In this document: positions 1 to 64,000 of the stretch, one piece after another | Layout: every line of letters begins with the position of its first letter | How positions within the stretch are numbered: the first letter of the stretch is position 1 | Origin: Streptococcus sanguinis | GTDB taxonomy: Bacteria; Bacillota; Bacilli; Lactobacillales; Streptococcaceae | Direction of reading: 5' to 3' | Length of the DNA stretch: 64,000 nt | NCBI RefSeq assembly: GCF_013343115.1 | Contig: NZ_CP054570.1 | Span: 2,106,501-2,170,500 of the forward strand | The notes under the pieces: generated by a model | Databases searched by the model: none | The model's input: the letters and a program-made list of their open reading frames with translations, nothing else | What the model was told of the DNA's origin: nothing | Program-made: the position numbers and the translations under genes

Positions 1-98
1 ATAGAATCCAGTCCACCTGATACAGCAACTAAAACTTTTCGATGGTCTTGGAAATACTTTTTCTCCTGCAATTTTTTAAGAAATTCTTGCTTAATCAT
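1..98 (-). CDS. tilS: tRNA(Ile)-lysidine synthase, N-terminal fragment cut by window edge
   Basis: Only the first 32 codons are present. They end in a PP-loop ATPase motif (VAVSGGLDS) typical of TilS, the cytosolic enzyme that converts the wobble cytidine of tRNA-Ile(CAU) to lysidine so that it reads AUA. The ATG at 98 overlaps the TGA of the upstream serine hydrolase gene as ATGA, so the two are probably translationally coupled. The same order (beta-lactamase-like gene, then tilS) is standard beside the streptococcal origin. The rest of the gene lies outside the window. Confidence 0.85.
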   Translation of the reverse strand, partial: MIKQEFLKKLQEKKYFQDHRKVLVAVSGGLDS

Positions 99-1378
99 TT
101 CAGGACTCCATAGACATCGTCTGCTATCTGGGAAATGTTATCGTAGTTTGAATTATTAGTGAAAATGACAATGATAAAAGGGGAATCTGCATAGACAATC
201 GCAGCATCATGCTTGAAATCATAGGCGTCACCAATTTTATGAGCCACTTTAGCATCAATATTTTTAGAAATCCTCTGATTATCATAATTTGTCTGAGACA
301 AGGCATCGATAATCATGCCATTTTGCTCATAAATCGCTTTCAAAACATTTCCAGCCATACGTGAAGATGCTTGTCTTTCTTCCACATCCCATTTCTTTCC
401 AGCTATTTTATTGATCGTCTGCTGAAAATTTTTATCAGATTGATTGGTCGCATAATATCCTAAAATATTATGGGCGACATTATCTGATTCTTTGGCCACT
501 CGATTTATCAAATCCTGAACCGAATATTCCTTATCATCAGCTGACTTAGCAATGCTGCCACTTCCTTCTGGTTCGTAAGCACCTGCAAAATCATTGACTG
601 CTCCAATATACTTGAACTTCTGATCTAACGAAAGTTTTTTCTGATCCAGCTGTTCCTGCACATAGTAAAGATAAGGCAGTTTGGTCACACTGGCCGAATA
701 CATCTCTTGATCTTGATTGATACCTGCTTCTTTGCCTGTGTCCAGCTGTTTCACATAGATAGAGTAGTCCGCTTTGTTGTACTTACTGCTCAGAATTTCT
801 TGAACCTTGTCCATTCGATTATCAGTCTCATCCAGAAATTCCATAGAAACCCAGCCCTGTCCTTCAATCTGGGCATAAGTTCCTTTGACTGTCTGGACAA
901 TTTGAACAATGCTTACTTTTGTATATGGAGCTACTGTTGCATTGATTTTTTTAGCTCCGTTGATATTGGCTTTATCATAAAGAGTAAAACCGGGTTTCAG
1001 CCACATTTCTTGATGGATATCTTCGATTGACTGGACAGTATCTTCGTAAATTGTATTTTTATCCGCTATCACAAACTGCCCATTTTTCAGTTTGAAAATC
1101 GGGACTTCTTCTTCATTTACATAAAATCCAGTTATCTGGATAGGCTGGTCTGGAACTAGCTTTCCAGTAGTCTTACTCAGAGTAGAATCTGTAAATGTAG
1201 GAGTTTCTTCATAAACATTAGGATTTGTCGGGATGCTATCATAATAGCGTCCATACGTAGTGCTTGTAAAATGATATTTTTCTTCCTCATCTAATACGAA
1301 ATCTTTTTCGGTACTAATAACTGTGATACTGCTAAATAAAGCTGGCAGCAAAAATATCAGTAACAAAAACTTACGCAT
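95..1378 (-). CDS. Secreted class A beta-lactamase-like serine hydrolase
   Basis: This 427-residue protein starts with a hydrophobic signal or anchor segment (about residues 4-22). A poorly conserved middle follows, then a C-terminal domain with class A serine beta-lactamase/transpeptidase motifs: SVTK at 230-233, SDN at 298-300 and KIG at 381-383 in place of the usual KTG. It is expected to act outside the membrane. Streptococci carry this gene between divIC and tilS without being beta-lactam resistant through it, so a cell-wall role is more likely than drug hydrolysis; that is inference. Its start overlaps the 3' end of the 42-codon gene upstream, and its stop overlaps tilS. Confidence 0.82.
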   Translation of the reverse strand: MRKFLLLIFLLPALFSSITVISTEKDFVLDEEEKYHFTSTTYGRYYDSIPTNPNVYEETPTFTDSTLSKTTGKLVPDQPIQITGFYVNEEEVPIFKLKNGQFVIADKNTIYEDTVQSIEDIHQEMWLKPGFTLYDKANINGAKKINATVAPYTKVSIVQIVQTVKGTYAQIEGQGWVSMEFLDETDNRMDKVQEILSSKYNKADYSIYVKQLDTGKEAGINQDQEMYSASVTKLPYLYYVQEQLDQKKLSLDQKFKYIGAVNDFAGAYEPEGSGSIAKSADDKEYSVQDLINRVAKESDNVAHNILGYYATNQSDKNFQQTINKIAGKKWDVEERQASSRMAGNVLKAIYEQNGMIIDALSQTNYDNQRISKNIDAKVAHKIGDAYDFKHDAAIVYADSPFIIVIFTNNSNYDNISQIADDVYGVLK

Positions 1379-1499
1379 GTTTTCCCCTTTCCTCTTGATT
1401 TTCTTGAAGTTTCAAAGCTTGATTTTTTTCAGACAGTCCTTCTAGTTTTTCATCAGAAAATTCCAAGAACTGCTCAATTGTTTTTAATAAATCTTCCAT
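1371..1499 (-). CDS. SP_0009-like small protein, 42 aa
   Basis: A 42-codon reading frame starts two bases after the divIC stop and runs eight bases into the next gene. The protein is very acidic and polar (begins MEDLLKTIEQ, ends EERGKHA) with heptad-like leucines, so a short amphipathic helix or coiled coil is likely. Position and length match the small hypothetical gene at the same place in Streptococcus pneumoniae (SP_0009). No function is known to me. The tight overlaps with both neighbours argue that it is really translated. Confidence 0.72.
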   Translation of the reverse strand: MEDLLKTIEQFLEFSDEKLEGLSEKNQALKLQENQEERGKHA

Positions 1500-1501
1500 A
1501 A

Positions 1502-1870
1502 CTACTGTGGTAATAAATCTGGGATAGTATAAATGTACTCACCCTCTTTTGAAAAAGAGTATTTAGCGCGTGCATACTTAGCAGCATAACTGTCATCTTT
1601 TAACTTTGTTGCTATATCAGATTGATAGACCTTTTCTTCGCTGAGCGTCTGATATTTCTCCTTCAGTTTAGAATACTGTTCACGACGCTGCAGCAAGGTT
1701 TGATAGCTCTGGTACAAATTATAGGTAGGTAGAATAAATAATAGAATCACCAAAATCAGAACCCAGCCCATAAAACGGTTGCGTTTCCGCCGTTCCTGAT
1801 CCACATATCTGCGGCGTTGATTTTCATCTTGAATAAAACGATTATTGAGTTGGACGATATTTTTAGGCAT
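1502..1870 (-). CDS. divIC: DivIC/FtsB-family septum protein
   Basis: A 122-residue bitopic membrane protein: basic N-terminal cytoplasmic part (about 1-33), one transmembrane helix (about 34-52), then an extracellular coiled coil rich in Leu, Glu and Lys. This is the layout of DivIC/FtsB, which joins FtsL and DivIB/FtsQ in the divisome and helps activate septal wall synthesis. The start overlaps the rqcP stop by eight bases, so the two are co-translated. Location between rqcP and the SP_0009-like gene is the conserved streptococcal arrangement. Confidence 0.85.
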
Positions 1871-2129
1871 CTTCTTCTATCCTTGTTTCACTGACGATTT
1901 CGTACATTTTAGCTGCATCTTCTTTTTTGGTACTATCTTTCATCTCCAGAACCTTTACAGTCAAGAGTTTATTACCAAAGCGTACTTCAACCAAGTCATC
2001 CACTTTTAAATCTGTTGAGCTCTTAGCCAAGATACCGTTCACTTTTATCCGGCCCTTGTCAGCTACTTCTTTAGCCACTGGACGTCGCTTGATAATCCGT
2101 GACACTTTCAAATATTTATCTAATCTCAT
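1863..2129 (-). CDS. rqcP: S4-domain ribosome quality-control factor RqcP
   Basis: An 88-residue protein made almost entirely of one S4 RNA-binding domain ([16 protein letters not shown], then KVNG and a basic beta segment). It matches the Hsp15/YabO family. In Firmicutes this protein, RqcP, binds 50S-peptidyl-tRNA complexes and works with RqcH in alanine tailing of stalled nascent chains. It lies downstream of mfd and overlaps divIC. Confidence 0.85.
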
Positions 2130-2219
2130 CCTATTACCTCAATTTCTCTTAATTTATTATTCTACCATTTTTTGAGAAAAATAGAGCTTAAAAAACCAAA
2201 CTTCACTGAATTGTAACCT

Positions 2220-5200
2220 TTATTCTGCCTTGCGCTGTTTAATTTCCAGCATCTTTTCTCCAAAATTAACTAGACCTTCTAAAATCTCATAATCTTTTTT
2301 GTTCCTCACATCAAAAATCACTTCAATCAAGCCATTTTTTTCACCAATTCGAGCCTTTAAATTCGTCATCGAAAGTGCTTCAAAATAGTCCTGCGTCAGA
2401 TAAAGCTGCTGCGAAATTTTCTCAAAATGAATCATTACTGTATTCTGCTGGCGTTCCACTGACTTTACAAAAGCCTGATCTAAATAAGACTTAGCAAGTC
2501 CAATCTCCAACAGATAGGCTACAACATCAGGATACTCCCCAAAGCGATCAATCAATTCATCCTGTAGATTTTCATAGTTTACACGGCTGTCAATCTCACG
2601 AATTCTCTTGTAAATTTCAATTTTCTGTCTTTCATCAGAAATATAGTCACTAGGCAGATAGGCATCAATCTGCAGATTAATCTCTGCATTGCTCTTTTGA
2701 CGTTTGTTTTCTCTACCCTGCTTTTTAGCAATGGCTTCTTCTAGAAGCTGTGAGTACATCTCAAAACCAACAGAATCAATAAAGCCAGATTGCATACTTC
2801 CTAGAATATTGCCAGCCCCTCGAATAGACAAATCTCGCATGGCAATCTTAAATCCAGAACCTAACTCTGTAAATCCTTTAATAGCCTCCAGACGCTTTTC
2901 AGAAACTTCTGTTAAGATCTTATCTGGTCTGTACATTAGATAAGCGTAGGCAATCCGATTGCTGCGGCCAACCCGTCCACGAAGTTGATACAAGGTTGAC
3001 AGCCCCATGTGGTCAGCATTTTCTACAAACAAAGTATTGGCATTTGGGATATCAACCCCAGTTTCAATAATGGTTGTAGTCACCAAAATATCGTATTCTC
3101 CATTGATGAAATCCAGTAAAGTATTTTCTAAACGAATCTCACTCATTTGACCATGAACATAGCCTATAGAAGCTTCTGGGATTAACTCTCTTAATTCCGA
3201 AACTTTCTGTTCAATTGTGTCAACCTTATTGTAAAGGTAGTAAACCTGTCCACCTCGGTCTATTTCACGTAAGACAGCTTCTCGAATCACTGTAGGATTG
3301 CTTTCTAAAACATAGGTCTGAACAGGATAGCGATTGGTAGGCGGGGTCTCAATGACTGATAAATCGCGAATTCCCAGCATAGACATATGAAGAGTTCGAG
3401 GAATAGGAGTTGCTGTCAAGGTCAGGACATCAACTTTCTTTTTCAATTCTTTTAATGTTTCCTTATGTTTAACTCCAAAACGCTGCTCCTCATCAATGAT
3501 GATCAAACCTAAATCCGCAAATTCTACATCTTTGGATAAGAGTCGGTGGGTTCCGATGATAATATCAACTTGTCCCTTCTGCAGCTTCTCTAGAGTCTGT
3601 TTTTGTTCTGCCTTACTCCTAAAACGGCTAAGTACCTCGACATTGACCGCAAAATCATTAAAGCGTTCTTTAAAGTTAGTATAGTGTTGCTGGGCTAAGA
3701 CCGTTGTTGGCACTAATACAGCTACTTGTTTATGATCATTGACAGCCTTAAAAGCTGCCCGCATAGCTACTTCTGTTTTCCCGAAGCCTACATCACCAAC
3801 TAAGAGGCGGTCCATCGGACGGCTGCTTTCCATATCCTTCTTCACTTCCTGAATACTTCTTAGCTGGTCCTCTGTTTCAACATAAGGAAAATCATTATCA
3901 AATTCCTCTTGATTGGAATCATCCGCTGAGAAAGCAAAACCTTTTAGCTGGCTGCGTTCAGCATATAGTTTAATCAAATCATCCGCAATATCCTGAACCT
4001 GATGCTGAACTTTTTGCTTACTCTTCTGGAAACGACCGTCATTTAGCTTATTTACCTTAGGTGTTTTTCCATCGCTGGCAACATACTTTGATAGGAGATC
4101 AATCTGGTCAACTGGAATCGAAATACGATCAGAATTTTGATATTGAATTGTCAGATAGTCACGGTGGACGCCAGAGATTTCAATCGTTTCTATTCCCAGA
4201 TAACGTCCTATCCCATGAATATTATGGACAACATAATCCCCTTTCTCTAGCTCATTGTAATCTTTCAGTCGTTCAGCGTTGGAGATATTCTGACGTCGAA
4301 TTTTTCGTTTTATTTTCTTGTGAATAATTTCGTACTCTGTAATAAGAACAATTTTCTCATCTACGAAATTAAAACCCTGAACAAGATTTCCTTCTATAAG
4401 CTGAACTGCATTTTTGTGAATCTCAGCCTCTTTTATATAGTCTAAATGAATATCATATTCCTGTAAATTTTTATGTAAACTTTGTAAACCTGCCGAAGAA
4501 TTTGCTTGTAAGATTATTGTATAGCCAGATTTTTTATAGCGATTAATTTCTTCTTTGAGCAAGGGAAATTGACTGAAAAATTCTTGCATTGGGTATTGAT
4601 TGAATTGATACAAAGCATCAAATTTCAAATTTCCCAAACCTTTTTGAAAGCTTGAAAAGAAGGTTGCTGGTTTATATTGACGATAATCTTGGTACTTATC
4701 TGCAAAATATTTCTGACTTGATAAAGCTTTACAATTTTGTAAATCATCTGTCAATAAGCCAGCTGTTTCCAGTTCAAATTGAGCATGCCGATCCACATTT
4801 TTTTGAAAATCATCAAAAAATACAGGACTATGAACAGGCAAATAGTCTAAAATAGTCCATTCTTTCTGATAAAAATAAGAAAGGAATTTACGAATATCTG
4901 CATGATGAAACTCCTCTTTAGCACTGATTAGTAACTCTTCTAAGTAAGATTTCAAAGCAGGATCAACAGCTTTTTCTAAAATTGCTTCCAGATTTTCTCG
5001 TCCTCGAGCATAATCTTTCTCAGAAAGCAGGATATCAGAAGCAGGTTTAATCAAAATACTTTCTATATTCTCGATTGAAGTTTGATTTTCTGGATTGAAA
5101 ATCCGAATACCATCAATTTCATCGCCAAAAAACTCCAGTCGATAGGGAAACTCTGCTGAGCGCTCAAAAATGTCTAAGATATCTCCTCTTAGACTATATT

Positions 5201-5711
5201 CTCCCTGACTTAAAACTTGAGACACCTTCTTGTATCCTGTTCTTGACAACATCTTTACAAGATTATTTAGGTCATATTCTTGTCCAACTATCAAATTTAT
5301 GTTGGTTGTTTTAAAATCAATGGGATCAGGCAAGAGTAATTTACTAGCCGCAACATTAGTAACTAGAATTCCAGACTTTTGATGGTCTATTAAAAAGTTC
5401 AGAGCATCTAATCTTGAAAATATTTTTTCCTGTGAGGCAAAGACAAATTCTGCTATAGGAGTATCATCTGCTAAGAAAGTATAGACCTTGTCTTCTCCCA
5501 ACAAAGAAATCAAATCACTAGCCAAACGATCTGCTTCATTTTGACTAGAAGTCAGCACAAGGATTTTATCAGCTTCTTCTAATCCAGCCGCTATAGTGAT
5601 TGCTTTTGTTGATGCAGACAGTCCCATTATCAACTGTCTGCTGCTTTTATGGAGATTTTTCTTCCAATCTGAAATTTGCTGGTTTTGACAAAATAAGTCA
5701 ATCAGGTTCAT
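2220..5711 (-). CDS. mfd: Transcription-repair coupling factor
   Basis: About 1163 residues. Mfd removes RNA polymerase stalled at DNA lesions and recruits UvrA. The protein has a UvrB-like N-terminal module, the RNA-polymerase-interaction domain (around LEKGDYVVHNIHGIGRYLG), an SF2 translocase with Walker A GDVGFGKTEVA and the DEEQ box (IIDEEQRFGVKH), and a C-terminal TRCF domain. I start at the ATG at 5711 (MNLIDLF) because it aligns with streptococcal homologues. An in-frame ATG at 5723 and a TTG at 5747 are alternatives overlapping pth. No strong Shine-Dalgarno sequence is visible, which suggests coupling to pth. Confidence 0.93.
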   Translation of the reverse strand: MNLIDLFCQNQQISDWKKNLHKSSRQLIMGLSASTKAITIAAGLEEADKILVLTSSQNEADRLASDLISLLGEDKVYTFLADDTPIAEFVFASQEKIFSRLDALNFLIDHQKSGILVTNVAASKLLLPDPIDFKTTNINLIVGQEYDLNNLVKMLSRTGYKKVSQVLSQGEYSLRGDILDIFERSAEFPYRLEFFGDEIDGIRIFNPENQTSIENIESILIKPASDILLSEKDYARGRENLEAILEKAVDPALKSYLEELLISAKEEFHHADIRKFLSYFYQKEWTILDYLPVHSPVFFDDFQKNVDRHAQFELETAGLLTDDLQNCKALSSQKYFADKYQDYRQYKPATFFSSFQKGLGNLKFDALYQFNQYPMQEFFSQFPLLKEEINRYKKSGYTIILQANSSAGLQSLHKNLQEYDIHLDYIKEAEIHKNAVQLIEGNLVQGFNFVDEKIVLITEYEIIHKKIKRKIRRQNISNAERLKDYNELEKGDYVVHNIHGIGRYLGIETIEISGVHRDYLTIQYQNSDRISIPVDQIDLLSKYVASDGKTPKVNKLNDGRFQKSKQKVQHQVQDIADDLIKLYAERSQLKGFAFSADDSNQEEFDNDFPYVETEDQLRSIQEVKKDMESSRPMDRLLVGDVGFGKTEVAMRAAFKAVNDHKQVAVLVPTTVLAQQHYTNFKERFNDFAVNVEVLSRFRSKAEQKQTLEKLQKGQVDIIIGTHRLLSKDVEFADLGLIIIDEEQRFGVKHKETLKELKKKVDVLTLTATPIPRTLHMSMLGIRDLSVIETPPTNRYPVQTYVLESNPTVIREAVLREIDRGGQVYYLYNKVDTIEQKVSELRELIPEASIGYVHGQMSEIRLENTLLDFINGEYDILVTTTIIETGVDIPNANTLFVENADHMGLSTLYQLRGRVGRSNRIAYAYLMYRPDKILTEVSEKRLEAIKGFTELGSGFKIAMRDLSIRGAGNILGSMQSGFIDSVGFEMYSQLLEEAIAKKQGRENKRQKSNAEINLQIDAYLPSDYISDERQKIEIYKRIREIDSRVNYENLQDELIDRFGEYPDVVAYLLEIGLAKSYLDQAFVKSVERQQNTVMIHFEKISQQLYLTQDYFEALSMTNLKARIGEKNGLIEVIFDVRNKKDYEILEGLVNFGEKMLEIKQRKAE

Positions 5712-5715
5712 TTTA

Positions 5716-6285
5716 TTATCCATTGTATTTCTGCATAGTTTGTTCAAAATTGCCTGACTGTAAATAATAATTTACAGCATTGTCAACCTTATCAAGAGTA
5801 TTCAGAATTGTCATATAATCATCTTTATCGAATTTTCCTAGAACATGGTGAACCACTGTCACACCTTCTTTAGGACGGCCAATCCCTATCTTTATCCGTT
5901 TAAATTCTTGACTTCCAATGTGTTTGATAATAGATTTAATACCGTTATGGCCACCAGCTGAACCCTTGCTGCGCAAACGAATCTTACCAACTTCCATATC
6001 CAAATCATCATAGATGACCAATAAATCCTCTATATCTAAACCATAGTATGCTAGTAAAGCTTGAACGGCCTTTCCGCTCTCATTCATAAATGTAGTTGGT
6101 TTGACAAAATAGACTTTTTCGCCATTTAGAAAAGTAGAGGCGATATCTGCTTGAAAGATTTTATCAGCTGTAAACTTTAAATCAAGATCTTTACAAATTT
6201 TGTCAACTAGCATAAAACCAACATTATGCTTGGTTTCGATATATTTTTCTCTTGGATTTCCCAGACCGACTATTAACTTTACCAT
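5716..6285 (-). CDS. pth: Peptidyl-tRNA hydrolase
   Basis: A 189-residue Pth. It frees tRNA from peptidyl-tRNAs that drop off the ribosome. Visible family features are [20 protein letters not shown] at the N-terminus, with the catalytic His in [17 protein letters not shown], and the [12 protein letters not shown] loop. The ribosome-binding site AAAGGAG precedes the start. It sits between ychF and mfd, and the mfd start lies within a few bases of its stop. Confidence 0.95.
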
Positions 6286-6310
6286 TTTTCTCCTTTATAA
6301 AAGCCAAAAG

Positions 6311-6331
6311 GGCTGGAAAAAATTTCCAACC
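6311..6331 (-). terminator. Hairpin between ychF and pth
   Basis: On the minus strand a 9-bp stem, GGTTGGAAA / TTTCCAGCC with one wobble pair and a TTT loop, is followed by a broken T-rich stretch (CTTTTGGCTTTT). It is a weak or partial terminator after ychF and leaves room for read-through into pth. Confidence 0.5.
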
Positions 6332-6357
6332 TAGAATTTTTAAACTTTACAAATACT

Positions 6358-7473
6358 TTACACATTAAATCTAAATTCCATAATATCGCCATCTTGAACG
6401 ATATATTCTTTTCCTTCTTCGCGCAAACGTCCAGCCTCTTTAACTGCTTTTTCGCTGCCATAGTGCACTAAGTCATTATAAGACATAGTCACTGCTCGAA
6501 TAAAGCCTTTTTCAAAGTCTGAGTGAATAATACCAGCCGCTTGAGGAGCTTTCATTCCACGCTTAAAGGTCCAGGCACGCACTTCTTTTTCACCAGCTGT
6601 AAAGTAGGTTCCAAGTCCCAACAGATGATAAGCTGCTCTGGTCAGTTTATCCACACCTGATTCTGTCAAGCCGATAGCTTCCAGAAATTCTGACTTATCT
6701 TCATCGTCCAATTCAGAAATCTCTTCCTCTGCACGCGCTGAAATGACAACAACTTCAGCATTTTCTGTAGCTGCAAATTCACGAATCTGCTTCACATAGT
6801 CAATATTATCTGGATCTGCTACCTCATCTTCACTGACATTGGCCACATAGAGAACCGGCTTAGTCGTTAAAAGAAAGAGTCCTTTAACGATTTTTTGTTC
6901 TTCTTCTGTGAATTCAATTGTGCGAGCTGACAGACCATCTTCTAGGACAGGCTTAATTTTCTGTAAAACATTAAATTCTGCCACTGAATCCTTATCTTTT
7001 TGGGTCCGAGCCATCTTCTCTACACGTGCATAACGTTTGTTAATACTTTCTAGGTCTGCTAAAATCAATTCTAGATTAATGGTCTCAATATCGGCCATTG
7101 GATCTACAAATTCAGACTCACGGCCCTGTTCTCGCATGACATTTTCATCATCAAAAGCACGTACTACGTGGACGATAGCATCTACTTCACGGATATTGGC
7201 TAAGAATTTATTCCCTAGTCCTTCTCCTTTTGAAGCACCTTTCACAATTCCAGCAATATCAGTAAATTCGAAAGTTGTTGGGACTTTCTTCTGTGGTTTG
7301 ATGAGTTCTGTTAATTTATCTAAACGAGCATCCGGAACTTCTACCCGCCCGACATTTGGATCAATTGTCGCAAAAGGGTAATTAGCTGCTTCTGCACCTG
7401 CTTTTGTAATTGCATTAAATAAAGTTGACTTACCAACATTGGGTAAACCAACGATTCCTGCTGTCAAAGCCAT
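6358..7473 (-). CDS. ychF: Redox-regulated ATPase/GTPase YchF (OLA1 family)
   Basis: A 371-residue P-loop protein with G1 GLPNVGKSTLF, a DIAG G3 motif and a C-terminal TGS domain (about 285-371, ending DIMEFRFNV). YchF/OLA1 proteins bind ribosomes, prefer ATP, and are linked to translation and oxidative stress. I chose the ATG at 7473 (MALTAGIVG) because GGAG lies about nine bases upstream; an ATG five codons earlier is less likely. It heads the minus-strand series leading to pth and mfd. Confidence 0.93.
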   Translation of the reverse strand: MALTAGIVGLPNVGKSTLFNAITKAGAEAANYPFATIDPNVGRVEVPDARLDKLTELIKPQKKVPTTFEFTDIAGIVKGASKGEGLGNKFLANIREVDAIVHVVRAFDDENVMREQGRESEFVDPMADIETINLELILADLESINKRYARVEKMARTQKDKDSVAEFNVLQKIKPVLEDGLSARTIEFTEEEQKIVKGLFLLTTKPVLYVANVSEDEVADPDNIDYVKQIREFAATENAEVVVISARAEEEISELDDEDKSEFLEAIGLTESGVDKLTRAAYHLLGLGTYFTAGEKEVRAWTFKRGMKAPQAAGIIHSDFEKGFIRAVTMSYNDLVHYGSEKAVKEAGRLREEGKEYIVQDGDIMEFRFNV

Positions 7474-7565
7474 TCTTATCTTCTCCATTCATCTTTTCAA
7501 TCCAAACCATTATACCATAAATCCTTATCCTAAACAGCGGATTTAAGTTATTTTTTCTAGCTTTC

Positions 7566-7581
7566 TTTACAAAAATGTAAA
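7566..7581. repeat. Intergenic TTTACA-N4-TGTAAA inverted repeat
   Basis: TTTACAAAAATGTAAA is a perfect 6-bp inverted repeat with a four-base centre, just upstream of the lipoprotein promoter. It is one member of a family of similar intergenic palindromes in this window. It could be a protein-binding site; it is too AT-rich and lacks the T-run expected of a terminator. Confidence 0.45.
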
Positions 7582-7599
7582 ATAAATTGAAGAAAAAAA

Positions 7600-7608
7600 T
7601 GGTATAAT
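7600..7608 (+). promoter_or_regulatory. Extended -10 promoter of the YehR-like lipoprotein gene
   Basis: TGGTATAAT is an extended -10 element (TGn plus a perfect TATAAT), 31 bases before the start codon. No good -35 at 17 bp is visible, which is common for streptococcal extended -10 promoters. Confidence 0.6.
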
Positions 7609-7639
7609 ATAGCTAATATTCTTATTAAAGGAGTCCCTA

Positions 7640-8131
7640 ATGAAAAAGAATACTTTCAAAACACTTTTTCTTTCCTTCCTTGCGGTTTCCGCTTTGTTTG
7701 TTTTAGCTGCCTGCAGCAGTCCTAAAAAAGCTTATTTCCAGCTGATTGACCAAAATACTAAACAAGATAGCCGCATCACTGTTGAATATAAAGGTGATGA
7801 GCTTCTTATAAACGAAACAAACAACACCTTCTACTATAAGCCAGTTGGCTTGACAAAAGACACTGCTAAAGAGCAGACAGAAGCCTATGCTAAATCTATT
7901 GAGGGTATCAAAGGATTAACTCATAAAATTGAGTACAAAGATGATTATTTAACTGAAAAACTGACAATTGATTTCAGTAAAGCTGATATTGAAGAACTAC
8001 AAAGTAAGCAGCTTCTTCAAACATCTGGTAATCAAAAAGCAGATTATATCAGTTATAAAGAAACTGCTAAATTACTCGAAAAAGCAGGTTATAAAGAAGT
8101 TAAAGACGGTAAATTTGAAGATCTTAAATAA
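7640..8131 (+). CDS. YehR-like (DUF1307) lipoprotein
   Basis: A 163-residue lipoprotein with a signal peptide and lipobox LAAC (Cys about residue 25), so it should be lipidated and anchored outside the membrane. The body (YKGDELLINETNNT, then LTKDTAKEQTEAYAKS and YKDDYLTEKLTIDF) matches the DUF1307/YehR family, whose function is unknown to me. It starts with a good Shine-Dalgarno sequence (AAAGGAG), has its own extended -10 promoter and its own terminator, and so forms a single-gene unit divergent from ychF. Confidence 0.8.
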   Translation: MKKNTFKTLFLSFLAVSALFVLAACSSPKKAYFQLIDQNTKQDSRITVEYKGDELLINETNNTFYYKPVGLTKDTAKEQTEAYAKSIEGIKGLTHKIEYKDDYLTEKLTIDFSKADIEELQSKQLLQTSGNQKADYISYKETAKLLEKAGYKEVKDGKFEDLK

Positions 8132-8135
8132 AAGC

Positions 8136-8171
8136 AAAAGGGATAGGACTAAAAAAGTCCTATCCCTTTTT
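8136..8171 (+). terminator. Intrinsic terminator after the lipoprotein gene
   Basis: A perfect 15-bp stem, AAAAGGGATAGGACT / AGTCCTATCCCTTTT, with a five-A loop. T-rich on one side and A-rich on the other, it can terminate in both directions. Confidence 0.9.
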
Positions 8172-8258
8172 GATTGAAAAATAAGAAAATCAAATCTAAA
8201 TCTGCCCTTCAGCAATGCAAATTGGTTTTCCACAATTGTATTTACGATGATTTTTAGT

Positions 8259-8453
8259 TCAATCAATTATTTTCTTCATTTTTCTTTCAAAATCGTGACG
8301 ACTCATCATTACAAGATGTTCACAATTGGTGCAACGAATTTTGATATCTGCACCAACCCTTGTGATTTCCCAGCGATTCGCCTTTTTCCCAGTCGCTTTA
8401 ATGGTGCAGGCATGTGGCTTTTTCATTTCTACAAAATGACCAATTTCATACAT
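8259..8453 (-). CDS. DUF951 family small protein
   Basis: A 64-residue protein of the DUF951 family, which in streptococci lies between dnaN and ychF. A short basic beta-rich domain contains one CxxC pair (RCTNCEH), perhaps for metal binding or redox. The pattern MKKPHACTIKATGKKANRWEI is characteristic. No function is established that I know of; its constant place beside dnaN suggests a housekeeping role (inference). Confidence 0.82.
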   Translation of the reverse strand: MYEIGHFVEMKKPHACTIKATGKKANRWEITRVGADIKIRCTNCEHLVMMSRHDFERKMKKIID

Positions 8454-8580
8454 TTTCTTTCTCCTTTCAAGGAACTAGCATTGTCCAGGAAGAAAACTTA
8501 AGCATCTATCGTACTTTGTAAATGAAAAGAACTTAGGACCAAGAAGTAAGAATCTTTAACTTGGCCCACTGCTTTTCATC

Positions 8581-9717
8581 TTAATTAGTTCTGACAGGTG
8601 TAATCAGCTGAATAAAGTTTTCTGTGTCTTCACTCGGTACCAAGGTGAAAGGACGAACGGATGAGATAAAACTAATCGTTACTTTTTCACTGTCAATGGC
8701 CTTCAAAGCATCAATCAGATAAGTTGGATTAAAGCTAATGGTCAAATCTTCGCCAGTTACACTTTCTGTATCAATTTCTTCGTTAACACGGCCAACCTCT
8801 GGTGAATTTACATGGGCACTGACAATACCGCCTGCAATCTCCAGTTTAACTGTTCCATTCTGTGTGGCATTAGACAAGAGACGAGCGCGTTCCATAGCTG
8901 CACGTAAATCAGAAGTATTAAAAGTAAGGACACTCGTAAATTCAGTTGGAATCAAACGATCTGTATCTGGATAATTTCCTTCTAAGAGGCGGGTGTAGAA
9001 GCTGATATTTTCGCTTCTGAAAAGAATTTGATTGTTAGCAAAGAAAACCTCTACCGTTTCAATTTCATCGGTAAAAACAGCCGTAAATTCACGTAAAGAG
9101 CGACTTGGAATGACTACGTCGAAATTATCTCCGTTTTTCTCCAGAGTAATTTTCTTTTGACTCATTCTGTGGGAGTCTGTCGCAACTGTTTTCAAAAACT
9201 GGTTATCTGTCAAAACAAAGTGAACACCAGTCAAAATTGGACGGCTTTCCTGAACACTGGCTGCAAAGGCTGTTTCGTTAATGACATCTTTGAGAATTTT
9301 TGTTTCAAGAACCAAGGGATTGCTGGCAGAAATTTCCTGGATTCGTGGATACTGGTCAGCGTCTTTTCCTTTCAGGGTAATCTCTGATTTGCCGCTAGTC
9401 AAGACGATTTGTTTTTGTTCAATTTCTTTAAAATCCAGAATAATATCTGGCAGACTGGAAACAACATTGATAAAGAAAGTCGCTTCTAATAAAATTGAAC
9501 CTGTTGAGTTGACAAGCAAGCCTGCATTTTCATTTTGAGTAGAAATAAAGTTTTCAATCGACACTTGGCCATTTGAGCCGATTAAGGTGAGTCCTTCTTT
9601 GGTAACATCGATTTTCACAGTAGAAAGAATAGGAATTGCATTTTTATGGCTGATAGCCCTTTTAGTAGTATTTAAAGCTTGCAAGAAGAGATTTTTATTA
9701 ATAGAAAAATGAATCAT
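8581..9717 (-). CDS. dnaN: DNA polymerase III sliding clamp (beta subunit)
   Basis: 378 residues, the usual length for the beta clamp, with the N-terminal MIHFSINKNLFLQALN and three repeated clamp domains; it ends SFTL-type LVPSEDTENFIQLITPVRTN. The dimeric ring tethers replicative and repair polymerases to DNA. It lies just downstream of dnaA on the same strand, separated by about 158 bp that contain DnaA boxes. The start has GGAGAT upstream. Confidence 0.96.
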   Translation of the reverse strand: MIHFSINKNLFLQALNTTKRAISHKNAIPILSTVKIDVTKEGLTLIGSNGQVSIENFISTQNENAGLLVNSTGSILLEATFFINVVSSLPDIILDFKEIEQKQIVLTSGKSEITLKGKDADQYPRIQEISASNPLVLETKILKDVINETAFAASVQESRPILTGVHFVLTDNQFLKTVATDSHRMSQKKITLEKNGDNFDVVIPSRSLREFTAVFTDEIETVEVFFANNQILFRSENISFYTRLLEGNYPDTDRLIPTEFTSVLTFNTSDLRAAMERARLLSNATQNGTVKLEIAGGIVSAHVNSPEVGRVNEEIDTESVTGEDLTISFNPTYLIDALKAIDSEKVTISFISSVRPFTLVPSEDTENFIQLITPVRTN

Positions 9718-9780
9718 AGGATCTCCTTTTTATTTATTTATGATTATAAGATTAATAGTAATAGTAGTTTGTGTGAATTA

Positions 9781-9873
9781 TGTGGAAAAATAGCTTCATC
9801 CTTATTCTAACAAGTTTTGAGACTTGTTCACAAAGTGTGGATAAGTTTTGAAAAAATTCTGTAGTTTTCCACA
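9781..9873. promoter_or_regulatory. DnaA box cluster between dnaA and dnaN
   Basis: Within 93 bp there is one perfect DnaA box, TGTGGATAA at 9836-9844 (reverse of TTATCCACA), plus one-mismatch boxes TGTGGAAAA at 9781-9789 and TTTTCCACA at 9865-9873. A weaker TTGTTCACA is at 9824-9832. It can form the downstream part of oriC and/or regulate dnaN. Confidence 0.75.
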
Positions 9874-9875
9874 AA

Positions 9876-11228
9876 CTATTTAATTTTATTCTTGATGCTT
9901 TCAATTTCTAAACGTAAATTGTCGTCTGATTCAATCATGGTTTTGATTTTTCCATGTGCATGGATAACAGTCGTATGGTCTTTCCCGCCAAACTCACGAC
10001 CAATTTTAGGTAGACTGTTGTCAGTCAGCTCACGAGTCAGATACATAGCTACCTGTCTAGCTAAAACGATATTTTGTACTCGACGGCTGCCTTTCATCTC
10101 TTTGACACTAACACCATAGAATTTCCCAACTTCAGACTGAATCTTGTCAATCGGGATAACTGTTACCTGGCTTGAATCTTGTTTGCGTGCTCGAATAGCC
10201 TCTGCAGCGATATCAATAGTGATTTCCTTCAGATGACGAACTCTAGCGATGAGACTGATATCATTCAAAGCACCTTCCAAGTCGCGGACATTGGAGTCGA
10301 ACTGTCCTGCAAGGTATTCCAAGGTATCATTCGGGAAAATATAATCCAAATCTTCTATTTTGTTTCGCAGAATTGCAATTCGTGTTTCAAAATCTGGCGG
10401 TGTAATATTTTGAGTTAATCCCCATTTGAAACGTGTTACCAAGCGTTCTTCCAAATTATCCAGATGATCAGGACTGCGGTCGCTGGTTAAAACAATCTGT
10501 TTATTTTCACCATGAAGAGCATTGAAAGTGTTGAAAAATTCTTCCTGAGTTGAAACCTTTTTTCCTCCCAAAGATTGAATGTCATCAATCAGCAGAAGAT
10601 CCAGACTACGATAGATTTTTTTAAAGCTATCCATCTCTCCCAATCTTAAATGTTCAAGGAAGTCGTTAATAAAGGTTTCAGCCGGTATATACTTGACACG
10701 CGCATCTGGAATATTTTCTAAAATTTGATTGCCAATAGCATTTAATAAATGAGTTTTGCCCAGGCCAGGTCCTCCATAGATAAAAAGAGGATTATAGGTT
10801 GTGGCTAGATTCTCAGATACCGCCAAGGCAGCAGCTTTAGCCCAGATATTTCCGTCTCCCTGAACAAAATTGTCAAAGGTATATTTTGACTTTAAGCCAG
10901 TATCAATAGGTGGCAAGCTTGGCTGAACAGTGCTGATTTGAGGACTGGTTACTACAGATTTCGAAGTTTCAGTGTTAGTTTCTTCTTCAAAAATATACTT
11001 TCCAGCAATCTGATCATTAAAAATTTCAAATCCTGCAGTAAGAATAACTCCTACTAAGTTTTGCTCCCAAAATAGCTGTTTCACTGGACTATCTAGGAAA
11101 ATAACAGCTTGTTTTTCTTCAACTTTGACAAGCTTGGCCTCAGCAACAAAGAAATCATAAGTTGTCTGTTTTAGCTGAGCATGAGCCAATTCTAAAATAC
11201 GATTCCAAAAGTCCTGTTCTTTGGTCAT
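9876..11228 (-). CDS. dnaA: Chromosomal replication initiator DnaA
   Basis: 450 residues. It binds DnaA boxes, oligomerises with ATP and opens oriC. Domain I is at about 1-85 and the variable linker domain II at about 85-115. The AAA+ domain III carries Walker [12 protein letters not shown] and Walker [10 protein letters not shown]. Domain IV has the DnaA signature [15 protein letters not shown] near the C-terminus. A strong Shine-Dalgarno sequence (GGAGGGAAG) precedes the start. Its likely -10 (TAAAAT, 11272-11277 on the minus strand) is preceded by a near-consensus DnaA box, consistent with autoregulation. Confidence 0.97.
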
Positions 11229-11441
11229 AACTTCCCTCCTTTTCTATAATTTTCTGATTCATACGCATCTTATTTTATCATAAAGGTTCAAAGTTTTCCA
11301 CAAGAACTGGAAAAGAATTCACATTGTTAGCTGAAGTTATCCACAGAATGTGAATAAAGCTAAAATTTCGTATTTTAATAAGCTTCCTAATTAATTTAAC
11401 AGTGGATAATTTTGTTATTTTTAAAAAAGAAAATAACAGTT
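11229..11441. other. Chromosomal origin region (oriC) upstream of dnaA
   Basis: This AT-rich gap between dnaA and parB holds a perfect DnaA box, TTATCCACA, at 11337-11345. One-mismatch boxes are TTTTCCACA at 11294-11302, TGTGAATAA at 11349-11357 and AGTGGATAA at 11401-11409. Together with the boxes on the far side of dnaA it has the bipartite layout usual in Firmicutes. A candidate unwinding stretch is the A/T run at 11410-11455. The exact duplex-unwinding element was not determined. Confidence 0.82.
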
Positions 11442-12203
11442 TTATTTAAAACTGTTTATAATTCTTTGATATTCTTCTTCGCTTTCAAAAGGAATAATCA
11501 GCTTTCCTTTACTCTGGTTTTTTAACTGAATAGAAACTTCCAGACCGAGAATTTTTTTAATTTTTTCCTCTTCAGATTTAGCAAATATTTCTTTATTAGG
11601 TTTCTTTTTGAGACTCTTTTTTTGCTGAAGAAGCTTTTCAACTGCTCTAACCGATAAATCTTCTCGACAGATCTTGTTCAGCCATAGTAACTGTTCTTCT
11701 TCTTTTAAGGGGACCAGCAGGCGAGCATGTCCTTGAGATATCTCTTCTTCCTTGATAGCTTGACGAACTTCTTTGGATAATTGTAAAAGTCTGACAATAT
11801 TGCTGATATAGGGTCTAGATTTTCCCATGATTTTAGCAATTTCATCATGTGTCAAGCCTTTGTCAATCAAATTTTGATAAGACTCAGCCTCTTCTATAGG
11901 ATTCAAGTCTTCTCTTTGAAGATTTTCGATAATGGCCTGTTTCAGCATGTCATCATCAGATAATTCTTTGACGACAGCTGGGATCGTTTCTAGGCCAAGA
12001 AAAGAGGCAGCTCTAAATCTCCGTTCTCCTGCTAAAATTTCATAACCAAAAAGTGAAGATTTCCGAAGAATGATTGGCTGAATGAGACCATTTTCTTTGA
12101 TTGATGCCGCTAATTCTTCAATCTTTTTTTGTGAAAACTCTTTACGAGGCTGATAAGGATTGGTTCGAATGTCTTTAAGTGCAATATATTGAAAGTTTTC
12201 CAT
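11442..12203 (-). CDS. parB: Chromosome partitioning protein ParB
   Basis: About 253 residues. ParB binds parS, spreads as a CTP-dependent clamp and loads SMC near the origin. Visible parts are the N-terminal NPYQPRKEF motif, the arginine-rich GERRFRA CTP-binding motif, the helix-turn-helix with GKSRPYISN, and a C-terminal dimerisation end. I start at the ATG at 12203 (MENFQYI), which aligns with pneumococcal ParB; a GTG at 12221 is in frame. No parA lies next to it, as expected for streptococci. A perfect hairpin lies just upstream. Confidence 0.92.
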   Translation of the reverse strand: MENFQYIALKDIRTNPYQPRKEFSQKKIEELAASIKENGLIQPIILRKSSLFGYEILAGERRFRAASFLGLETIPAVVKELSDDDMLKQAIIENLQREDLNPIEEAESYQNLIDKGLTHDEIAKIMGKSRPYISNIVRLLQLSKEVRQAIKEEEISQGHARLLVPLKEEEQLLWLNKICREDLSVRAVEKLLQQKKSLKKKPNKEIFAKSEEEKIKKILGLEVSIQLKNQSKGKLIIPFESEEEYQRIINSFK

Positions 12204-12216
12204 TTGTATATAGAAT

Positions 12217-12248
12217 AACACACCTTTACGATTGTGTAAAGGTGTGTT
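12217..12248 (-). promoter_or_regulatory. Perfect 13-bp hairpin just upstream of parB
   Basis: AACACACCTTTAC and its exact complement GTAAAGGTGTGTT flank a six-base loop. On the minus strand the stem ends 13 bases before the parB ATG, and its second arm contains the only Shine-Dalgarno-like sequence (AAAGGT). There is no T-run, so it is not a classical terminator for htrA. It may modulate parB translation or stabilise the message. Confidence 0.6.
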
Positions 12249-12266
12249 GACAATCTTGTAAATAGG

Positions 12267-13439
12267 TTAATTTGAGCTTAACTCTTTTGTTGATTTAGTG
12301 AGTTTGATTTTGACTGTTTGAGATTTACCATCTCGATAATAAGTAATCTCTACCTCATCTCCAATGCTATGCTTGTAGAGAGCAGACTGAAGGTCACTAG
12401 TGGATTCCACATCTGTGTTATCTACTTTTGTAATGACATCATTTTTTTGAAGTTTGCCATCAGCAGGCATTCCTTGCTGAACAGAGCGAACAAGAATACC
12501 TGATTTCACTGAAGAAGGAAGATTTAATTTAGAAAAATCAGAAGTTGTCAGATTAGATAAATCCATCATTTGAATTCCTAAAGCAGGACGTGTGACTGTT
12601 CCATTTTTTTCAAGTTGATTGATAATATTTACGACATCATTAGACGGAATCGCAAATCCCATCCCTTCAACAGAGGTTTGCCCATTTGTTGAAATCTTAC
12701 TTGAAGTAATCCCAATAACTTGTCCTTGGATGTTAATCAACGGGCCGCCAGAGTTACCAGGATTGATTGCAGCATCTGTTTGCAATGCAGTTGTTGAAAT
12801 ATTTTCACCATTTTCAGATTGTAACGTAACGTTTCTGCCTAAACTAGAAATAATTCCTTGTGTGACAGAGTTAGCGTATTCTGTTCCAAGAGGGCTTCCG
12901 ATAGCGATTGCTGTTTCACCAACTGTAAGAGAACCAGAATCTCCAAATTCAGCGACATCAGTTACTTTTTCAGAACTAATTTTAACGACAGAGATATCTG
13001 AATAAACATCTGATCCAACTACTTCACCTGGAACCTTGTTTCCATCAGCTAGTAAGATATCTACATTGGTTGATCCATTAAGAACGTGGGTGTTGGTTAC
13101 CAGATAGGCTGATTTTCCATCTTTTTTATAAATTACGCCAGAACCTTCACTGGAGATTTGTGATTCATCGTTGGAAGATTCATCATTGATAACGCTGCTG
13201 GAAGATTCAGCATAAGTAATTACTGAAACAACGGCATTTTGAACCTTTTTCACAGCTTCTGAAATGTCAGTAGAGTTTTTATATGAAGTAGTTACACTGG
13301 TTGTTGAATTTCCATTCATTTTTACACGTGAAGTTAATAATGTAGTAACATAATTTCCTAAACTTCCGCCGATAAAACCTACAATTAATACTGCAAAAAG
13401 AAATAAAGCCCTTTTGATGGCATTTGAAGAATTTTTCAT
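12267..13439 (-). CDS. htrA: Surface serine protease HtrA/DegP
   Basis: 390 residues with an N-terminal membrane anchor (about 8-30), a Ser-rich linker, a trypsin-like protease domain and one C-terminal PDZ domain (about 285-375). The catalytic triad is visible as His in VTNTHVLNG, Asp in YSDISVVKI and Ser in NPGNSGGP. HtrA degrades misfolded exported proteins and, in pneumococci, tunes competence by acting on the competence peptide. Gene order htrA-parB-dnaA is conserved. Upstream lies a CiaR-type box. Confidence 0.95.
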
Positions 13440-13468
13440 GTTTTCCTCCTTGAATTACAATTGATGAA

Positions 13469-13501
13469 ATTATATTTAGACAAACTTAATTATAACTTAA
13501 A
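13469..13501 (-). promoter_or_regulatory. CiaR-type promoter of htrA
   Basis: On the minus strand, TTTAAG-N5-ATTAAG (13485-13501) is followed after exactly ten bases by TATAAT (13469-13474). CiaR recognises TTTAAG-N5-TTTAAG direct repeats placed at the -35 position, and htrA is a known CiaR target in S. pneumoniae. One base of the second half-site differs from the consensus. Confidence 0.78.
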
Positions 13502-13510
13502 TCCTCTAAG

Positions 13511-13531
13511 TTTTCCACACCTTGTGGGAAA
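13511..13531. promoter_or_regulatory. DnaA-box-like pair between htrA and rlmH
   Basis: TTTTCCACA (13511-13519) and TGTGGGAAA (13523-13531) face each other across three bases. Each differs from the DnaA consensus by one or two positions. It may be an outlying DnaA site about 2.2 kb from oriC, or simply an inverted repeat upstream of the htrA promoter. Confidence 0.4.
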
Positions 13532-13643
13532 CTTAAAAAAAACTGTTGATAGACATTAGAAAATACACAGATTAGCCGATTCCCAGATAAATTTTACTTG
13601 TTAATAAAGTGTGAAGTATAGATGAATATGATAGAATAAACTT

Positions 13644-14123
13644 ATGAAAATAAAACTTGTAACAGTTGGAAAACTGAAAGAAAAATATTTAAAGGATGGA
13701 ATTGCTGAATACATGAAGCGTCTCAATCGATTCTGCAAGATGGAAATGATTGAGCTAGCGGATGAAAAAACACCTGATAAAGCTAGTGATTTAGAAAATC
13801 AGCAGATTCTTGAAAAAGAAGGAAATAAAATTCTGGCTAAAATCAATGAGCGTGAATTTGTTATTGCTTTGGCAATTGAAGGAAAGCAATTTCCGTCAGA
13901 AAAGTTTAGTCAGCTCATGATGGATACTACAGTGCGTGGCTTTTCTGATATCACTTTTGTTATCGGAGGAAGTTTAGGTTTATCTCCTGCAGTAAAAAAG
14001 CGGGCAAATCTTCTGATGAGTTTTGGAAAATTAACCTTACCTCATCAACTGATGCGCCTTGTTTTAATAGAGCAGATCTATCGAGCTTTTATGATTCAGC
14101 AAGGGAGTCCTTATCATAAGTAA
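13644..14123 (+). CDS. rlmH: 23S rRNA pseudouridine-1915 N3-methyltransferase
   Basis: 159 residues, the standard length for RlmH, a SPOUT-class homodimeric methyltransferase that modifies pseudouridine 1915 in helix 69 of 23S rRNA using SAM. Typical features are [15 protein letters not shown] at the start, the [13 protein letters not shown] loop and the C-terminal trefoil-knot end [15 protein letters not shown]. It diverges from htrA and precedes tRNA-Arg and comCDE, as in pneumococcus. Confidence 0.96.
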
Positions 14124-14125
14124 TC

Positions 14126-14154
14126 TTGACGGCAACCCTATTTTCTGATAGAAT
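14126..14154 (+). promoter_or_regulatory. Promoter of tRNA-Arg
   Basis: TTGACG, a 17-bp spacer and TAGAAT with a TGn extension lie 12 bases before the tRNA. Confidence 0.65.
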
Positions 14155-14165
14155 GAGATGGTATT

Positions 14166-14239
14166 GGTCTCATAGCTCAGCTGGATAGAGCATTCGCCTT
14201 CTAAGCGAACGGTCGCAGGTTCGAATCCTGCTGAGATCA
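14166..14239 (+). tRNA. tRNA-Arg (anticodon TCT)
   Basis: A 74-base cloverleaf: acceptor GGTCTCA / TGAGATC with discriminator A, anticodon stem TTCGC / GCGAA around loop CTTCTAA (anticodon TCT, reading AGA and AGG), and T-arm GCAGGTTCGAATCCTGC. No encoded CCA. It is flanked by its own promoter and a terminator. Confidence 0.95.
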
Positions 14240-14254
14240 GAAAGGTAAAAAATG

Positions 14255-14287
14255 CGAAGTATTTTACAATATTTCGTGTTTTTTTCT
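14255..14287 (+). terminator. Terminator after tRNA-Arg
   Basis: A 9-bp stem, CGAAGTATT / AATATTTCG with one wobble pair and a TTAC loop, is followed by TGTTTTTTTC. It insulates comC from the tRNA transcript. Confidence 0.75.
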
Positions 14288-14328
14288 TCTATTTTTTTGG
14301 TATAATGTCATTTTGGGGATAAAAAATG

Positions 14329-14374
14329 ACATTTCAGGGAAAATTGTCACTAACTCTTTTTATTTTTCTATAAT
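14329..14374 (+). promoter_or_regulatory. ComE-box-like direct repeat and -10 of comCDE
   Basis: ACATTTCAG (14329-14337) is followed about two helical turns on by the weaker ACTAACTCT (14349-14357), then TATAAT at 14369-14374. This resembles the imperfect direct repeat bound by phosphorylated ComE upstream of streptococcal comC. A second extended -10 (TGGTATAAT, ending 14306) lies upstream and could give basal transcription. Confidence 0.6.
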
Positions 14375-14419
14375 GATAAATGTAAGGTGACTTACAAGAT
14401 AAAAAGACAGGAGATAGTT

Positions 14420-14527
14420 ATGAAAATCTATTCTTTTCAAATTGCTGCAAATAGCAATTCACTTGTTCAAACCTTTTGGGATTTAAGAGGTGTTCCAAAT
14501 CCATGGGGTTGGATTTTTGGAAGATAA
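14420..14527 (+). CDS. comC: Competence-stimulating peptide precursor, leader without Gly-Gly
   Basis: This 35-codon gene follows a Shine-Dalgarno sequence (AGGAGA). The predicted mature peptide is the C-terminal 15 residues DLRGVPNPWGWIFGR, which I recognise as the S. sanguinis CSP. The 20-residue leader (MKIYSFQIAANSNSLVQTFW) has no Gly-Gly before the cleavage point, unlike comC of S. pneumoniae or S. gordonii, so a ComAB-type C39 peptidase would not be expected to process it. Secreted peptide activates the ComD kinase encoded immediately downstream. Neighbours and sequence make the identification firm. Confidence 0.93.
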   Translation: MKIYSFQIAANSNSLVQTFWDLRGVPNPWGWIFGR

Positions 14528-14555
14528 GAATTTTAAAGTTTAGGGGGAGAAATTT

Positions 14556-15890
14556 ATGTCACTTGAAATAATCGGATTAATTATTCATCCTTTTATTAAT
14601 GTAGCTGCATTTTTAGTTATTTTATCAAAAATCACTAAAATTAAGCATACTCGCTTTTTTGTATCTGTTTGCTTTGGTCTTGAGATTATAGTTCCGTTTA
14701 TAATTGCTTTTTTAGGACACATATTTTCATTTTCTAGCACAATTCCATCATATACACTGTCATTTTTTCTCCCTCTATTTTTAGTTTGGTATTTTTGTAG
14801 AGTTGAAAAAATTAAAAGATACCAATCTTTCTTACTTTCGTTCTTTTTATGTTTGTCAATTGATAGCTCTACTACTTTCTTTTCAGTTATTATTTCATCT
14901 GTTTTAGGAGATGATTTTGTAGCTCAGTACATGGGCTTGTTTCTGACATGTATCAACTTAATATCCTTGTTCTTTATGGCAAAGGTTATTGATATTTTTG
15001 ATTTCAGAATAGATTATTTTAAAAGAAGTTTCTTTAAATCTCAGATTCTGATGATTAGTAGTTTATATGCAGTGAATTGGCTGATTTTAAATCTCTCTCA
15101 TTGGATTAGTAATATAAGGCATTTCAACAGTTTTAGCAGTATGATTGCTACTATTTGTTTCTTGGCCTTTCTTTCTACTTTGGTGACATTCAAGGACAGC
15201 CGTGAGAAATACGAGAAAGAAGAGCGTTTACGTCAAAAAGAATCTGAACAGCTTCGACTTCAGGAATATACTGATGAAATTGTGAGATTGTACCATGAAA
15301 TCAAAGGATTTCGTCATGATTATGCTAGCATGTTGACGAGTATGCAAGTGGCTATTCAAACTGGAGATATCAAGGAAATTGAGCACATTTATCAAGAGGT
15401 CTTGGCTGATGCAAATTTGAACCTGCGTTCAGATAAATATACAGTTTTTGATTTGAATAATGTAGGAGATTCAGCTTTAAGGAGTGTCATGACTGAGACA
15501 ATCTTTCAAGCGCGTGAACATCAGATTCAGCTGACTTTTGAAGTTAAGGATAAAGTGGAACGCCTTCCAATCAAGTTGTTAGATCTGGTGAGAATTGCTA
15601 GTATTTTATTAAATAATGCTATTGAGAGTGCCATTGACAGTCTAGAAAAAATTGTTCATGTTTCTCTGGTTCAGCTGGATGATAAAACCATATTTGTTGT
15701 TCAAAATTCTCGTAAAGAAGGAAAATTGGATTTGGAAGAACTCTATCAGCCCGAATTTTCAACTAAAGGAGAAAATAGAGGCTATGGATTGAATAACATC
15801 AAGGAAATTTTAGATAGGTATGAATTTATCACTCTTGATACACAAATTGAGCCAAACAATTTTACACAGATTTTAACAATTAGGAGATAG
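14556..15890 (+). CDS. comD: Competence sensor histidine kinase ComD
   Basis: 444 residues. The first half (about 1-215) contains six or seven hydrophobic membrane helices that form the CSP receptor. The cytoplasmic half is an HPK10-type kinase with the phosphoacceptor His in GFRHDYAS, an N box in LNNAIESA and a G box in GYGLNNIKE. A coiled region rich in Glu and Arg links the two (about 218-240). It follows comC by 28 bases and is six bases before comE. Ligand binding phosphorylates ComE to start competence. Confidence 0.95.
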   Translation: MSLEIIGLIIHPFINVAAFLVILSKITKIKHTRFFVSVCFGLEIIVPFIIAFLGHIFSFSSTIPSYTLSFFLPLFLVWYFCRVEKIKRYQSFLLSFFLCLSIDSSTTFFSVIISSVLGDDFVAQYMGLFLTCINLISLFFMAKVIDIFDFRIDYFKRSFFKSQILMISSLYAVNWLILNLSHWISNIRHFNSFSSMIATICFLAFLSTLVTFKDSREKYEKEERLRQKESEQLRLQEYTDEIVRLYHEIKGFRHDYASMLTSMQVAIQTGDIKEIEHIYQEVLADANLNLRSDKYTVFDLNNVGDSALRSVMTETIFQAREHQIQLTFEVKDKVERLPIKLLDLVRIASILLNNAIESAIDSLEKIVHVSLVQLDDKTIFVVQNSRKEGKLDLEELYQPEFSTKGENRGYGLNNIKEILDRYEFITLDTQIEPNNFTQILTIRR

Positions 15891-15895
15891 AATTT

Positions 15896-16660
15896 ATGAA
15901 AGTGTTAGTTTTAGAGGATACCGTATCTCATCAAGTCAGGATGGAAACGACATTAGCAGAAATTGCTGAGGAACTTGGAATTGACATCCAGGTTCAGGTT
16001 ACAGGAAAAATCAAAGAATTCAAAAAATATATTGAAAATGGAGACGTTAACCAGCTTTATTTTTTGGATATTGACATTAAAGGAGAGGAAACAAAAGGGC
16101 TGGAAGTAGCTCAATTTATACGTCATCATAATCCTTATGCCATTATAGTTTTTGTAACCTCAAAATCTGAATTTGCTACTATGACTTTTAAATATAAAGT
16201 ATCAGCACTTGATTTTATCAATAAAGATATCAACAATGATGCTTTTAAAAATAGAATCAAAGACAGTATTCTTTACACTAAGAGTACACTAATTGAAAAT
16301 ACCAATATGGTAGATTATTTTGAATATAGTTATCGTGGCAATGATGTTCGAATGCCTTATAACGATATTTTGTATATCGAAACGACAGGGAGCTCTCATA
16401 AACTTCGGATTGTCGGTAAAAATTTTCTTAAGGAATTTTATGGAACGATAACAGATATTCAAGAAAAAGATCAGCAATCTAAACGATTTTTTTCACCACA
16501 TAAATCTTATCTGGTTAATATTGGCAACATTGTTGATTATGATAAGAAAAATCGAGAAATTATTTTTTACGAAAATCATCGCTGTCCGGTCACTCGTTTA
16601 AGAGTGAAATATCTGAAAGATATTTTCGAAAATAAAGGGAAAAGAGTTGACAAAGCTTAA
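15896..16660 (+). CDS. comE: Competence response regulator ComE
   Basis: 254 residues: an N-terminal receiver domain (phosphoacceptor Asp in YFLDIDIKGEE) and a C-terminal LytTR DNA-binding domain (about 140-245, with FFSPHKSYLVNIGNI). ComE binds direct repeats upstream of comC and early competence genes, including comX/sigX. A strong promoter for the following tRNA genes is embedded in its last codons. Confidence 0.95.
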   Translation: MKVLVLEDTVSHQVRMETTLAEIAEELGIDIQVQVTGKIKEFKKYIENGDVNQLYFLDIDIKGEETKGLEVAQFIRHHNPYAIIVFVTSKSEFATMTFKYKVSALDFINKDINNDAFKNRIKDSILYTKSTLIENTNMVDYFEYSYRGNDVRMPYNDILYIETTGSSHKLRIVGKNFLKEFYGTITDIQEKDQQSKRFFSPHKSYLVNIGNIVDYDKKNREIIFYENHRCPVTRLRVKYLKDIFENKGKRVDKA

Positions 16661-16674
16661 AAACCTGATATAAT
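16647..16674 (+). promoter_or_regulatory. tRNA promoter overlapping the 3' end of comE
   Basis: TTGACA, a 16-bp spacer and TATAAT with TGA extension. The -35 lies inside comE. The near-consensus sequence suits strong tRNA transcription independent of competence. Confidence 0.8.
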
Positions 16675-16705
16675 GGAATATGTTCTGAAAGAGAGCATAC
16701 CATAT

Positions 16706-16777
16706 GGTCCGTTGGTCAAGGGGTTAAGACACCGCCTTTTCACGGCGGTAACACGGGTTCGAATCCCGTACGGACTA
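16706..16777 (+). tRNA. tRNA-Glu (anticodon TTC)
   Basis: A 72-base cloverleaf: acceptor GGTCCGT / ACGGACT with a G-U first pair, anticodon stem CCGCC / GGCGG with TTC, and T-arm CGGGTTCGAATCCCG. No encoded CCA. Five bases separate it from tRNA-Asn, so both come from one transcript. Confidence 0.94.
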
Positions 16778-16782
16778 TATAA

Positions 16783-16856
16783 TCCGGCATAGCTCAGTTG
16801 GTAGTAGCGCATGACTGTTAATCATGATGTCGTAGGTTCGAGTCCTACTGCCGGAG
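16783..16856 (+). tRNA. tRNA-Asn (anticodon GTT)
   Basis: A 74-base cloverleaf: acceptor TCCGGCA / TGCCGGA with discriminator G, anticodon arm CATGACTGTTAATCATG (GTT), and T-arm GTAGGTTCGAGTCCTAC. Confidence 0.94.
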
Positions 16857-16862
16857 CTAGAG

Positions 16863-16886
16863 ACACTCCTAGTGGGTGTTTTTTTA
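16863..16886 (+). terminator. Terminator of the tRNA-Glu/tRNA-Asn unit
   Basis: Stem ACACTC / GGGTGT with one wobble, loop CTAGT, then seven T. Confidence 0.8.
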
Positions 16887-16897
16887 TTGTTCAAGAA

Positions 16898-16930
16898 AAG
16901 GCCTTCACTAGCATTTTAATGAAGAGCCTT
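16898..16930. terminator. Second hairpin between tRNA-Asn and the YfhO gene
   Basis: AAGGCCTTCA and TGAAGAGCCTT form an imperfect stem. T-rich stretches follow in both directions (TTATTTTTT on plus, TTTTCTTG on minus), so it probably ends the minus-strand YfhO transcript as well. Confidence 0.6.
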
Positions 16931-16943
16931 ATTTTTTATATAT

Positions 16944-19529
16944 TTACATTCTATGTCGTTTCCTACGTAGAAAATTATAGCAAACAAATAAAATTATGCC
17001 AGATATGAAGGCAATGCCACCTTCTTTCAGTCCATTAGGAATGAAAGTGAGGACAACATTTCCTTCTCCTTTTTTCACATCTAATTTCATAAAGCCGTTT
17101 TGAGCTCGTTTTAGTGTGACGGGCTCCCCGTTAAGAGTGGCTGACCATCCCTTATCATAAGGAATGGTAAAGAATAATGAAGTATCCTTTTCCGCTCTAT
17201 AGTTTGTTTTTACTGTGTTTAAATCAGTAGTTGTGGAAACGGGCTGCTCTTTTAATTTTTGAATGACATTTTGATATTGCTCAGTATTAACGGCAAAAAA
17301 TTCTGGCGTATCAAAAGAAACCGTCGAATTGTTTGGGAATGTAAAGCGAATAGATACTGTTTGACTTTGACTGAAATAGCCAGCATTAAAGAAAGGAAAT
17401 ACATTATTAGTTGTATAATGTTCTGTAAAGTTATTGACAGTAATGTCAACATCTGTCTGATCATCATTACTAAAATCAATCCCAGCAACATTAACATATA
17501 GTTGACTGTTAGTAGGTACATTGACAGTATAGACTACGCTAGCAAAGCTTGTATTCTGTTCTCTGTCAACATCCACAGTCACTCTGTTACCAATTTGCTT
17601 GACATTTTCATTAGTAGTTATAGCATCTACTTTATCATAATATTTAAAATCAAAGCCAGTCAATTGATTCAAAAATTCTGTTTGATTATCTAGGGTCAAA
17701 TTTGTAAACTTTACATCATGGTAAATATCATTGGTCAGAAAAGCTAAACCAAGTGCAGCATCATTTTGGTAGAGAGACATTTCTTTTTCAGTTTTCTCAG
17801 GAAGAAAACCAAATTTTTGAGGATCTGTTTCAGATAGATTGTAGCGAACACCAAAAATACTGTCCATCAAAATACTATTGTTTTGATAACGGAGATTCAG
17901 ATTTGTTCCCGCTGATTTAAAACCAAGTTTATCTAAAGTAGAACTTGCCTGAGTATTTCTGACAGATGAGAACTGGGAAATTCCATTGTAGTTGAATTTC
18001 ATACTGTCATTTCCCGTTTGTGGATTCAATCTTTCAGTTCTAAAAAAGTCAATATTTTCCTTTTTGGAATAATTGACAAGCTTGTCAATCTCGTCAAGGT
18101 GACTGGCATATGAAGAACGAGTGGCAAATACCCATTCTTTAGCAATTCCTCCAACTTGATAATAGGAATTAAGCGACAATTCAAAAGTAACAAAGAAAAG
18201 CAAGACAGGGAGAATGATTTTTGGTTGAATAGAAGATTTTGCTAAGACAAAGCTAATCAAGAGATAAGCCAGCAGAAATTCTAATGTTAGAATATAATTC
18301 TCAGGACCCAAAAAGTCATAATGTTTTCTCAGAATAAACGTCATAATGAATCCGAGGCTGAGCAAAGTGAAACTAATGGCAATATTCATTACTTTCACAT
18401 CTTTCCAACGATTTAAAGTCTCAGCAGCCATATAGATAACTACCAGAGAAAATAACCAAGAATAACGGTGAAGAAACATGTTCGGAGCATGCATTCCCTG
18501 CCAAAGTAAGTCTAAATATTGAAGATAAAAACTAGCTATGAAAACTGCAATGAGTAAAAAGTAGCAAAGTTTCACGTGAAACTTAACAGATTTTAGGGTG
18601 AAAAATAAGATAGCCAGAATCAATGGGAAGGTGCCGACATAAATCATAGGGATAGAACCATACTTGGTTGTATCAAAACTGCCAATAAAATTTTTAGCAA
18701 ACACATCTAAGAACCAACTTTTTTCTGTCAGCAAAGAAGAAACTTTTGTCAAGGTTTCACCATGAGTACTTATGTCTAGGTAAGTTGGCAGAATCATGAT
18801 TAGGCTAGTCAGACCTGCTAAAGCAGATACGACTATAAAGTCAAGTAAACTTTTAATTCTATTTTTGAAATCCCAAGATAATTGAAGAAGGAACCAAAAG
18901 ACCAAAAAGATCGCCATCATATATCCAAAATAATAATTTTGGATGAAGAGAATTGACAGTGTTGTAAAGTATAGTACTCTTCCTTTTCCAGCTATCAATC
19001 TATGTAAACCTAACACAATCAAAGGTGCAAGGATAAACACATCCAACCAGGTTTTAATTTCCAATTGACTGACTGAAAAACTCATTAAAGAAAATGAAGT
19101 TGAAAGAGTGATGATGAGTAAAGCTGGAATCTTTTTGAATATTCCTTTGATGCTGATAAAGGTAGAGAGTCCGATTAATCCAAACTTGATTAAGGTAAAT
19201 AGATAGACGGCATCTGGCATTGATTTCAAATCAAAGAAATAAACCAAGGGAGATAAGAAGCTACCTAAATAATAACTGGATAAAGCATAGAAATTTTGCC
19301 CAAGTCCACTGGAGAAAGTATAGAAAATACTATCTGTGCCATGAAGGATATTTCTTAGGTTGGTGTCAAAAATGACATACTGATGAAAGCCATCACCAAG
19401 CAAGGGAGATGTTTCGCTATTCCAGTAAATTCCGTACATCAAGTAGACGAAGAACATGATGAAAAATGGAAGAAAGAAGGCACAAAAATAAGGCCAATTT
19501 TTTTTAAAATATTCTTTAATGTGATTCAT
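16944..19529 (-). CDS. YfhO-family polytopic membrane protein
   Basis: An 861-residue protein with about a dozen hydrophobic helices in the first 450 residues and another near the C-terminus (about 838-855), just before a basic tail (LRRKRHRM). A long extracytoplasmic region (about 455-835) is rich in Asn, Thr and aromatic residues. It fits the YfhO/GT-C-fold family. In Bacillus YfhO is linked to glycosylation of lipoteichoic acid, and some streptococcal homologues to stress tolerance. A surface-glycan glycosyltransferase role is likely but the substrate is unknown. A parS-like palindrome lies within the coding sequence. Confidence 0.8.
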   Translation of the reverse strand: MNHIKEYFKKNWPYFCAFFLPFFIMFFVYLMYGIYWNSETSPLLGDGFHQYVIFDTNLRNILHGTDSIFYTFSSGLGQNFYALSSYYLGSFLSPLVYFFDLKSMPDAVYLFTLIKFGLIGLSTFISIKGIFKKIPALLIITLSTSFSLMSFSVSQLEIKTWLDVFILAPLIVLGLHRLIAGKGRVLYFTTLSILFIQNYYFGYMMAIFLVFWFLLQLSWDFKNRIKSLLDFIVVSALAGLTSLIMILPTYLDISTHGETLTKVSSLLTEKSWFLDVFAKNFIGSFDTTKYGSIPMIYVGTFPLILAILFFTLKSVKFHVKLCYFLLIAVFIASFYLQYLDLLWQGMHAPNMFLHRYSWLFSLVVIYMAAETLNRWKDVKVMNIAISFTLLSLGFIMTFILRKHYDFLGPENYILTLEFLLAYLLISFVLAKSSIQPKIILPVLLFFVTFELSLNSYYQVGGIAKEWVFATRSSYASHLDEIDKLVNYSKKENIDFFRTERLNPQTGNDSMKFNYNGISQFSSVRNTQASSTLDKLGFKSAGTNLNLRYQNNSILMDSIFGVRYNLSETDPQKFGFLPEKTEKEMSLYQNDAALGLAFLTNDIYHDVKFTNLTLDNQTEFLNQLTGFDFKYYDKVDAITTNENVKQIGNRVTVDVDREQNTSFASVVYTVNVPTNSQLYVNVAGIDFSNDDQTDVDITVNNFTEHYTTNNVFPFFNAGYFSQSQTVSIRFTFPNNSTVSFDTPEFFAVNTEQYQNVIQKLKEQPVSTTTDLNTVKTNYRAEKDTSLFFTIPYDKGWSATLNGEPVTLKRAQNGFMKLDVKKGEGNVVLTFIPNGLKEGGIAFISGIILFVCYNFLRRKRHRM
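18567..18584. promoter_or_regulatory. parS-like ParB site inside the YfhO gene
   Basis: AAGTTTCACGTGAAACTT is a perfect 18-bp palindrome containing GTTTCACGTGAAAC, the core of the Firmicute parS consensus. It lies about 7 kb from oriC, the expected zone for ParB loading. Confidence 0.8.
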
Positions 19530-19540
19530 ATTTCTTATAT

Positions 19541-19572
19541 AGAAAGAGGCAGAAACGTTGTTTCATGCCTCT
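19541..19572 (-). terminator. Terminator after the ABC-F gene
   Basis: On the minus strand AGAGGCATGAAAC pairs with GTTTCTGCCTCT (one unpaired base) and is followed by TTTCT. It separates the ABC-F gene from the YfhO gene. Confidence 0.7.
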
Positions 19573-19604
19573 GTAAAGCTTTGTAAACGTAAATTGACAA
19601 GGAA

Positions 19605-21227
19605 TTAATCTTTCCAAAGTTCTTTGACTTTTGCCTGAACTTCTTGATTTTCCAAGAATTCATCATAGGTTTCGTCAATGCGGTCAATCACACCGTTTTT
19701 AGATAATACAATGATATGGTTGGCCAAGGTTTGAATAAATTCATGGTCATGGCTAGCAAAAATAATGGATCCTTTGAAGTTTTTCAATCCATCATTTAAG
19801 CTGGAGATTGATTCCAAATCTAAGTGATTGGTTGGATCGTCCATGACTAAAACGTTGGATTTAAGCAACATTAACTTAGATAGCATAACCCGAACTTTTT
19901 CTCCTCCTGACAAGACATTGACAGACTTGTTAACCTCATCTCCAGAGAAAAGCATGCGTCCAAGGAAACCTCGGAGGAAGGTGTTATCATCCTCTTCTTT
20001 GCTAGCAAATTGACGCAGCCAGTCAAGGATTGATTCACCACTAGCGAAGTCACGAGAATTATCTTTTGGTAGGTAAGATTGACTGGTTGTGACACCCCAT
20101 TTGACAGTTCCTTCATATTCAATATCATCCATCAAAGCACGAATCAAAGCTGTTGTTTGGATGTCATTTTGGCCAATCAAAGCTGTTTTATCGCCAGGAC
20201 GCAAAATGAAGTTGATATTATCAAGAATAGTTTCTCCGTCTATCTTGACAGAAAGATTTTCCACTGTCAAGAGATCATTACCGATCTCACGTTCTGCTTT
20301 AAAGCTGATAAATGGGTATTTACGGCTAGATGGAACAATTTCTTCTAACTCAATCTTGTCAAGCATCTTTTTACGAGAAGTTGCTTGTTTTGATTTTGAA
20401 GCATTGGCAGAAAAGCGAGCAACAAATTCTTGAAGTTGCTTGATTTTTTCTTCTGCTTTGGCATTTCGGTCAGCTAGAAGCTTAGCCGCTAGTTCACTTG
20501 ATTCTTTCCAGAAATCATAGTTTCCGACATAGAGCTTGATTTTTCCAAAGTCAAGGTCGGCCATATGAGTGCAGACTTTATTCAAAAAGTGACGGTCGTG
20601 GGATACAACAATAACTGTATTGTCAAAATCGATAAGAAAGTCTTCCAGCCAAGTAATAGACTGAATATCCAAACCGTTAGTTGGCTCGTCCAGAAGTAAG
20701 ACATCAGGTTTACCAAAAAGGGCTTTGGCTAAGAGTACTTTAACCTTGTCTCCGTTAGAAAGCTCGCTCATATTTTGGTAGTGAAGATCTTCAGGAATAT
20801 TGAGGTTTTGCAATAATTGAGAGGCTTCACTTTCAGCTTCCCAGCCACCTAGTTCAGCAAACTCTCCCTCAAGCTCGGCTGCACGTACACCATCTTCATC
20901 AGAAAAATCAGGCTTCATATAAATAGCATCTTTTTCTTTCATGATGTTGTAGAGATGCTCATTTCCCATGATTACAACATCAATAGCCCGTTCTTCTTCA
21001 TAGTCAAAGTGGTTCTGGCGAAGGACTGAAAGACGTTCATTTGGTCCTAGAGAGATGTGGCCTGTTGTTGGCTCGATATCGCCAGCTAAAATTTTTAAAA
21101 AGGTTGATTTTCCAGCGCCGTTAGCTCCAATCAATCCATAAGTATTTCCTTCTGTAAATTTGATGTTGACTTCATCAAACAATTTTCGGTCACTGAAACG
21201 CAGTGATACGTCTGATACTGTAAGCAA
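19605..21227 (-). CDS. ABC-F ATPase, YbiT/YkpA-like
   Basis: 540 residues with two ABC ATPase domains and no membrane segment. The first Walker A is GANGAGKSTF and the second is a degenerate GQNDIQTTAL that lacks GKS/T. The two signature motifs are LSNGDK and LSGGEK, and Walker B LLLDEPTNGLD and LVMDDPTNHLD bracket the inter-domain linker with its charged helix (about 240-300). ABC-F proteins bind the ribosomal E site and influence translation; this one looks like the housekeeping YbiT/YkpA type rather than an antibiotic-protection factor. The start is a TTG at 21227, supported by GGAG seven bases upstream. Confidence 0.85.
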   Translation of the reverse strand: MLTVSDVSLRFSDRKLFDEVNIKFTEGNTYGLIGANGAGKSTFLKILAGDIEPTTGHISLGPNERLSVLRQNHFDYEEERAIDVVIMGNEHLYNIMKEKDAIYMKPDFSDEDGVRAAELEGEFAELGGWEAESEASQLLQNLNIPEDLHYQNMSELSNGDKVKVLLAKALFGKPDVLLLDEPTNGLDIQSITWLEDFLIDFDNTVIVVSHDRHFLNKVCTHMADLDFGKIKLYVGNYDFWKESSELAAKLLADRNAKAEEKIKQLQEFVARFSANASKSKQATSRKKMLDKIELEEIVPSSRKYPFISFKAEREIGNDLLTVENLSVKIDGETILDNINFILRPGDKTALIGQNDIQTTALIRALMDDIEYEGTVKWGVTTSQSYLPKDNSRDFASGESILDWLRQFASKEEDDNTFLRGFLGRMLFSGDEVNKSVNVLSGGEKVRVMLSKLMLLKSNVLVMDDPTNHLDLESISSLNDGLKNFKGSIIFASHDHEFIQTLANHIIVLSKNGVIDRIDETYDEFLENQEVQAKVKELWKD

Positions 21228-21257
21228 TGTCTTTCTCCTATATATATAATCTTCTTC

Positions 21258-21286
21258 ATTTTACTAGAAAACAGAACTTTTTTCAA
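21258..21286 (-). promoter_or_regulatory. Promoter of the ABC-F gene
   Basis: On the minus strand TTGAAA (21281-21286), a 17-bp spacer and TAAAAT (21258-21263). Confidence 0.7.
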
Positions 21287-21388
21287 ATAATTCTGAGATA
21301 AAAACTAAAAACCTGAGCAAAAAGAAAAAAGAGAATAGAATGAACTAAGATTTTTAGGTTTTACAGCCAGAATAGTTTGTCAATTAAG

Positions 21389-21405
21389 TTTACAAATGTT
21401 GTAAA
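21389..21405. repeat. Intergenic TTTACAA-ATG-TTGTAAA inverted repeat
   Basis: A perfect 7-bp inverted repeat in the divergent region between the ABC-F gene and trpS. Neighbouring variants (TTTGTCAATTAAG just before, GTCAATAAAGTTGTAAA just after) make a small cluster. No T-box leader is visible in this 289-bp gap; apart from promoters this cluster is what the gap holds. Confidence 0.5.
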
Positions 21406-21516
21406 GACGTGTCAATAAAGTTGTAAAAATTGGATTTTTGGCTTTTTTCTAGAAACTTCTTTCTCATTTTCATTGAAAATGATATAATGAACTCATTATA
21501 AATTGAGGAGTAATAA

Positions 21517-22542
21517 ATGACTAAACCAATTATTTTAACAGGAGATCGTCCGACAGGAAAATTGCATATTGGTCATTATGTAGGAAGTTTACGGAATCGC
21601 GTGCTTTTGCAGGATCAAGGTAAGTATGAGATGTTCGTATTTTTGGCTGATCAGCAAGCTTTGACAGATCATGCAAAGGACCCTCAGACAATTGTTGAGT
21701 CTATTGGTAATGTAGCTTTAGATTATCTAGCGGCTGGATTGGATCCTGAAAAGGTGACTATTTTTATTCAAAGTCAGATTCCTGAGTTGGCAGAGTTGTC
21801 AATGTATTACATGAATTTGGTGTCATTGGCTCGTCTTGAGCGTAATCCTACTGTCAAGACTGAGATTGCGCAAAAAGGATTTGGTGAAAGTTTGCCGACT
21901 GGGTTTTTAGTTTATCCTATTTCTCAGGCAGCAGATATTACTGCTTTTAAAGCTAATTTTGTACCAGTAGGCCATGATCAAAAGCCTATGATTGAGCAGA
22001 CTCGGGAAATTGTTCGTTCCTTTAACCACGCTTATCAGACAGATGTTTTGGTAGAACCGGAAGGAATTTATCCTGAAAATGAAGCAGCTGGACGTTTGCC
22101 TGGTTTGGATGGCAATGCTAAGATGTCTAAATCTCTCAATAATGGCATTTATTTGGCAGATGATATGGATATTCTGCAAAAGAAAGTTATGAGCATGTAT
22201 ACAGATCCTAATCATATCAGAGTGGAAGATCCTGGAAAAGTTGAGGGAAATATGGTCTTTCATTATCTGGATGTTTTTGGCCGCCCTGAAGATGCTGCTG
22301 ATATTGCTGCAATGAAAGAGCATTATCAAAGAGGTGGTCTGGGAGATGTCAAAACCAAACGCTATCTGTTAGAAATTTTAGAGCGAGAGTTAGGTCCGAT
22401 TCGTGAGCGTCGTGTGGAGTTTGCTAAAGATATGGGACAGGTTTATCAGATGCTGCAAGAAGGATGTGATAAGGCACGTCAGACTGCCGCTCAGACTCTT
22501 TCGGAAGTGAAGTCTGCGATGGGGATTAATTATTTTAAATAA
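21517..22542 (+). CDS. trpS: Tryptophanyl-tRNA synthetase
   Basis: 341 residues, class I synthetase. The HIGH-type motif is in [13 protein letters not shown] and the KMSKS motif is intact as AKMSKS. It charges tRNA-Trp in the cytosol. The start follows GAGGAG. No T-box or trp attenuator was found upstream, so expression may be constitutive. A terminator-like hairpin follows. Confidence 0.96.
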
Positions 22543-22566
22543 CGAATATTATTGATTATAAATCAC

Positions 22567-22610
22567 AAAAACTATCGTTTTTAGTTTAAAAAATGATGGT
22601 TTTTATTTTT
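22567..22610 (+). terminator. Terminator after trpS
   Basis: AAAAACTATC pairs with GATGGTTTTT (one wobble), with additional internal T/A pairing, and is followed by a T-rich tail (ATTTTTTG). Confidence 0.65.
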
Positions 22611-22623
22611 TGTATAATAATGA

Positions 22624-24229
<1,606 letters not shown>

Positions 24230-24235
24230 AAAAAT

Positions 24236-24270
24236 AAAACGAGGTCGGGAATTTTTCCTAACCTCGTTTT
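24236..24270. terminator. Terminator between guaB and recF
   Basis: AAAACGAGGTCGGGAA and TTCCTAACCTCGTTTT form a long stem with two imperfect pairs. It can work in both directions between these convergent genes. Confidence 0.85.
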
Positions 24271-24368
24271 AAATTTACGATTTAAATTGACATATATTTA
24301 CAATTCAAAAGGCTATAAAAGCTGTTATAACAACAATTCGATATAATTCGTTTACACTATAAGCGATA

Positions 24369-24391
24369 TTTTGTAAATGAAATTTACAAAA
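24369..24391. repeat. Intergenic TTTTGTAAAT-GAA-ATTTACAAAA inverted repeat
   Basis: A perfect 10-bp inverted repeat with a three-base centre, just beyond the 3' end of recF. It is one of the strongest members of the TTTACAA/TTGTAAA family in this window. GC content is too low for a typical terminator stem. Confidence 0.55.
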
Positions 24392-24410
24392 ACGTAAATC
24401 TCATGTAATG

Positions 24411-25505
24411 CTAGGATTGAGACATGATTTCTCCTTGCTGAATGGTGAAAATTTTAATATCTTGTGGAAGATTTTTTAAATGTTCTAAAGTTGTTGTAGT
24501 AATGAAAGTTTGAATATCCTGAGAGATAGTTTCTAATAATTTTAGTTGACGGCTATTGTCAAGTTCGCTCATTACATCGTCAAGCAACAAAATAGGGGTC
24601 TCCTTTGTAATGCTTTCTATTAACTTGATTTCGGCTAGTTTCAGTGATAAAACAAGACTGCGATGCTGACCTTGACTACCAAAGTTGGCATCCATTTGAT
24701 TGATAAAAAAAGCAATATCATCACGATGGGGACCAACACCTGTATTTTTTTTGAATAGGTCGCGTTTACGGCTGCTTATTAAGGAAAAGCGGTAAGTTTC
24801 TTCTAAATTGTCAATTTGGTGTAAAGGAATAGATGACAGATACTTGACAGTCAATTTTTCCAAATTTTGAGAGATGTCCCAGTGCTTGTCTTGGGCAAAG
24901 CTTTCTAATTTTTGCAAAAAATCCAACCGATGCCTAATTACACGACAGCCATAGTCAACCAGCTGCTCATCAAGGACAGTCAAGAAGGTTTCATCAACTT
25001 TATCATTAGCTTTCAGATAGGCATTGCGTTGTTTGAGGACATGGTTGTAATTGGATAAATCTGATAGATAGACTGGCTTGATTTGTCCGAGTTCAATGTC
25101 TATAAATTTACGGCGTAGACTGGGAGAACCTTTAATCAGCTGTAAATCTTCAGGAGCAAACAGGACAACATTCATAGTTCCAATGTAGTCTGATAATTTA
25201 CTTTGTTTCAAGTGGTTGACTTTTGTGATGCGACCTTTTGGTGTCAAGTTAATGTCAAGGGGAACTTTACCAGTCTTTTTTTCTAAGATACCAGAAACAA
25301 GGAGGTCATTTTCTGTAAAATGAATCAGATCCTTATCTGAGCGTGTACGGTGGCTTCTTGTCAAGGCTAGGAAATAAATAGCTTCTAAAATATTGGTTTT
25401 ACCTTGTGCGTTCTGGCCTAGAAAGACATTTAAGCCAGGATGGAAGTCAATATCAGCTTCCTGATAATTTCGGAAATGCTTGATTTTTAATGATTGCAGC
25501 CACAT
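24411..25505 (-). CDS. recF: DNA replication and repair protein RecF
   Basis: 364 residues, SMC-like ATPase. Walker A is [13 protein letters not shown], the signature motif is [19 protein letters not shown], and Walker B is [12 protein letters not shown]. It helps load RecA on gapped DNA with RecO and RecR. It starts two bases after the yaaA stop, so the two form an operon. In streptococci recF lies away from dnaN, as here. Confidence 0.95.
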
Positions 25506-25507
25506 GA

Positions 25508-25906
25508 TTAGATACCAGGGAAGCGAACAGGGCTTTTAGTAGTTTTCTGCTTTTTAGGTATCCCTGTATTCTTACGCTTTTCTTTTTTAGAAGTCTGAGA
25601 TTTTTTTAAATCCTTATTCATGGCTTTGACAAGTTCAGCAACTCGTTTTTTTTCTGCGATTTCTTTCTGGTGTTGCAGAATTTCTTCTTGACTAGGAGCT
25701 GTCAGATTAATTTCAATTCCTTGCTCAGGAAGGGAAATCCTATCATTGACACGGAGTTTTTTCCCCCGGCGGTTTTCTGGCTCACCGTTAAAAAGGACTG
25801 GATACTCACTTAGAAATGTTTTAATTGCTCCACCGCTTTGGATAATTCCTGTTTCTTTTAAAAGTGCTTGTAGCGTGATGTAGTCATCAAATAATTTATA
25901 TTCCAT
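25508..25906 (-). CDS. yaaA: S4-domain protein YaaA
   Basis: 132 residues: an N-terminal S4 RNA-binding domain (about 1-75; [18 protein letters not shown], then NRRGKKLRV) and a long, very basic C-terminal tail rich in Lys and Glu. It matches YaaA, the small S4 protein encoded directly before recF in Firmicutes; a ribosome-assembly role has been proposed. An extended -10 (TGGTATAAT, 25926-25931 on the minus strand) lies about 20 bases upstream of the start. Confidence 0.85.
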
Positions 25907-26052
25907 ATTTCACCTCAACCCTGCCATTATACCATATTTGTTAGTAAAAAGTGCTGAGGTGCTTTGGATAAAAGTGGAAATTTTCTCCTGTTATCAGAAA
26001 ACGTTTTAATCAGCAAAAAGCTTGGTGGAACAAACAAATCAGAGGCATTTCA

Positions 26053-26061
26053 TGATATAAT
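26053..26061 (+). promoter_or_regulatory. Extended -10 promoter of the M16 peptidase operon
   Basis: TGATATAAT is an extended -10 element 32 bases before the first start. No clear -35 is seen. Confidence 0.6.
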
Positions 26062-26093
26062 AGTAGTCTATATTATTCAGTATGAGGGGCGTC

Positions 26094-27341
26094 ATGGAAA
26101 TCACTAAAGGAGTTCGTCTCCATTTTATTCAATCAGAAAAATTTAAAACAAACAAAATTAGGGTTCGTTTTTCAGCGCCTATGTCCAAAGAAACAGTAGC
26201 TGGTCGGGTTTTAACAGCTAGCATGCTAGAGACTGTCAATGCTGTTTATCCTACTTCGCAGGCTTTCAGAGAACGTTTGGCCAATTTGTATGGAGCTGAT
26301 TATTCTACGAGTCTTTCAAGGAGAGGATTGGTCCATTATTTAGATATCAATCTTTCTTTTGTACGGGATAAATTTTTGAGTCGCAAAAATGTCCTGACAG
26401 ATGCCATGCTTGATTTTTTGAAAGCTAGCTTGTTTTCTCCATTGGTAAGTCAGGACGCTTTTGATGAATCTGCTTTTGAAATTGAGAAGAAAAATATCTT
26501 GAATGATTTGGAAGCAGAAATTGAGAATCATTTTTATCATGCTCATCGAGAATTAGATAAACTCTTTTATGAAGAAGAGGAAATGCAGATGCCTCGTGTT
26601 GGGACGATTGAATTAATCCAGAAAGAGACCGCTGTAAGCAGTTTTGCTGCTTTTCAGCAGATGCTTCAGGAAAATCAGATTGACTTTTTCTTTATTGGGG
26701 ACTTTAATGAAGTGGCTGTTCGGGAGAAAATTCAATCTTTCAATTTTGCACCTCGTCAGCAAGAACTTCAGTTAGTTTATCAACAAGAATATTCCAATGT
26801 TTTGCGAGAAGGATTGGAGCAGAAGGATGTGCATCAGTCAATTATTGAGTTAGCCTATCACTTCCCTATTCAGTACGGAGAGAGTGAGCACCTGCCTTTG
26901 GTCGTTTTAAATGCTTTGCTAGGTGGTTTTGCCCATTCGAAATTATTTGTCAATCTTCGTGAAAGGGAAGGGCTGGCTTATACAATTTCTAGCAATTTTG
27001 ATATTTTTTCAGGAATGATGCGGATTTACGCTGGTATTGACCGCAGCAATCGGACCAGAACAGTTGCTTTAATCAACCGACAGATTCTTGATTTGAAGCG
27101 TGGGAATTTTAGTCAGGAAGAACTGAATCAAACCAAGAAAATGCTGAGAAATTCGGTATTGTTAGCTCAGGATCGACAGAATACAATCTTAGAGAGAGCT
27201 TATATGGCTTCTGTTTTAGGGAACAAATTCTTATCTCTTGAAGCTTGGCTGAAAGCTTTGGAACAGGTTCGTAAGGATGATATTATCAAGGCAGCTGGTC
27301 TCTTAAAATTACAAGCTATTTACTTTATGGAAGGAAAATAA
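26094..27341 (+). CDS. M16-family peptidase homologue, YmfF-like (probably inactive partner)
   Basis: 415 residues of the insulinase (M16) family. Where an active enzyme would have HxxEH, this protein has no such motif in its first domain, so it is probably the non-catalytic half of a pair with the next gene. The C-terminal M16 domain keeps LREREGLAYTISSNFD. The ATG at 26094 is preferred over the one at 26082 because GAGGGG lies at the right distance. Its last base is the first base of the next ORF. In pneumococcus and Bacillus such pairs are near pgsA. Confidence 0.82.
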   Translation: MEITKGVRLHFIQSEKFKTNKIRVRFSAPMSKETVAGRVLTASMLETVNAVYPTSQAFRERLANLYGADYSTSLSRRGLVHYLDINLSFVRDKFLSRKNVLTDAMLDFLKASLFSPLVSQDAFDESAFEIEKKNILNDLEAEIENHFYHAHRELDKLFYEEEEMQMPRVGTIELIQKETAVSSFAAFQQMLQENQIDFFFIGDFNEVAVREKIQSFNFAPRQQELQLVYQQEYSNVLREGLEQKDVHQSIIELAYHFPIQYGESEHLPLVVLNALLGGFAHSKLFVNLREREGLAYTISSNFDIFSGMMRIYAGIDRSNRTRTVALINRQILDLKRGNFSQEELNQTKKMLRNSVLLAQDRQNTILERAYMASVLGNKFLSLEAWLKALEQVRKDDIIKAAGLLKLQAIYFMEGK

Positions 27342-28636
27342 TGCAGGGAGAAGTGCTAGAAAAAATCAATTATTCAGCAGTAGGAGAAATTGTCTATCAG
27401 ACAGTATTAGCAAACGGTTTGCGTGTTTTTCTTCTGCCTAAAAATGATTTTAATGAAACTTATGGGATTATCTCAACTAATTTTGGTTCAGTGGATACAG
27501 GGATTGTTTCACGTGAAACCAAGCAGGTCACTCAATATCCGGCTGGAATAGCTCATTTTTTGGAACATAAGCTTTTTGAAGGCCCGCAGGGAAAGGATTT
27601 GCTGCTGGAATTTACTAAGTTAGGGGCTGAGAGCAATGCCTTTACAAGCTTTACTCGGACCAGCTATCTGTTTTCTGCAACAGATAACATTTCAGAAAAT
27701 CTACAGCTTTTGCAAGAACTGGTGCATCGGGCTGATTTTACAAAAGAATCCATTTTGCGGGAACAGGATATTATCGGCCAAGAAATTGAAATGTATCAGG
27801 ATAATCCGGATTATCGTCTCTTTTTTGGAGCCTTGGCCAATCTCTATCCTCAAACACCTCTGGCAGAAGACATTGCAGGAACGAAAGAGTCCATCTCTGA
27901 GATTACCGTCGAAAATTTGAAGGAAAATTTCAAGAACTTTTATCATCCTTCTAATATGACTTTGTTTGTAATTGGTAATTTTGATTTGGAACAGATAGCT
28001 GCTGAGATTGCTGAACAGCAGGAAAAACTAGTTTTTCCTGGGAGTTCGGAACCTATTGAAAAAATTCCTGTTACCCTTCACCCAGTGGTATCAACGGATA
28101 CCTACCGAATGGAGGTGGCTAGTCCAAAACTGGCAGTTGGAATTCGAGGGACAGACTTTGTTGATGAATCGGAGTTGTATTGCTATAAAATCACTTTGAA
28201 ACTTTTATTTGCCATGATGTTTGGCTGGACTTCCAAGCGTTTCCAGTCCCTCTATGAAAGTGGGAAAATGGACAATTCTTTAACGCTGGAAGTGGAAGTA
28301 GAAAAAGATTTTCACTTTGTCATGCTGACGATGGACACTCAGGAACCGGTGGGACTTTCTCATCAATTTCGCTCAGCTATCAAGAATTTTGACAAGGATC
28401 CGGATGTGACAGAAGAGCATTTGGATACGATTAAAAGTGAGATGTTTGGTGATTTTCTGCACGGTTTAAACTCGCTTGAGTATATTGCAACCCAATATGA
28501 ACCGTATTTGACGGGTGAGAATCTGTTTGATTTGCCGAAAATTTTACAGGACATCAGCTTGAATGATGTGATAAAACTAGGTCATCGATTTATCGATCAG
28601 TGTGATATGACAGATTTCACTATTTTTCCAAAATAA
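27341..28636 (+). CDS. M16-family zinc peptidase, YmfH-like (active partner)
   Basis: 431 residues. The zinc-binding HxxEH motif is intact in AHFLEHKLFEG (near residue 73), followed by the Glu-containing IIGQEIEMYQDNP region. It probably forms a heterodimer with the preceding gene product, as in two-subunit M16 peptidases; substrates are unknown to me. It overlaps the upstream gene by one base. A parS-like site lies inside its coding sequence at 27505. Confidence 0.85.
   Translation: MQGEVLEKINYSAVGEIVYQTVLANGLRVFLLPKNDFNETYGIISTNFGSVDTGIVSRETKQVTQYPAGIAHFLEHKLFEGPQGKDLLLEFTKLGAESNAFTSFTRTSYLFSATDNISENLQLLQELVHRADFTKESILREQDIIGQEIEMYQDNPDYRLFFGALANLYPQTPLAEDIAGTKESISEITVENLKENFKNFYHPSNMTLFVIGNFDLEQIAAEIAEQQEKLVFPGSSEPIEKIPVTLHPVVSTDTYRMEVASPKLAVGIRGTDFVDESELYCYKITLKLLFAMMFGWTSKRFQSLYESGKMDNSLTLEVEVEKDFHFVMLTMDTQEPVGLSHQFRSAIKNFDKDPDVTEEHLDTIKSEMFGDFLHGLNSLEYIATQYEPYLTGENLFDLPKILQDISLNDVIKLGHRFIDQCDMTDFTIFPK
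27505..27520. promoter_or_regulatory. parS site inside the YmfH-like gene
   Basis: TGTTTCACGTGAAACC matches the palindromic parS form TGTTTCACGTGAAACA at 15 of 16 positions. It lies about 16 kb from oriC. Confidence 0.88.
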
Positions 28637-28699
28637 TTCCAGAATCGTTTTTAAAATTTTGTTAAAATAGTGAAGAATATAAATAAGGGAAAAGTACGT

Positions 28700-29524
28700 A
28701 TGAGAAAAAAAACGATAGGAGAAGTGTTGAAGCTTGCCCGGACTAATCAAGGGCTGAGTTTAGAGGAATTGTCAAAAAAGACAGATATCCAGCAGGATTT
28801 ACTGGAAGCGCTGGAACGAAATGACTATGATTTGCTTCCTAGTCCTTTCTATGCCCGCAGCTTTTTACGTAAATATGCTTGGGCTGTAGATTTGGATGAA
28901 TCTATTATTCTGGAGGCTTACGAAGCTGGTGAGATGATTGTCTTTGATGAAGTGGCACTGGCAGCAGATGAGGAATTTAGGAGCAGAAAAAATAAAAATA
29001 AAAGCTCTTTTCTGCCCTTGTTCTATTTTCTCTTATTAGCTTCAGCTATTGCTGCTTTCGTAGCTTACTATATCTGGAGCTATGCTCACACCAATTCGGT
29101 AAGTTTCAAAGCATCTAACAACAATTATAGTCTGGTTTCCTCTACAAGCACTAACAGTCAGAAGAGTTCCTTTTCTTCGGCTGATTCTAAGTCAGTTTCT
29201 TCCTCAGCTGGTAAATTGACAGTTAGTGGAAGCGGAGATAATTTGACTGCTGAGTACAGCGGAGCAAGTCAGCCTGTCAAAGTGACCGTTTCTGTGGAGC
29301 AAACGACCAATTTGGTAAGCATAAGCGATTCCGAACTAGCCGAAGGCATCACCTTATCTCCTGAAAAATCAAGCCAGACGGTTGCTCTTGAGCCAGGCAA
29401 TAAGTATCTTATTACGATAGCACCTGTTAAAGGAGCAACTGTGACGATAGAGGGACAAAAACTAGATACTTCGGCTTTGACTAGCGATAGTGGAACCATT
29501 AGTTTGAACATTACGAAAGGATAA
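28700..29524 (+). CDS. RodZ-like helix-turn-helix membrane protein (YmfM type)
   Basis: 274 residues: an N-terminal Cro/C1-type HTH (about 3-70, GEVLKLARTNQGLSLEELS), one transmembrane helix (about 104-126), a Ser-rich extracellular linker, and a C-terminal DUF4115-like beta domain. This is the RodZ layout, which links MreB or the elongasome to the wall in other bacteria; ovoid streptococci keep it. The ATG at 28700 is chosen for GGGAAAAG upstream; an earlier in-frame start would add ten unlikely residues. Confidence 0.82.
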   Translation: MRKKTIGEVLKLARTNQGLSLEELSKKTDIQQDLLEALERNDYDLLPSPFYARSFLRKYAWAVDLDESIILEAYEAGEMIVFDEVALAADEEFRSRKNKNKSSFLPLFYFLLLASAIAAFVAYYIWSYAHTNSVSFKASNNNYSLVSSTSTNSQKSSFSSADSKSVSSSAGKLTVSGSGDNLTAEYSGASQPVKVTVSVEQTTNLVSISDSELAEGITLSPEKSSQTVALEPGNKYLITIAPVKGATVTIEGQKLDTSALTSDSGTISLNITKG

Positions 29525-29540
29525 AAACGAAGGGAATCCC

Positions 29541-30080
29541 ATGAAAAAAGAAAATATTCCAAATGCCTTAACTCTTGTCAGGATTGCTTTAATCCCTGTA
29601 TTTGTTGTGATTTTAACATTCGGTCATTCTTCCATCATGCATATTTTGGCAGCTTTTATCTTTGCTTTTGCTAGTATAACTGATTATCTAGATGGTTATT
29701 TAGCTCGAAAGTGGGAAGTGGTAACAAACTTTGGTAAATTTGCTGATCCCATGGCTGATAAGCTTTTAGTGATGTCTGCTTTTATCATGTTGATCGAGAT
29801 GAAAATGGCTCCTGCCTGGGTTGTGGCTATTATTATTTGCCGGGAATTGGCAGTAACAGGTCTACGCTTGCTTTTAGTGGAAACAGGCGGTACAGTCTTA
29901 GCGGCTGCTATGCCAGGTAAAATCAAGACCTTCACGCAGATGTTTGCTATTATTTTTCTACTGATTCATTGGACTCTCTTAGGGCAAGTCCTTCTGTATA
30001 TCGCTTTAATCTTTACGATTTATTCTGGATATGACTACTTCAAGGGAAGTGCCTATCTCTTTAAAGATACCTTTAAATAA
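29541..30080 (+). CDS. pgsA: CDP-diacylglycerol-glycerol-3-phosphate 3-phosphatidyltransferase
   Basis: 179 residues with about five membrane helices. The CDP-alcohol phosphatidyltransferase signature is intact: DYLDGYLARKWEVVTNFG, then KFADPMADK, with all key Asp residues. It makes phosphatidylglycerol phosphate, the committed step to phosphatidylglycerol. It follows the rodZ-like gene by 16 bases, and ecfA1 starts one base after its stop. Confidence 0.95.
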   Translation: MKKENIPNALTLVRIALIPVFVVILTFGHSSIMHILAAFIFAFASITDYLDGYLARKWEVVTNFGKFADPMADKLLVMSAFIMLIEMKMAPAWVVAIIICRELAVTGLRLLLVETGGTVLAAAMPGKIKTFTQMFAIIFLLIHWTLLGQVLLYIALIFTIYSGYDYFKGSAYLFKDTFK

Positions 30081-30081
30081 T

Positions 30082-30918
30082 ATGGAAAATATCATCGAAG
30101 TAAGAAATCTTAAGTACAAATATGATAGTGAGTCTGAGAATTACACTTTAAATGATGTCTCCTTTCAAGTAAAAAAAGGGGAATGGCTGTCTATTGTCGG
30201 TCATAATGGGAGTGGAAAATCAACCACAGTTCGTTTGATTGACGGTCTTTTAGAAGCGGAAAGCGGAGATATTATTATCTCAGGCGATAAGCTAACAGCT
30301 GAAAACGTCTGGGAAAAACGCAGACAGATTGGCATGGTATTCCAAAATCCAGATAATCAGTTTGTCGGTGCAACTGTAGAAGACGATGTAGCCTTTGGTT
30401 TGGAAAATCAAGGGCTGGACTACGATCTGATGGTAGAGAGAGTCCAGCAGGCATTAGAGCTTGTTGGCATGCAGGATTTTAAGGAGCGTGAACCAGCTCG
30501 TCTTTCTGGAGGCCAGAAACAGCGGGTAGCTGTTGCAGGTGTGGTGGCTCTGAGACCGGATATTATTATTTTGGATGAAGCAACTAGCATGCTGGATCCA
30601 GAGGGGCGTTTGGATCTTATCCAGACCGTGAAAAAAATTAAAGATAGTAATCAGCTGACCGTCATTTCTATCACTCATGACCTGGATGAAATAGCCTTAA
30701 GCGACCGTGTTTTGGTCATGAAAGAGGGGCAGGTTGAATCTACCGCTACCCCGAGAGAGCTTTTTTCTCGAGAAGATTTGGAAGAGCTAGGATTGGATCA
30801 GCCATTTGTTAATCAGGTAAAGGCGGCTTTGCGTCAGTCAGGGTTTCCTCTGCCAGACTCTTACTTAACAGAAAAAGAATTGCAGGATCAACTATGGGCA
30901 TTACTCTCAAAAATGTAA
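30082..30918 (+). CDS. ecfA1: ECF transporter ATPase A1
   Basis: 278 residues, one ABC ATPase domain. Walker A is [10 protein letters not shown], the Q loop is [19 protein letters not shown], the signature is [10 protein letters not shown] and Walker B is [12 protein letters not shown]. With EcfA2 and EcfT it makes the shared energising module for group II ECF vitamin transporters, whose S components are encoded elsewhere. The ATG at 30082 follows the pgsA stop by one base. A longer frame starting inside pgsA is unlikely. Confidence 0.94.
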
Positions 30919-31733
30919 GTTATACTTATCAAGCTGGCACTCCTTTTGAGGGACCAGCGCTTTTTGGAGTGGATTTGGAGATAAAATCGGGCAGTTATAC
31001 AGCTCTTATCGGGCATACTGGCAGCGGTAAGTCAACCATTCTTCAGCTTTTAAATGGCTTGCTGGTTCCCAATCAGGGTAGTGTTGAAGTAGGCAGTACA
31101 GTCATCACAGCTGATTCTGTCAATAAAGACATTAAACAGGTGCGCAAGAAGGTCGGTCTGGTCTTTCAATTTCCAGAAAGTCAAGTTTTTGATGAAACAG
31201 TTTTGAAAGATGTGGCTTTTGGTCCTCAGAATTTTGGTGTTTCTAAGGAAGAAGCGGAAGCTTTGGCGCGTGAAAAGCTGCACTTGGTCGGGATTTCTGA
31301 GGATTTGTTCAATCGCAGTCCTTTCGAACTTTCTGGTGGCCAGATGCGTAGGGTAGCCATCGCTGGTATACTAGCCATGGAGCCCGATATCTTGGTTTTG
31401 GATGAGCCGACAGCAGGACTTGATCCATCCGGTCGAAAAGAACTGATGAGGCTCTTTGAAGAGCTGCATCGAGCTGGAATGACCATTGTTTTGGTAACTC
31501 ACCTAATGGATGATGTAGCAAACTTTGCTGATACAGTCTATGTTTTAGATAAGGGCAGAGTAGTCAAGAGTGGTCAGCCTGCTCAGGTCTTTCAAGATCT
31601 TGATTTTATGGAGAGTATTCAATTGGGTGTTCCTAAGATTACAAAATTTGCTCACGAATTGGCGGAGAAAGGGATGAATTTCTCGCATTATCCTATTACA
31701 ATTGAAGAATTCAAGGAGATCTTGCATGGATAA
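30894..31733 (+). CDS. ecfA2: ECF transporter ATPase A2
   Basis: 279 residues, paralogue of EcfA1. It has Walker [12 protein letters not shown] loop [20 protein letters not shown], signature [10 protein letters not shown] and Walker [13 protein letters not shown]. It overlaps ecfA1 by 25 bases and ecfT by 8, which suggests translational coupling and fixed stoichiometry. Confidence 0.94.
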
Positions 31734-32520
31734 GTTGATTTTAGGTCGCTATATTCCCGGAAATTCAATCATCCATCGTTTGGATCCGCGGAGCAAGTTG
31801 CTGGCGATGTTTCTTTTTATTCTATTAATTTTCTGGGCTAATAATCTTGTGACCAATCTGCTGTTGTTTGTTTTCGTTTTTAGTTTGGTCTTGCTGTCCA
31901 AGGTTCCTTTGAAGTTCTTTTTAAAGGGTATCCAGTCCATGGTTTTTATCATAGCTTTTACCACCTTGTTTCAGCTGTTTTTGACCTCGGGAGGGGCCAC
32001 AATCTTTCGATTCGCTTTTGTCAGAATTACAGAACTAGGACTGTCACAGGCCGGCATTATTTTTAGCCGCTTTATTCTGATTATTTTCTTTTCTACTCTT
32101 CTGACTCTGACAACGACACCCTTAAGCTTGTCTGATGCCGTAGAGTCTTTGCTGAAACCTCTGAAGGTTTTCAAGGTGCCAGCACATGAGATTGGCCTGA
32201 TGCTTTCTATGAGCCTACGTTTCGTTCCAACTTTAATGGATGATACTACTAGGATTATGAATGCTCAGAGGGCGCGTGGTGTTGACTTTGGCGAGGGAAA
32301 GCTTGTTCAAAAGGTTAAATCTATTATTCCCATTCTAATCCCTTTGTTTGCTTCTAGTTTTAAAAGGGCAGATGCTCTAGCGATTGCCATGGAAGCTCGT
32401 GGCTATAATGGAGGTGAGGGCCGGACACGTTTTCGCCGTTTGGCATGGAAAAGAAATGACAGCTTGGCTATTATTAGCTTATTTATATTAGGTATTCTAC
32501 TTTATATATTGAAAAACTGA
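31726..32520 (+). CDS. ecfT: ECF transporter transmembrane subunit T
   Basis: 264 residues with about five to six membrane helices and the two coupling-helix motifs containing Ala-Arg-Gly ([10 protein letters not shown], then [15 protein letters not shown]), which dock into the ATPase grooves. It ends the pgsA-ecf run. The ATG at 31726 has AAGGAG upstream. No strong terminator was seen directly after it. Confidence 0.94.
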
Positions 32521-32665
32521 CCTGTTGTTTAAAGTGTCTTTAGAGAATAGTATAAGTTAAACTTGTCTATTTTTTGCTTGGTCAAAGAAAATATTTGGCA
32601 AAAAAGCTGTAAAAGTCTGTTTTTAACGTCTAAACTAAATGTTCTTGTAACGTTTGACTTGGTAA

Positions 32666-32682
32666 TGTAACTTTTTGGTAAT
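32666..32682 (+). promoter_or_regulatory. Possible WalR (VicR) box upstream of the LysM protein gene
   Basis: TGTAAC-N5-GGTAAT matches the WalR/VicR direct repeat TGTWAH-N5-TGTWAH except at one position. WalR controls several LysM and hydrolase genes in streptococci, so the location is plausible. The upstream part of this 210-bp gap also has a second TGTAAC but no clear partner. Confidence 0.4.
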
Positions 32683-32730
32683 ATTTTATGTGTAAGATAG
32701 TATTATCACCGAAAGGAGAATTACATTTTA

Positions 32731-33321
32731 ATGAACAAAAAAACAGCAAAATGGACTTTAACAGGTGCAGTCGCTGCAGCGGCTTTCTTGGTTTCAGGTA
32801 TTGCGAATGCTGAGACCTATACAGTTGAAGCCGGTGATACTTTATCAGCTATTGCTAACGAAAAAAATACAACTCTTGAGAAATTAGTAGAGTTAAACAA
32901 GATTGCAGATCCAAATCACATCCGTGTTGGTCAAATCTTGGAACTTGGAAATAGTGCCAAAACGTCTGAAACAAGCGTAGCAGCAACTGCAACTCCCGTA
33001 AATAATTATGCAGCACCTGCAGCAACAGCTAATTCAGCAGCAACTTCAGGAGGCCTTGTACTTAGCAATGGTAATACCGCTGGTGCAACTGGTTCTTATG
33101 CAGCATCACGTATGGCAGAAATGACAGGTGTTCCTGCATCAACTTGGGAAGCTATTATTGCCCGTGAATCAAATGGTCAAGTAGATGCTTACAACCCTTC
33201 AGGTGCTAGTGGTCTTTTCCAAACGATGCCAGGTTGGGGATCAACAGCTACTGTTGATGATCAAATTCAATCAGCCTATAGCGCCTATAGTGCTCAAGGA
33301 CTTTCAGCTTGGGGTTACTAA
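32731..33321 (+). CDS. Secreted LysM protein with transglycosylase-like C-terminus
   Basis: 196 residues: signal peptide (about 1-27, cleavage after ANA), one LysM peptidoglycan-binding domain (about 28-73, [20 protein letters not shown]), an Ala/Thr-rich linker, and a short C-terminal domain with [25 protein letters not shown]. That resembles the catalytic core of SLT lytic transglycosylases, with the Glu in RESNG as the possible catalytic acid. It ends LSAWGY like several short streptococcal wall proteins. It probably binds and trims the wall; enzymatic activity is inferred. It is a single gene with its own terminator. Confidence 0.82.
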
Positions 33322-33333
33322 GATAAAAATAAG

Positions 33334-33360
33334 AAAACCACAGAAACTCTGTGGTTTTTT
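33334..33360 (+). terminator. Terminator after the LysM protein gene
   Basis: AAAACCACAG and CTGTGGTTTT form a perfect 10-bp stem (11 with the next A-T pair), followed by more T residues. Confidence 0.92.
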
Positions 33361-33455
33361 GGTTTACAAAAAATTGACAATTTATAAGCAGAAAATGATA
33401 GTTTAGATAAAGATTTAAAGGTTACAAACTTATCTGGATTGACAGGTGTGTAAAG

Positions 33456-34103
33456 TTATGAAAAGTGTTCATTCAATATTTTTAAAATGAGATTGGGAGA
33501 ATCAGCTAGTAAATCTGCTCCATTTTCTAGTAACTCTTTTTGACTGCCAAAGCCCCAAAGGACTCCTAGAGTTGAGATTCCTACTTCTTTACCGCCAATT
33601 ATATCAAACTTTGTATCGCCTATAATTATGGTTTCTTCTGGATTTGCATCTAGTGTTTGCAATGCTCGACGCAGAACATCTGCTTTATGGAATGAATCCG
33701 GCAGTGAGCCAAAAATATCATCAAATTGGTCAGAGATAGCTAGATTTGCTAATAAATCTTGTGCTGTGGGTTGATTTTTACTCGTTGTTACATAAATCTG
33801 ATAGCCGGCTTCTTTTAACTGTGTCAGCAATTCAGGTATCCCCTCATAGAGGCGGACGCCCCAGATGCCTTTTTTCTTATAGAAGCTACGATAATAGTTA
33901 ATCGCTTCTGGGACTTGGCTTTCTTCAAGAACGGAGGCGAAGCTTACTTCCAGAGGCGGCCCCATAAAACTTTTGATAATACTTTCTTCAGGGCACTCTT
34001 TTCCAAGTTGTTTAAAGCTGTATTCAAAGGATTTTTGGATGCCCTTTGAACTGTCAACTAAAGTTCCATCCAAATCAAAGAAGATATATTTCAAATGATT
34101 CAT
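33456..34103 (-). CDS. HAD hydrolase, phosphoglycolate phosphatase-like
   Basis: 215 residues, HAD superfamily subfamily IA. Motif I is FFDLDGTLVDSS, motif II is VTTSKN, and motif IV GDTKFDIIGG with the Asp pair. The helical cap (about 15-80) suggests small phosphorylated metabolites as substrates; the exact one cannot be read from sequence. It lies downstream of sdaAA on the same strand with a 51-bp gap that contains a perfect 18-bp palindrome. Confidence 0.82.
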   Translation of the reverse strand: MNHLKYIFFDLDGTLVDSSKGIQKSFEYSFKQLGKECPEESIIKSFMGPPLEVSFASVLEESQVPEAINYYRSFYKKKGIWGVRLYEGIPELLTQLKEAGYQIYVTTSKNQPTAQDLLANLAISDQFDDIFGSLPDSFHKADVLRRALQTLDANPEETIIIGDTKFDIIGGKEVGISTLGVLWGFGSQKELLENGADLLADSPNLILKILNEHFS

Positions 34104-34135
34104 CTTGTCTCCTTGTTTACTATCTAGTAAATCTA

Positions 34136-34153
34136 CTTGACAAATTTGTCAAG
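34136..34153. repeat. Perfect palindrome CTTGACAAATTTGTCAAG
   Basis: An uninterrupted 18-bp palindrome between sdaAA and the HAD gene. TTGACAA/TTGTCAA is a one-base variant of the TTTACAA/TTGTAAA elements. It looks like a dimeric-regulator site more than a terminator because there is no loop and no T-run. Confidence 0.55.
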
Positions 34154-34154
34154 G

Positions 34155-35027
34155 TTATTCTCCAAAGATTTCTTTTGAAAGTCTGCGTCCTGTAGGTGTT
34201 GTAGCTAGACCGCCCTCAGCTGTTTCTCTGAAAGCAGTAGGCAGGCTTGACCCAACTTGATACATGGCGTCAATGACTTCGTCAACAGGAATTTTAGATT
34301 CGATTCCCGCAAGAGCCATATCAGCTGCAATAAATGCGTAACTGGCTCCCATAGCATTTCGCTTGACACAAGGCACTTCCACCAGACCAGCTACTGGATC
34401 ACAAATCAAGCCTAGCATGTTTTTAATGACAAAACAAATAGCTTGACTGGCTTGAAAAGGTGAACCTCCAGCAGCCAGAACTAAAGCAGCTGCGCTCATA
34501 GCTGAAGCGGAGCCAACCTCAGCTTGACAGCCACCTTCAGCACCCGAAATTGAGGCGTTATTTGCAATGACTAGGCCAAAAGCGCCTGCAGCTAATAGAA
34601 AGTTTAGCTGTTCTTCTTCTGAGAGGCCTAATTTTTCGATAGCTGATGTAAGGACAGCAGGCAGACAGCCAGCACTGCCAGCCGTTGGTGTAGCACAAAC
34701 CAAGCCCATTTTAGCATTGTGCTCATTGACAGCAATAGCATTTTTTGCAGCAGTCAGCACAGTATGGTCTGATAAAGTCTTTCCTGACTGGATATAGTTG
34801 TCAAGTTTAGCTGCGTCTCCACCAGTCAATCCGCTGCGAGACTTGCTCTCATCGAGTCCAAGAAGGACAGAGGCTTTCATGACTTCCAGATTGCGATGCA
34901 TTAGCCGCAGGACTTCATCTCTTTCGCGACCAGTTAATTCATACTCAGTAGCAATCATCAATTCAGCAATATTTCCTTGGTAATCTAAATCAGCTTGCTC
35001 TACCAATTCTTTGATGGAATAAAACAT
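34155..35027 (-). CDS. sdaAA: L-serine dehydratase, alpha subunit
   Basis: 290 residues. Two-subunit, iron-sulfur-dependent serine dehydratases convert L-serine to pyruvate and ammonia. Cys residues that would bind the 4Fe-4S cluster are in VCATPTAGSAGCLP, ICDPVAGLVEVPCVKRN and GGCQAEVGSASAM. It starts eight bases after sdaAB ends, so both subunits are made from one message. Confidence 0.94.
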   Translation of the reverse strand: MFYSIKELVEQADLDYQGNIAELMIATEYELTGRERDEVLRLMHRNLEVMKASVLLGLDESKSRSGLTGGDAAKLDNYIQSGKTLSDHTVLTAAKNAIAVNEHNAKMGLVCATPTAGSAGCLPAVLTSAIEKLGLSEEEQLNFLLAAGAFGLVIANNASISGAEGGCQAEVGSASAMSAAALVLAAGGSPFQASQAICFVIKNMLGLICDPVAGLVEVPCVKRNAMGASYAFIAADMALAGIESKIPVDEVIDAMYQVGSSLPTAFRETAEGGLATTPTGRRLSKEIFGE

Positions 35028-35035
35028 ATTTTCTC

Positions 35036-35707
35036 CTATTTAAAGAAATTCACATTATGCAGATGAGGAATATTGCGAATTTCATCGATGGCTTCCTCAC
35101 AGCTGCGGCTGTCAACTTCAATAATCATAATCGCTTTTTCTCCAGCCTTCTCACGAGTGACATTCATCTGAGCTATATTGATATTGTAGCGTGATAGAGC
35201 TTCAGTGACATGGGCAATCATGCCTGGGACATCCTGGTGGACGATAATGATGGTCGGAGTATTCATGCTCAGAGATACTGAAAAGCCATTCAACTCTGTT
35301 ACTTGAATGTTGCCCCCACCGATAGAGACTCCAGTCACACTGATTGTTTTATGGTCATTTTTGACAGTAATCTTTGTCGTATTTGGGTGAGGAGCATTGC
35401 TATCTTTTTGAATGGTCCAGACAATCTTGATGCCGCGTTTATAGGCAATTTCAAGGCTGTTAGGAATCTCTGGATCATCTGTATCCATACCTAAAATCCC
35501 TGCTACAAGAGCCAAGTCAGTTCCGTGACCTCGGTAAGTTTTGGCGAAAGAGTTAAAGAGCTGGAACTCTACCTCTGTTGGCTCATCGTTAAAAATAGAG
35601 GAGACAATTTTTCCAATACGGACGGCACCTGCCGTATGGCTGCTTGATGGACCTATCATCACAGGTCCGATAATATCAAAAACAGATTGAAATCTTAGTG
35701 AAGTCAT
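35036..35707 (-). CDS. sdaAB: L-serine dehydratase, beta subunit
   Basis: 223 residues. The N-terminal half has the SDH beta motif GPVMIGPSSSHTAGAVRIG, and the C-terminal half is an ACT domain (about 148-220) that may sense serine. The ATG at 35707 (MTSLRF) has AAGGAG upstream and is preferred to a start 11 codons earlier. An extended -10 on the minus strand (TGTTATAAT, around 35739-35747) lies about 32 bases upstream. Confidence 0.94.
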   Translation of the reverse strand: MTSLRFQSVFDIIGPVMIGPSSSHTAGAVRIGKIVSSIFNDEPTEVEFQLFNSFAKTYRGHGTDLALVAGILGMDTDDPEIPNSLEIAYKRGIKIVWTIQKDSNAPHPNTTKITVKNDHKTISVTGVSIGGGNIQVTELNGFSVSLSMNTPTIIIVHQDVPGMIAHVTEALSRYNINIAQMNVTREKAGEKAIMIIEVDSRSCEEAIDEIRNIPHLHNVNFFK

Positions 35708-35839
35708 GATTTCTCCTTGCAGCTTATTTTTTATTTTCATTATAACAAAGTTAAGGGCTTTCTGCTGATTTTTTAAATGAATTAAAAGTGGATATTATAA
35801 AATTTTGCTAGATAGGAAAGTAAACGAGAAAATCAATAA

Positions 35840-35857
35840 GTTTACAAAGTTGTAAAC
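35840..35857. repeat. Intergenic GTTTACAA-AG-TTGTAAAC inverted repeat
   Basis: A perfect 8-bp inverted repeat with a two-base centre, in the divergent gap between sdaAB and mnmA. A further ATTTACAATT follows at 35861. Confidence 0.55.
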
Positions 35858-35894
35858 ATAATTTACAATTAATAAATTTAGTTAAATTTCTGAG

Positions 35895-35923
35895 TTGTTT
35901 TCCGAGTCCTTTCGTGCTATAAT
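35895..35923 (+). promoter_or_regulatory. Promoter of mnmA
   Basis: TTGTTT, a 17-bp spacer and TATAAT with a TGC extension. The leader of about 75 bases contains two copies of CGACCTTCAATCGT. Confidence 0.7.
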
Positions 35924-35937
35924 AGGCCTTGCTCAAG

Positions 35938-37127
<1,190 letters not shown>

Positions 37128-37146
37128 CTGGAGTTAAATAAAAACG

Positions 37147-37761
37147 ATGAGTTCTCAATTTTTTTATGCATTTATGGCATTTTTCGCTATAATGAACCCA
37201 ATTTCAAATCTTCCTGCTTACATGGCTTTAGTAGCAGATGATAGTCAAAAAATTTCACGAAAAATTGCTTTTAGGAGTCTTTTGATTGCCTTTGTTATTG
37301 TAACTGTTTTTATCTTTTCAGGAGATTTCATTTTTAAAGTATTTGGAATTACAATTGTTTCTTTCAGAATTGCTGGTGGAATATTAGTGGCCGTTATCGG
37401 TTATCATATGATTAATGGTAATCATTCACCCAGCTATAAAGGAATGGAGCAGCAAGCAGTAAATTCAGATCCAATGTCTATTGCTATTTCTCCTCTTGCA
37501 ATGCCACTTTTTGCGGGACCAGGTACAATTACAACTGCTTTAAGTCTGGCTAATGGAGGTTTGCAGAATCAACTGATAACCGTAGTTGCTTTTGCTCTAC
37601 TATGTGTCATCACTTATCTCCTGTTAAGAAGTGCAAAACAAATTGCAGGCTTCTTGGGAGAAAATTTGATGAAAATTATAACGAAAATGATGGGACTTTT
37701 ACTATTCTCGATAGGAATACAGATGATTATCGTCAGTGTGCAGACCTTGCTCAAACAGTGA
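37147..37761 (+). CDS. MarC-family integral membrane protein
   Basis: 204 residues with six hydrophobic helices. The N-terminal FFAIMNPISNLPAYMAL and the repeated motif LAMPLFAGPGTITTALSL are hallmarks of the MarC/YchE/UPF0056 family. Despite the name, no role in multidrug resistance is established and transport substrates are unknown. It is close behind mnmA and is probably co-transcribed. Confidence 0.85.
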   Translation: MSSQFFYAFMAFFAIMNPISNLPAYMALVADDSQKISRKIAFRSLLIAFVIVTVFIFSGDFIFKVFGITIVSFRIAGGILVAVIGYHMINGNHSPSYKGMEQQAVNSDPMSIAISPLAMPLFAGPGTITTALSLANGGLQNQLITVVAFALLCVITYLLLRSAKQIAGFLGENLMKIITKMMGLLLFSIGIQMIIVSVQTLLKQ

Positions 37762-37767
37762 TTTGCA

Positions 37768-37795
37768 TTGACAAAACGATTTGATTTGATAAAAT
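37768..37795 (+). promoter_or_regulatory. Promoter of mnmG
   Basis: TTGACA, a 16-bp spacer and TAAAAT. The leader of about 100 bases holds a hairpin TGCAGG / CCTGCA (37836-37841 and 37851-37856) with a T-rich loop. Confidence 0.78.
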
Positions 37796-37905
37796 AGCTT
37801 TAACAATAGTCATGATGGTCAAAGCTCATGGATGTTGCAGGCTTTTTTGTCCTGCACTTCTGGAGACTTGGCCTTTTTTGGTGAAAAAAAACGAAGGAAA
37901 AAGAA

Positions 37906-39813
37906 ATGTCACACAATTTTACTGAAAGTTATGATATTATCGTGATTGGAGCAGGGCATGCTGGGGTTGAGGCATCGCTGGCTGCTAGTCGAATGGGTTG
38001 CAAGGTTCTTTTAGCAACCATCAATATTGAGATGCTGGCTTTTATGCCCTGCAATCCTTCTATCGGAGGGTCTGCTAAAGGGATTGTCGTTCGTGAAGTA
38101 GATGCTTTGGGTGGGGAGATGGCCAAGAATATTGACAAGAGCTATATCCAAATGAAGATGCTCAATACTGGTAAAGGACCCGCTGTTCGGGCTCTTCGGG
38201 CCCAGGCGGATAAGGAAGTTTACTCCAAAGAAATGCGGAAGACTGTTGAAAATCAAGAAAATCTGACTCTGCGGCAAACCATGATTAATGAAATCTTGGT
38301 AGAAGATGGTAAGGTAATTGGGGTTAAAACGGCAACTCATCAGGAGTATGCAGCTAAAGCCGTCATTGTTACGACTGGAACAGCCTTGCGGGGAGAAATT
38401 ATTATTGGTGATCTTAAGTATTCATCTGGTCCAAACCATAGCTTAGCAGCCATTCCTTTGGCAGATAATCTGCGTGATCTAGGATTTGAAATTGGTCGTT
38501 TTAAAACTGGAACTCCTCCACGTGTTAAGGCGTCATCTATCAATTATGATGTGACCGAGATTCAGCCAGGTGATGAAAAAGCCAATCATTTCTCTTACAC
38601 ATCTCGTGATGAAGACTATGTGAAAGATCAAGTGCCTTGCTGGTTGACTTATACCAATGCAGAAAGTCATGAAATTATCCAAAATAACCTGCATCGTGCT
38701 CCTATGTTTTCAGGTATCGTTAAGGGTGTGGGACCTCGCTATTGCCCGTCAATCGAGGATAAGATTGTCCGTTTTGCGGATAAGGAACGCCACCAGCTTT
38801 TCTTAGAACCTGAGGGTCGTGATACAGAAGAAGTTTATGTGCAGGGGCTGTCAACCAGTTTGCCAGAAGATGTACAGAAGGACTTGGTTCACTCTATCAA
38901 GGGGCTAGAAAATGCTGAGATGATGCGGACAGGCTATGCCATTGAGTACGATATGATTATGCCCCACCAGTTGCGGGCAACCTTGGAAACCAAGAAAATT
39001 TCTGGGCTCTTTACAGCAGGTCAGACCAATGGGACTTCTGGTTATGAAGAAGCTGCAGGTCAAGGGATTATTGCTGGGATAAATGCGGCCTTGAAAATCC
39101 AAGGTAAGCCGGAGCTGATTCTGAAGCGCAGTGATGGTTACATTGGAGTCATGATTGATGATTTGGTGACCAAGGGAACTGTAGAACCTTACCGACTCTT
39201 GACTAGCCGAGCTGAGTACCGTTTGATTCTCCGCCATGACAATGCAGATATGCGTTTGACAGAGCTGGGACGAGAAATTGGTCTGGTAGATGATGAGCGC
39301 TGGGCTCGTTTCGAGATTAAAAAGAATCAATTTGACAATGAAATGAAGCGTTTGGAATCCATCAAGCTAAAGCCTGTCAAGGAAACCAATGCCAAGGTAG
39401 AAGCACTTGGTTTTAAGCCTCTGACAGATGCAGTAACTGCCAAAGAATTTATAAGACGACCGGAAGTGTCTTATCAAGATGTGGTTCAGTTCATTGGTCC
39501 AGCTGCAGAAGAGCTTGATGAAAAGATTATCGAGTTGCTTGAGACAGAGATTAAGTACGAAGGCTATATTTCCAAAGCTCTTGATCAGGTTGAAAAGATG
39601 AAGCGCATGGAAGAGAAGCGGATTCCAGCAAATATTGACTGGGATGATATTGATTCGATTGCGACAGAAGCGCGGCAAAAGTTCAAGAAAATTAATCCAG
39701 AAACGATTGGTCAGGCAAGTCGTATTTCTGGTGTCAATCCAGCAGATATTTCTATTTTGATGGTTTACTTAGAAGGCAAGTCTAGAAGCATTTCTAAAAA
39801 TCAAGCGAAGTAA
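37906..39813 (+). CDS. mnmG: tRNA uridine 5-carboxymethylaminomethyl modification enzyme, FAD subunit
   Basis: 635 residues. FAD-binding motif [12 protein letters not shown] at the N-terminus, the GidA signature [15 protein letters not shown] with its redox Cys, and C-terminal helical domain binding MnmE and tRNA. With MnmE it installs the C5 group of wobble uridine. The start has GAAGGAAAAAG upstream. A terminator follows. Confidence 0.96.
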
Positions 39814-39820
39814 CTCTTGT

Positions 39821-39854
39821 AAAAGGCTTAGTTTCCTTTGGGAAGCAGCCTTTT
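39821..39854 (+). terminator. Terminator after mnmG
   Basis: AAAAGGCT and AGCCTTTT pair, with inner TTTCC / GGGAA pairing, and a T-rich end. Confidence 0.8.
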
Positions 39855-39859
39855 TGTGT

Positions 39860-39892
39860 AAGTTTACAAGGGGTTGACAAGATTGTAAACTT
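39860..39892. repeat. Intergenic AAGTTTACAA ... TTGTAAACTT inverted repeat
   Basis: Perfect 10-bp arms separated by 13 bases that themselves contain TTGACAA. It directly follows the mnmG terminator and precedes gdpP, so it is a third motif copy within one site. Confidence 0.55.
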
Positions 39893-40000
39893 TGAAAGAC
39901 TGTTTTTCGCTTCCTTTACCCTTGTTAAATGCTTTGATTATTGGGAGAAATTCGCTTTTTTCTAGGATTTATGGTAAAATGGCGGAATAAGAGGTCTATG

Positions 40001-41992
40001 ATGAAAAAATTTCGTTTTGCCCCAATTCACTTGGCGATGGCGGGTCTAATTTCCTTTATAATCTTAGCCATCTGTCTGAGGCTTTTCGGTGATAGTTTGG
40101 CCATGCTAGCTGCTCTCATGCTTGTGCTGGCTCTTTTGATTGTGCTTTTTATCCAGCAACAGAGAGTATCCGAGCTAGATGAGATTGAGCAGATTCATTA
40201 TGTCAATCATCAAGCAGAAGGAAGCCTCGCTTCCTTGCTGGATAAGATGCCAGTTGGTGTCATTAAAATCAGTGAAGATAATGGTGATGTAGAGTGGTTT
40301 AATCCCTATGCAGAACTGATTTTTACAACTGAAGATGGTGATTTTGATGCTGATATGCTTAAGAATATCATGAAGGCTGCCTATTCAGATTCTGGTCATT
40401 ATGCTACTGTTGGAGACAAGAAATATTCGGTTTACTTGGATCGTGCATCCAGTGTGTTTTATTTTTTTGATGCATCCAATGAATACGAAGCCACTGTTGG
40501 TCTGGTAACAACGCGCCCGGTGATCGGGATTATCTCGGTGGATAATTATGATGATTTGGAAGATGTCGTTTCTGATACGGATATCAGCCATATCAATAGC
40601 TTTGTAGCCAACTTCGTAGCAGAATTTTCTGAGCAGTTTCACATGTTTTACCGTCGGGTTGGCATGGATCGGTTCTATCTTTTTACGGATTACACAGTTC
40701 TGGAACAGCTGATGGAAAATAAATTTTCTATCATTGATCAATTTCGGACAGAAGCTAAAAATCGAGAGCTGTCACTGACACTCAGTATGGGCTTTTCTTA
40801 TGGTGATGGCAATCATGATGAAATCGGTCGGGTAGCCCTGCTTAACCTCAACTTAGCTGAAGTTCGCGGTGGGGATCAGGCTGTCGTTAAAGAAAATAAT
40901 GACAACATGAACCCAATCTTCTTTGGTGGAGGAACGGCGTCAGCTGTTAAGCGCACGCGCACCCGTACTCGGGCTATGATGACTGCGATCTCTGATAAGA
41001 TTAAGAGTGTGGATCAGGTCTTTATAGTCGGACATAAAAATCTGGATATGGATGCCTTGGGTTCTTCTCTTGGTATGCAGCTCTTTGCTAGTAATATCAT
41101 TGAGAAAGCTTATGTGGTTTATGATCCGTCCCAAATGGCTTCTGACATTGAGCGCTCCATTACAAAGCTCAAGCAGGAAGGGGCTGACTATCTGGTTCCG
41201 CTTTCTGAAGCAGTAAATATGGTGACCAATCGTTCGCTCTTGATTATGGTTGACCACTCCAAGATATCTCTGACGCTGTCTAAGGATTTCTTTGATCAAT
41301 TCAGTCAGATTATCGTAGTCGACCACCATCGCCGTGATGAAGATTTTCCGGAAAATGCTGTGATTGCCTATATCGAAAGTGGGGCTAGCAGTGCCAGTGA
41401 GTTGGTAACGGAGCTGATTCAGTTCCAGAATTCTAAAAAGAATCGTCTCAGTAAGATGCAAGCCAGCATTCTCATGGCGGGGATTATGCTTGACACCAAA
41501 GGATTTTCATCTCGAGTCACCAGTCGGACCTTTGATGTGGCCAGCTATCTGCGGACTCGAGGCAGTGACAGTGTTGTGATTCAGGATATTTCCGCTACGA
41601 ATTTTGAGGAATATCGTGCGATTAATGAGCTGATTTTAAACGGCAAGAAGATTTTGCCTAATGTCATTGTAGCAGCTGGTCCAGAAGAGAACACTTATGA
41701 TACAGTTGTCATCAGTAAGGCAGCTGATACCATGCTCTCTATGTCAGGAATTGAGGCAACTTTTGTCGTGAGCAAGAATACCAAAGGTTATGTGTCTATT
41801 TCGGCTCGCAGTCGTAGCAAGATCAATGTTCAGCGAATTATGGAAAAGCTGGGCGGTGGCGGTCATTTCAATCTGGCGGCAGCTCAAATTGAAGGTAAAA
41901 CAGTTTCTGAGGTTCTTCAGTCGCTGAATCAAGAAATTATGGACCAAGTCATTAAAGAAGAAGTAATAATAGACGAGGAGAAAAAAGGATGA
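40001..41992 (+). CDS. gdpP: Cyclic di-AMP phosphodiesterase GdpP
   Basis: 663 residues. Two N-terminal membrane helices (about 8-50), a PAS-like domain, a degenerate GGDEF domain (about 165-300), and a DHH/DHHA1 phosphodiesterase domain with [13 protein letters not shown] and [11 protein letters not shown]; the C-terminal end has [12 protein letters not shown]. It degrades c-di-AMP to pApA, affecting osmotic balance and beta-lactam tolerance. I chose the ATG at 40001 (MKKFRF) over upstream in-frame starts; AGAGG lies upstream. Its stop overlaps rplI as ATGA. Confidence 0.94.
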
Positions 41993-42441
41993 AAGTAATT
42001 TTTTTAGCAGATGTAAAAGGCAAGGGCAAAAAAGGCGAAATCAAGGAAATGCCGACTGGCTATGCTCAAAATTTTCTGATTAAGAAAAACTTAGCCAAGG
42101 AAGCAACAGCGCAGGCTATCGGTGAACTGCGCGGCAAGCAAAAGTCCGAAGAAAAAGCCCACGCGGAACTAGTGGCAGAAGCTCAGGCTATTAAGGCTAA
42201 GTTAGCAGAAGAAGCTACTCTTGTTGAATTTACTGAAAAAGTTGGTCCGGACGGCCGCACCTTTGGCTCTATTACCAGCAAGAAAATAGCAGAAGAGCTG
42301 CAAAAGCAGTTTGGCATCAAAATTGACAAACGCCATATTAAGGTGGACTCACCGATTCGCTCCATTGGTCTGATCGATGTTCCAGTGAAAATTTATCAGG
42401 ATATAACTGGGGTGATTCGTTTGCGAGTTAAAGAAGGATAA
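41989..42441 (+). CDS. rplI: 50S ribosomal protein L9
   Basis: 150 residues, standard L9 length: N-terminal domain with [19 protein letters not shown], a long charged connecting helix, and C-terminal domain ending [21 protein letters not shown]. It binds 23S rRNA near L1. It overlaps the gdpP stop by four bases; the order gdpP-rplI-dnaB is widely conserved. Confidence 0.97.
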
Positions 42442-42467
42442 TAGTGATTTGAAGGAAGGATTTACCG

Positions 42468-43823
42468 ATGGCAGAGATTGATGAACTCCGAGCTCAGCCT
42501 CAGGATATTTTAGCGGAGCAGTCCGTTTTAGGAGCCATTTTCATTGATGAGAGCAAACTGGTCTTTGTTCGTGAGTATATCGAGCCTGCTGACTTCTTTA
42601 AGTATGCCAATCGCTTGATTTTCAAGGCTATGATTGACTTGGCTGACCGCGGGGATGCCATTGATGCAACGACTGTTCGCAATATTTTAGACAGTCAGGG
42701 TGACTTGCAGAATATCGGCGGTCTCAGCTACTTGGTGGAAGTGGTCAATTCTGTGCCAACCTCTGCCAATGCTGAATACTATGCTAAAATCGTTGCAGAA
42801 AAGGCCATTCTAAGGCGGTTGATTTCGCGTCTGACAGAGTCTATCAATCAAGCCTACGATGGTGACCGGCTGTCAGAGGAAATTATCGCCGGAGCTGAAA
42901 AAGCTCTGATTGATGTCAGTGAAACTGCCAACCGCAGTGGCTTTAAAAATATCCGTGATGTGCTGAACCTTAACTTTGGCAATCTGGAGGCTCGGTCTCT
43001 GCAGACATCAGATATCACTGGGATTGCGACTGGCTACCGTGAGCTGGACAAGATGACGACTGGTCTGCATGAGGAAGAATTAATCATTTTGGCGGCTCGG
43101 CCAGCGGTCGGAAAGACGGCCTTTGCCCTTAATATCGCTCAAAATATCGGAACCAAGCTGGATAAGACTGTAGCCATTTTCTCTCTGGAAATGGGGGCGG
43201 AGAGCTTGGTGGACCGGATGCTGGCTTCAGAAGGGGTGATTAATTCTCATTCCATTCGTACGGGGCAACTGACAGATGAAGAGTGGCAAAAATATACCAT
43301 TGCGACAGCTAATCTGGCTAACGCTAGTATCTATATTGATGATACACCAGGGATTCGGATTACAGAGATTCGCTCGCGGGCTCGAAAACTGGCCCAGGAA
43401 ACGGGCAATTTAGGCCTGGTCTTGATTGACTATTTGCAGCTGATTACAGGAACTGGCCGTGAAAACCGCCAGCAAGAAGTTTCGGAAATTTCCCGGCAGT
43501 TGAAAATCTTGGCTAAAGAGCTCAAGGTGCCGGTCATTGCGCTGAGTCAGCTCTCGCGTGGTGTGGAGCAGCGGCAGGATAAGCGACCAGTACTGTCTGA
43601 TATTCGGGAATCAGGTTCCATTGAGCAGGATGCGGATATCGTTGCCTTCCTTTACCGGGATGATTATTATGATCGGGCTGGTGAGGAGGAAGAAGGCATT
43701 CCCAACAACAAGGTTGAAGTCATTATCGAGAAAAACCGGAGTGGAGCGCGTGGTACAGTAGAGTTAATTTTCCAGAAAGAGTATAATAAATTCTCAAGTA
43801 TTTCCAAAAGAGAGGACGAATAA
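42468..43823 (+). CDS. dnaB: Replicative DNA helicase
   Basis: 451 residues, a DnaB-type hexameric helicase (called DnaC in Bacillus nomenclature). The N-terminal primase-interacting domain is at about 8-110. The RecA-like ATPase has Walker A ARPAVGKTAFAL, Walker B GLVLIDYLQLI and the SDIRESGSIEQDAD sensor. It unwinds DNA at the replication fork. It ends two bases before the veg gene. Confidence 0.96.
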   Translation: MAEIDELRAQPQDILAEQSVLGAIFIDESKLVFVREYIEPADFFKYANRLIFKAMIDLADRGDAIDATTVRNILDSQGDLQNIGGLSYLVEVVNSVPTSANAEYYAKIVAEKAILRRLISRLTESINQAYDGDRLSEEIIAGAEKALIDVSETANRSGFKNIRDVLNLNFGNLEARSLQTSDITGIATGYRELDKMTTGLHEEELIILAARPAVGKTAFALNIAQNIGTKLDKTVAIFSLEMGAESLVDRMLASEGVINSHSIRTGQLTDEEWQKYTIATANLANASIYIDDTPGIRITEIRSRARKLAQETGNLGLVLIDYLQLITGTGRENRQQEVSEISRQLKILAKELKVPVIALSQLSRGVEQRQDKRPVLSDIRESGSIEQDADIVAFLYRDDYYDRAGEEEEGIPNNKVEVIIEKNRSGARGTVELIFQKEYNKFSSISKREDE

Positions 43824-43825
43824 AG

Positions 43826-44101
43826 ATGAGTGATGCATTTACAGATGTGGCAAAAATGAAAAAAATCAAAGAAGATATCAAGGCGCATGAAGGACAAATC
43901 GTTGAGATGACGCTGGAAAACGGTCGTAAGCGCCAAAAAAGCAAGCAAGGCCGTCTGATTGAAGTTTATCCATCTTTGTTTATCGTGGAATATTCCAATG
44001 AAGGCGGTCAGCCAGGGGAAATCTCCAATACCTATGTGGAGTCTTATACTTATTCTGACATTTTGACAGAAAAGAATCTCATCCGTTATTTTGATGAATA
44101 G
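43826..44101 (+). CDS. veg: Veg family protein
   Basis: 91 residues of the Veg family: MKKIKEDIKAHEGQIVEMTLENGRKR with a beta-rich core and YPSLFIVEY. In Bacillus, Veg is small, abundant and implicated in biofilm control. Here it directly follows dnaB in what looks like one transcript, and its RBS (GAGAGGAC) lies in the dnaB 3' end. Confidence 0.85.
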   Translation: MSDAFTDVAKMKKIKEDIKAHEGQIVEMTLENGRKRQKSKQGRLIEVYPSLFIVEYSNEGGQPGEISNTYVESYTYSDILTEKNLIRYFDE

Positions 44102-44122
44102 AAAGGCCCAGCGGGTCTTTTT
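44102..44122 (+). terminator. Terminator after veg
   Basis: AAAGGCCC and GGGTCTTT (one G-U pair), loop AGC, followed by T residues. It ends the gdpP-rplI-dnaB-veg operon. Confidence 0.8.
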
Positions 44123-44197
44123 ACTTATATTTGAAGCAATTCCTCAGTCAAATCGATGTATATAGAGGATGATAAGCAAAGAAAACAGGTGGTCATC

Positions 44198-44821
44198 ATG
44201 ATTAAAAATTTAGTTTTTGATTTGGGCAATGTTCTGATTGAATGGAATTCTAAGAAAATCCTGACATATTTTGAACCTGAGAAAGAGCGGCGGCAGGTCC
44301 TTAGACAGGCCATTTTTGAGTCAGGTGTCTGGCATAAGACAGACAAAGGAGAGCTGAGTTTGAAAGAAGCCTGTGAGGGAGTCCAGACTCAGCTAGATGC
44401 TTCCTATCATTCTGTCGTTAAGAATATCTTTTATCATTGGTATGAGGTTGTGCATGTTTACAGTGGTTTACAGGAAAGAATTCGGCTATGGGCTAATCAG
44501 GGCTATCGAATCTATATCTTGTCAACCACTTGTGAGATTTTTTATCATATTGAAAAAGCTGGTTTGTTGCCCATTTACTCACTGTTGTCGGGCTATATCC
44601 TTTCCTCAGAGGTAGGTGTCGTCAAGCCAGAAGCAGAGATTTACCAAAAGCTGTTAAAAAAATATAATCTGGATCCAGTAGAATCCGTCTTCATTGATGA
44701 TATTCAGGCTAACTTAGATACGGCAGCTGAGCTGGGCTTTGAAACCATCTTATCCACAAGCGAGACAGAGAATATCAGGGCTATGGAGGACTTGCTGACT
44801 GTGAAAGGGAAGTTTGACTGA
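44198..44821 (+). CDS. HAD hydrolase, YihX-like
   Basis: 207 residues, HAD superfamily. Motif I is VFDLGNVLIEWN (nucleophile Asp, acid Asp replaced by Asn-type spacing as in the YihX group), motif II LSTTCE, motif III Lys in VGVVKPEAEIY, motif IV FIDDIQAN. YihX-type enzymes dephosphorylate small sugar phosphates; the substrate here is not predictable. The ATG at 44198 has AGGTGG upstream. Confidence 0.82.
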   Translation: MIKNLVFDLGNVLIEWNSKKILTYFEPEKERRQVLRQAIFESGVWHKTDKGELSLKEACEGVQTQLDASYHSVVKNIFYHWYEVVHVYSGLQERIRLWANQGYRIYILSTTCEIFYHIEKAGLLPIYSLLSGYILSSEVGVVKPEAEIYQKLLKKYNLDPVESVFIDDIQANLDTAAELGFETILSTSETENIRAMEDLLTVKGKFD

Positions 44822-44876
44822 TTGATGATCGTTTGCTTTACTTATCGTTGAAAAGGAGTGAGTCCAAGCTCAAACC

Positions 44877-44905
44877 TTGACATTTGCTGATGATTGCGCT
44901 ATCAT
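44877..44905 (+). promoter_or_regulatory. Promoter of the thiXYZ operon
   Basis: TTGACA, a 17-bp spacer and TATCAT. Transcription should begin at about 44912, just where the riboswitch starts. Confidence 0.82.
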
Positions 44906-44911
44906 AGTCCT

Positions 44912-44996
44912 ATATATGGGAGTCTGTGTACAGTCTGAGAGGAAGTGTAAGCTTCGACCGCACCTGATCTGGGTAATGCCAGCGTAGGAATCATAC
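44912..44996 (+). promoter_or_regulatory. TPP (THI-box) riboswitch
   Basis: The conserved thiamine pyrophosphate aptamer is clear: GGGAGTC, then CTGAGA (44935-44940), then ACCTGATCTGGGTAATGCC and AGCGTAGGAA. The closing P1 helix can pair TATG (44915-44918) with CATA (44992-44995). Bound TPP should turn the downstream transporter genes off by favouring the terminator at 45017-45045. Confidence 0.95.
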
Positions 44997-45016
44997 CGAA
45001 AATAGTGGTATTGTGC

Positions 45017-45045
45017 GCCTTTTCCATATATGGAAAAGGCTTTTT
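45017..45045 (+). terminator. Riboswitch-controlled terminator before thiX
   Basis: A perfect 24-base palindrome (GCCTTTTCCATA and its complement) followed by TTTTTC. Its CCATATAT (45024-45031) is complementary to ATATATGG (44912-44919) at the 5' edge of the aptamer, giving a ready antiterminator when P1 is not formed. Confidence 0.9.
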
Positions 45046-45123
45046 CTTTTATCATCTTTATCGATGGTGATATCTTGAAGAATTGCAGCGCTAAAAATGC
45101 AGGAAGGGAGGAAAATCGTTCTA

Positions 45124-45876
45124 ATGAAAGCACTACAAAGGCTGATGCGGCAGCAAATCGGTCTCTTAGGTATGCTGGGTGTACTTGTCATCTGGCAGGT
45201 CATGGGCTGGCTCAAGCTCTTGCCCAAGTTTATCCTGCCGACACCTCTGGAAATCGGTCAGGCCTTTATCAGAGATGCTGGATTTCTAGCAAGTCATAGC
45301 TGGGCGACCTTAAAAGTAGCTTTGCTGGGTTTAGTCTTGGGCGTCATCTTGGCTTGTATACTAGCTATACTCATGGACAGCATGAGCTGGCTCAATGATT
45401 TAATTTATCCCATGATGGTCGTGGTGCAGACGATTCCGACCATTGCTTTGGCGCCAATTCTGGTTCTCTGGCTGGGTTATGGGATTTTGCCCAAGATTGT
45501 GCTGATTATTCTGACGACAACCTTTCCGATTATCGTCAGTATTCTGGATGGTTTTCGGCATTGTGACCGGGATACTATGACTCTCTTTGAGCTTATGCAG
45601 GCCAATCGCTGGCAGATTCTCTGGCATTTTAAGATTCCAGCTAGTCTGCCCTATTTCTATGCGGGCTTGCGCGTCAGTGTTTCCTATGCCTTTATCACGA
45701 CTGTGGTTTCCGAATGGCTGGGCGGTTTCGAAGGCTTGGGTGTTTATATGATTCAGTCCAAGAAACTTTTCCAGTACGACACCATGTTTTCCATTATCAT
45801 ATTGGTTTCGGTCATCAGTCTTCTGGGGATGAAGCTGGTGGCTGTCAGTGAAAAATATGTTATTAAGTGGAAATAG
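45124..45876 (+). CDS. thiX: Thiamine-related ABC transporter permease
   Basis: 250 residues, binding-protein-dependent permease (BPD_transp_1/SsuC-like) with about six membrane helices and an EAA-type loop around ELMQANRWQILWHFKIPASLPYFYAGLRVSV. Location after a TPP riboswitch and before an NMT1-type binding protein and ATPase identifies it as ThiX of a ThiXYZ importer, thought to take up thiamine precursors (hydroxymethylpyrimidine derivatives). The ATG at 45124 has GGAGG but at a long distance (about 12 bases), so the start is less certain. Confidence 0.82.
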   Translation: MKALQRLMRQQIGLLGMLGVLVIWQVMGWLKLLPKFILPTPLEIGQAFIRDAGFLASHSWATLKVALLGLVLGVILACILAILMDSMSWLNDLIYPMMVVVQTIPTIALAPILVLWLGYGILPKIVLIILTTTFPIIVSILDGFRHCDRDTMTLFELMQANRWQILWHFKIPASLPYFYAGLRVSVSYAFITTVVSEWLGGFEGLGVYMIQSKKLFQYDTMFSIIILVSVISLLGMKLVAVSEKYVIKWK

Positions 45877-45920
45877 GAGCTCAGCTCTGCTATTTTCCAA
45901 AGAAAGAAAAGAGGATAATG

Positions 45921-46919
45921 ATGAAAAAAAGTTATAAAGTCTTGTTGGCAGGTTTGGCTACCGTGTCAATCATTGGCCTAGCGGCCTGCGGTCAGTCGAA
46001 ATCTACGTCTGAGAGCAAGGATAAAAAGATTGATTTTATCTTAGACTGGTCACCTAACACCAATCATACCGGCCTTTATGTAGCTCAAGAAAAGGGATAT
46101 TTCAAGGAAGCAGGCGTGGATGTGGATATCAAGTTGCCGCCTGAAGATAGCAGTTCGGATCTGATTATCAACGGCAAGGCGCCTTTTGGTATTTACTTCC
46201 AGGACTCCATGGCTAAAAAACTGGATAAGGGCGCAGAAATCACAGCTGTCGCGGCCATTGTAGAGCATAATACTTCGGGCATTATTTCAAAGAAGTCTGC
46301 AGGGATTACAGGGCCTAAGGATCTGGTTGGGAAGAAATATGGCACCTGGAATGATCCAGTGGAGCTAGGCATGCTCAAAACTTTGGTTGAAAGCCAAGGC
46401 GGCCAGTTTGATGAAGTGGAAAAAGTTCCCAACAACGATTCCAACTCCATTACGCCGATTGAAAATGGTTTGTTTGATGCAGCCTGGATTTATCATGGCT
46501 GGGATGGTATCATGGCAGAGACTCAAGGCATGGACACGAATTTCTTTTACATGAAGGACTATGTCAAGGAATTTGACTATTATTCTCCAGTGATTATTGC
46601 TAATAATGACTATCTGAAGAAGAATCCGGACGAGGCGAAAAAGGTCCTGCAGGCTATCAAGAAGGGTTATCAATATGCCATGGAGCATCCTGAAGAAGCG
46701 GCGGATATTTTAATCAAGCATGCGCCAGAGTTGAAAAATAAGCGTGACATTGTCTTGGCTTCCCAAAAATATCTGTCTGAGCAATATGCATCGGATAAGG
46801 ACAAGTGGGGTCAGTTTGAGGCTAGCCGCTGGAATGCCTTTTACAAATGGGCCAAGGATAAGGGTATCGTGGACAATGACTTGAGTGACAAGGGATTTAG
46901 CAACGATTATATAAAATAA
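45921..46919 (+). CDS. thiY: Thiamine-precursor binding lipoprotein
   Basis: 332 residues. Signal peptide with lipobox GLAACG, so lipid-anchored outside the membrane. The body is an NMT1/THI5-like domain (FILDWSPNTNHTGLYVAQEKGYF, then NGLFDAAWIYHGWDG) typical of formylaminopyrimidine or HMP binding proteins. ATG 45921 is preferred to 45918 for Shine-Dalgarno spacing (GAGG). It overlaps thiZ by one base. Confidence 0.87.
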   Translation: MKKSYKVLLAGLATVSIIGLAACGQSKSTSESKDKKIDFILDWSPNTNHTGLYVAQEKGYFKEAGVDVDIKLPPEDSSSDLIINGKAPFGIYFQDSMAKKLDKGAEITAVAAIVEHNTSGIISKKSAGITGPKDLVGKKYGTWNDPVELGMLKTLVESQGGQFDEVEKVPNNDSNSITPIENGLFDAAWIYHGWDGIMAETQGMDTNFFYMKDYVKEFDYYSPVIIANNDYLKKNPDEAKKVLQAIKKGYQYAMEHPEEAADILIKHAPELKNKRDIVLASQKYLSEQYASDKDKWGQFEASRWNAFYKWAKDKGIVDNDLSDKGFSNDYIK

Positions 46920-47641
46920 TGACAGAAATTAAACTTGAAAATGTAAGCTATGCTTATGATGAGCAGCAGATTTTGAAAGATATCAGCCTACAGGTAGAAG
47001 CAGGCCAGGTCGTAGCGATTTTGGGACCTAGCGGAGTCGGGAAAACTACCCTCTTTAATCTAATTGCTGGGATTTTGGAGGTCCAGTCGGGTAGGATTGT
47101 CCTAGACGGGCAGGAAAATCCCAAGGGCCGGGTGAGTTATATGCTGCAGAAGGACTTGCTGCTGGAGCACAAGACGGTGCTAGGCAATGTCATCTTGCCC
47201 CTCTTAATCCGAAAAGTATCAAAAAAGGAAGCGACGGAGCAGGCAACCCAGATTTTGAAGGAGTTTGGACTCTTTGATGTGGCAGATAAGTATCCACATG
47301 AGCTGAGCGGGGGGATGCGGCAGCGCGTGGCTCTGCTACGGACCTATATGTTCGGTCACAGGCTATTTCTTCTGGACGAGGCCTTTAGTGCTCTGGATGA
47401 GCTGACTAAGATGGAGCTGCACGCTTGGTATCTGGATATTCATCGTAGGCTGGGTCTGACGACTCTTCTCATTACTCATAGCATTGAGGAAGCTCTGGCT
47501 CTCAGCGACCATATCTATATTCTGAAAAATCGGCCTGGGCAAATTGTTGCAGATCTCCAACTGACTTGGTCAGACAGTGAGGATAAGGAACTGCAGAAGT
47601 TACGATACAAGCAGGAGATTTTGAAGATTTTGGGAGTGTGA
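46919..47641 (+). CDS. thiZ: Thiamine-related ABC transporter ATPase
   Basis: 240 residues, one ABC ATPase of the nitrate/taurine (SsuB-like) type: Walker A GPSGVGKTTLF, Q loop MLQKDLLLEHKTVLGNV, signature LSGGMRQRVALL and Walker B LFLLDEAFSALD. It powers ThiX. The start codon shares a base with the thiY stop. Confidence 0.88.
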   Translation: MTEIKLENVSYAYDEQQILKDISLQVEAGQVVAILGPSGVGKTTLFNLIAGILEVQSGRIVLDGQENPKGRVSYMLQKDLLLEHKTVLGNVILPLLIRKVSKKEATEQATQILKEFGLFDVADKYPHELSGGMRQRVALLRTYMFGHRLFLLDEAFSALDELTKMELHAWYLDIHRRLGLTTLLITHSIEEALALSDHIYILKNRPGQIVADLQLTWSDSEDKELQKLRYKQEILKILGV

Positions 47642-47680
47642 AGCAACTGTCGGAATTCCTTTGCTTTCAAGAAACAACCT

Positions 47681-47707
47681 AAATCAAGCCTTTTGGCTTG
47701 ATTTTTT
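47681..47707 (+). terminator. Terminator after thiZ
   Basis: AAATCAAGCC, loop TTTT, GGCTTGATTT: a perfect 10-bp stem with a T-run. Confidence 0.92.
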
Positions 47708-47718
47708 GCATAAGTCCC

Positions 47719-47747
47719 TTTACTTTTGACTTTATTCATGGTACAAT
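47719..47747 (+). promoter_or_regulatory. Promoter of rpsD
   Basis: TTTACT, a 17-bp spacer and TACAAT with TGG extension. Confidence 0.65.
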
Positions 47748-47791
47748 AGCCTTTGTGTGAAATAGCAGCAGGAAAGCATGGAGCTCGTCAA

Positions 47792-47842
47792 CAGAACATC
47801 AGCTATAAAAGTAGCCTTAGCTGTTTGGGCGAAAATGTTCTG
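47792..47842 (+). promoter_or_regulatory. Structured leader of rpsD, possible S4 autoregulatory site
   Basis: CAGAACAT (47792-47799) and ATGTTCTG (47835-47842) are perfectly complementary and enclose a second stem, CAGCTA (47800-47805) with TAGCTG (47818-47823). The transcript leader is about 150 bases long. S4 represses its own mRNA in many bacteria, so an S4-binding leader is the simplest explanation. Confidence 0.6.
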
Positions 47843-47903
47843 CACGAATCAGGGCTTTCTAAGTGACTATTTCCTCGAAAATATTTTACAGGAGGACATT
47901 TTT

Positions 47904-48515
47904 ATGTCACGTTATACAGGACCATCTTGGAAACAAGCTCGTCGTTTGGGTCTTTCTCTTACTGGTACAGGTAAAGAATTGGCTCGCCGTAACTATGTAC
48001 CTGGTCAACATGGACCAAACAACCGCAGCAAATTGTCAGAATACGGTTTACAATTGGCTGAAAAACAAAAACTTCGTTTCACTTACGGTGTAGGTGAAAA
48101 ACAATTCCGTAACTTGTTTGTTCAAGCTTCAAAAATCAAAGAAGGAATCCTTGGTTTCAACTTCATGCTTCTCTTGGAGCGTCGCTTGGATAATGTTGTT
48201 TACCGTCTTGGTCTTGCGACTACTCGTCGTCAAGCTCGTCAATTCGTAAACCATGGGCACATCCTTGTTGACGGCAAACGCGTTGATATCCCATCATACC
48301 GCGTAACTCCAGGTCAAGTGATCTCAGTTCGCGAGAAATCATTGAAAGTGCCTGCAATCCTTGAAGCTGTTGAAGCAACTCTTGGACGTCCAGCATTCGT
48401 ATCATTTGATGCTGAAAAATTAGAAGGTTCATTGACTCGCCTTCCAGAGCGCGACGAAATCAACCCAGAAATCAACGAAGCACTTATCGTTGAATTCTAC
48501 AACAAAATGCTTTAA
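47904..48515 (+). CDS. rpsD: 30S ribosomal protein S4
   Basis: 203 residues, the usual length of short Firmicute S4. Motifs are [15 protein letters not shown] at the N-terminus and the S4 RNA-binding domain (about 93-155, [28 protein letters not shown]). A primary 16S-binding protein. The start at 47904 has GGAGG; the long frame upstream is the leader. No zinc-type Cys cluster. Confidence 0.97.
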
Positions 48516-48529
48516 TTTGTATTTGTTCA

Positions 48530-48556
48530 GAAGCCGGGAAACCGGCTTCTTTTTTA
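48530..48556 (+). terminator. Terminator after rpsD
   Basis: GAAGCCGG, GAAA tetraloop, CCGGCTTC, then seven T. Confidence 0.95.
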
Positions 48557-48719
48557 TACTCTCAATGAACTAATAAAGCTGATTCTAACTAAGAATAGGT
48601 CGAAAAGAGGCAGCTGTTTTTCAGAAATTGGTTGATTTCTTTCTGCTCCTATCCAATCAGGTGTGACATTTTGTAAAGATTTTTTCCAGCTTTTTTACGG
48701 AAGATTTACTGAAATGGTG

Positions 48720-48725
48720 TATAAT
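48720..48725 (+). promoter_or_regulatory. -10 element of the four-gene biosynthetic cluster
   Basis: TATAAT 43 bases before the first start. The -35 is poor. About 30 bases upstream (48681-48689), TTTTTCCAG matches half of the palindrome in the TetR gene promoter, which could reflect shared control. Confidence 0.45.
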
Positions 48726-48767
48726 GGGAACAAGACACAAACAGAAAATTATATGAAAGGAGTAGCG

Positions 48768-49745
48768 ATGAAGGTTCTAGTGACAGGAGCGACTGGCTTT
48801 CTAGGAAAGTATGTTGTTGAAGAGCTGGCTGAACAAGGCTATCAGGTGCGAGCTTTTGGTCGTAATCTGAAGGCTGGTCGGCAGTTAGAAGGTCCTTTAG
48901 TAGAGTTTTTTGCTGGTGATTTTACCAGAGAAGAAGAAATTTTTGCAGCCTGCGAAGGAGTGGATGCAGTGGTACACGCTGGTGCTCTCTCAACGATTTG
49001 GGGACCATGGGAGCAGTTTTATCAGACCAATGTAGTAGGAACCAAGTTGGTTATGGAAGCCTGCCGGCATTTTGGAATGCAAAGACTGGTCTATATTTCC
49101 TCCCCAAGTGTTTATGCTGCTGCGCGTGATCAACTTGCTATTAAAGAAGAGGCTGCTCCTCAGGAAAACGAGCTGAATTTTTATATCAAAAGCAAGCTCA
49201 TGGCTGAGCGGATTGTCCGAAGTTATCCTCAAGTTCCATCGGTTATCTTGCGTCCAAGAGGGCTTTTTGGTATTGGGGATACCAGTATCTTTCCTAGGAT
49301 TCTGCGCTTAAGCCAAAAACTGGCGATTCCACTCATCAGAAATGGCCAGCAAATGATGGACATGACCTGTGTGGAAAATGTGGCCTTTGCTGTTCGACTG
49401 GCTTTGGAAATTCCAGAAGCGCAAGGACAGGTTTACAATATTACCAACGGAGAATCCCGTAGTTTCAAGGATATGCTGGATGAAGCTTTAGATGGTTTAC
49501 AGGTTCGTAAACGTTATGTTAAGTTACCTGCTGCTTTTCTAGGTATTCTGGCACAGGGTTTTGAAAGCTTTTATCGCTTCTTTCACATTGAAAAAGAGCC
49601 ACCTTTGACTCTTTACACTTATTACTTAATGCGTTACAGTCAAACGCTGGATATATCAGCAGCAGTAAGAGATTTGGGCTATCAACCCAAGTTGACAATC
49701 AGTGAAGGGATTGCAAAATATGTCCAACATTATCGAGAAAATTGA
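48768..49745 (+). CDS. NAD(P)-dependent epimerase/dehydratase, 3-beta-HSD-like SDR
   Basis: 325 residues, an extended short-chain dehydrogenase: Rossmann GATGFLGKYVVEEL at the start, DFTREEEIFAACEGVDAVVH, and catalytic Tyr-x-x-x-Lys in FYIKSKLMAE. The substrate domain contains RPRGLFGIGDTS. It resembles the 3-beta-hydroxysteroid dehydrogenase/OleD group, which acts on beta-hydroxy or beta-keto carbonyl compounds. First gene of a tight four-gene cluster, overlapping the next by 26 bases. A role in reducing or oxidising a ketosynthase product is inference. Confidence 0.82.
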   Translation: MKVLVTGATGFLGKYVVEELAEQGYQVRAFGRNLKAGRQLEGPLVEFFAGDFTREEEIFAACEGVDAVVHAGALSTIWGPWEQFYQTNVVGTKLVMEACRHFGMQRLVYISSPSVYAAARDQLAIKEEAAPQENELNFYIKSKLMAERIVRSYPQVPSVILRPRGLFGIGDTSIFPRILRLSQKLAIPLIRNGQQMMDMTCVENVAFAVRLALEIPEAQGQVYNITNGESRSFKDMLDEALDGLQVRKRYVKLPAAFLGILAQGFESFYRFFHIEKEPPLTLYTYYLMRYSQTLDISAAVRDLGYQPKLTISEGIAKYVQHYREN

Positions 49746-50547
49746 GTATCTTCACCCTGGGCGCTGCAGCAGTCACTTGCAGCAGATGTTTAAGGGAGTT
49801 GCCAAGAAAAAAATGATTTTTCCAGCTGGTGTTTTCCTCTTGAAGCATCGTGAGCAAGGCTATATTCTCTACGACACTGGCTATTCTCCAGCTATTCTGA
49901 AGCCCAATTTTAAATACTGGCTTTATGGTCTGGGAACGCCTGTTGATATGTCAGAAGAGGAGCGTGTAGATCGTCTGCTTGAGCAAAAAGGAATTGCGCC
50001 AGAAGATATTTCTTATGTCATCTTGTCGCACTTGCATCCAGATCACATCGGCGGAGCCGCTTTCTTTCCCAAGGCCCGCTTCATTCTGACCAAGACCGTT
50101 TTCAAAACGTATCAGCATGCCAAACTGAAGGATTTGATTTTTAAGGAATTTCTTCCGCAGGATTTTGAGAGTCGGTTGGAAGTAGTGGAACCTCAGCAGG
50201 TCCAAGCAGCATTCCTCTATCGTAAGACAGTTGACTTGTTTGGGGATGGCAGTATATATCTGGCTTCAGTTGATGGCCATGCTGCTGGGCAAGCTTGTCT
50301 CTTTTTGCCAGATTATCATCTGTTTATCGGAGCTGATTTGTGCTGGGGCGTGGATCTGTTGCCGTATACAGAGCAGATGCGTTTCTTGCCGTCACTGATC
50401 CAGAATAACAAGGAAGAATATATGGCCGGTGTGGCCTTACTTCGGCAGTTGCTTGCTGTCGGTTATCAGGTGCTAGTCAGCCATGATCCGGCTGAGAGAG
50501 CGGAGCAGATTTTGTATGAAACTAGGAACATTTCTAAAAACCTTTAG
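49720..50547 (+). CDS. Metallo-beta-lactamase-fold hydrolase
   Basis: 275 residues. The metal-binding motif is intact as SHLHPDHIGG (HxHxDH), with later ligands in DGHAAGQ and SHDP. Related proteins include lactonases and thioesterase-like hydrolases, so hydrolysis of an ester, lactone or thioester is plausible. It overlaps genes on both sides (26 and 32 bases), a sign of strict co-translation. The ATG at 49720 is my preferred start; an in-frame GTG six codons earlier has comparable support. Confidence 0.8.
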   Translation: MSNIIEKIEYLHPGRCSSHLQQMFKGVAKKKMIFPAGVFLLKHREQGYILYDTGYSPAILKPNFKYWLYGLGTPVDMSEEERVDRLLEQKGIAPEDISYVILSHLHPDHIGGAAFFPKARFILTKTVFKTYQHAKLKDLIFKEFLPQDFESRLEVVEPQQVQAAFLYRKTVDLFGDGSIYLASVDGHAAGQACLFLPDYHLFIGADLCWGVDLLPYTEQMRFLPSLIQNNKEEYMAGVALLRQLLAVGYQVLVSHDPAERAEQILYETRNISKNL

Positions 50548-51775
50548 CGTCATGCGCTGGGGGCATCGATTTAAAGACCGACAGGCATTAGAACGCTATC
50601 AAGTCAAGGCTTTAGCAATCTATCGGGAATTTCTGCAGCAGGAATCGCCTTATTTTAAATCAGGCATTCCAGCAGATTTTAAGATGAATAAGGCCTTTAT
50701 GATGGAGCATTTCAATGAGCTCAATACTCAGGGGCTGGATCGTGATGAGTTACTAGCCTTGGCTCTGGAGAGCGAGCGGACACGTGATTTCAGCCCCATG
50801 ATAGGAGAAATTGCTGTTGGCCTGTCTTCAGGAACATCTGGTCACCGAGGCTTGTTTGTCACCACTGAAAAGGAGCGCAGTATGTGGGCGGCAGCTATCT
50901 TGGCCAAGATGCTGCCTAAAGGCAAACTCTTTGGACATAAAATAGCCTTCTTTCTTCGGGCAGATAACCAACTCTATCAGACTGTCAATTCAGGCTTGAT
51001 TTCTCTGGAGTATTTTGATACTTTTCAGGGAGCCGAAGAGCATGTAGAGCGTTTGAATGCTTACCAGCCAACGATTTTGGTAGCGCCAGCATCAATGCTC
51101 TTGGAGCTGGCAAAACAAGTCCAGGCAGGGAATTTGCAGATTGCCCCTAGCAAAGTCGTATCAGTGGCAGAAATTTTGGAAGAGCCAGATCAGCAGAGTA
51201 TTCAAGAAGGATTTGGTCTAAAAAAGGTGGATCAGGTTTACCAAGCGACCGAGGGCTTTTTAGCCTGCAGCTGTGCCTACGGTAATCTTCATCTAAATGA
51301 AGACATTGTCCATGTAGATAAGCACTACTTGGATGATAGGCGCTTTTACCCAATTATTACGGATTTCAAGCGGACTTCTCAGCCAATTTTTCAATATGAG
51401 TTGAATGATATCTTGGTAGAAAATCCTGAACCTTGCCCCTGCGGTTCGGTCTTTACACGGATTGATAGGATTGAGGGCCGGTCGGATGATATTTTCATGT
51501 TTGAAAATGCTGCAGGTCAGTCGGTGGAGGTCTTTCCAGACTTTATCCGCCGTTGTCTGCTCTTGGTTGATGGGATTGGAGAATATCAAGTCGCTCAGAA
51601 AAAGGACTACTCGCTGACCATTGCTATCGAACATCGTAGTCAGCAGCGAGAAGACGAGATTATCCAGCAGTTTCAGAATTTGGCGACTGATAAAGACTTT
51701 CTTATACCGGCTATTTCTTTTGAAGATTATCAGCGGGACAGAAGCCGTAAGTTGAAACGTATCTATCGGGCTTAA
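50516..51775 (+). CDS. Adenylate-forming enzyme, F390 synthetase/PaaK-like
   Basis: 419 residues. The ATP-binding motif GLSSGTSGHRGLF, the YQATEGFLACSC region and the GRSDDIFMF hinge with its Asp are all present, and a late Lys (RDRSRKLKRIYR) could be catalytic. CPCG near residue 310 resembles a metal-binding loop seen in phenylacetate-CoA ligase relatives. It should activate a carboxylic acid with ATP for transfer to CoA, a carrier protein or a second molecule. No carrier-protein gene is adjacent. Substrate unknown. Confidence 0.82.
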   Translation: MKLGTFLKTFSVMRWGHRFKDRQALERYQVKALAIYREFLQQESPYFKSGIPADFKMNKAFMMEHFNELNTQGLDRDELLALALESERTRDFSPMIGEIAVGLSSGTSGHRGLFVTTEKERSMWAAAILAKMLPKGKLFGHKIAFFLRADNQLYQTVNSGLISLEYFDTFQGAEEHVERLNAYQPTILVAPASMLLELAKQVQAGNLQIAPSKVVSVAEILEEPDQQSIQEGFGLKKVDQVYQATEGFLACSCAYGNLHLNEDIVHVDKHYLDDRRFYPIITDFKRTSQPIFQYELNDILVENPEPCPCGSVFTRIDRIEGRSDDIFMFENAAGQSVEVFPDFIRRCLLLVDGIGEYQVAQKKDYSLTIAIEHRSQQREDEIIQQFQNLATDKDFLIPAISFEDYQRDRSRKLKRIYRA

Positions 51776-51875
51776 GAATGCTCCAAGTGGAAAAACATAT
51801 GAATCAGAGGCTGAAGTGCTTTGGCAGTTTACCTAGCTATTGAGCAGCCCCAAGTCTGACAAGAAGGAGTTTAAT

Positions 51876-52820
51876 ATGACAGCAGTAAAGAATCATATAA
51901 AGATTGTTGGTTATGGTACGCATCTACCTAGAAATACTGTGACTTTTAAGGATCAGACCCGTTATCGAGTGGTGGAAAATGAAGAAACCCAGCTTTCCAT
52001 GGCTGTTAAGGCGATTGAAAAAGCCCTAGAGCAAGCGGGCTTGACAATCAAAGACATCGATTGTATCGTGTCAGCCAGTGCGGTGGGTGTCCAGCCTATT
52101 CCTTGTACAGCGGCCCTGATTCATGAGTTGGTAGCCAAGGGCTTGTCCATTCCAGCCATGGATATCAATACGACTTGCACCAGCTTTATCTCGGCTTTGA
52201 GTCTCATGTCTCATTTGTTGGAGGCTGGTGAGTATCATAGAATCCTCATCGTGTCCAGTGAGGTTGGAAGTTTGGGTCTCAATCCCAATCAGAAGGAAAG
52301 TTTTGAGTTGTTCAGTGACGGGGCGGCTGCTTTGATTTTTGAAGCAACAGAGGAAGAGAGAGGGGTCATCTCCAGCCTGCAGCGGACCTGGTCTGAAGGA
52401 GCTCACGATACAGAGATTCGCGGTGGATTGACATCGTTTCAGCCTAAGGAGTATTCGGATGCTACCAAGACTCACTACATGTTTGACATGAATGGTAAGA
52501 AGATTCTCTTGCTCTCTGCCAGAAAAATTCCAGAAATGTTTAAAGAATTTAAAGAAAAGAGTGGCCTCAGTCTGTCTGACTTGGATTATATCATTCCGCA
52601 TCAGGCCAGTCGTGCCCTGCCAATGGTCATGCGCAGCTTGGGTATTCCTGATGATAAATACCTTAATATTGTGCAAGACTATGGGAATATGGTGTCAGTA
52701 GCAGTGCCTTTTTCTCTCTGCTATGCTCTGGAGCGTAATCTAGTCAAGGAAGGGGACACCATCGCTCTGATGGGAACAGCAGCTGGAATGACAGTTAATA
52801 TGCTGGCTATGAAATTATAA
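51876..52820 (+). CDS. 3-oxoacyl-ACP synthase III-like condensing enzyme
   Basis: 314 residues, thiolase fold. The FabH-type triad is complete: Cys in INTTCTSF, His in IIPHQASRALP, Asn in DYGNMVSVAV. It is not the housekeeping FabH of the fatty-acid operon, because none of the fab genes are nearby; it travels with the SDR, hydrolase and adenylating enzyme. It could condense an activated acid with malonyl-ACP or another acyl unit. The ATG at 51876 has AGAAGGAG upstream. A strong hairpin follows. Confidence 0.85.
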   Translation: MTAVKNHIKIVGYGTHLPRNTVTFKDQTRYRVVENEETQLSMAVKAIEKALEQAGLTIKDIDCIVSASAVGVQPIPCTAALIHELVAKGLSIPAMDINTTCTSFISALSLMSHLLEAGEYHRILIVSSEVGSLGLNPNQKESFELFSDGAAALIFEATEEERGVISSLQRTWSEGAHDTEIRGGLTSFQPKEYSDATKTHYMFDMNGKKILLLSARKIPEMFKEFKEKSGLSLSDLDYIIPHQASRALPMVMRSLGIPDDKYLNIVQDYGNMVSVAVPFSLCYALERNLVKEGDTIALMGTAAGMTVNMLAMKL

Positions 52821-52832
52821 TACAATAAAAAT

Positions 52833-52868
52833 AGGGTGTACAGAACCAAAAGAGGTTTTGTACACCCT
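52833..52868 (+). terminator. Terminator after the four-gene cluster
   Basis: AGGGTGTACAGAACC pairs over 15 positions with GGTTTTGTACACCCT (one G-U); followed by GTTTAATTTTTC. Confidence 0.85.
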
Positions 52869-52887
52869 GTTTAATTTTTCAAAATAT

Positions 52888-52917
52888 GAAAAGAGCTGGA
52901 ACCCATTGGGTTCCAGC
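52888..52917 (-). terminator. Terminator after the TetR gene
   Basis: GCTGGAACCC, loop AAT on the minus strand, GGGTTCCAGC, then TCTTTTC. Confidence 0.8.
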
Positions 52918-52923
52918 AACTTC

Positions 52924-53454
52924 TTACAGCATTTTCAAAAGAAATTCTGCTATTTGTTCAGGACTTTCTTTTTTTCCTCTAGCAATCCACATTTGGCAGA
53001 CACCAAAGAAGGCATTGGCGAGAAAGACTCTGCTGTATTCTTTTTCAAAATGATTGTAAACACGTCTACTAAAACGGTCCTGCAGACTATCTGCCAACAT
53101 TACCTGCAGCTTATGGCGCAGAAAATTCTGAATCTCTTTCGTGCCGTTTTCTGTCAAAAGAGCAGCCAAGAGTGGCTCTAGCTGGAGGAACTGAAAGACC
53201 TCTGTAATCGCAGTTTGAACATCTTCTTGATTATTCTCAAAAATATATCCCAACTGATGAAAGAGGTTTTGCTGATAACGTTCAATCATATCGTACTTGT
53301 CCTTGTAGTGAGTATAAAAACTACTACGGCTGATGCCAGCAGCTTGAGCTAGCTGTACAGTAGTGATATGGTCGAAGGACTGCTTATGCAGTAGTGAAAC
53401 CATGGCTCTTTCAATAATAGCCTTGGTTTTTCGGCGTTTATTGCTTTCTAACAT
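52924..53454 (-). CDS. TetR/AcrR-family transcriptional regulator
   Basis: 176 residues. The N-terminal HTH (about 10-55) has TVQLAQAAGISRSSFYTHYKDKYDMIE; the C-terminal part is a helical ligand domain of the TetR_C_7 (DUF)/YhgE-associated kind. It faces the four-gene cluster (convergent) and is divergent from the YhgE-type gene 0.8 kb away, and could control either. Its promoter overlaps a perfect palindrome, so it is probably autoregulated. Confidence 0.85.
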   Translation of the reverse strand: MLESNKRRKTKAIIERAMVSLLHKQSFDHITTVQLAQAAGISRSSFYTHYKDKYDMIERYQQNLFHQLGYIFENNQEDVQTAITEVFQFLQLEPLLAALLTENGTKEIQNFLRHKLQVMLADSLQDRFSRRVYNHFEKEYSRVFLANAFFGVCQMWIARGKKESPEQIAEFLLKML

Positions 53455-53541
53455 AAAATCTCCCTTTGAGGCTAAGCCTCAGTCTGCTCTTCAAGCGAAT
53501 AGCCGTCATAGCAAACTACTTTTTCTTTTTCTCCGTGTACT

Positions 53542-53570
53542 ATTATATCAAATGTTTTTCCAGTGGAAAA
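53542..53570 (-). promoter_or_regulatory. TetR gene promoter with palindromic operator
   Basis: On the minus strand TATAAT (53542-53547) lies 17 bases from a weak -35. The -35 is covered by TTTTCCAGTGGAAAA (53556-53570), a 7-1-7 perfect inverted repeat of TetR-operator size. Confidence 0.6.
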
Positions 53571-53639
53571 GAGTTAAATTCCGGAATTAAGCATAGATAG
53601 TCAAAATTTTATCTGATTAGGCTTAGTCGACTGGTAAAA

Positions 53640-53674
53640 TAATAAAGCCGAGGCTTAAAGTAAAGTCTCGACTT
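53640..53674 (-). terminator. Hairpin after the remnant gene
   Basis: On the minus strand AAGTCGAGACTT pairs with AAGCCTCGGCTT with one mismatch and one wobble; followed by TATTATTTTA. Confidence 0.55.
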
Positions 53675-53686
53675 TTGTTATGAACA

Positions 53687-54185
53687 TTATTTAAAGTAGA
53701 GGTAGTCAGGGTCAGGAGTGACATAAAGTAGCTCGCCTTCCTGTGAGAAGATAATAGAAATCTGTTCATTTTTATAAGAGTAAATTGTATAGGTGTTTTG
53801 TAATCTTGATGCTTGAGCAATGTCAACTGCACCCACTAAGAAAGCACGCGCTTGTTCGGTACTTATTTTTTGCTCCTGAATCAGTCTTTTAAGATTTTCT
53901 AATTCTTTTCTTCAAGTGCTTTGCTTTCAGATGCGAGGTCGGTGCTTATTTTTTCTGGTTCGCCGAGAATACTTTTGACTTTTTCTTGGGTATATCCTTT
54001 AAATTGAGGAATTTGAACTTCAAAACCGCCAGATTCATAGGATTGGTAATAAACCTTGGCATTCTAACATAAAACTGATTTTCTGTGTACCTACCTATAG
54101 GAAAATACCTTTTATTTACAGATTGTTCAGAGATTAAAGACAGTAGGGCGAACTTATTCCGCTTCCCAGCAATCTTTTTAAACAA
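53687..54185 (-). pseudogene. Frameshifted small-protein gene remnant
   Basis: On the minus strand one frame codes AKVYYQSYESGGFEVQIPQF from about 54060, continues through KGYTQEKVKSILGEPEK, and meets TAG at 53899-53901. Shifting one base within the AAAAG run near 53905 continues the same style of protein: ELENLKRLIQEQ, then YTIYSYKNEQISIIF, ending VTPDPDYLYFK. One lost A therefore explains the break. The N-terminal part is also unclear: a Met start at 54185 (MFKKIAGKRNK) is in a different frame. It looks like a degraded streptococcal lipoprotein-type gene; I do not recognise the family firmly. The gap of 53455-54295 holds only this and regulatory sequences. Confidence 0.65.
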
Positions 54186-54187
54186 AA

Positions 54188-54204
54188 TTAGACACGGTGT
54201 CTAA
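54188..54204. promoter_or_regulatory. Operator 1: TTAGACACGGTGTCTAA
   Basis: A perfect 8-1-8 palindrome typical of TetR-family operators. A second, imperfect copy lies 76 bases downstream, and the promoter of the YhgE-type gene lies between them. Confidence 0.7.
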
Positions 54205-54220
54205 TTTTTAAAGAATAAGC

Positions 54221-54248
54221 TTGTATTAATTTTTGATTGGTGTATAAT
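54221..54248 (+). promoter_or_regulatory. Promoter of the YhgE-type gene
   Basis: TTGTAT, a 16-bp spacer and TATAAT, bracketed by two operator copies. Confidence 0.6.
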
Positions 54249-54263
54249 CAATTTTGTTGAAAT

Positions 54264-54280
54264 TTGGACACTGTGTATAA
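54264..54280. promoter_or_regulatory. Operator 2: TTGGACACTGTGTATAA
   Basis: Matches operator 1 at 14 of 17 positions and keeps the GACAC-N-GTGT core. It lies just downstream of the -10, where a bound repressor would block transcription. Confidence 0.65.
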
Positions 54281-54295
54281 TTTTAGGAGGTAGAC

Positions 54296-56719
54296 ATGTT
54301 AAGAGAATGGAAAGCTATTTTAAAAAAGCCGACTTTTATCATTGTGATGTTGGGAGTCTCTATGATTCCTGCCTTGTATAATGTTATTTTCTTGAGCTCC
54401 ATGTGGGATCCGTATGGAAAGGTATCGGACTTGCCAGTGGCGGTCGTCAATCAGGATAAAGCTGTAACTGCTAGTGGCAAGACCTTGTCTATAGGTGAGG
54501 ATGTTGTTTCCAGCCTCAAGGAAAATAAAAATCTGGATTTTCACTTTGTCAGTAAAGAAGATGCTCAAAATGGTTTGGAAAAGGGTGATTACTACATGGT
54601 TGTGACGCTTCCAAGTGATTTATCTGAACGTGCAGCCAGTATTTTGACAGATAATCCTCAACAAATGAAGATTGACTATCAAACGTCTAGCGGCCACAGT
54701 TTTATTGCTGGTAAGATGAGTGATTCAGCCATGGCTTCTTTGAAGCAGACGGTGGCGCAAAATGTAACTGATACTTATACAAACGCCTTATTTAAGAATA
54801 TGGGAGACCTAAAAAATGGCTTGGTGAAGGCATCTGATGGTGCTCAGCAATTAGCATCTGGCAGCCAACAACTAGGTTCAGGAAGTCAGACAATTGCAGA
54901 TAACTTAAGGACTCTGAATCAAGCTACGAGCAAATTATCGTTCGGTGTAGCTCAATTTAACACAGGACTACAGACTTATACTGGGAGTGTTGCACAAGTA
55001 TCGTCTGGACTGGATAGTTTGTCAAACGGGATAAACACTTATGCAAATGGTGTAAGTACTGTGGCCAAAGGTGCAAATCAGCTGTCGGGTCGATCAGCAG
55101 ACTTATTGGGTGGAGTCCAACAGCTTACTCAGTCAGGAGATGGAGTTCAGGCCTTATCGACAGGTGTAACGAATCTGAACACTGGCTTGGCTACATTAAA
55201 GTCTTCGGTAGATACAACCTTAGCTAACAATCAGCAAAACGTGAATGATTTGGCAACTGGCTTGACTCAGTTGAATGCTAGTATTCAAGCTGCAGCAAGT
55301 GACTCAGCAGTGTCAACAGACAGCATTGAAACTTCGTTAACCAGTGTAGCAGGATCCGCTCAGTCTATCATTAATAATAATCAAGATGCTAGGGCTGCAG
55401 CTTTAGCAAGTGTCCAAGGGACGAGCACTTATCAAGGACTTTCTAGTGAGGCTAAGGCTGAGATTGATGCAGCAGTCAGTGCTAGTCAAGCGGGAAGTGA
55501 CCAATCTGCTCAGGCAATTTTATCCGAAGTTGATATGATGAGGGCTTCTCTTGAAGTGATAAAAGCTACCAGTCAGACGAAGATTAGTCAATTGGGAAGC
55601 ACTTCTACTCAGGTCTTACCCCAAGCATCTAGCATGATAAATGGTCTTTATAATGGGTTGTCAACGATTAGTACTAGCCTCGGTTCAGCAAGTGGAGGAG
55701 CCAATCAACTAGTTGCAGGTATAGATACCTTAAATGAAAAACTAACGACTGGCGCGACACAATTGGAACAAGGGGTGACAAGCTATACCAATTCAGTCGG
55801 TCAGCTATCTGAGGGGACATCAGCTTTGGCAAGTAAGAACCCTGATTTGCTAGCAAATACAACAAAATTAGCAAACGGGGCAGCCCAATTAACAGATAAA
55901 TCGCCAGAATTGACCTCTAGTTTCGGGAACTTAGCAGATGGAACCAATCAATTAGCGAGCGGAACAGGGAAGCTGGCTGATGGCAGCAGTATTTTAACAG
56001 ATAATCTCTCTAAACTTACTGTGGGAACAAGTGATTTGTCCAATAGCCTTTCAGATGCAGGTGATAAATTGTCGGCTGTTTCAACCAAGGAAGACAATGC
56101 AAAAACTCTGGCAGATCCTCTGACACTGAGCAAGACAGATGAGAACAAGGTAGAGAAAAACGGCATTGGGATGGCGCCTTATATGATTTCAGTAGCTTTA
56201 TTTGTGGCGGCTATTTCAACCAACATCATCTTTAGTACACTTCCATCGGGGCAAGAACCTAGGACGAAACGAGATTGGCTGAAGGCCCGCATAGAGGTAA
56301 ATGGAGTAATTTCCGTCGTGGCAGGTGTTTTGGTCTATGGTGCTGTGCACTTGATAGGCTTATCTGCTAACCATGAGTGGGCAACCCTTGGTTTGATTGT
56401 CCTAGCCAGCATGACCTTTATGGCTCTTGTGACCGCTTTGGTTACTTGGGATAGCAAGCTTGGCGCCTTTGCCTCTCTGATTCTCTTGCTCTTACAGCTG
56501 GCTTCTAGTGCAGGAACCTATCCGCTGGAGCTGACTAGTAAGATTTTCCAAGTTATCAACCCTTGGCTGCCCATGAGCTATTCTGTATCGGGCTTACGCC
56601 AAACGATTTCCATGAATGGTCAAATTGGTAGTCAGGTCCTCTTCCTTGCTTTTGTTTTAGTTCTTTTCATGGTACTTGGCACTCTGGTCTATCGAACAGA
56701 TAAAAAACAGCTAGCTTAA
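54296..56719 (+). CDS. YhgE/Pip-domain membrane protein
   Basis: 807 residues. An N-terminal membrane helix (about 13-33) with the YhgE motif SMIPALYNVIFLSSMWDPYG is followed by VAVVNQDKA. A long extracellular region (about 150-600) consists of repeats of the type LasGsqqLgsGs with heptad-like Leu/Gly/Ser spacing. The C-terminal part has five or six helices in an ABC2_membrane-like domain (about 620-800). YhgE/Pip proteins relate to phage-infection proteins and to membrane parts of type VII and transport systems; the transported substance is unknown. A strong Shine-Dalgarno sequence (GGAGG) precedes the start. No ATPase gene is adjacent. Confidence 0.87.
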   Translation: MLREWKAILKKPTFIIVMLGVSMIPALYNVIFLSSMWDPYGKVSDLPVAVVNQDKAVTASGKTLSIGEDVVSSLKENKNLDFHFVSKEDAQNGLEKGDYYMVVTLPSDLSERAASILTDNPQQMKIDYQTSSGHSFIAGKMSDSAMASLKQTVAQNVTDTYTNALFKNMGDLKNGLVKASDGAQQLASGSQQLGSGSQTIADNLRTLNQATSKLSFGVAQFNTGLQTYTGSVAQVSSGLDSLSNGINTYANGVSTVAKGANQLSGRSADLLGGVQQLTQSGDGVQALSTGVTNLNTGLATLKSSVDTTLANNQQNVNDLATGLTQLNASIQAAASDSAVSTDSIETSLTSVAGSAQSIINNNQDARAAALASVQGTSTYQGLSSEAKAEIDAAVSASQAGSDQSAQAILSEVDMMRASLEVIKATSQTKISQLGSTSTQVLPQASSMINGLYNGLSTISTSLGSASGGANQLVAGIDTLNEKLTTGATQLEQGVTSYTNSVGQLSEGTSALASKNPDLLANTTKLANGAAQLTDKSPELTSSFGNLADGTNQLASGTGKLADGSSILTDNLSKLTVGTSDLSNSLSDAGDKLSAVSTKEDNAKTLADPLTLSKTDENKVEKNGIGMAPYMISVALFVAAISTNIIFSTLPSGQEPRTKRDWLKARIEVNGVISVVAGVLVYGAVHLIGLSANHEWATLGLIVLASMTFMALVTALVTWDSKLGAFASLILLLLQLASSAGTYPLELTSKIFQVINPWLPMSYSVSGLRQTISMNGQIGSQVLFLAFVLVLFMVLGTLVYRTDKKQLA

Positions 56720-56793
56720 GGCTTTTGCTTTTATGGATATGTAAAAATGTAGATGAAAAGTCTATCTGTAATTCGTTTACTTTTTCTCTAACC

Positions 56794-56820
56794 AACATCT
56801 CCTGAAAAGGGAGATGTTTT
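56794..56820 (+). terminator. Terminator after the YhgE-type gene
   Basis: AACATCTCC and GGAGATGTT flank a 7-base loop, followed by TTGTTTTC. Confidence 0.8.
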
Positions 56821-56826
56821 GTTTTC

Positions 56827-56870
56827 TTTAAGTTTTCTTTATCTTTCTTTTAAGTTTTCATCTTTAAAAT
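56827..56870 (+). promoter_or_regulatory. CiaR-like promoter of the VTC/Cthe_2159 pair
   Basis: TTTAAG-N5-TTTATC-N5-TTTAAG (56827-56832, 56838-56843, 56849-56854) has three half-sites on an 11-bp period. Exactly ten bases after the last one comes TAAAAT (56865-56870). This copies the geometry of the htrA CiaR promoter in this window. Confidence 0.6.
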
Positions 56871-56908
56871 TGCATTACATTCAAGAAAGATAGAGAGGTG
56901 AGAAGCCC

Positions 56909-57622
56909 ATGGCAGAAAAAATTTTTCAACATCATTTTCAGCGCTTTGAAACCAAATACATCATTTCCAAGGAAACCTTGCTGGATTTATTGCTAGAGTT
57001 TGAAGGCTATCTGGTGGAGGATGAGCGAGCTTATTCGACCATTAACAATCTCTACTACGATACGCCGTCTTATCAGCTCATTCGTGAGTCTTTGGAAAAT
57101 CCTTGCTTTGATGAGAAAGTTCGCTTGCGAACCTATCAAGAGCATCCGGCTGAGGATAGTCAAGTCTTTTTGGAAATTAAGAAAAAGACGGAGAATCTGG
57201 TCACCAAACGCCGGCTTGCAGCAGATTTGCTGACAGCGGAAGCCTATCTGGACGGTGATTACAGTCAGCTGACTGACCTTCAGATAGATAAGGAAATGGC
57301 TTGGCTGACTCAACATTTTGGTCATATTCAGCCTATGATGTATATCGGCTACAATCGTTATTCGATGAAAGGGGTTGAGGATGAGCGGATTCGGATTACC
57401 TTTGATCACGACCTGACCTACCGTCCTTATGATTTGAGTCTCTTGGCTGGTCGCCATGGAGGTCATCTCCTGCCAGCCAATCACGTCATCATGGAAGTTA
57501 AGATTCCAGAAGCTTGTCCGTTATGGCTCAGCGAGATCATGGATCGCTACCAGCTGTCTCCAAGCTCTTTCTCCAAATATGGCTTTGCTTATAAAAAGGC
57601 AAACTGTATCAGCAGTAAATAG
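56909..57622 (+). CDS. VTC-domain (polyphosphate-polymerase-like) protein
   Basis: 237 residues, a VTC/triphosphate-tunnel fold. The N-terminal RFETKYIISKET supplies the basic Arg/Lys pair, NLYYDTPSY and KVRLRTYQE give the inner beta strands with Arg residues, and EIKKKTENLVTKRR and IMEVKIPEACP provide the Glu metal ligands. VTC4 makes polyphosphate in yeast; bacterial homologues often sit beside CotH or carbohydrate-binding genes, and their reaction is not settled. The next gene starts 19 bases later. Shine-Dalgarno GAGAGGTGAG. Confidence 0.85.
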   Translation: MAEKIFQHHFQRFETKYIISKETLLDLLLEFEGYLVEDERAYSTINNLYYDTPSYQLIRESLENPCFDEKVRLRTYQEHPAEDSQVFLEIKKKTENLVTKRRLAADLLTAEAYLDGDYSQLTDLQIDKEMAWLTQHFGHIQPMMYIGYNRYSMKGVEDERIRITFDHDLTYRPYDLSLLAGRHGGHLLPANHVIMEVKIPEACPLWLSEIMDRYQLSPSSFSKYGFAYKKANCISSK

Positions 57623-57641
57623 AATAGATAGGAAAATAAAA

Positions 57642-58901
57642 ATGAAACAATCAAAATCAACCCTTAAAAAAATTAAATTGATGATTCCACTGGTTTTGAT
57701 GACAGCAGTGCTGGGAGCCTGCAGCTCAAACGCCAGCAGTTCTACAACTTCAAGCACTACCCAGGCTGCTAATGCTACAAGCACCAGTCAGACTAAGACC
57801 AATACTTCTGATTACTTTGCCTCGGAGGACTCAGACGCTTCTTATGATGAGTCCAAGGCGACGACCATCAACCTGAGTGGATCCAGTGCCAAGACCTCTG
57901 GTGACGGGGCTAGTGTCTCCGGCTCGACTGTGACAATCTCAAAGGCTGGTACCTATGTCGTTTCCGGAACGAGTGAAAATGTGCAGATTGTCGTCAAAGC
58001 AGGTGATAGCGACAAGGTCCAAATCGTCCTAAATGGTGTAACCATGAGCGGGACAGACGCAGCTATTCTAGTAGAAAATGCGGGTAAAACAAGCCTGACT
58101 CTGGCTAACGGCAGCCAAAACACAATCTCAGACTCATCAAATCACAGTAATACGGATGCAGATGCAGCTATCTATAGTAACTCTGACCTGACTCTCAATG
58201 GCTCTGGAAGTCTGACAGTTGATGGCAAGTATGAAACAGCGATTAAGTCTGAGCAGACCTTGCGGGTGACAGGTGGCACTTATACGCTCAAGGCAGCTAA
58301 GAATGGTCTGTCAGCTGCTTCAGCTATTAATATCAAGGACGCTACTATCGATATCACAGCGACAGAAGATGCCATCCATGCAGACAATGATGATGATACT
58401 TCTCTGGGAAATCTCTATATCCAGTCCGGCACCATCACGATTAATGCTGGTGATGATGGTCTACACGCTAGCAATATCGCTTTGATTGATGGTGGAACGG
58501 TTACAGTTTCCAAGAGTGTAGAAGCTCTGGAAGGAACCAATGTCACCATTAACGGCGGTAAGCTGGACCTTTATGCGACTGATGATGGTATTAATGCAGC
58601 TAGTGACGTAACTGGAGCTGATATCTTTATCAAGATTACCGGTGGCGATATCAAGGTCGAGATCGGTGAAGGCGATACCGATGCTATTGACTCCAACGGC
58701 GATGTCATTATGTCAGGAGGAAACTTGGATATTACTTCTACGGTATCTGCCTTTGACTTTGACGGAACAGCTACCTATACTGGCGGTACCATCACGGTTA
58801 ATGGTGAAAGCCGAACAGAAATCACAGCAGACGGACCTGGCGCTGGTGGACCTGGTGGCGGCGGTGCTCCAGGCGGCCAAGGCGGTTTTGGTGGGCGATA
58901 A
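57642..58901 (+). CDS. Cthe_2159-type carbohydrate-binding lipoprotein
   Basis: 419 residues. Signal peptide with lipobox LGACS, a Ser/Thr-rich linker, then Asp/Gly-rich repeats (NSDLTLNGSGSLTVDG, ATEDAIHADNDDDT, NAGDDGLHASN, YATDDGINAAS, EGDTDAIDSNGD) of the right-handed beta-helix Cthe_2159 family, where conserved Asp residues bind calcium. It ends in a Gly/Pro-rich tail (GPGGGGAPGGQGGFGGR). Cthe_2159 binds acidic plant polysaccharides; here a wall or glycan ligand is possible. The usual partner DUF4956 is not present. The start at 57642 follows GGAAAATAAAA; a longer frame in the VTC gene is not used. Confidence 0.85.
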   Translation: MKQSKSTLKKIKLMIPLVLMTAVLGACSSNASSSTTSSTTQAANATSTSQTKTNTSDYFASEDSDASYDESKATTINLSGSSAKTSGDGASVSGSTVTISKAGTYVVSGTSENVQIVVKAGDSDKVQIVLNGVTMSGTDAAILVENAGKTSLTLANGSQNTISDSSNHSNTDADAAIYSNSDLTLNGSGSLTVDGKYETAIKSEQTLRVTGGTYTLKAAKNGLSAASAINIKDATIDITATEDAIHADNDDDTSLGNLYIQSGTITINAGDDGLHASNIALIDGGTVTVSKSVEALEGTNVTINGGKLDLYATDDGINAASDVTGADIFIKITGGDIKVEIGEGDTDAIDSNGDVIMSGGNLDITSTVSAFDFDGTATYTGGTITVNGESRTEITADGPGAGGPGGGGAPGGQGGFGGR

Positions 58902-58904
58902 GAA

Positions 58905-58935
58905 AATAAGGCAGTTCAATTTGAACTGCCTTATT
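58905..58935. terminator. Bidirectional terminator
   Basis: A perfect 15-bp stem, AATAAGGCAGTTCAA / TTGAACTGCCTTATT, around a single T, between convergent genes. Confidence 0.9.
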
Positions 58936-58984
58936 AATTTATGAAAAAGACGGGGATGCAGCTATGTTTCTGCAAAGCAATCTT

Positions 58985-59599
58985 TTATAGAAGACTTAAG
59001 AGAGACGATAAATTTTCTATAGTGAAATCAGGTTTTTCTTCTAGTCGTTGGGGTTGGTAATAAGCACTAAAACCTTGTTTTAACCAGATAGTTGTCATTC
59101 CTAGTGCTTTAGCAGGTATGATATCATTGTCTATTCGATCACCAATCATAATAGCTTGTTTAGCAGGGCAATGAGCTTTCTCTAAAGCTAAAGTGAAAAT
59201 GGCAGGGGAAGGCTTGGCAAGTCCGAGCTCTGCAGAAGAGGCAACTAAATCAATCCATTGATATAGTCCCATTTTTTTCAAACGTTCTTTTAGGCCAGGT
59301 AGTTGGTTGGCGATGATTCCGATTTTATATCGGTTGTGCAATTCTTTTAAGACCACTTGGGCATCTGGGTATAATTTCTCCAAATTAGAGTTCCAAATGG
59401 GACGTTCTAAGTTAAATTCTTTTATTGTCTCCAAGTCTCCCTTTTTGCCTTCTTTAAACAGTTCAACCATACGAGCATAAAAAATATCGTAGTTAATATT
59501 TGTCTCTGTAATTGCTCTCCTAATTCTATCTTGATAGGCTTCTTTTTCATCAATCAAAGTAGAGCCAACGTCAAAAAACAACCATTTATGAGCTGACAT
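58985..59599 (-). CDS. HAD hydrolase
   Basis: 204 residues, HAD subfamily IA: motif I FFDVGSTLIDEKE (nucleophile Asp; second Asp replaced by Ser-Thr spacing), motif II IANQLPG, Lys in LGLAKPSPAIF and motif IV GDRIDNDIIPA. The helical cap suggests a small phosphorylated substrate. The ATG at 59599 is preferred because GGAGG stands before it; an earlier ATG would overlap the LD-carboxypeptidase stop. Confidence 0.82.
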   Translation of the reverse strand: MSAHKWLFFDVGSTLIDEKEAYQDRIRRAITETNINYDIFYARMVELFKEGKKGDLETIKEFNLERPIWNSNLEKLYPDAQVVLKELHNRYKIGIIANQLPGLKERLKKMGLYQWIDLVASSAELGLAKPSPAIFTLALEKAHCPAKQAIMIGDRIDNDIIPAKALGMTTIWLKQGFSAYYQPQRLEEKPDFTIENLSSLLSLL

Positions 59600-59630
59600 T
59601 TTACTACCTCCACAATAATTATGATATGTC

Positions 59631-60584
59631 TTACTCATCTATCTTAATCAACATCTTCTCCGTATCCACCGTCACTTGAGCACCGATGGTGATAGTAAAG
59701 AGTGGCTGAGTATGAGCAAAGCCCAAGTCATAGAGGACAGGAATTGTCTTTAGAATAGGATGTTTATCCAAGATATAAAGAAGCAGCTCCTCTGTCATCT
59801 GACATTCTTTTGGAAAGCGGCCGATGAGAAGGGCCTGTGGGTTAGGATAGGCCTGAAGGAGGGCAGCTAGATTGCGGTCAAACTCCACATAATCATCTTC
59901 CTCCGCCTCTTCAACAAAGAGGACATAGTTTTCATCTGTTGGGGCATAGGGGGTTCCACGCAGGAGTGAGAAGGTGGAGAGATTGCCGCCGATAGCAGTG
60001 GCTTGGGCTTGCCCATGGTGATAAACTTTCCACTCCGTCTCATGGAAGGTCAGTGGGGCATCGGGCAGATACCAAGCATTGTCGCCCCATTTTTCACTAG
60101 GAGTCAATTCATAAGAAGTCTGGCTGACAGCCTTGAGCCAGCTCTCGATCTGATAGTCCTGCAGGGCATCCATCTTAAAGCTGGAGTAGGAGGGCCCCAT
60201 GTAGGTTTGCATGCCAGTCTTGCTATAGATGGCGTTGAGCAAGGCTGTTGTGTCCGAGTAGCCGCAGAAAATCTTAGGATTTCTAGCAATCAACTCAAAG
60301 TCCAGATAGGGCAGGAGCTCATTGCAGTTGAAACCGCCGATAGTGGCCAGAATAGCATCAACGGAGTCATCTGCGAAGGCAACATGGATGTCTGCCACCC
60401 GGCTTTCGATGGAGGCAGAGTCTAACATATCATTTTCCAGATAATGCTCCGAAAAAGACACGGTAAAACCCAGCTTTTCCAAGCGCTCCTTGGCGGCTAG
60501 ATTGGCCTCAAAGCCACCGATGTGTTCGATTGACGACGAGGGGCTGACGACCCGAATGTGCATACCAGGTGCGAGTTTTTTCAT
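59631..60584 (-). CDS. Peptidase S66 family, LD-carboxypeptidase/MccF-like
   Basis: 317 residues. S66 motif GYSDTTALLNAIYSKTG contains the nucleophilic Ser (about 105-125), with Glu/His triad partners in the C-terminal half (LFVEEAEEDD, GFAHTQP). Family members remove D-Ala from murein tetrapeptides (LdcA) or inactivate microcin C-like peptides (MccF). Lack of a signal peptide fits a cytosolic recycling or detoxifying role. The -10 TGCTATGAT on the minus strand lies at 60617-60625. The start has AAGGAGG. Confidence 0.85.
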   Translation of the reverse strand: MKKLAPGMHIRVVSPSSSIEHIGGFEANLAAKERLEKLGFTVSFSEHYLENDMLDSASIESRVADIHVAFADDSVDAILATIGGFNCNELLPYLDFELIARNPKIFCGYSDTTALLNAIYSKTGMQTYMGPSYSSFKMDALQDYQIESWLKAVSQTSYELTPSEKWGDNAWYLPDAPLTFHETEWKVYHHGQAQATAIGGNLSTFSLLRGTPYAPTDENYVLFVEEAEEDDYVEFDRNLAALLQAYPNPQALLIGRFPKECQMTEELLLYILDKHPILKTIPVLYDLGFAHTQPLFTITIGAQVTVDTEKMLIKIDE

Positions 60585-60676
60585 AGGGACCTCCTTATGA
60601 TAAATTTTTATAGAATATCATAGCACAAAGGCCAAGGCCTGTAAAGCAATCTTAGGGCATTACGGGGAATTTTTAT

Positions 60677-60701
60677 CAAAAAAGGAGCCGCTGAGGACTC
60701 C
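60677..60701 (-). terminator. Terminator after the DUF4097 gene
   Basis: On the minus strand GGAGTC / GGCTCC (one wobble) with loop CTCAGC and six T. Confidence 0.75.
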
Positions 60702-60728
60702 CTGATTGTATATATTCTTTTCTATGAT

Positions 60729-61769
60729 TTATTCGCTGAGCTTAATGCTACCGCTTTGGGCGCTGGCAGTAAGTGTAGTTGTCGGATTTTCGACTTTACG
60801 GATGGCAGAGCCACCAAGTTCATGGCCTTTGGAGTGCTCTACACTTATACTACTAGGGATGTCAATTTCACCTAGATCCGTTTTCAGATCAAAGGATAGC
60901 TGCGACAAACTGCCGGAAACCAAGTTCAGATTAATATCGCCCAGTTGGTCAGTGATAGAGATTGTACCAGCTAATTCCAACTGTTCAGAGTTCAGTGAGC
61001 CGCTTGAGATTTTCAGAGTACTGTCGGAGATTTTGCTCGAGTTTAGATTGACCTCTCCCAGAGAGTTTGATATTTCGCCAGATGCGAACTGGCTGTTGCT
61101 CAGAGTGATGGTACCCGAAGAAGCATTGATTTTTCCAGAGTTAATCTGACTGTTATTAAAGGAAATCTCTCCCAGAGAGTTCTTAAATTTACCAGATGCG
61201 AATTGGCTATCATTCACAGTCAACGAGCCATTGGATAGAGAGAAGTCAGCATTTTTGGCTGATAGATTGGACAGCGTAACATCTCCTAGTGACGAACTGC
61301 CGCTGAATGTCTCAAGCTTGGTCCCCTTAGGCAGGGAAAGCTGCACAGTACGCTTTCCTTGAGATTCTTGGTCAAATAAGCTGAGTAAGGAGCGGATGCC
61401 AGCGCTTATGTGGAAGGAGCCTGCACCATCTTCCTTGATGTTTAAGTTTCCGTTTTCAGAACTTGTCGTGATTTTTCCAAGCGAACTTCCATCAATCTGA
61501 TAGTTACCATCGCTTTGGTAATAGGTCAAGTGAGCCTTGTCATCAGGAGATTCGCTGATGACGAGGTTTCTAGCTGCTAAGTTAATATTTAGGGAAGAAA
61601 GATCAGAGAAGCTTTCTTCTTTTTTCGTGAGTTTTACCTTGCTTTTGGCAGAATTGACCAAGTCGTTGACACCGCCTGTCATGGAGCCGATAGTGGTCAA
61701 GGCTCCACCAAAGAGGCAGGCTAAAATAGCTGCAGATAAAAGAGGTTTTTTCAATTTGATGTTAGCCAT
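60729..61769 (-). CDS. DUF4097-type membrane-anchored beta-helix protein
   Basis: 346 residues. N-terminal membrane helix (about 10-30), then a long beta-solenoid domain rich in Ser, Asn, Gly and Leu. A 38-residue unit starting SQFASGKFKNSLGEI is repeated once directly after as SQFASGEISNSLGEV. This is the DUF4097/LiaG-like extracytoplasmic domain. Such proteins occur with PadR and DUF1700 genes in envelope-stress operons; the exact function is unknown. It overlaps the DUF1700 gene by eight bases. Confidence 0.82.
   Translation of the reverse strand: MANIKLKKPLLSAAILACLFGGALTTIGSMTGGVNDLVNSAKSKVKLTKKEESFSDLSSLNINLAARNLVISESPDDKAHLTYYQSDGNYQIDGSSLGKITTSSENGNLNIKEDGAGSFHISAGIRSLLSLFDQESQGKRTVQLSLPKGTKLETFSGSSSLGDVTLSNLSAKNADFSLSNGSLTVNDSQFASGKFKNSLGEISFNNSQINSGKINASSGTITLSNSQFASGEISNSLGEVNLNSSKISDSTLKISSGSLNSEQLELAGTISITDQLGDINLNLVSGSLSQLSFDLKTDLGEIDIPSSISVEHSKGHELGGSAIRKVENPTTTLTASAQSGSIKLSE
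60981..61208 (-). repeat. Tandem 114-bp duplication within the DUF4097 gene
   Basis: Two copies of a 38-codon unit (61095-61208 and 60981-61094) share SQFASG and NSLGE at matching places and blocks of identical DNA such as CTCTCCCAGAGAGTT. It would add turns to a beta-solenoid. Confidence 0.7.
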
Positions 61770-62361
61770 GACGTGCTCCTTTCTTTGCGAAAAGTTGAGC
61801 TAGTTTGACAAAGCCAGCCTTGCCAAACTGAGTAACAGGAGAAATGCCTGCGTAGAAGATACCCGACAGTCCCAGAGCTAGAACACTGAGCCCCAGAGTG
61901 AACAGGAAGGCCGGGATAGATGTCGTCAGTCCCACTGTCAAAGTGTCCCAGATCAGGCTGATGCCAAAGATAAAGAATGCAAAGGCACCTATAGCCATGA
62001 CGAGAGCAAAGATAAAGACTAAGAGGAAGAAAACAAAAGTCAAAAGTGCTGCTACTATAAAGAGCGGAATTGCCAAGGGTGCTGCCAAAATGGATAGGAT
62101 AGCAATCTGGACGATGTTCTTAGTGTTTTTTGATGAACTGCTGTCTTGATTATCTTCCTCGACTTTTTTGTCCAAAAGATTCAACATAATCTCGTGGGCC
62201 GCTTCCTTAGGGCTGCCTAGATCAGCAATAGCAGCTGCCTCGCCCTCTGGTCCTACCTCGTCGAAGTACTCAGTGAAGTAATCCATAGCTTCCTGGTAGT
62301 CCTTGCGTGGCAGTTTTTTTAGATATTTTTCTAGCTCAGCTAGATACTCGGTTCTTGTCAT
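61762..62361 (-). CDS. DUF1700 membrane protein
   Basis: 199 residues. The N-terminal cytoplasmic segment (TRTEYLAELEKYLKKLPRKD, then EAMDYFTEYFDEVG and DLGSPKEAAHEI) is the DUF1700 signature; four hydrophobic helices follow. Found with PadR regulators in many Firmicutes; role unknown, perhaps a membrane adaptor for the DUF4097 protein. Start overlaps the padR-like stop by 26 bases. Confidence 0.85.
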   Translation of the reverse strand: MTRTEYLAELEKYLKKLPRKDYQEAMDYFTEYFDEVGPEGEAAAIADLGSPKEAAHEIMLNLLDKKVEEDNQDSSSSKNTKNIVQIAILSILAAPLAIPLFIVAALLTFVFFLLVFIFALVMAIGAFAFFIFGISLIWDTLTVGLTTSIPAFLFTLGLSVLALGLSGIFYAGISPVTQFGKAGFVKLAQLFAKKGARHG

Positions 62362-62674
62362 GACGGATGCTCCCTTCTATGATACCGCTGATGGTCATGG
62401 TATAAGTTTGCCACTCTTCTTTTAGAGTGAGTAGCTGTTCGTGCCCGTAGGCAGTGAGTGAATAGTATTTTCGTTTTCGTCCTTGGTACTCCTGCGAATA
62501 AGTCGTGAGGCAGTCATTTTGCTCCAGCTTCTTCAGAATGGGGTAAAGTGTTGATTCTTTGATATTGGCAATCAGCTTAATCGTCTGGCTGATTTCATAA
62601 CCGTAGGAATCGTCTTTTTCAAGGATGGCTAAGATGAGAAACTCAATCAAAGCCGATGATGTGGGGAAAGACAT
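62336..62674 (-). CDS. PadR-family transcriptional regulator
   Basis: 112 residues, a winged HTH of the short PadR-s2 type: LIEFLILAILEKDDSYGYEISQTI, then STLYPILKKLEQNDCLTTY, then RKRKYYSLTAYGHEQL, with a C-terminal dimerisation helix. It heads a three-gene operon and is likely autoregulatory, with TATATA palindromes at its promoter. Confidence 0.88.
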   Translation of the reverse strand: MSFPTSSALIEFLILAILEKDDSYGYEISQTIKLIANIKESTLYPILKKLEQNDCLTTYSQEYQGRKRKYYSLTAYGHEQLLTLKEEWQTYTMTISGIIEGSIRHDKNRVSS

Positions 62675-62700
62675 AGGACCACCTCCTTGTGTAAAATATT

Positions 62701-62751
62701 TATATATAATCTTTCTATATATAGTCTACAACCTCTTAGGAAAAAAGTCAA
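62701..62751 (-). promoter_or_regulatory. Promoter and likely operator of the padR operon
   Basis: On the minus strand TTGACT (62746-62751), a 17-bp spacer and TAGACT (62723-62728). Immediately downstream, TATATATA-N7-TATATATA (62701-62723) is a symmetrical pair suited to a PadR dimer. Confidence 0.65.
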
Positions 62752-62753
62752 GC

Positions 62754-62780
62754 AAAATATATAAAATTTTTATATATTTT
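62754..62780. repeat. 27-bp AT palindrome between padR and dltX
   Basis: AAAATATATAAAA, T, TTTTATATATTTT is a perfect 13-1-13 inverted repeat upstream of the padR -35. It shares the TATATA core with the downstream pair and could be a second PadR site. The rest of the 258-bp gap holds the dlt promoter. Confidence 0.6.
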
Positions 62781-62868
62781 TTGAAAAAGTCTTTTAATGG
62801 CTGTTTATAAGGAACATCAAAGTACCTTTCTTCCTTACAAGAACTTTACATCTTCCTTAGCTTTTGTG

Positions 62869-62898
62869 TTGAAAACATCTTCCATAAAATGGTAAAAT
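62869..62898 (+). promoter_or_regulatory. Promoter of the dlt operon
   Basis: TTGAAA, an 18-bp spacer and TAAAAT with TGG extension. No CiaR TTTAAG repeat is visible here, unlike in pneumococcal dlt control. Confidence 0.65.
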
Positions 62899-62932
62899 GG
62901 TGTAAGTCTAACTAAAAATATAAGAGAGATCA

Positions 62933-63064
62933 ATGAAAAAACATCAAACCCTATATAAATTTTTGGGCCAAACCCTACTATATTTTGTTATCTTTCTGGC
63001 CTTGCTTTATTTCTTTAGCTATCTGGGTCAGGGTCAGGGTGGCTTTATCTATAATGAATTTTAA
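62933..63064 (+). CDS. dltX: DltX, small membrane protein of the dlt operon
   Basis: 43 residues: one transmembrane helix (about 13-31) and the characteristic C-terminal GGFIYNEF. DltX is required for D-alanylation of teichoic acids in Firmicutes and is thought to carry D-Ala from DltC/DltB to the outside through its C-terminal Tyr. It lies 19 bases before dltA. Confidence 0.92.
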   Translation: MKKHQTLYKFLGQTLLYFVIFLALLYFFSYLGQGQGGFIYNEF

Positions 63065-63083
63065 TGTGAGAGAGTAGGAAACA

Positions 63084-64000
63084 ATGTCAAATAAAGTTAT
63101 ACAAGATATGATTGAAGCGATTGAGCATTTTGCTCAGGTGCAGCCAGATTTTCCGGTCTATGATATTTTAGGTCAAGTTCATACTTATGGCGACTTAAAG
63201 AAGGATTCCGATTCGTTGGCGGCTCAGATTGACCGTCTGGGGCTTCCTGACAAGTCTCCGGTTGTGGTCTTTGGCGGTCAGGAATACGAGATGCTGGCTA
63301 CCTTTGTGGCCTTGACCAAGTCTGGTCATGCCTACATTCCTATCGACAGCCATTCAGCCTTGGAGCGCGTGGCAGCGATTGTGGAAGTTGCTGAGCCAAG
63401 CTTGATTATTGCCATCAATGATTTTCCGCTGGTAGATGTGGCAGCTCCTATTTTTAGTGCGGAGCAAGTTCAGACAGCCTTCAGAGAGGGAGCATCTTAT
63501 GAGATTAGCCATCCAGTTCAGGGAGATGATAACTACTATATCATTTTCACATCAGGAACGACTGGCAAACCTAAGGGAGTGCAGATTTCCCACAATAATT
63601 TGCTCAGCTTTACGAATTGGATGATTACGGATAAGGAGTTTGCGACTCCGGAGCGTCCTCAAATGTTGGCTCAGCCTCCTTATTCTTTTGACTTGTCAGT
63701 CATGTATTGGGCGCCGACTTTGGCCTTGGGAGGGACTCTTTTTGCCCTGCCTTCGGCAGTGACTCAGGATTTCAAACAGCTGTTTGAGACGATTCTCAGT
63801 CTGCCTATTGCTATCTGGACTTCGACGCCTTCCTTCGCGGATATGGCCTTGCTGTCGGATGACTTTAACAGCCAGAAGCTGCCTCAGCTGACGCATTTCT
63901 ACTTTGACGGAGAGGAGTTGACGGTCAAGACAGCTCAGAAGCTGCGTGATCGCTTTCCTCAAGCTCGCATTATCAATGCTTACGGTCCGACTGAGGCAAC
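63084..64000 (+). CDS. dltA: D-alanine--D-alanyl carrier protein ligase, N-terminal part
   Basis: The first 305 codons are in the window and the frame runs off the edge. Adenylation-domain motifs are visible: [20 protein letters not shown] (ATP-binding), [12 protein letters not shown] and INAYGPTEA. DltA activates D-Ala and loads it on DltC for decoration of lipoteichoic acid, which lowers surface negative charge. Shine-Dalgarno AGAGAGTAGGA. Confidence 0.95.

Follow-up and report, generated by a model that had tools for sequence, protein, structure and literature searches.

Four adjacent genes of Streptococcus sanguinis, lying at 48768-52820 of the 64,000-nucleotide stretch of DNA analysed here (the window), form a real unit, and this cluster is probably one half of a pathway that is continued in a second, distant operon. 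Comparison of the encoded proteins with known systems leads us to favour, with modest confidence, a scheme in which the core would build a β-hydroxy long-chain lipid by Claisen chemistry and the distant operon would finish it as a glycolipid. This probable continuation is new relative to the initial annotation, being beyond the reach of a reading of the window by itself.

All four genes are on the forward strand. The first encodes an extended short-chain dehydrogenase (SDR, 48768..49745) similar to OleD and sterol-4-carboxylate dehydrogenases; the second a metallo-β-lactamase-fold hydrolase (MBL, 49720..50547) nearest to N-acyl-homoserine lactonases; the third an adenylate-forming enzyme (ADE, 50516..51775) of the TIGR02304 family, a relative of PaaK and F390 synthetase; and the fourth a PRK07204/CorB-like ketosynthase III (KAS, 51876..52820). 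Their catalytic residues are intact, as had been claimed, and conserved at 95% or more in alignments: S111, Y139 and K143 in SDR, the seven metal-ligand positions H104, H106, D108, H109, H187, D206 and H255 in MBL, the SSGTSG loop, E257 and K423 in ADE (430-aa numbering) and the C101-H242-N271 triad in KAS. The spacing is also as first described, with overlaps of 26 bases (SDR/MBL) and 32 bases (MBL/ADE) and one gap of 100 bases between ADE and KAS (51776-51875). The initial annotation had further reported terminators on both sides and no adjoining acyl-carrier gene, and both observations hold: a hairpin scan found a terminator-like stem after rpsD (48529..48550, forward strand) and a 19-pair terminator-like hairpin with a T tail after KAS (52829..52872, forward strand), and nothing ACP-like was seen by eye among the open reading frames of at least 80 aa. 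The number of terminator-like sites is nevertheless weak evidence by itself, because 14 in 10 kb compares with 8.7 ± 4.2 in shuffles; the two stems are the first and third entries in the list of such sites. Megablast searches with parts of the window gave no match to plasmids and, among the matches listed, just short tRNA-sized matches to phages.

A survey of 147 sampled genomes of the genus bears out the proposal that the four genes are a conserved biosynthetic set. TIGR02304 scores over its cut-off in 39 of these genomes, and KAS (59-100% identity) is found in exactly the same 39, while other KAS matches at E <= 1e-30 reach at most 33% identity among the matches listed (the second piece of a broken KAS copy in genome G066 is an exception to this limit). 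All four genes are present in 71 of 80 named loci, and in 20/20 loci examined in one set, with SDR cut by the stretch edge. The distance matrices of the four proteins are correlated (r 0.886-0.945, 78/87 rows), although no control gene was compared. That the set had no known product is likewise upheld: among the matches listed, titles and the starts of abstracts contain no account of this cluster, excerpts from some of the papers naming 'F390 synthetase' do not describe these four genes together, and PMC12403116, judging from its excerpt, concerns another cluster.

KAS is distinct from the housekeeping enzyme FabH, since it scores 163.4 bits with the FabH model TIGR00747 (cut-off 292.1) and the genome has a separate fabH (G000:C1:229258-230220) scoring 360.3 bits. 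This bears on the view that the genes serve ordinary accessory fatty-acid modification, a FabH paralogue acting with housekeeping-like reductases and no dedicated product, which is very improbable: KAS does belong among the FabH relatives and its triad is intact, but it is strictly co-inherited with an ATP-dependent ligase, keeps company with MBL and SDR and coexists with that separate fabH. The best family match of KAS is PRK07204 (NF005541, 293.3 bits, below the cut-off of 402), and its closest solved relatives are 4v2p and CorB (4yuc), with 148 and 136 bits. Entry 4v2p is titled only 'ketosynthase', but we take it to be MxnB, whose V94 and C121 agree with the entry's spacing of 27 between Val and Cys. 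More distant matches are the PQS enzyme 3h76 and PqsC, with 67 and 64 bits, and OleA (3s23 group, 63 bits) is distant too, FabH being nearer than OleA. The position of the OleA/PpyS glutamate, mapped on KAS through Val94 of MxnB/CorB, corresponds in the window protein to Ile75, followed by Pro76, and is I or L in 84/84 cluster ketosynthases and in 7/7 ketosynthases of a second alignment. MxnB and CorB, of myxopyronin and corallopyronin biosynthesis, have a Val there (PMC4578411), whereas in the excerpts of PMC7064751 the glutamate (E117-P) is essential in X. campestris OleA, and just two of the aligned OleA proteins lack it. MxnB and CorB work with multimodular PKS/NRPS assembly lines (PMC5724707, in excerpt); no such assembly line is found among the genes of the window cluster or the distant operon.

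Among the window proteins, only ADE has a best match over a curated NCBIfam cut-off (TIGR02304, 546.8 bits vs 251.9), which secures its earlier assignment to an F390 synthetase-like adenylating clade. Its solved relatives in a PDB profile search are PaaK-like ligases, enzymes that often act on aryl acids. We know of no reaction assigned to TIGR02304 (F390 synthetase-related protein), and a text search for either name of the family found no paper in the literature collection used. In the excerpt of PMC2649909, an F390-synthetase-like ligase of a D. psychrophila fatty-acid gene cluster is proposed to possibly help attach glycerol.

The other two enzymes fall below the cut-offs of their nearest families. 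SDR is most similar to OleD (207.9 bits, cut-off 580), while the best NCBIfam match of MBL reaches 78 bits (cut-off 390) and its nearest solved relatives in a PDB profile search are lactonases. MBL has the metal ligand set of N-acyl-homoserine lactonases, with the seven positions invariant. In those lactonases the third residue beyond the bridging Asp is a Tyr with a catalytic role. The equivalent residue of MBL is Trp209, invariant in 36 aligned rows, whereas Tyr is found in 5/5 lactonase alignments among the matches listed, and this rules out MBL as a standard N-acyl-homoserine lactonase.

The initial annotation had drawn a parallel with OleABCD, which stands in part. As in OleABCD/OleACD, a thiolase-fold condensing enzyme, an OleD-like SDR and ATP-dependent acid activation adjoin each other; in contrast, the OleA glutamate is missing from KAS, ADE belongs to the TIGR02304/PaaK-like type and MBL is added. 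The missing glutamate, the sub-threshold OleD score and the PaaK-like ADE speak against literal Ole membership. The suggestion that MBL takes OleB's place fares similarly: no OleB-type gene is present among the window cluster proteins, but MBL may instead stand in for the thioester hydrolysis performed by OleA itself. A true Ole-type route, in which two acyl-CoAs would be joined head to head and reduced, with a β-lactone as the product or opened or decarboxylated by MBL, would agree with OleD as the best SDR match, the ATP-dependent acid activation and the lactonase kinship of MBL, and in A. atraurantiacus oleACD genes clustered with those for a glycosyltransferase and a P450 offer a precedent (PMC7064751, in excerpt). 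It is unlikely, however, in view of the Ile/Leu replacement in every cluster ketosynthase aligned, the distance of KAS from OleA, the PaaK-like relatives of ADE and a survey whose available portion has no ole clusters in Firmicutes (PMC7158056). The best reading is that the cluster would work by a logic like that of the Ole and mycolate systems without being an Ole pathway.

A different parallel is offered by PqsA-PqsD-PqsE, which likewise combines an adenylating ligase, a KAS III and an MBL hydrolase, PqsE cleaving a 3-oxo thioester. A Pqs- or pyrone-like signal would be made if ADE generated an aryl- or acyl-CoA, KAS extended or joined it and MBL cleaved the 3-oxo thioester to release a diffusible molecule, and this would suit both the PaaK-like grouping of ADE and the proximity of KAS to 4v2p and pyrone-forming CorB, with 3h76 and PqsC further off. 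But of the 45 matches that the MBL profile has in the PDB at E <= 0.001 none is PqsE, the conservation of the core extends to an OleD-type reductase and the tailoring genes are of lipid or glycosyl type, which makes such a signal improbable as the product.

The distant operon (G000:C1:798265-802072), ~1.35 Mb from the window cluster, contains the genes SDR2, GT21, HYP and GT1. SDR2 is mycolate-reductase-like, mycolate reductase being its best match (103.2 bits, below the cut-off of 380), and the glycosyltransferase GT21 matches Glyco_transf_21 and HpnI. For the small protein HYP, neither Pfam nor NCBIfam gave a match at E <= 0.01, and the PDB offered nothing meaningful; read purely as a motif, its conserved Ser123, Asp173 and His192 suggest an α/β hydrolase. 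GT1 is found in 38/39 genomes with the core vs 2/108 without it (Fisher p 1.3e-31, the genomes not being independent). GT21 and HYP share their distribution, 15/147 genomes, all of which also contain SDR2 (at least 40% identity), and 14 of these 15 have the core, the exception being G134, which has the distant operon without it; GT21 and HYP are thus optional, since they are missing in 25/39 core genomes. Elsewhere the two halves are joined. The order SDR2-GT21-HYP-GT1-SDR-MBL-ADE-KAS is contiguous in members of three families of the order to which the genus belongs (L141, L162 and L163), and Fusobacterium vincentii has seven of the eight genes in the same contiguous order, minus GT1. In Paenibacillus caui (L064) the core has GT21-HYP-GT1 as its neighbour, and so have core genes of a cyanobacterial MAG (L120), the stretch examined there yielding no KAS. 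In L146 and L147, of the same genus and with the distant operon, only GT1 remnants lie beside the core; a scan of 47501-48800, ahead of the window SDR, revealed no such remnant (best GT1 match E 6.4). A GT1 tree separates the two groups found in the genus, without placing the contiguous-cluster copies relative to them or showing where the two copies came from.

It is because of the co-occurrence of its genes with the core, above all of GT1, the contiguity elsewhere and the GT1 remnants beside the core that the distant operon is taken as the probable other half. That the core works by itself, with the distant operon as a separate glycolipid pathway found in the same lineages by chance inheritance, would be in keeping with the frequent lack of GT21 and HYP, with G134 and with core versions that have no glycosyl genes (Pseudomonas sp. 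FeN3W, Ketogulonicigenium, L057 and L066), but it is quite unlikely given the single gene run in three families and Fusobacterium and the skewed distribution of GT1.

Tailoring sets differ between lineages, one consisting of an ATP-grasp protein and an acyltransferase. In E. coli, where a version occurs in 671/5426 complete genomes (match covering 80% or more of the query), they comprise a phosphatase (PAP2), an FA_hydroxylase and an FA_desaturase; there, the best SDR matches are two OleD-type models and ADE scores 748.5 bits with TIGR02304. In E. coli and Ketogulonicigenium the cluster KAS is only 31-33% identical to the window KAS, close to the 29% of FabH, so that its kinship is judged by the order of the genes, the best family match and the remaining genes. 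With NF005541, ketosynthases from elsewhere score 467.6 (Paenibacillus L058), 331.9 (E. coli), 303.1 (Fusobacterium) and 267.9 bits (Pseudomonas FeN3W).

These relationships outline the two-operon glycolipid pathway that we favour. KAS would couple a second unit to an acyl thioester, yielding a 3-oxoacyl thioester, which MBL would hydrolyse to the free 3-oxo acid; the OleD-like SDR would reduce this to the 3-hydroxy acid, and ADE, with ATP, would activate the carboxylate for β-lactone ring closure or transfer. SDR2, GT21, GT1 and HYP would then modify and glycosylate the product. Its lipid character is proposed because of the OleD-type SDRs, the mycolate-reductase-like SDR2, the Glyco_transf_21/HpnI matches and the E. 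coli tailoring genes. Points that count against the scheme are the below-cut-off scores of SDR, KAS, MBL and SDR2, the core genomes that lack GT21 and HYP, the operon of G134, the low KAS identity in E. coli and Ketogulonicigenium and the frequent use of aryl acids by PaaK-like enzymes. Mycolic acid assembly by FadD32, Pks13 and a reductase proceeds by adenylation of an acid, Claisen condensation and reduction of a 3-oxo lipid. The proposed pathway would share acid activation, the Claisen step and 3-oxo reduction with it, but SDR2 stays under the mycolate reductase cut-off and no Pks13-like protein is found among the genes of the window cluster or the distant operon. More tentatively, the product might belong to an undescribed class of bacterial lipids whose mycolate-like or β-lactone-like core, a two-chain 3-hydroxy acid, would come from a four-enzyme module that has crossed phyla with exchangeable finishing sets, and which would be completed here as a glycolipid from two unlinked operons. 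If the favoured scheme is right, both the 39 genomes of the genus and the 671 of E. coli would carry a lipid pathway for which the literature search on the window cluster found no product, and an Ole/mycolate-type logic would enter a phylum that has no ole clusters in the available part of the survey cited above. The comparison gives a likely order for the enzymes, adds an unlinked operon missed by single-locus annotation and turns the label 'F390 synthetase-related' into a hypothesis open to deletion and lipidomics.

Two minor points concern gene models. Stop codons occur in 15/43 GT1 rows, but for 13 of these 15 an open frame spanning 439-476 aa is given, and the stops are therefore probably in an over-long query start. 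ADE has an alternative in-frame ATG at 50483, while its relatives favour the start at 50516.

The four closely packed genes at window positions 48768-52820 (+ strand) encode an OleD-like dehydrogenase (SDR), a metallo-beta-lactamase-fold hydrolase (MBL), an F390/PaaK-like adenylating enzyme (ADE) and a ketosynthase III (KAS), and are bounded on both sides by terminator-like stems, which bears out the tight, terminator-flanked cluster described in the initial annotation. Their top NCBIfam models are OleD for SDR (207.9 bits, cut-off 580), an AttM-type lactonase for MBL (77.5 bits, cut-off 390), TIGR02304 for ADE (546.8 bits, cut-off 251.9) and PRK07204 for KAS (293.3 bits, cut-off 402). These genes are a real unit. 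Their co-occurrence in other genomes, expected if they form one pathway, was checked by tblastn with the window proteins and found in 71 of the best 80 loci among 493 relatives, KAS-[ATP-grasp]-SDR-MBL-ADE being the prevailing order; the other nine are two cyanobacterial loci with ADE alone and seven without one gene at the thresholds used. TIGR02304 scores above its cut-off in 39/147 genus, 47/196 family, 19/246 order and 9/398 phylum genomes in overlapping samples. The window KAS matches 64 of the 147 genus genomes (E <= 1e-30), and the 39 that have an orthologue (59-100% identity) are exactly the TIGR02304 set, cleanly split from the other 25, which show FabH-like matches only (<=33% identity). 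Pairwise distances among the four core proteins are correlated (r 0.886-0.945, 78/87 rows; r 0.838-0.923 once rows of the window's genus are removed), these values having no control gene and including general shared ancestry.

A macrolide-type glycosyltransferase gene (GT1) adjoins the core in 10 of the 16 family loci read at length (15 and the window). Neither GT1 nor a remnant of it was found beside the core at the window locus, and the homologue in the window genome (a single 2.36 Mb contig), 43% identical, lies at G000:C1:800804-802057. It belongs to a partner operon, SDR2-GT21-HYP-GT1 (G000:C1:798265-802072, or L155:5266-9073), about 1.35 Mb from the core, in which the best match of SDR2 is a mycolate reductase, GT21 matches the Glyco_transf_21/HpnI type and HYP is a small protein for which no family match was found. 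HYP keeps Ser, Asp and His positions that are suggestive of an alpha/beta hydrolase; in one genome (G038) it contains a stop. In the genus sample, GT1 is found in 38/39 genomes with the core versus 2/108 without it, one of these two matches being a 133-residue fragment; stops occur in 15 of the 43 GT1 rows, with a 439-476 aa open frame recorded for 13 of these 15. One and the same set of 15/147 genomes has GT21, HYP and, at >=40% identity, SDR2 (four further genomes gave SDR matches of <=35% identity only), and 14 of these 15 have the core, the exception being G134. The partner operon of G134 (L167, G134:C1) stands in a genome that has neither a TIGR02304 match nor the cluster KAS. KAS is broken in one of its 39 orthologues (G066:C2:294461-295401) and GT1 in another genome (G076:C8:519-1759), pointing to pathway decay in some lineages.

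All eight genes are contiguous, in the order SDR2-GT21-HYP-GT1-SDR-MBL-ADE-KAS, in L141 (same genus, with a gap of ~470 bases ahead of KAS) and in L162 and L163, which represent two further families of the taxonomic order. The same order minus GT1 only is seen in Fusobacterium vincentii (L171, NZ_CP084075.1, a 2.1 Mb record labelled plasmid), with a KAS 60% identical to that of the window, suggesting transfer between phyla. GT21-HYP-GT1 is placed after ADE in Paenibacillus caui (L064), where HYP reads as two ORFs, and is divergent from SDR-MBL-ADE in a cyanobacterial MAG (L120). In L146 and L147, the adjacent GT1 is reduced to remnants and the partner operon lies elsewhere in the genome (L170 and L169, respectively). 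From these contiguous runs and GT1 remnants, together with the co-occurrence, we infer that both operons of the window genome belong to one pathway.

The company of the core varies, and the accompanying genes look like finishing sets that can replace one another. Among the 80 named loci, an ATP-grasp gene is present in 73 and the GT21/HYP/GT1 set in two, never together, while five have neither, including two with ADE alone. L142 (G033, same genus) and L165 carry ATP-grasp and acetyltransferase-like genes in place of the GT21/HYP/GT1 set; of the 39 genomes with the core, only that of L142 lacks GT1. The four-gene core is also present in Pseudomonas sp. FeN3W and Ketogulonicigenium. In E. coli, KAS-SDR-MBL-ADE is followed by genes for a PAP2 phosphatase and two fatty-acid enzymes, a hydroxylase and a desaturase. 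This seven-gene version lies between narI and purU in both records examined, one being L180:3001-9882 in NZ_CP051661.1 (narI to tRNA-Tyr/purU). Among 5426 complete E. coli genomes, 672 match it, 671 of them over >=80% of the 6.9 kb query. The E. coli ADE gives the strongest TIGR02304 match observed (748.5 bits), the two best models of SDR are OleD-type reductases and that of KAS is PRK07204, KAS and SDR each being only 33% identical to their window counterparts. One E. coli record labelled plasmid (L175, NZ_CP141085.1) carries narGHJI, purU, rssAB and galU and, since these are normally chromosomal, may be a chromosomal piece.

Not all ADE relatives accompany the core. On megaplasmids of Pseudomonas Leaf58 and P. 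amygdali, a TIGR02304-type gene has MBL as its sole core partner annotated nearby (L177) or none of the three (L178). The two cyanobacterial loci with ADE alone (L077 and L094) have ADE relatives scoring 469 and 461 bits, the other three genes not being detected on the stretch examined. On a Priestia megaterium plasmid (L174, NZ_CP085446.1), a related KAS III adjoins acyl carrier protein and MMPL transporter genes, the remaining core genes being absent from the stretch examined.

Diagnostic residues agree across the window, E. coli, Pseudomonas, Ketogulonicigenium, Fusobacterium, Pontibacillus and P. urinalis, bar an Ile/Leu exchange in KAS and three exceptions: one SDR glycine in E. coli, Thr instead of Ser at the start of the ADE phosphate loop in Ketogulonicigenium and the ADE Cys/His set in Pseudomonas FeN3W. 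The KAS catalytic triad is intact. In OleA and PpyS, a glutamate base (E117 and E105, respectively) deprotonates a plain acyl chain, whereas the cluster KAS has Ile75 at this position (I/L in 84/84 rows, which comprise the window, six family loci and 77 of the 80 named ones), and this base is therefore absent. The parallel with Ole drawn in the initial annotation is supported for SDR, whose best family is OleD, but not in a literal sense for KAS. One study gives Val94 at this position in MxnB and CorB, and states that OleA itself releases a free beta-keto acid (PMC4578411). The KAS nucleophile would more likely be a malonyl or 3-oxo unit, as in FabH or MxnB. A KAS of this type would yield a 3-oxo thioester; the presence of a conserved MBL might then be accounted for by hydrolysis of this product to a free 3-oxo acid. 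MBL is nearest to lactonases, with an invariant Trp where these have Tyr. The best solved relative of SDR is sterol-4-alpha-carboxylate 3-dehydrogenase, which, like the OleD family, acts on 3-oxo/3-hydroxy acids. ADE likely forms an acyl-adenylate because its phosphate loop, acidic motif and C-terminal Lys are all present; a lactone, a CoA ester or direct transfer might follow.

We call the cluster a putative Claisen-type lipid assembly system. The lipid character and glycosylation of its product are the features we trust most, and we are less sure of a two-chain condensation. In the literature searched (few subscription papers, no preprints), the names TIGR02304 and 'F390 synthetase-related' were not found, and the partial texts naming 'F390 synthetase' yielded nothing on this cluster. 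For Firmicutes, no ole clusters were reported in a survey of olefin genes of Gram-positive bacteria (PMC7158056).

Convergent with KAS in the window is a gene for a TetR-type regulator (52924-53454), and a YhgE/Pip membrane protein is encoded at 54296-56719. In L001/L145, a TetR 75% identical to that of the window also adjoins KAS, with no YhgE-sized gene seen beside it. ABC-transporter genes for a substrate-binding protein and an ATPase lie near the window cluster (45867-47641); in L139, L148 and L149, homologues are placed towards the KAS end of the cluster.
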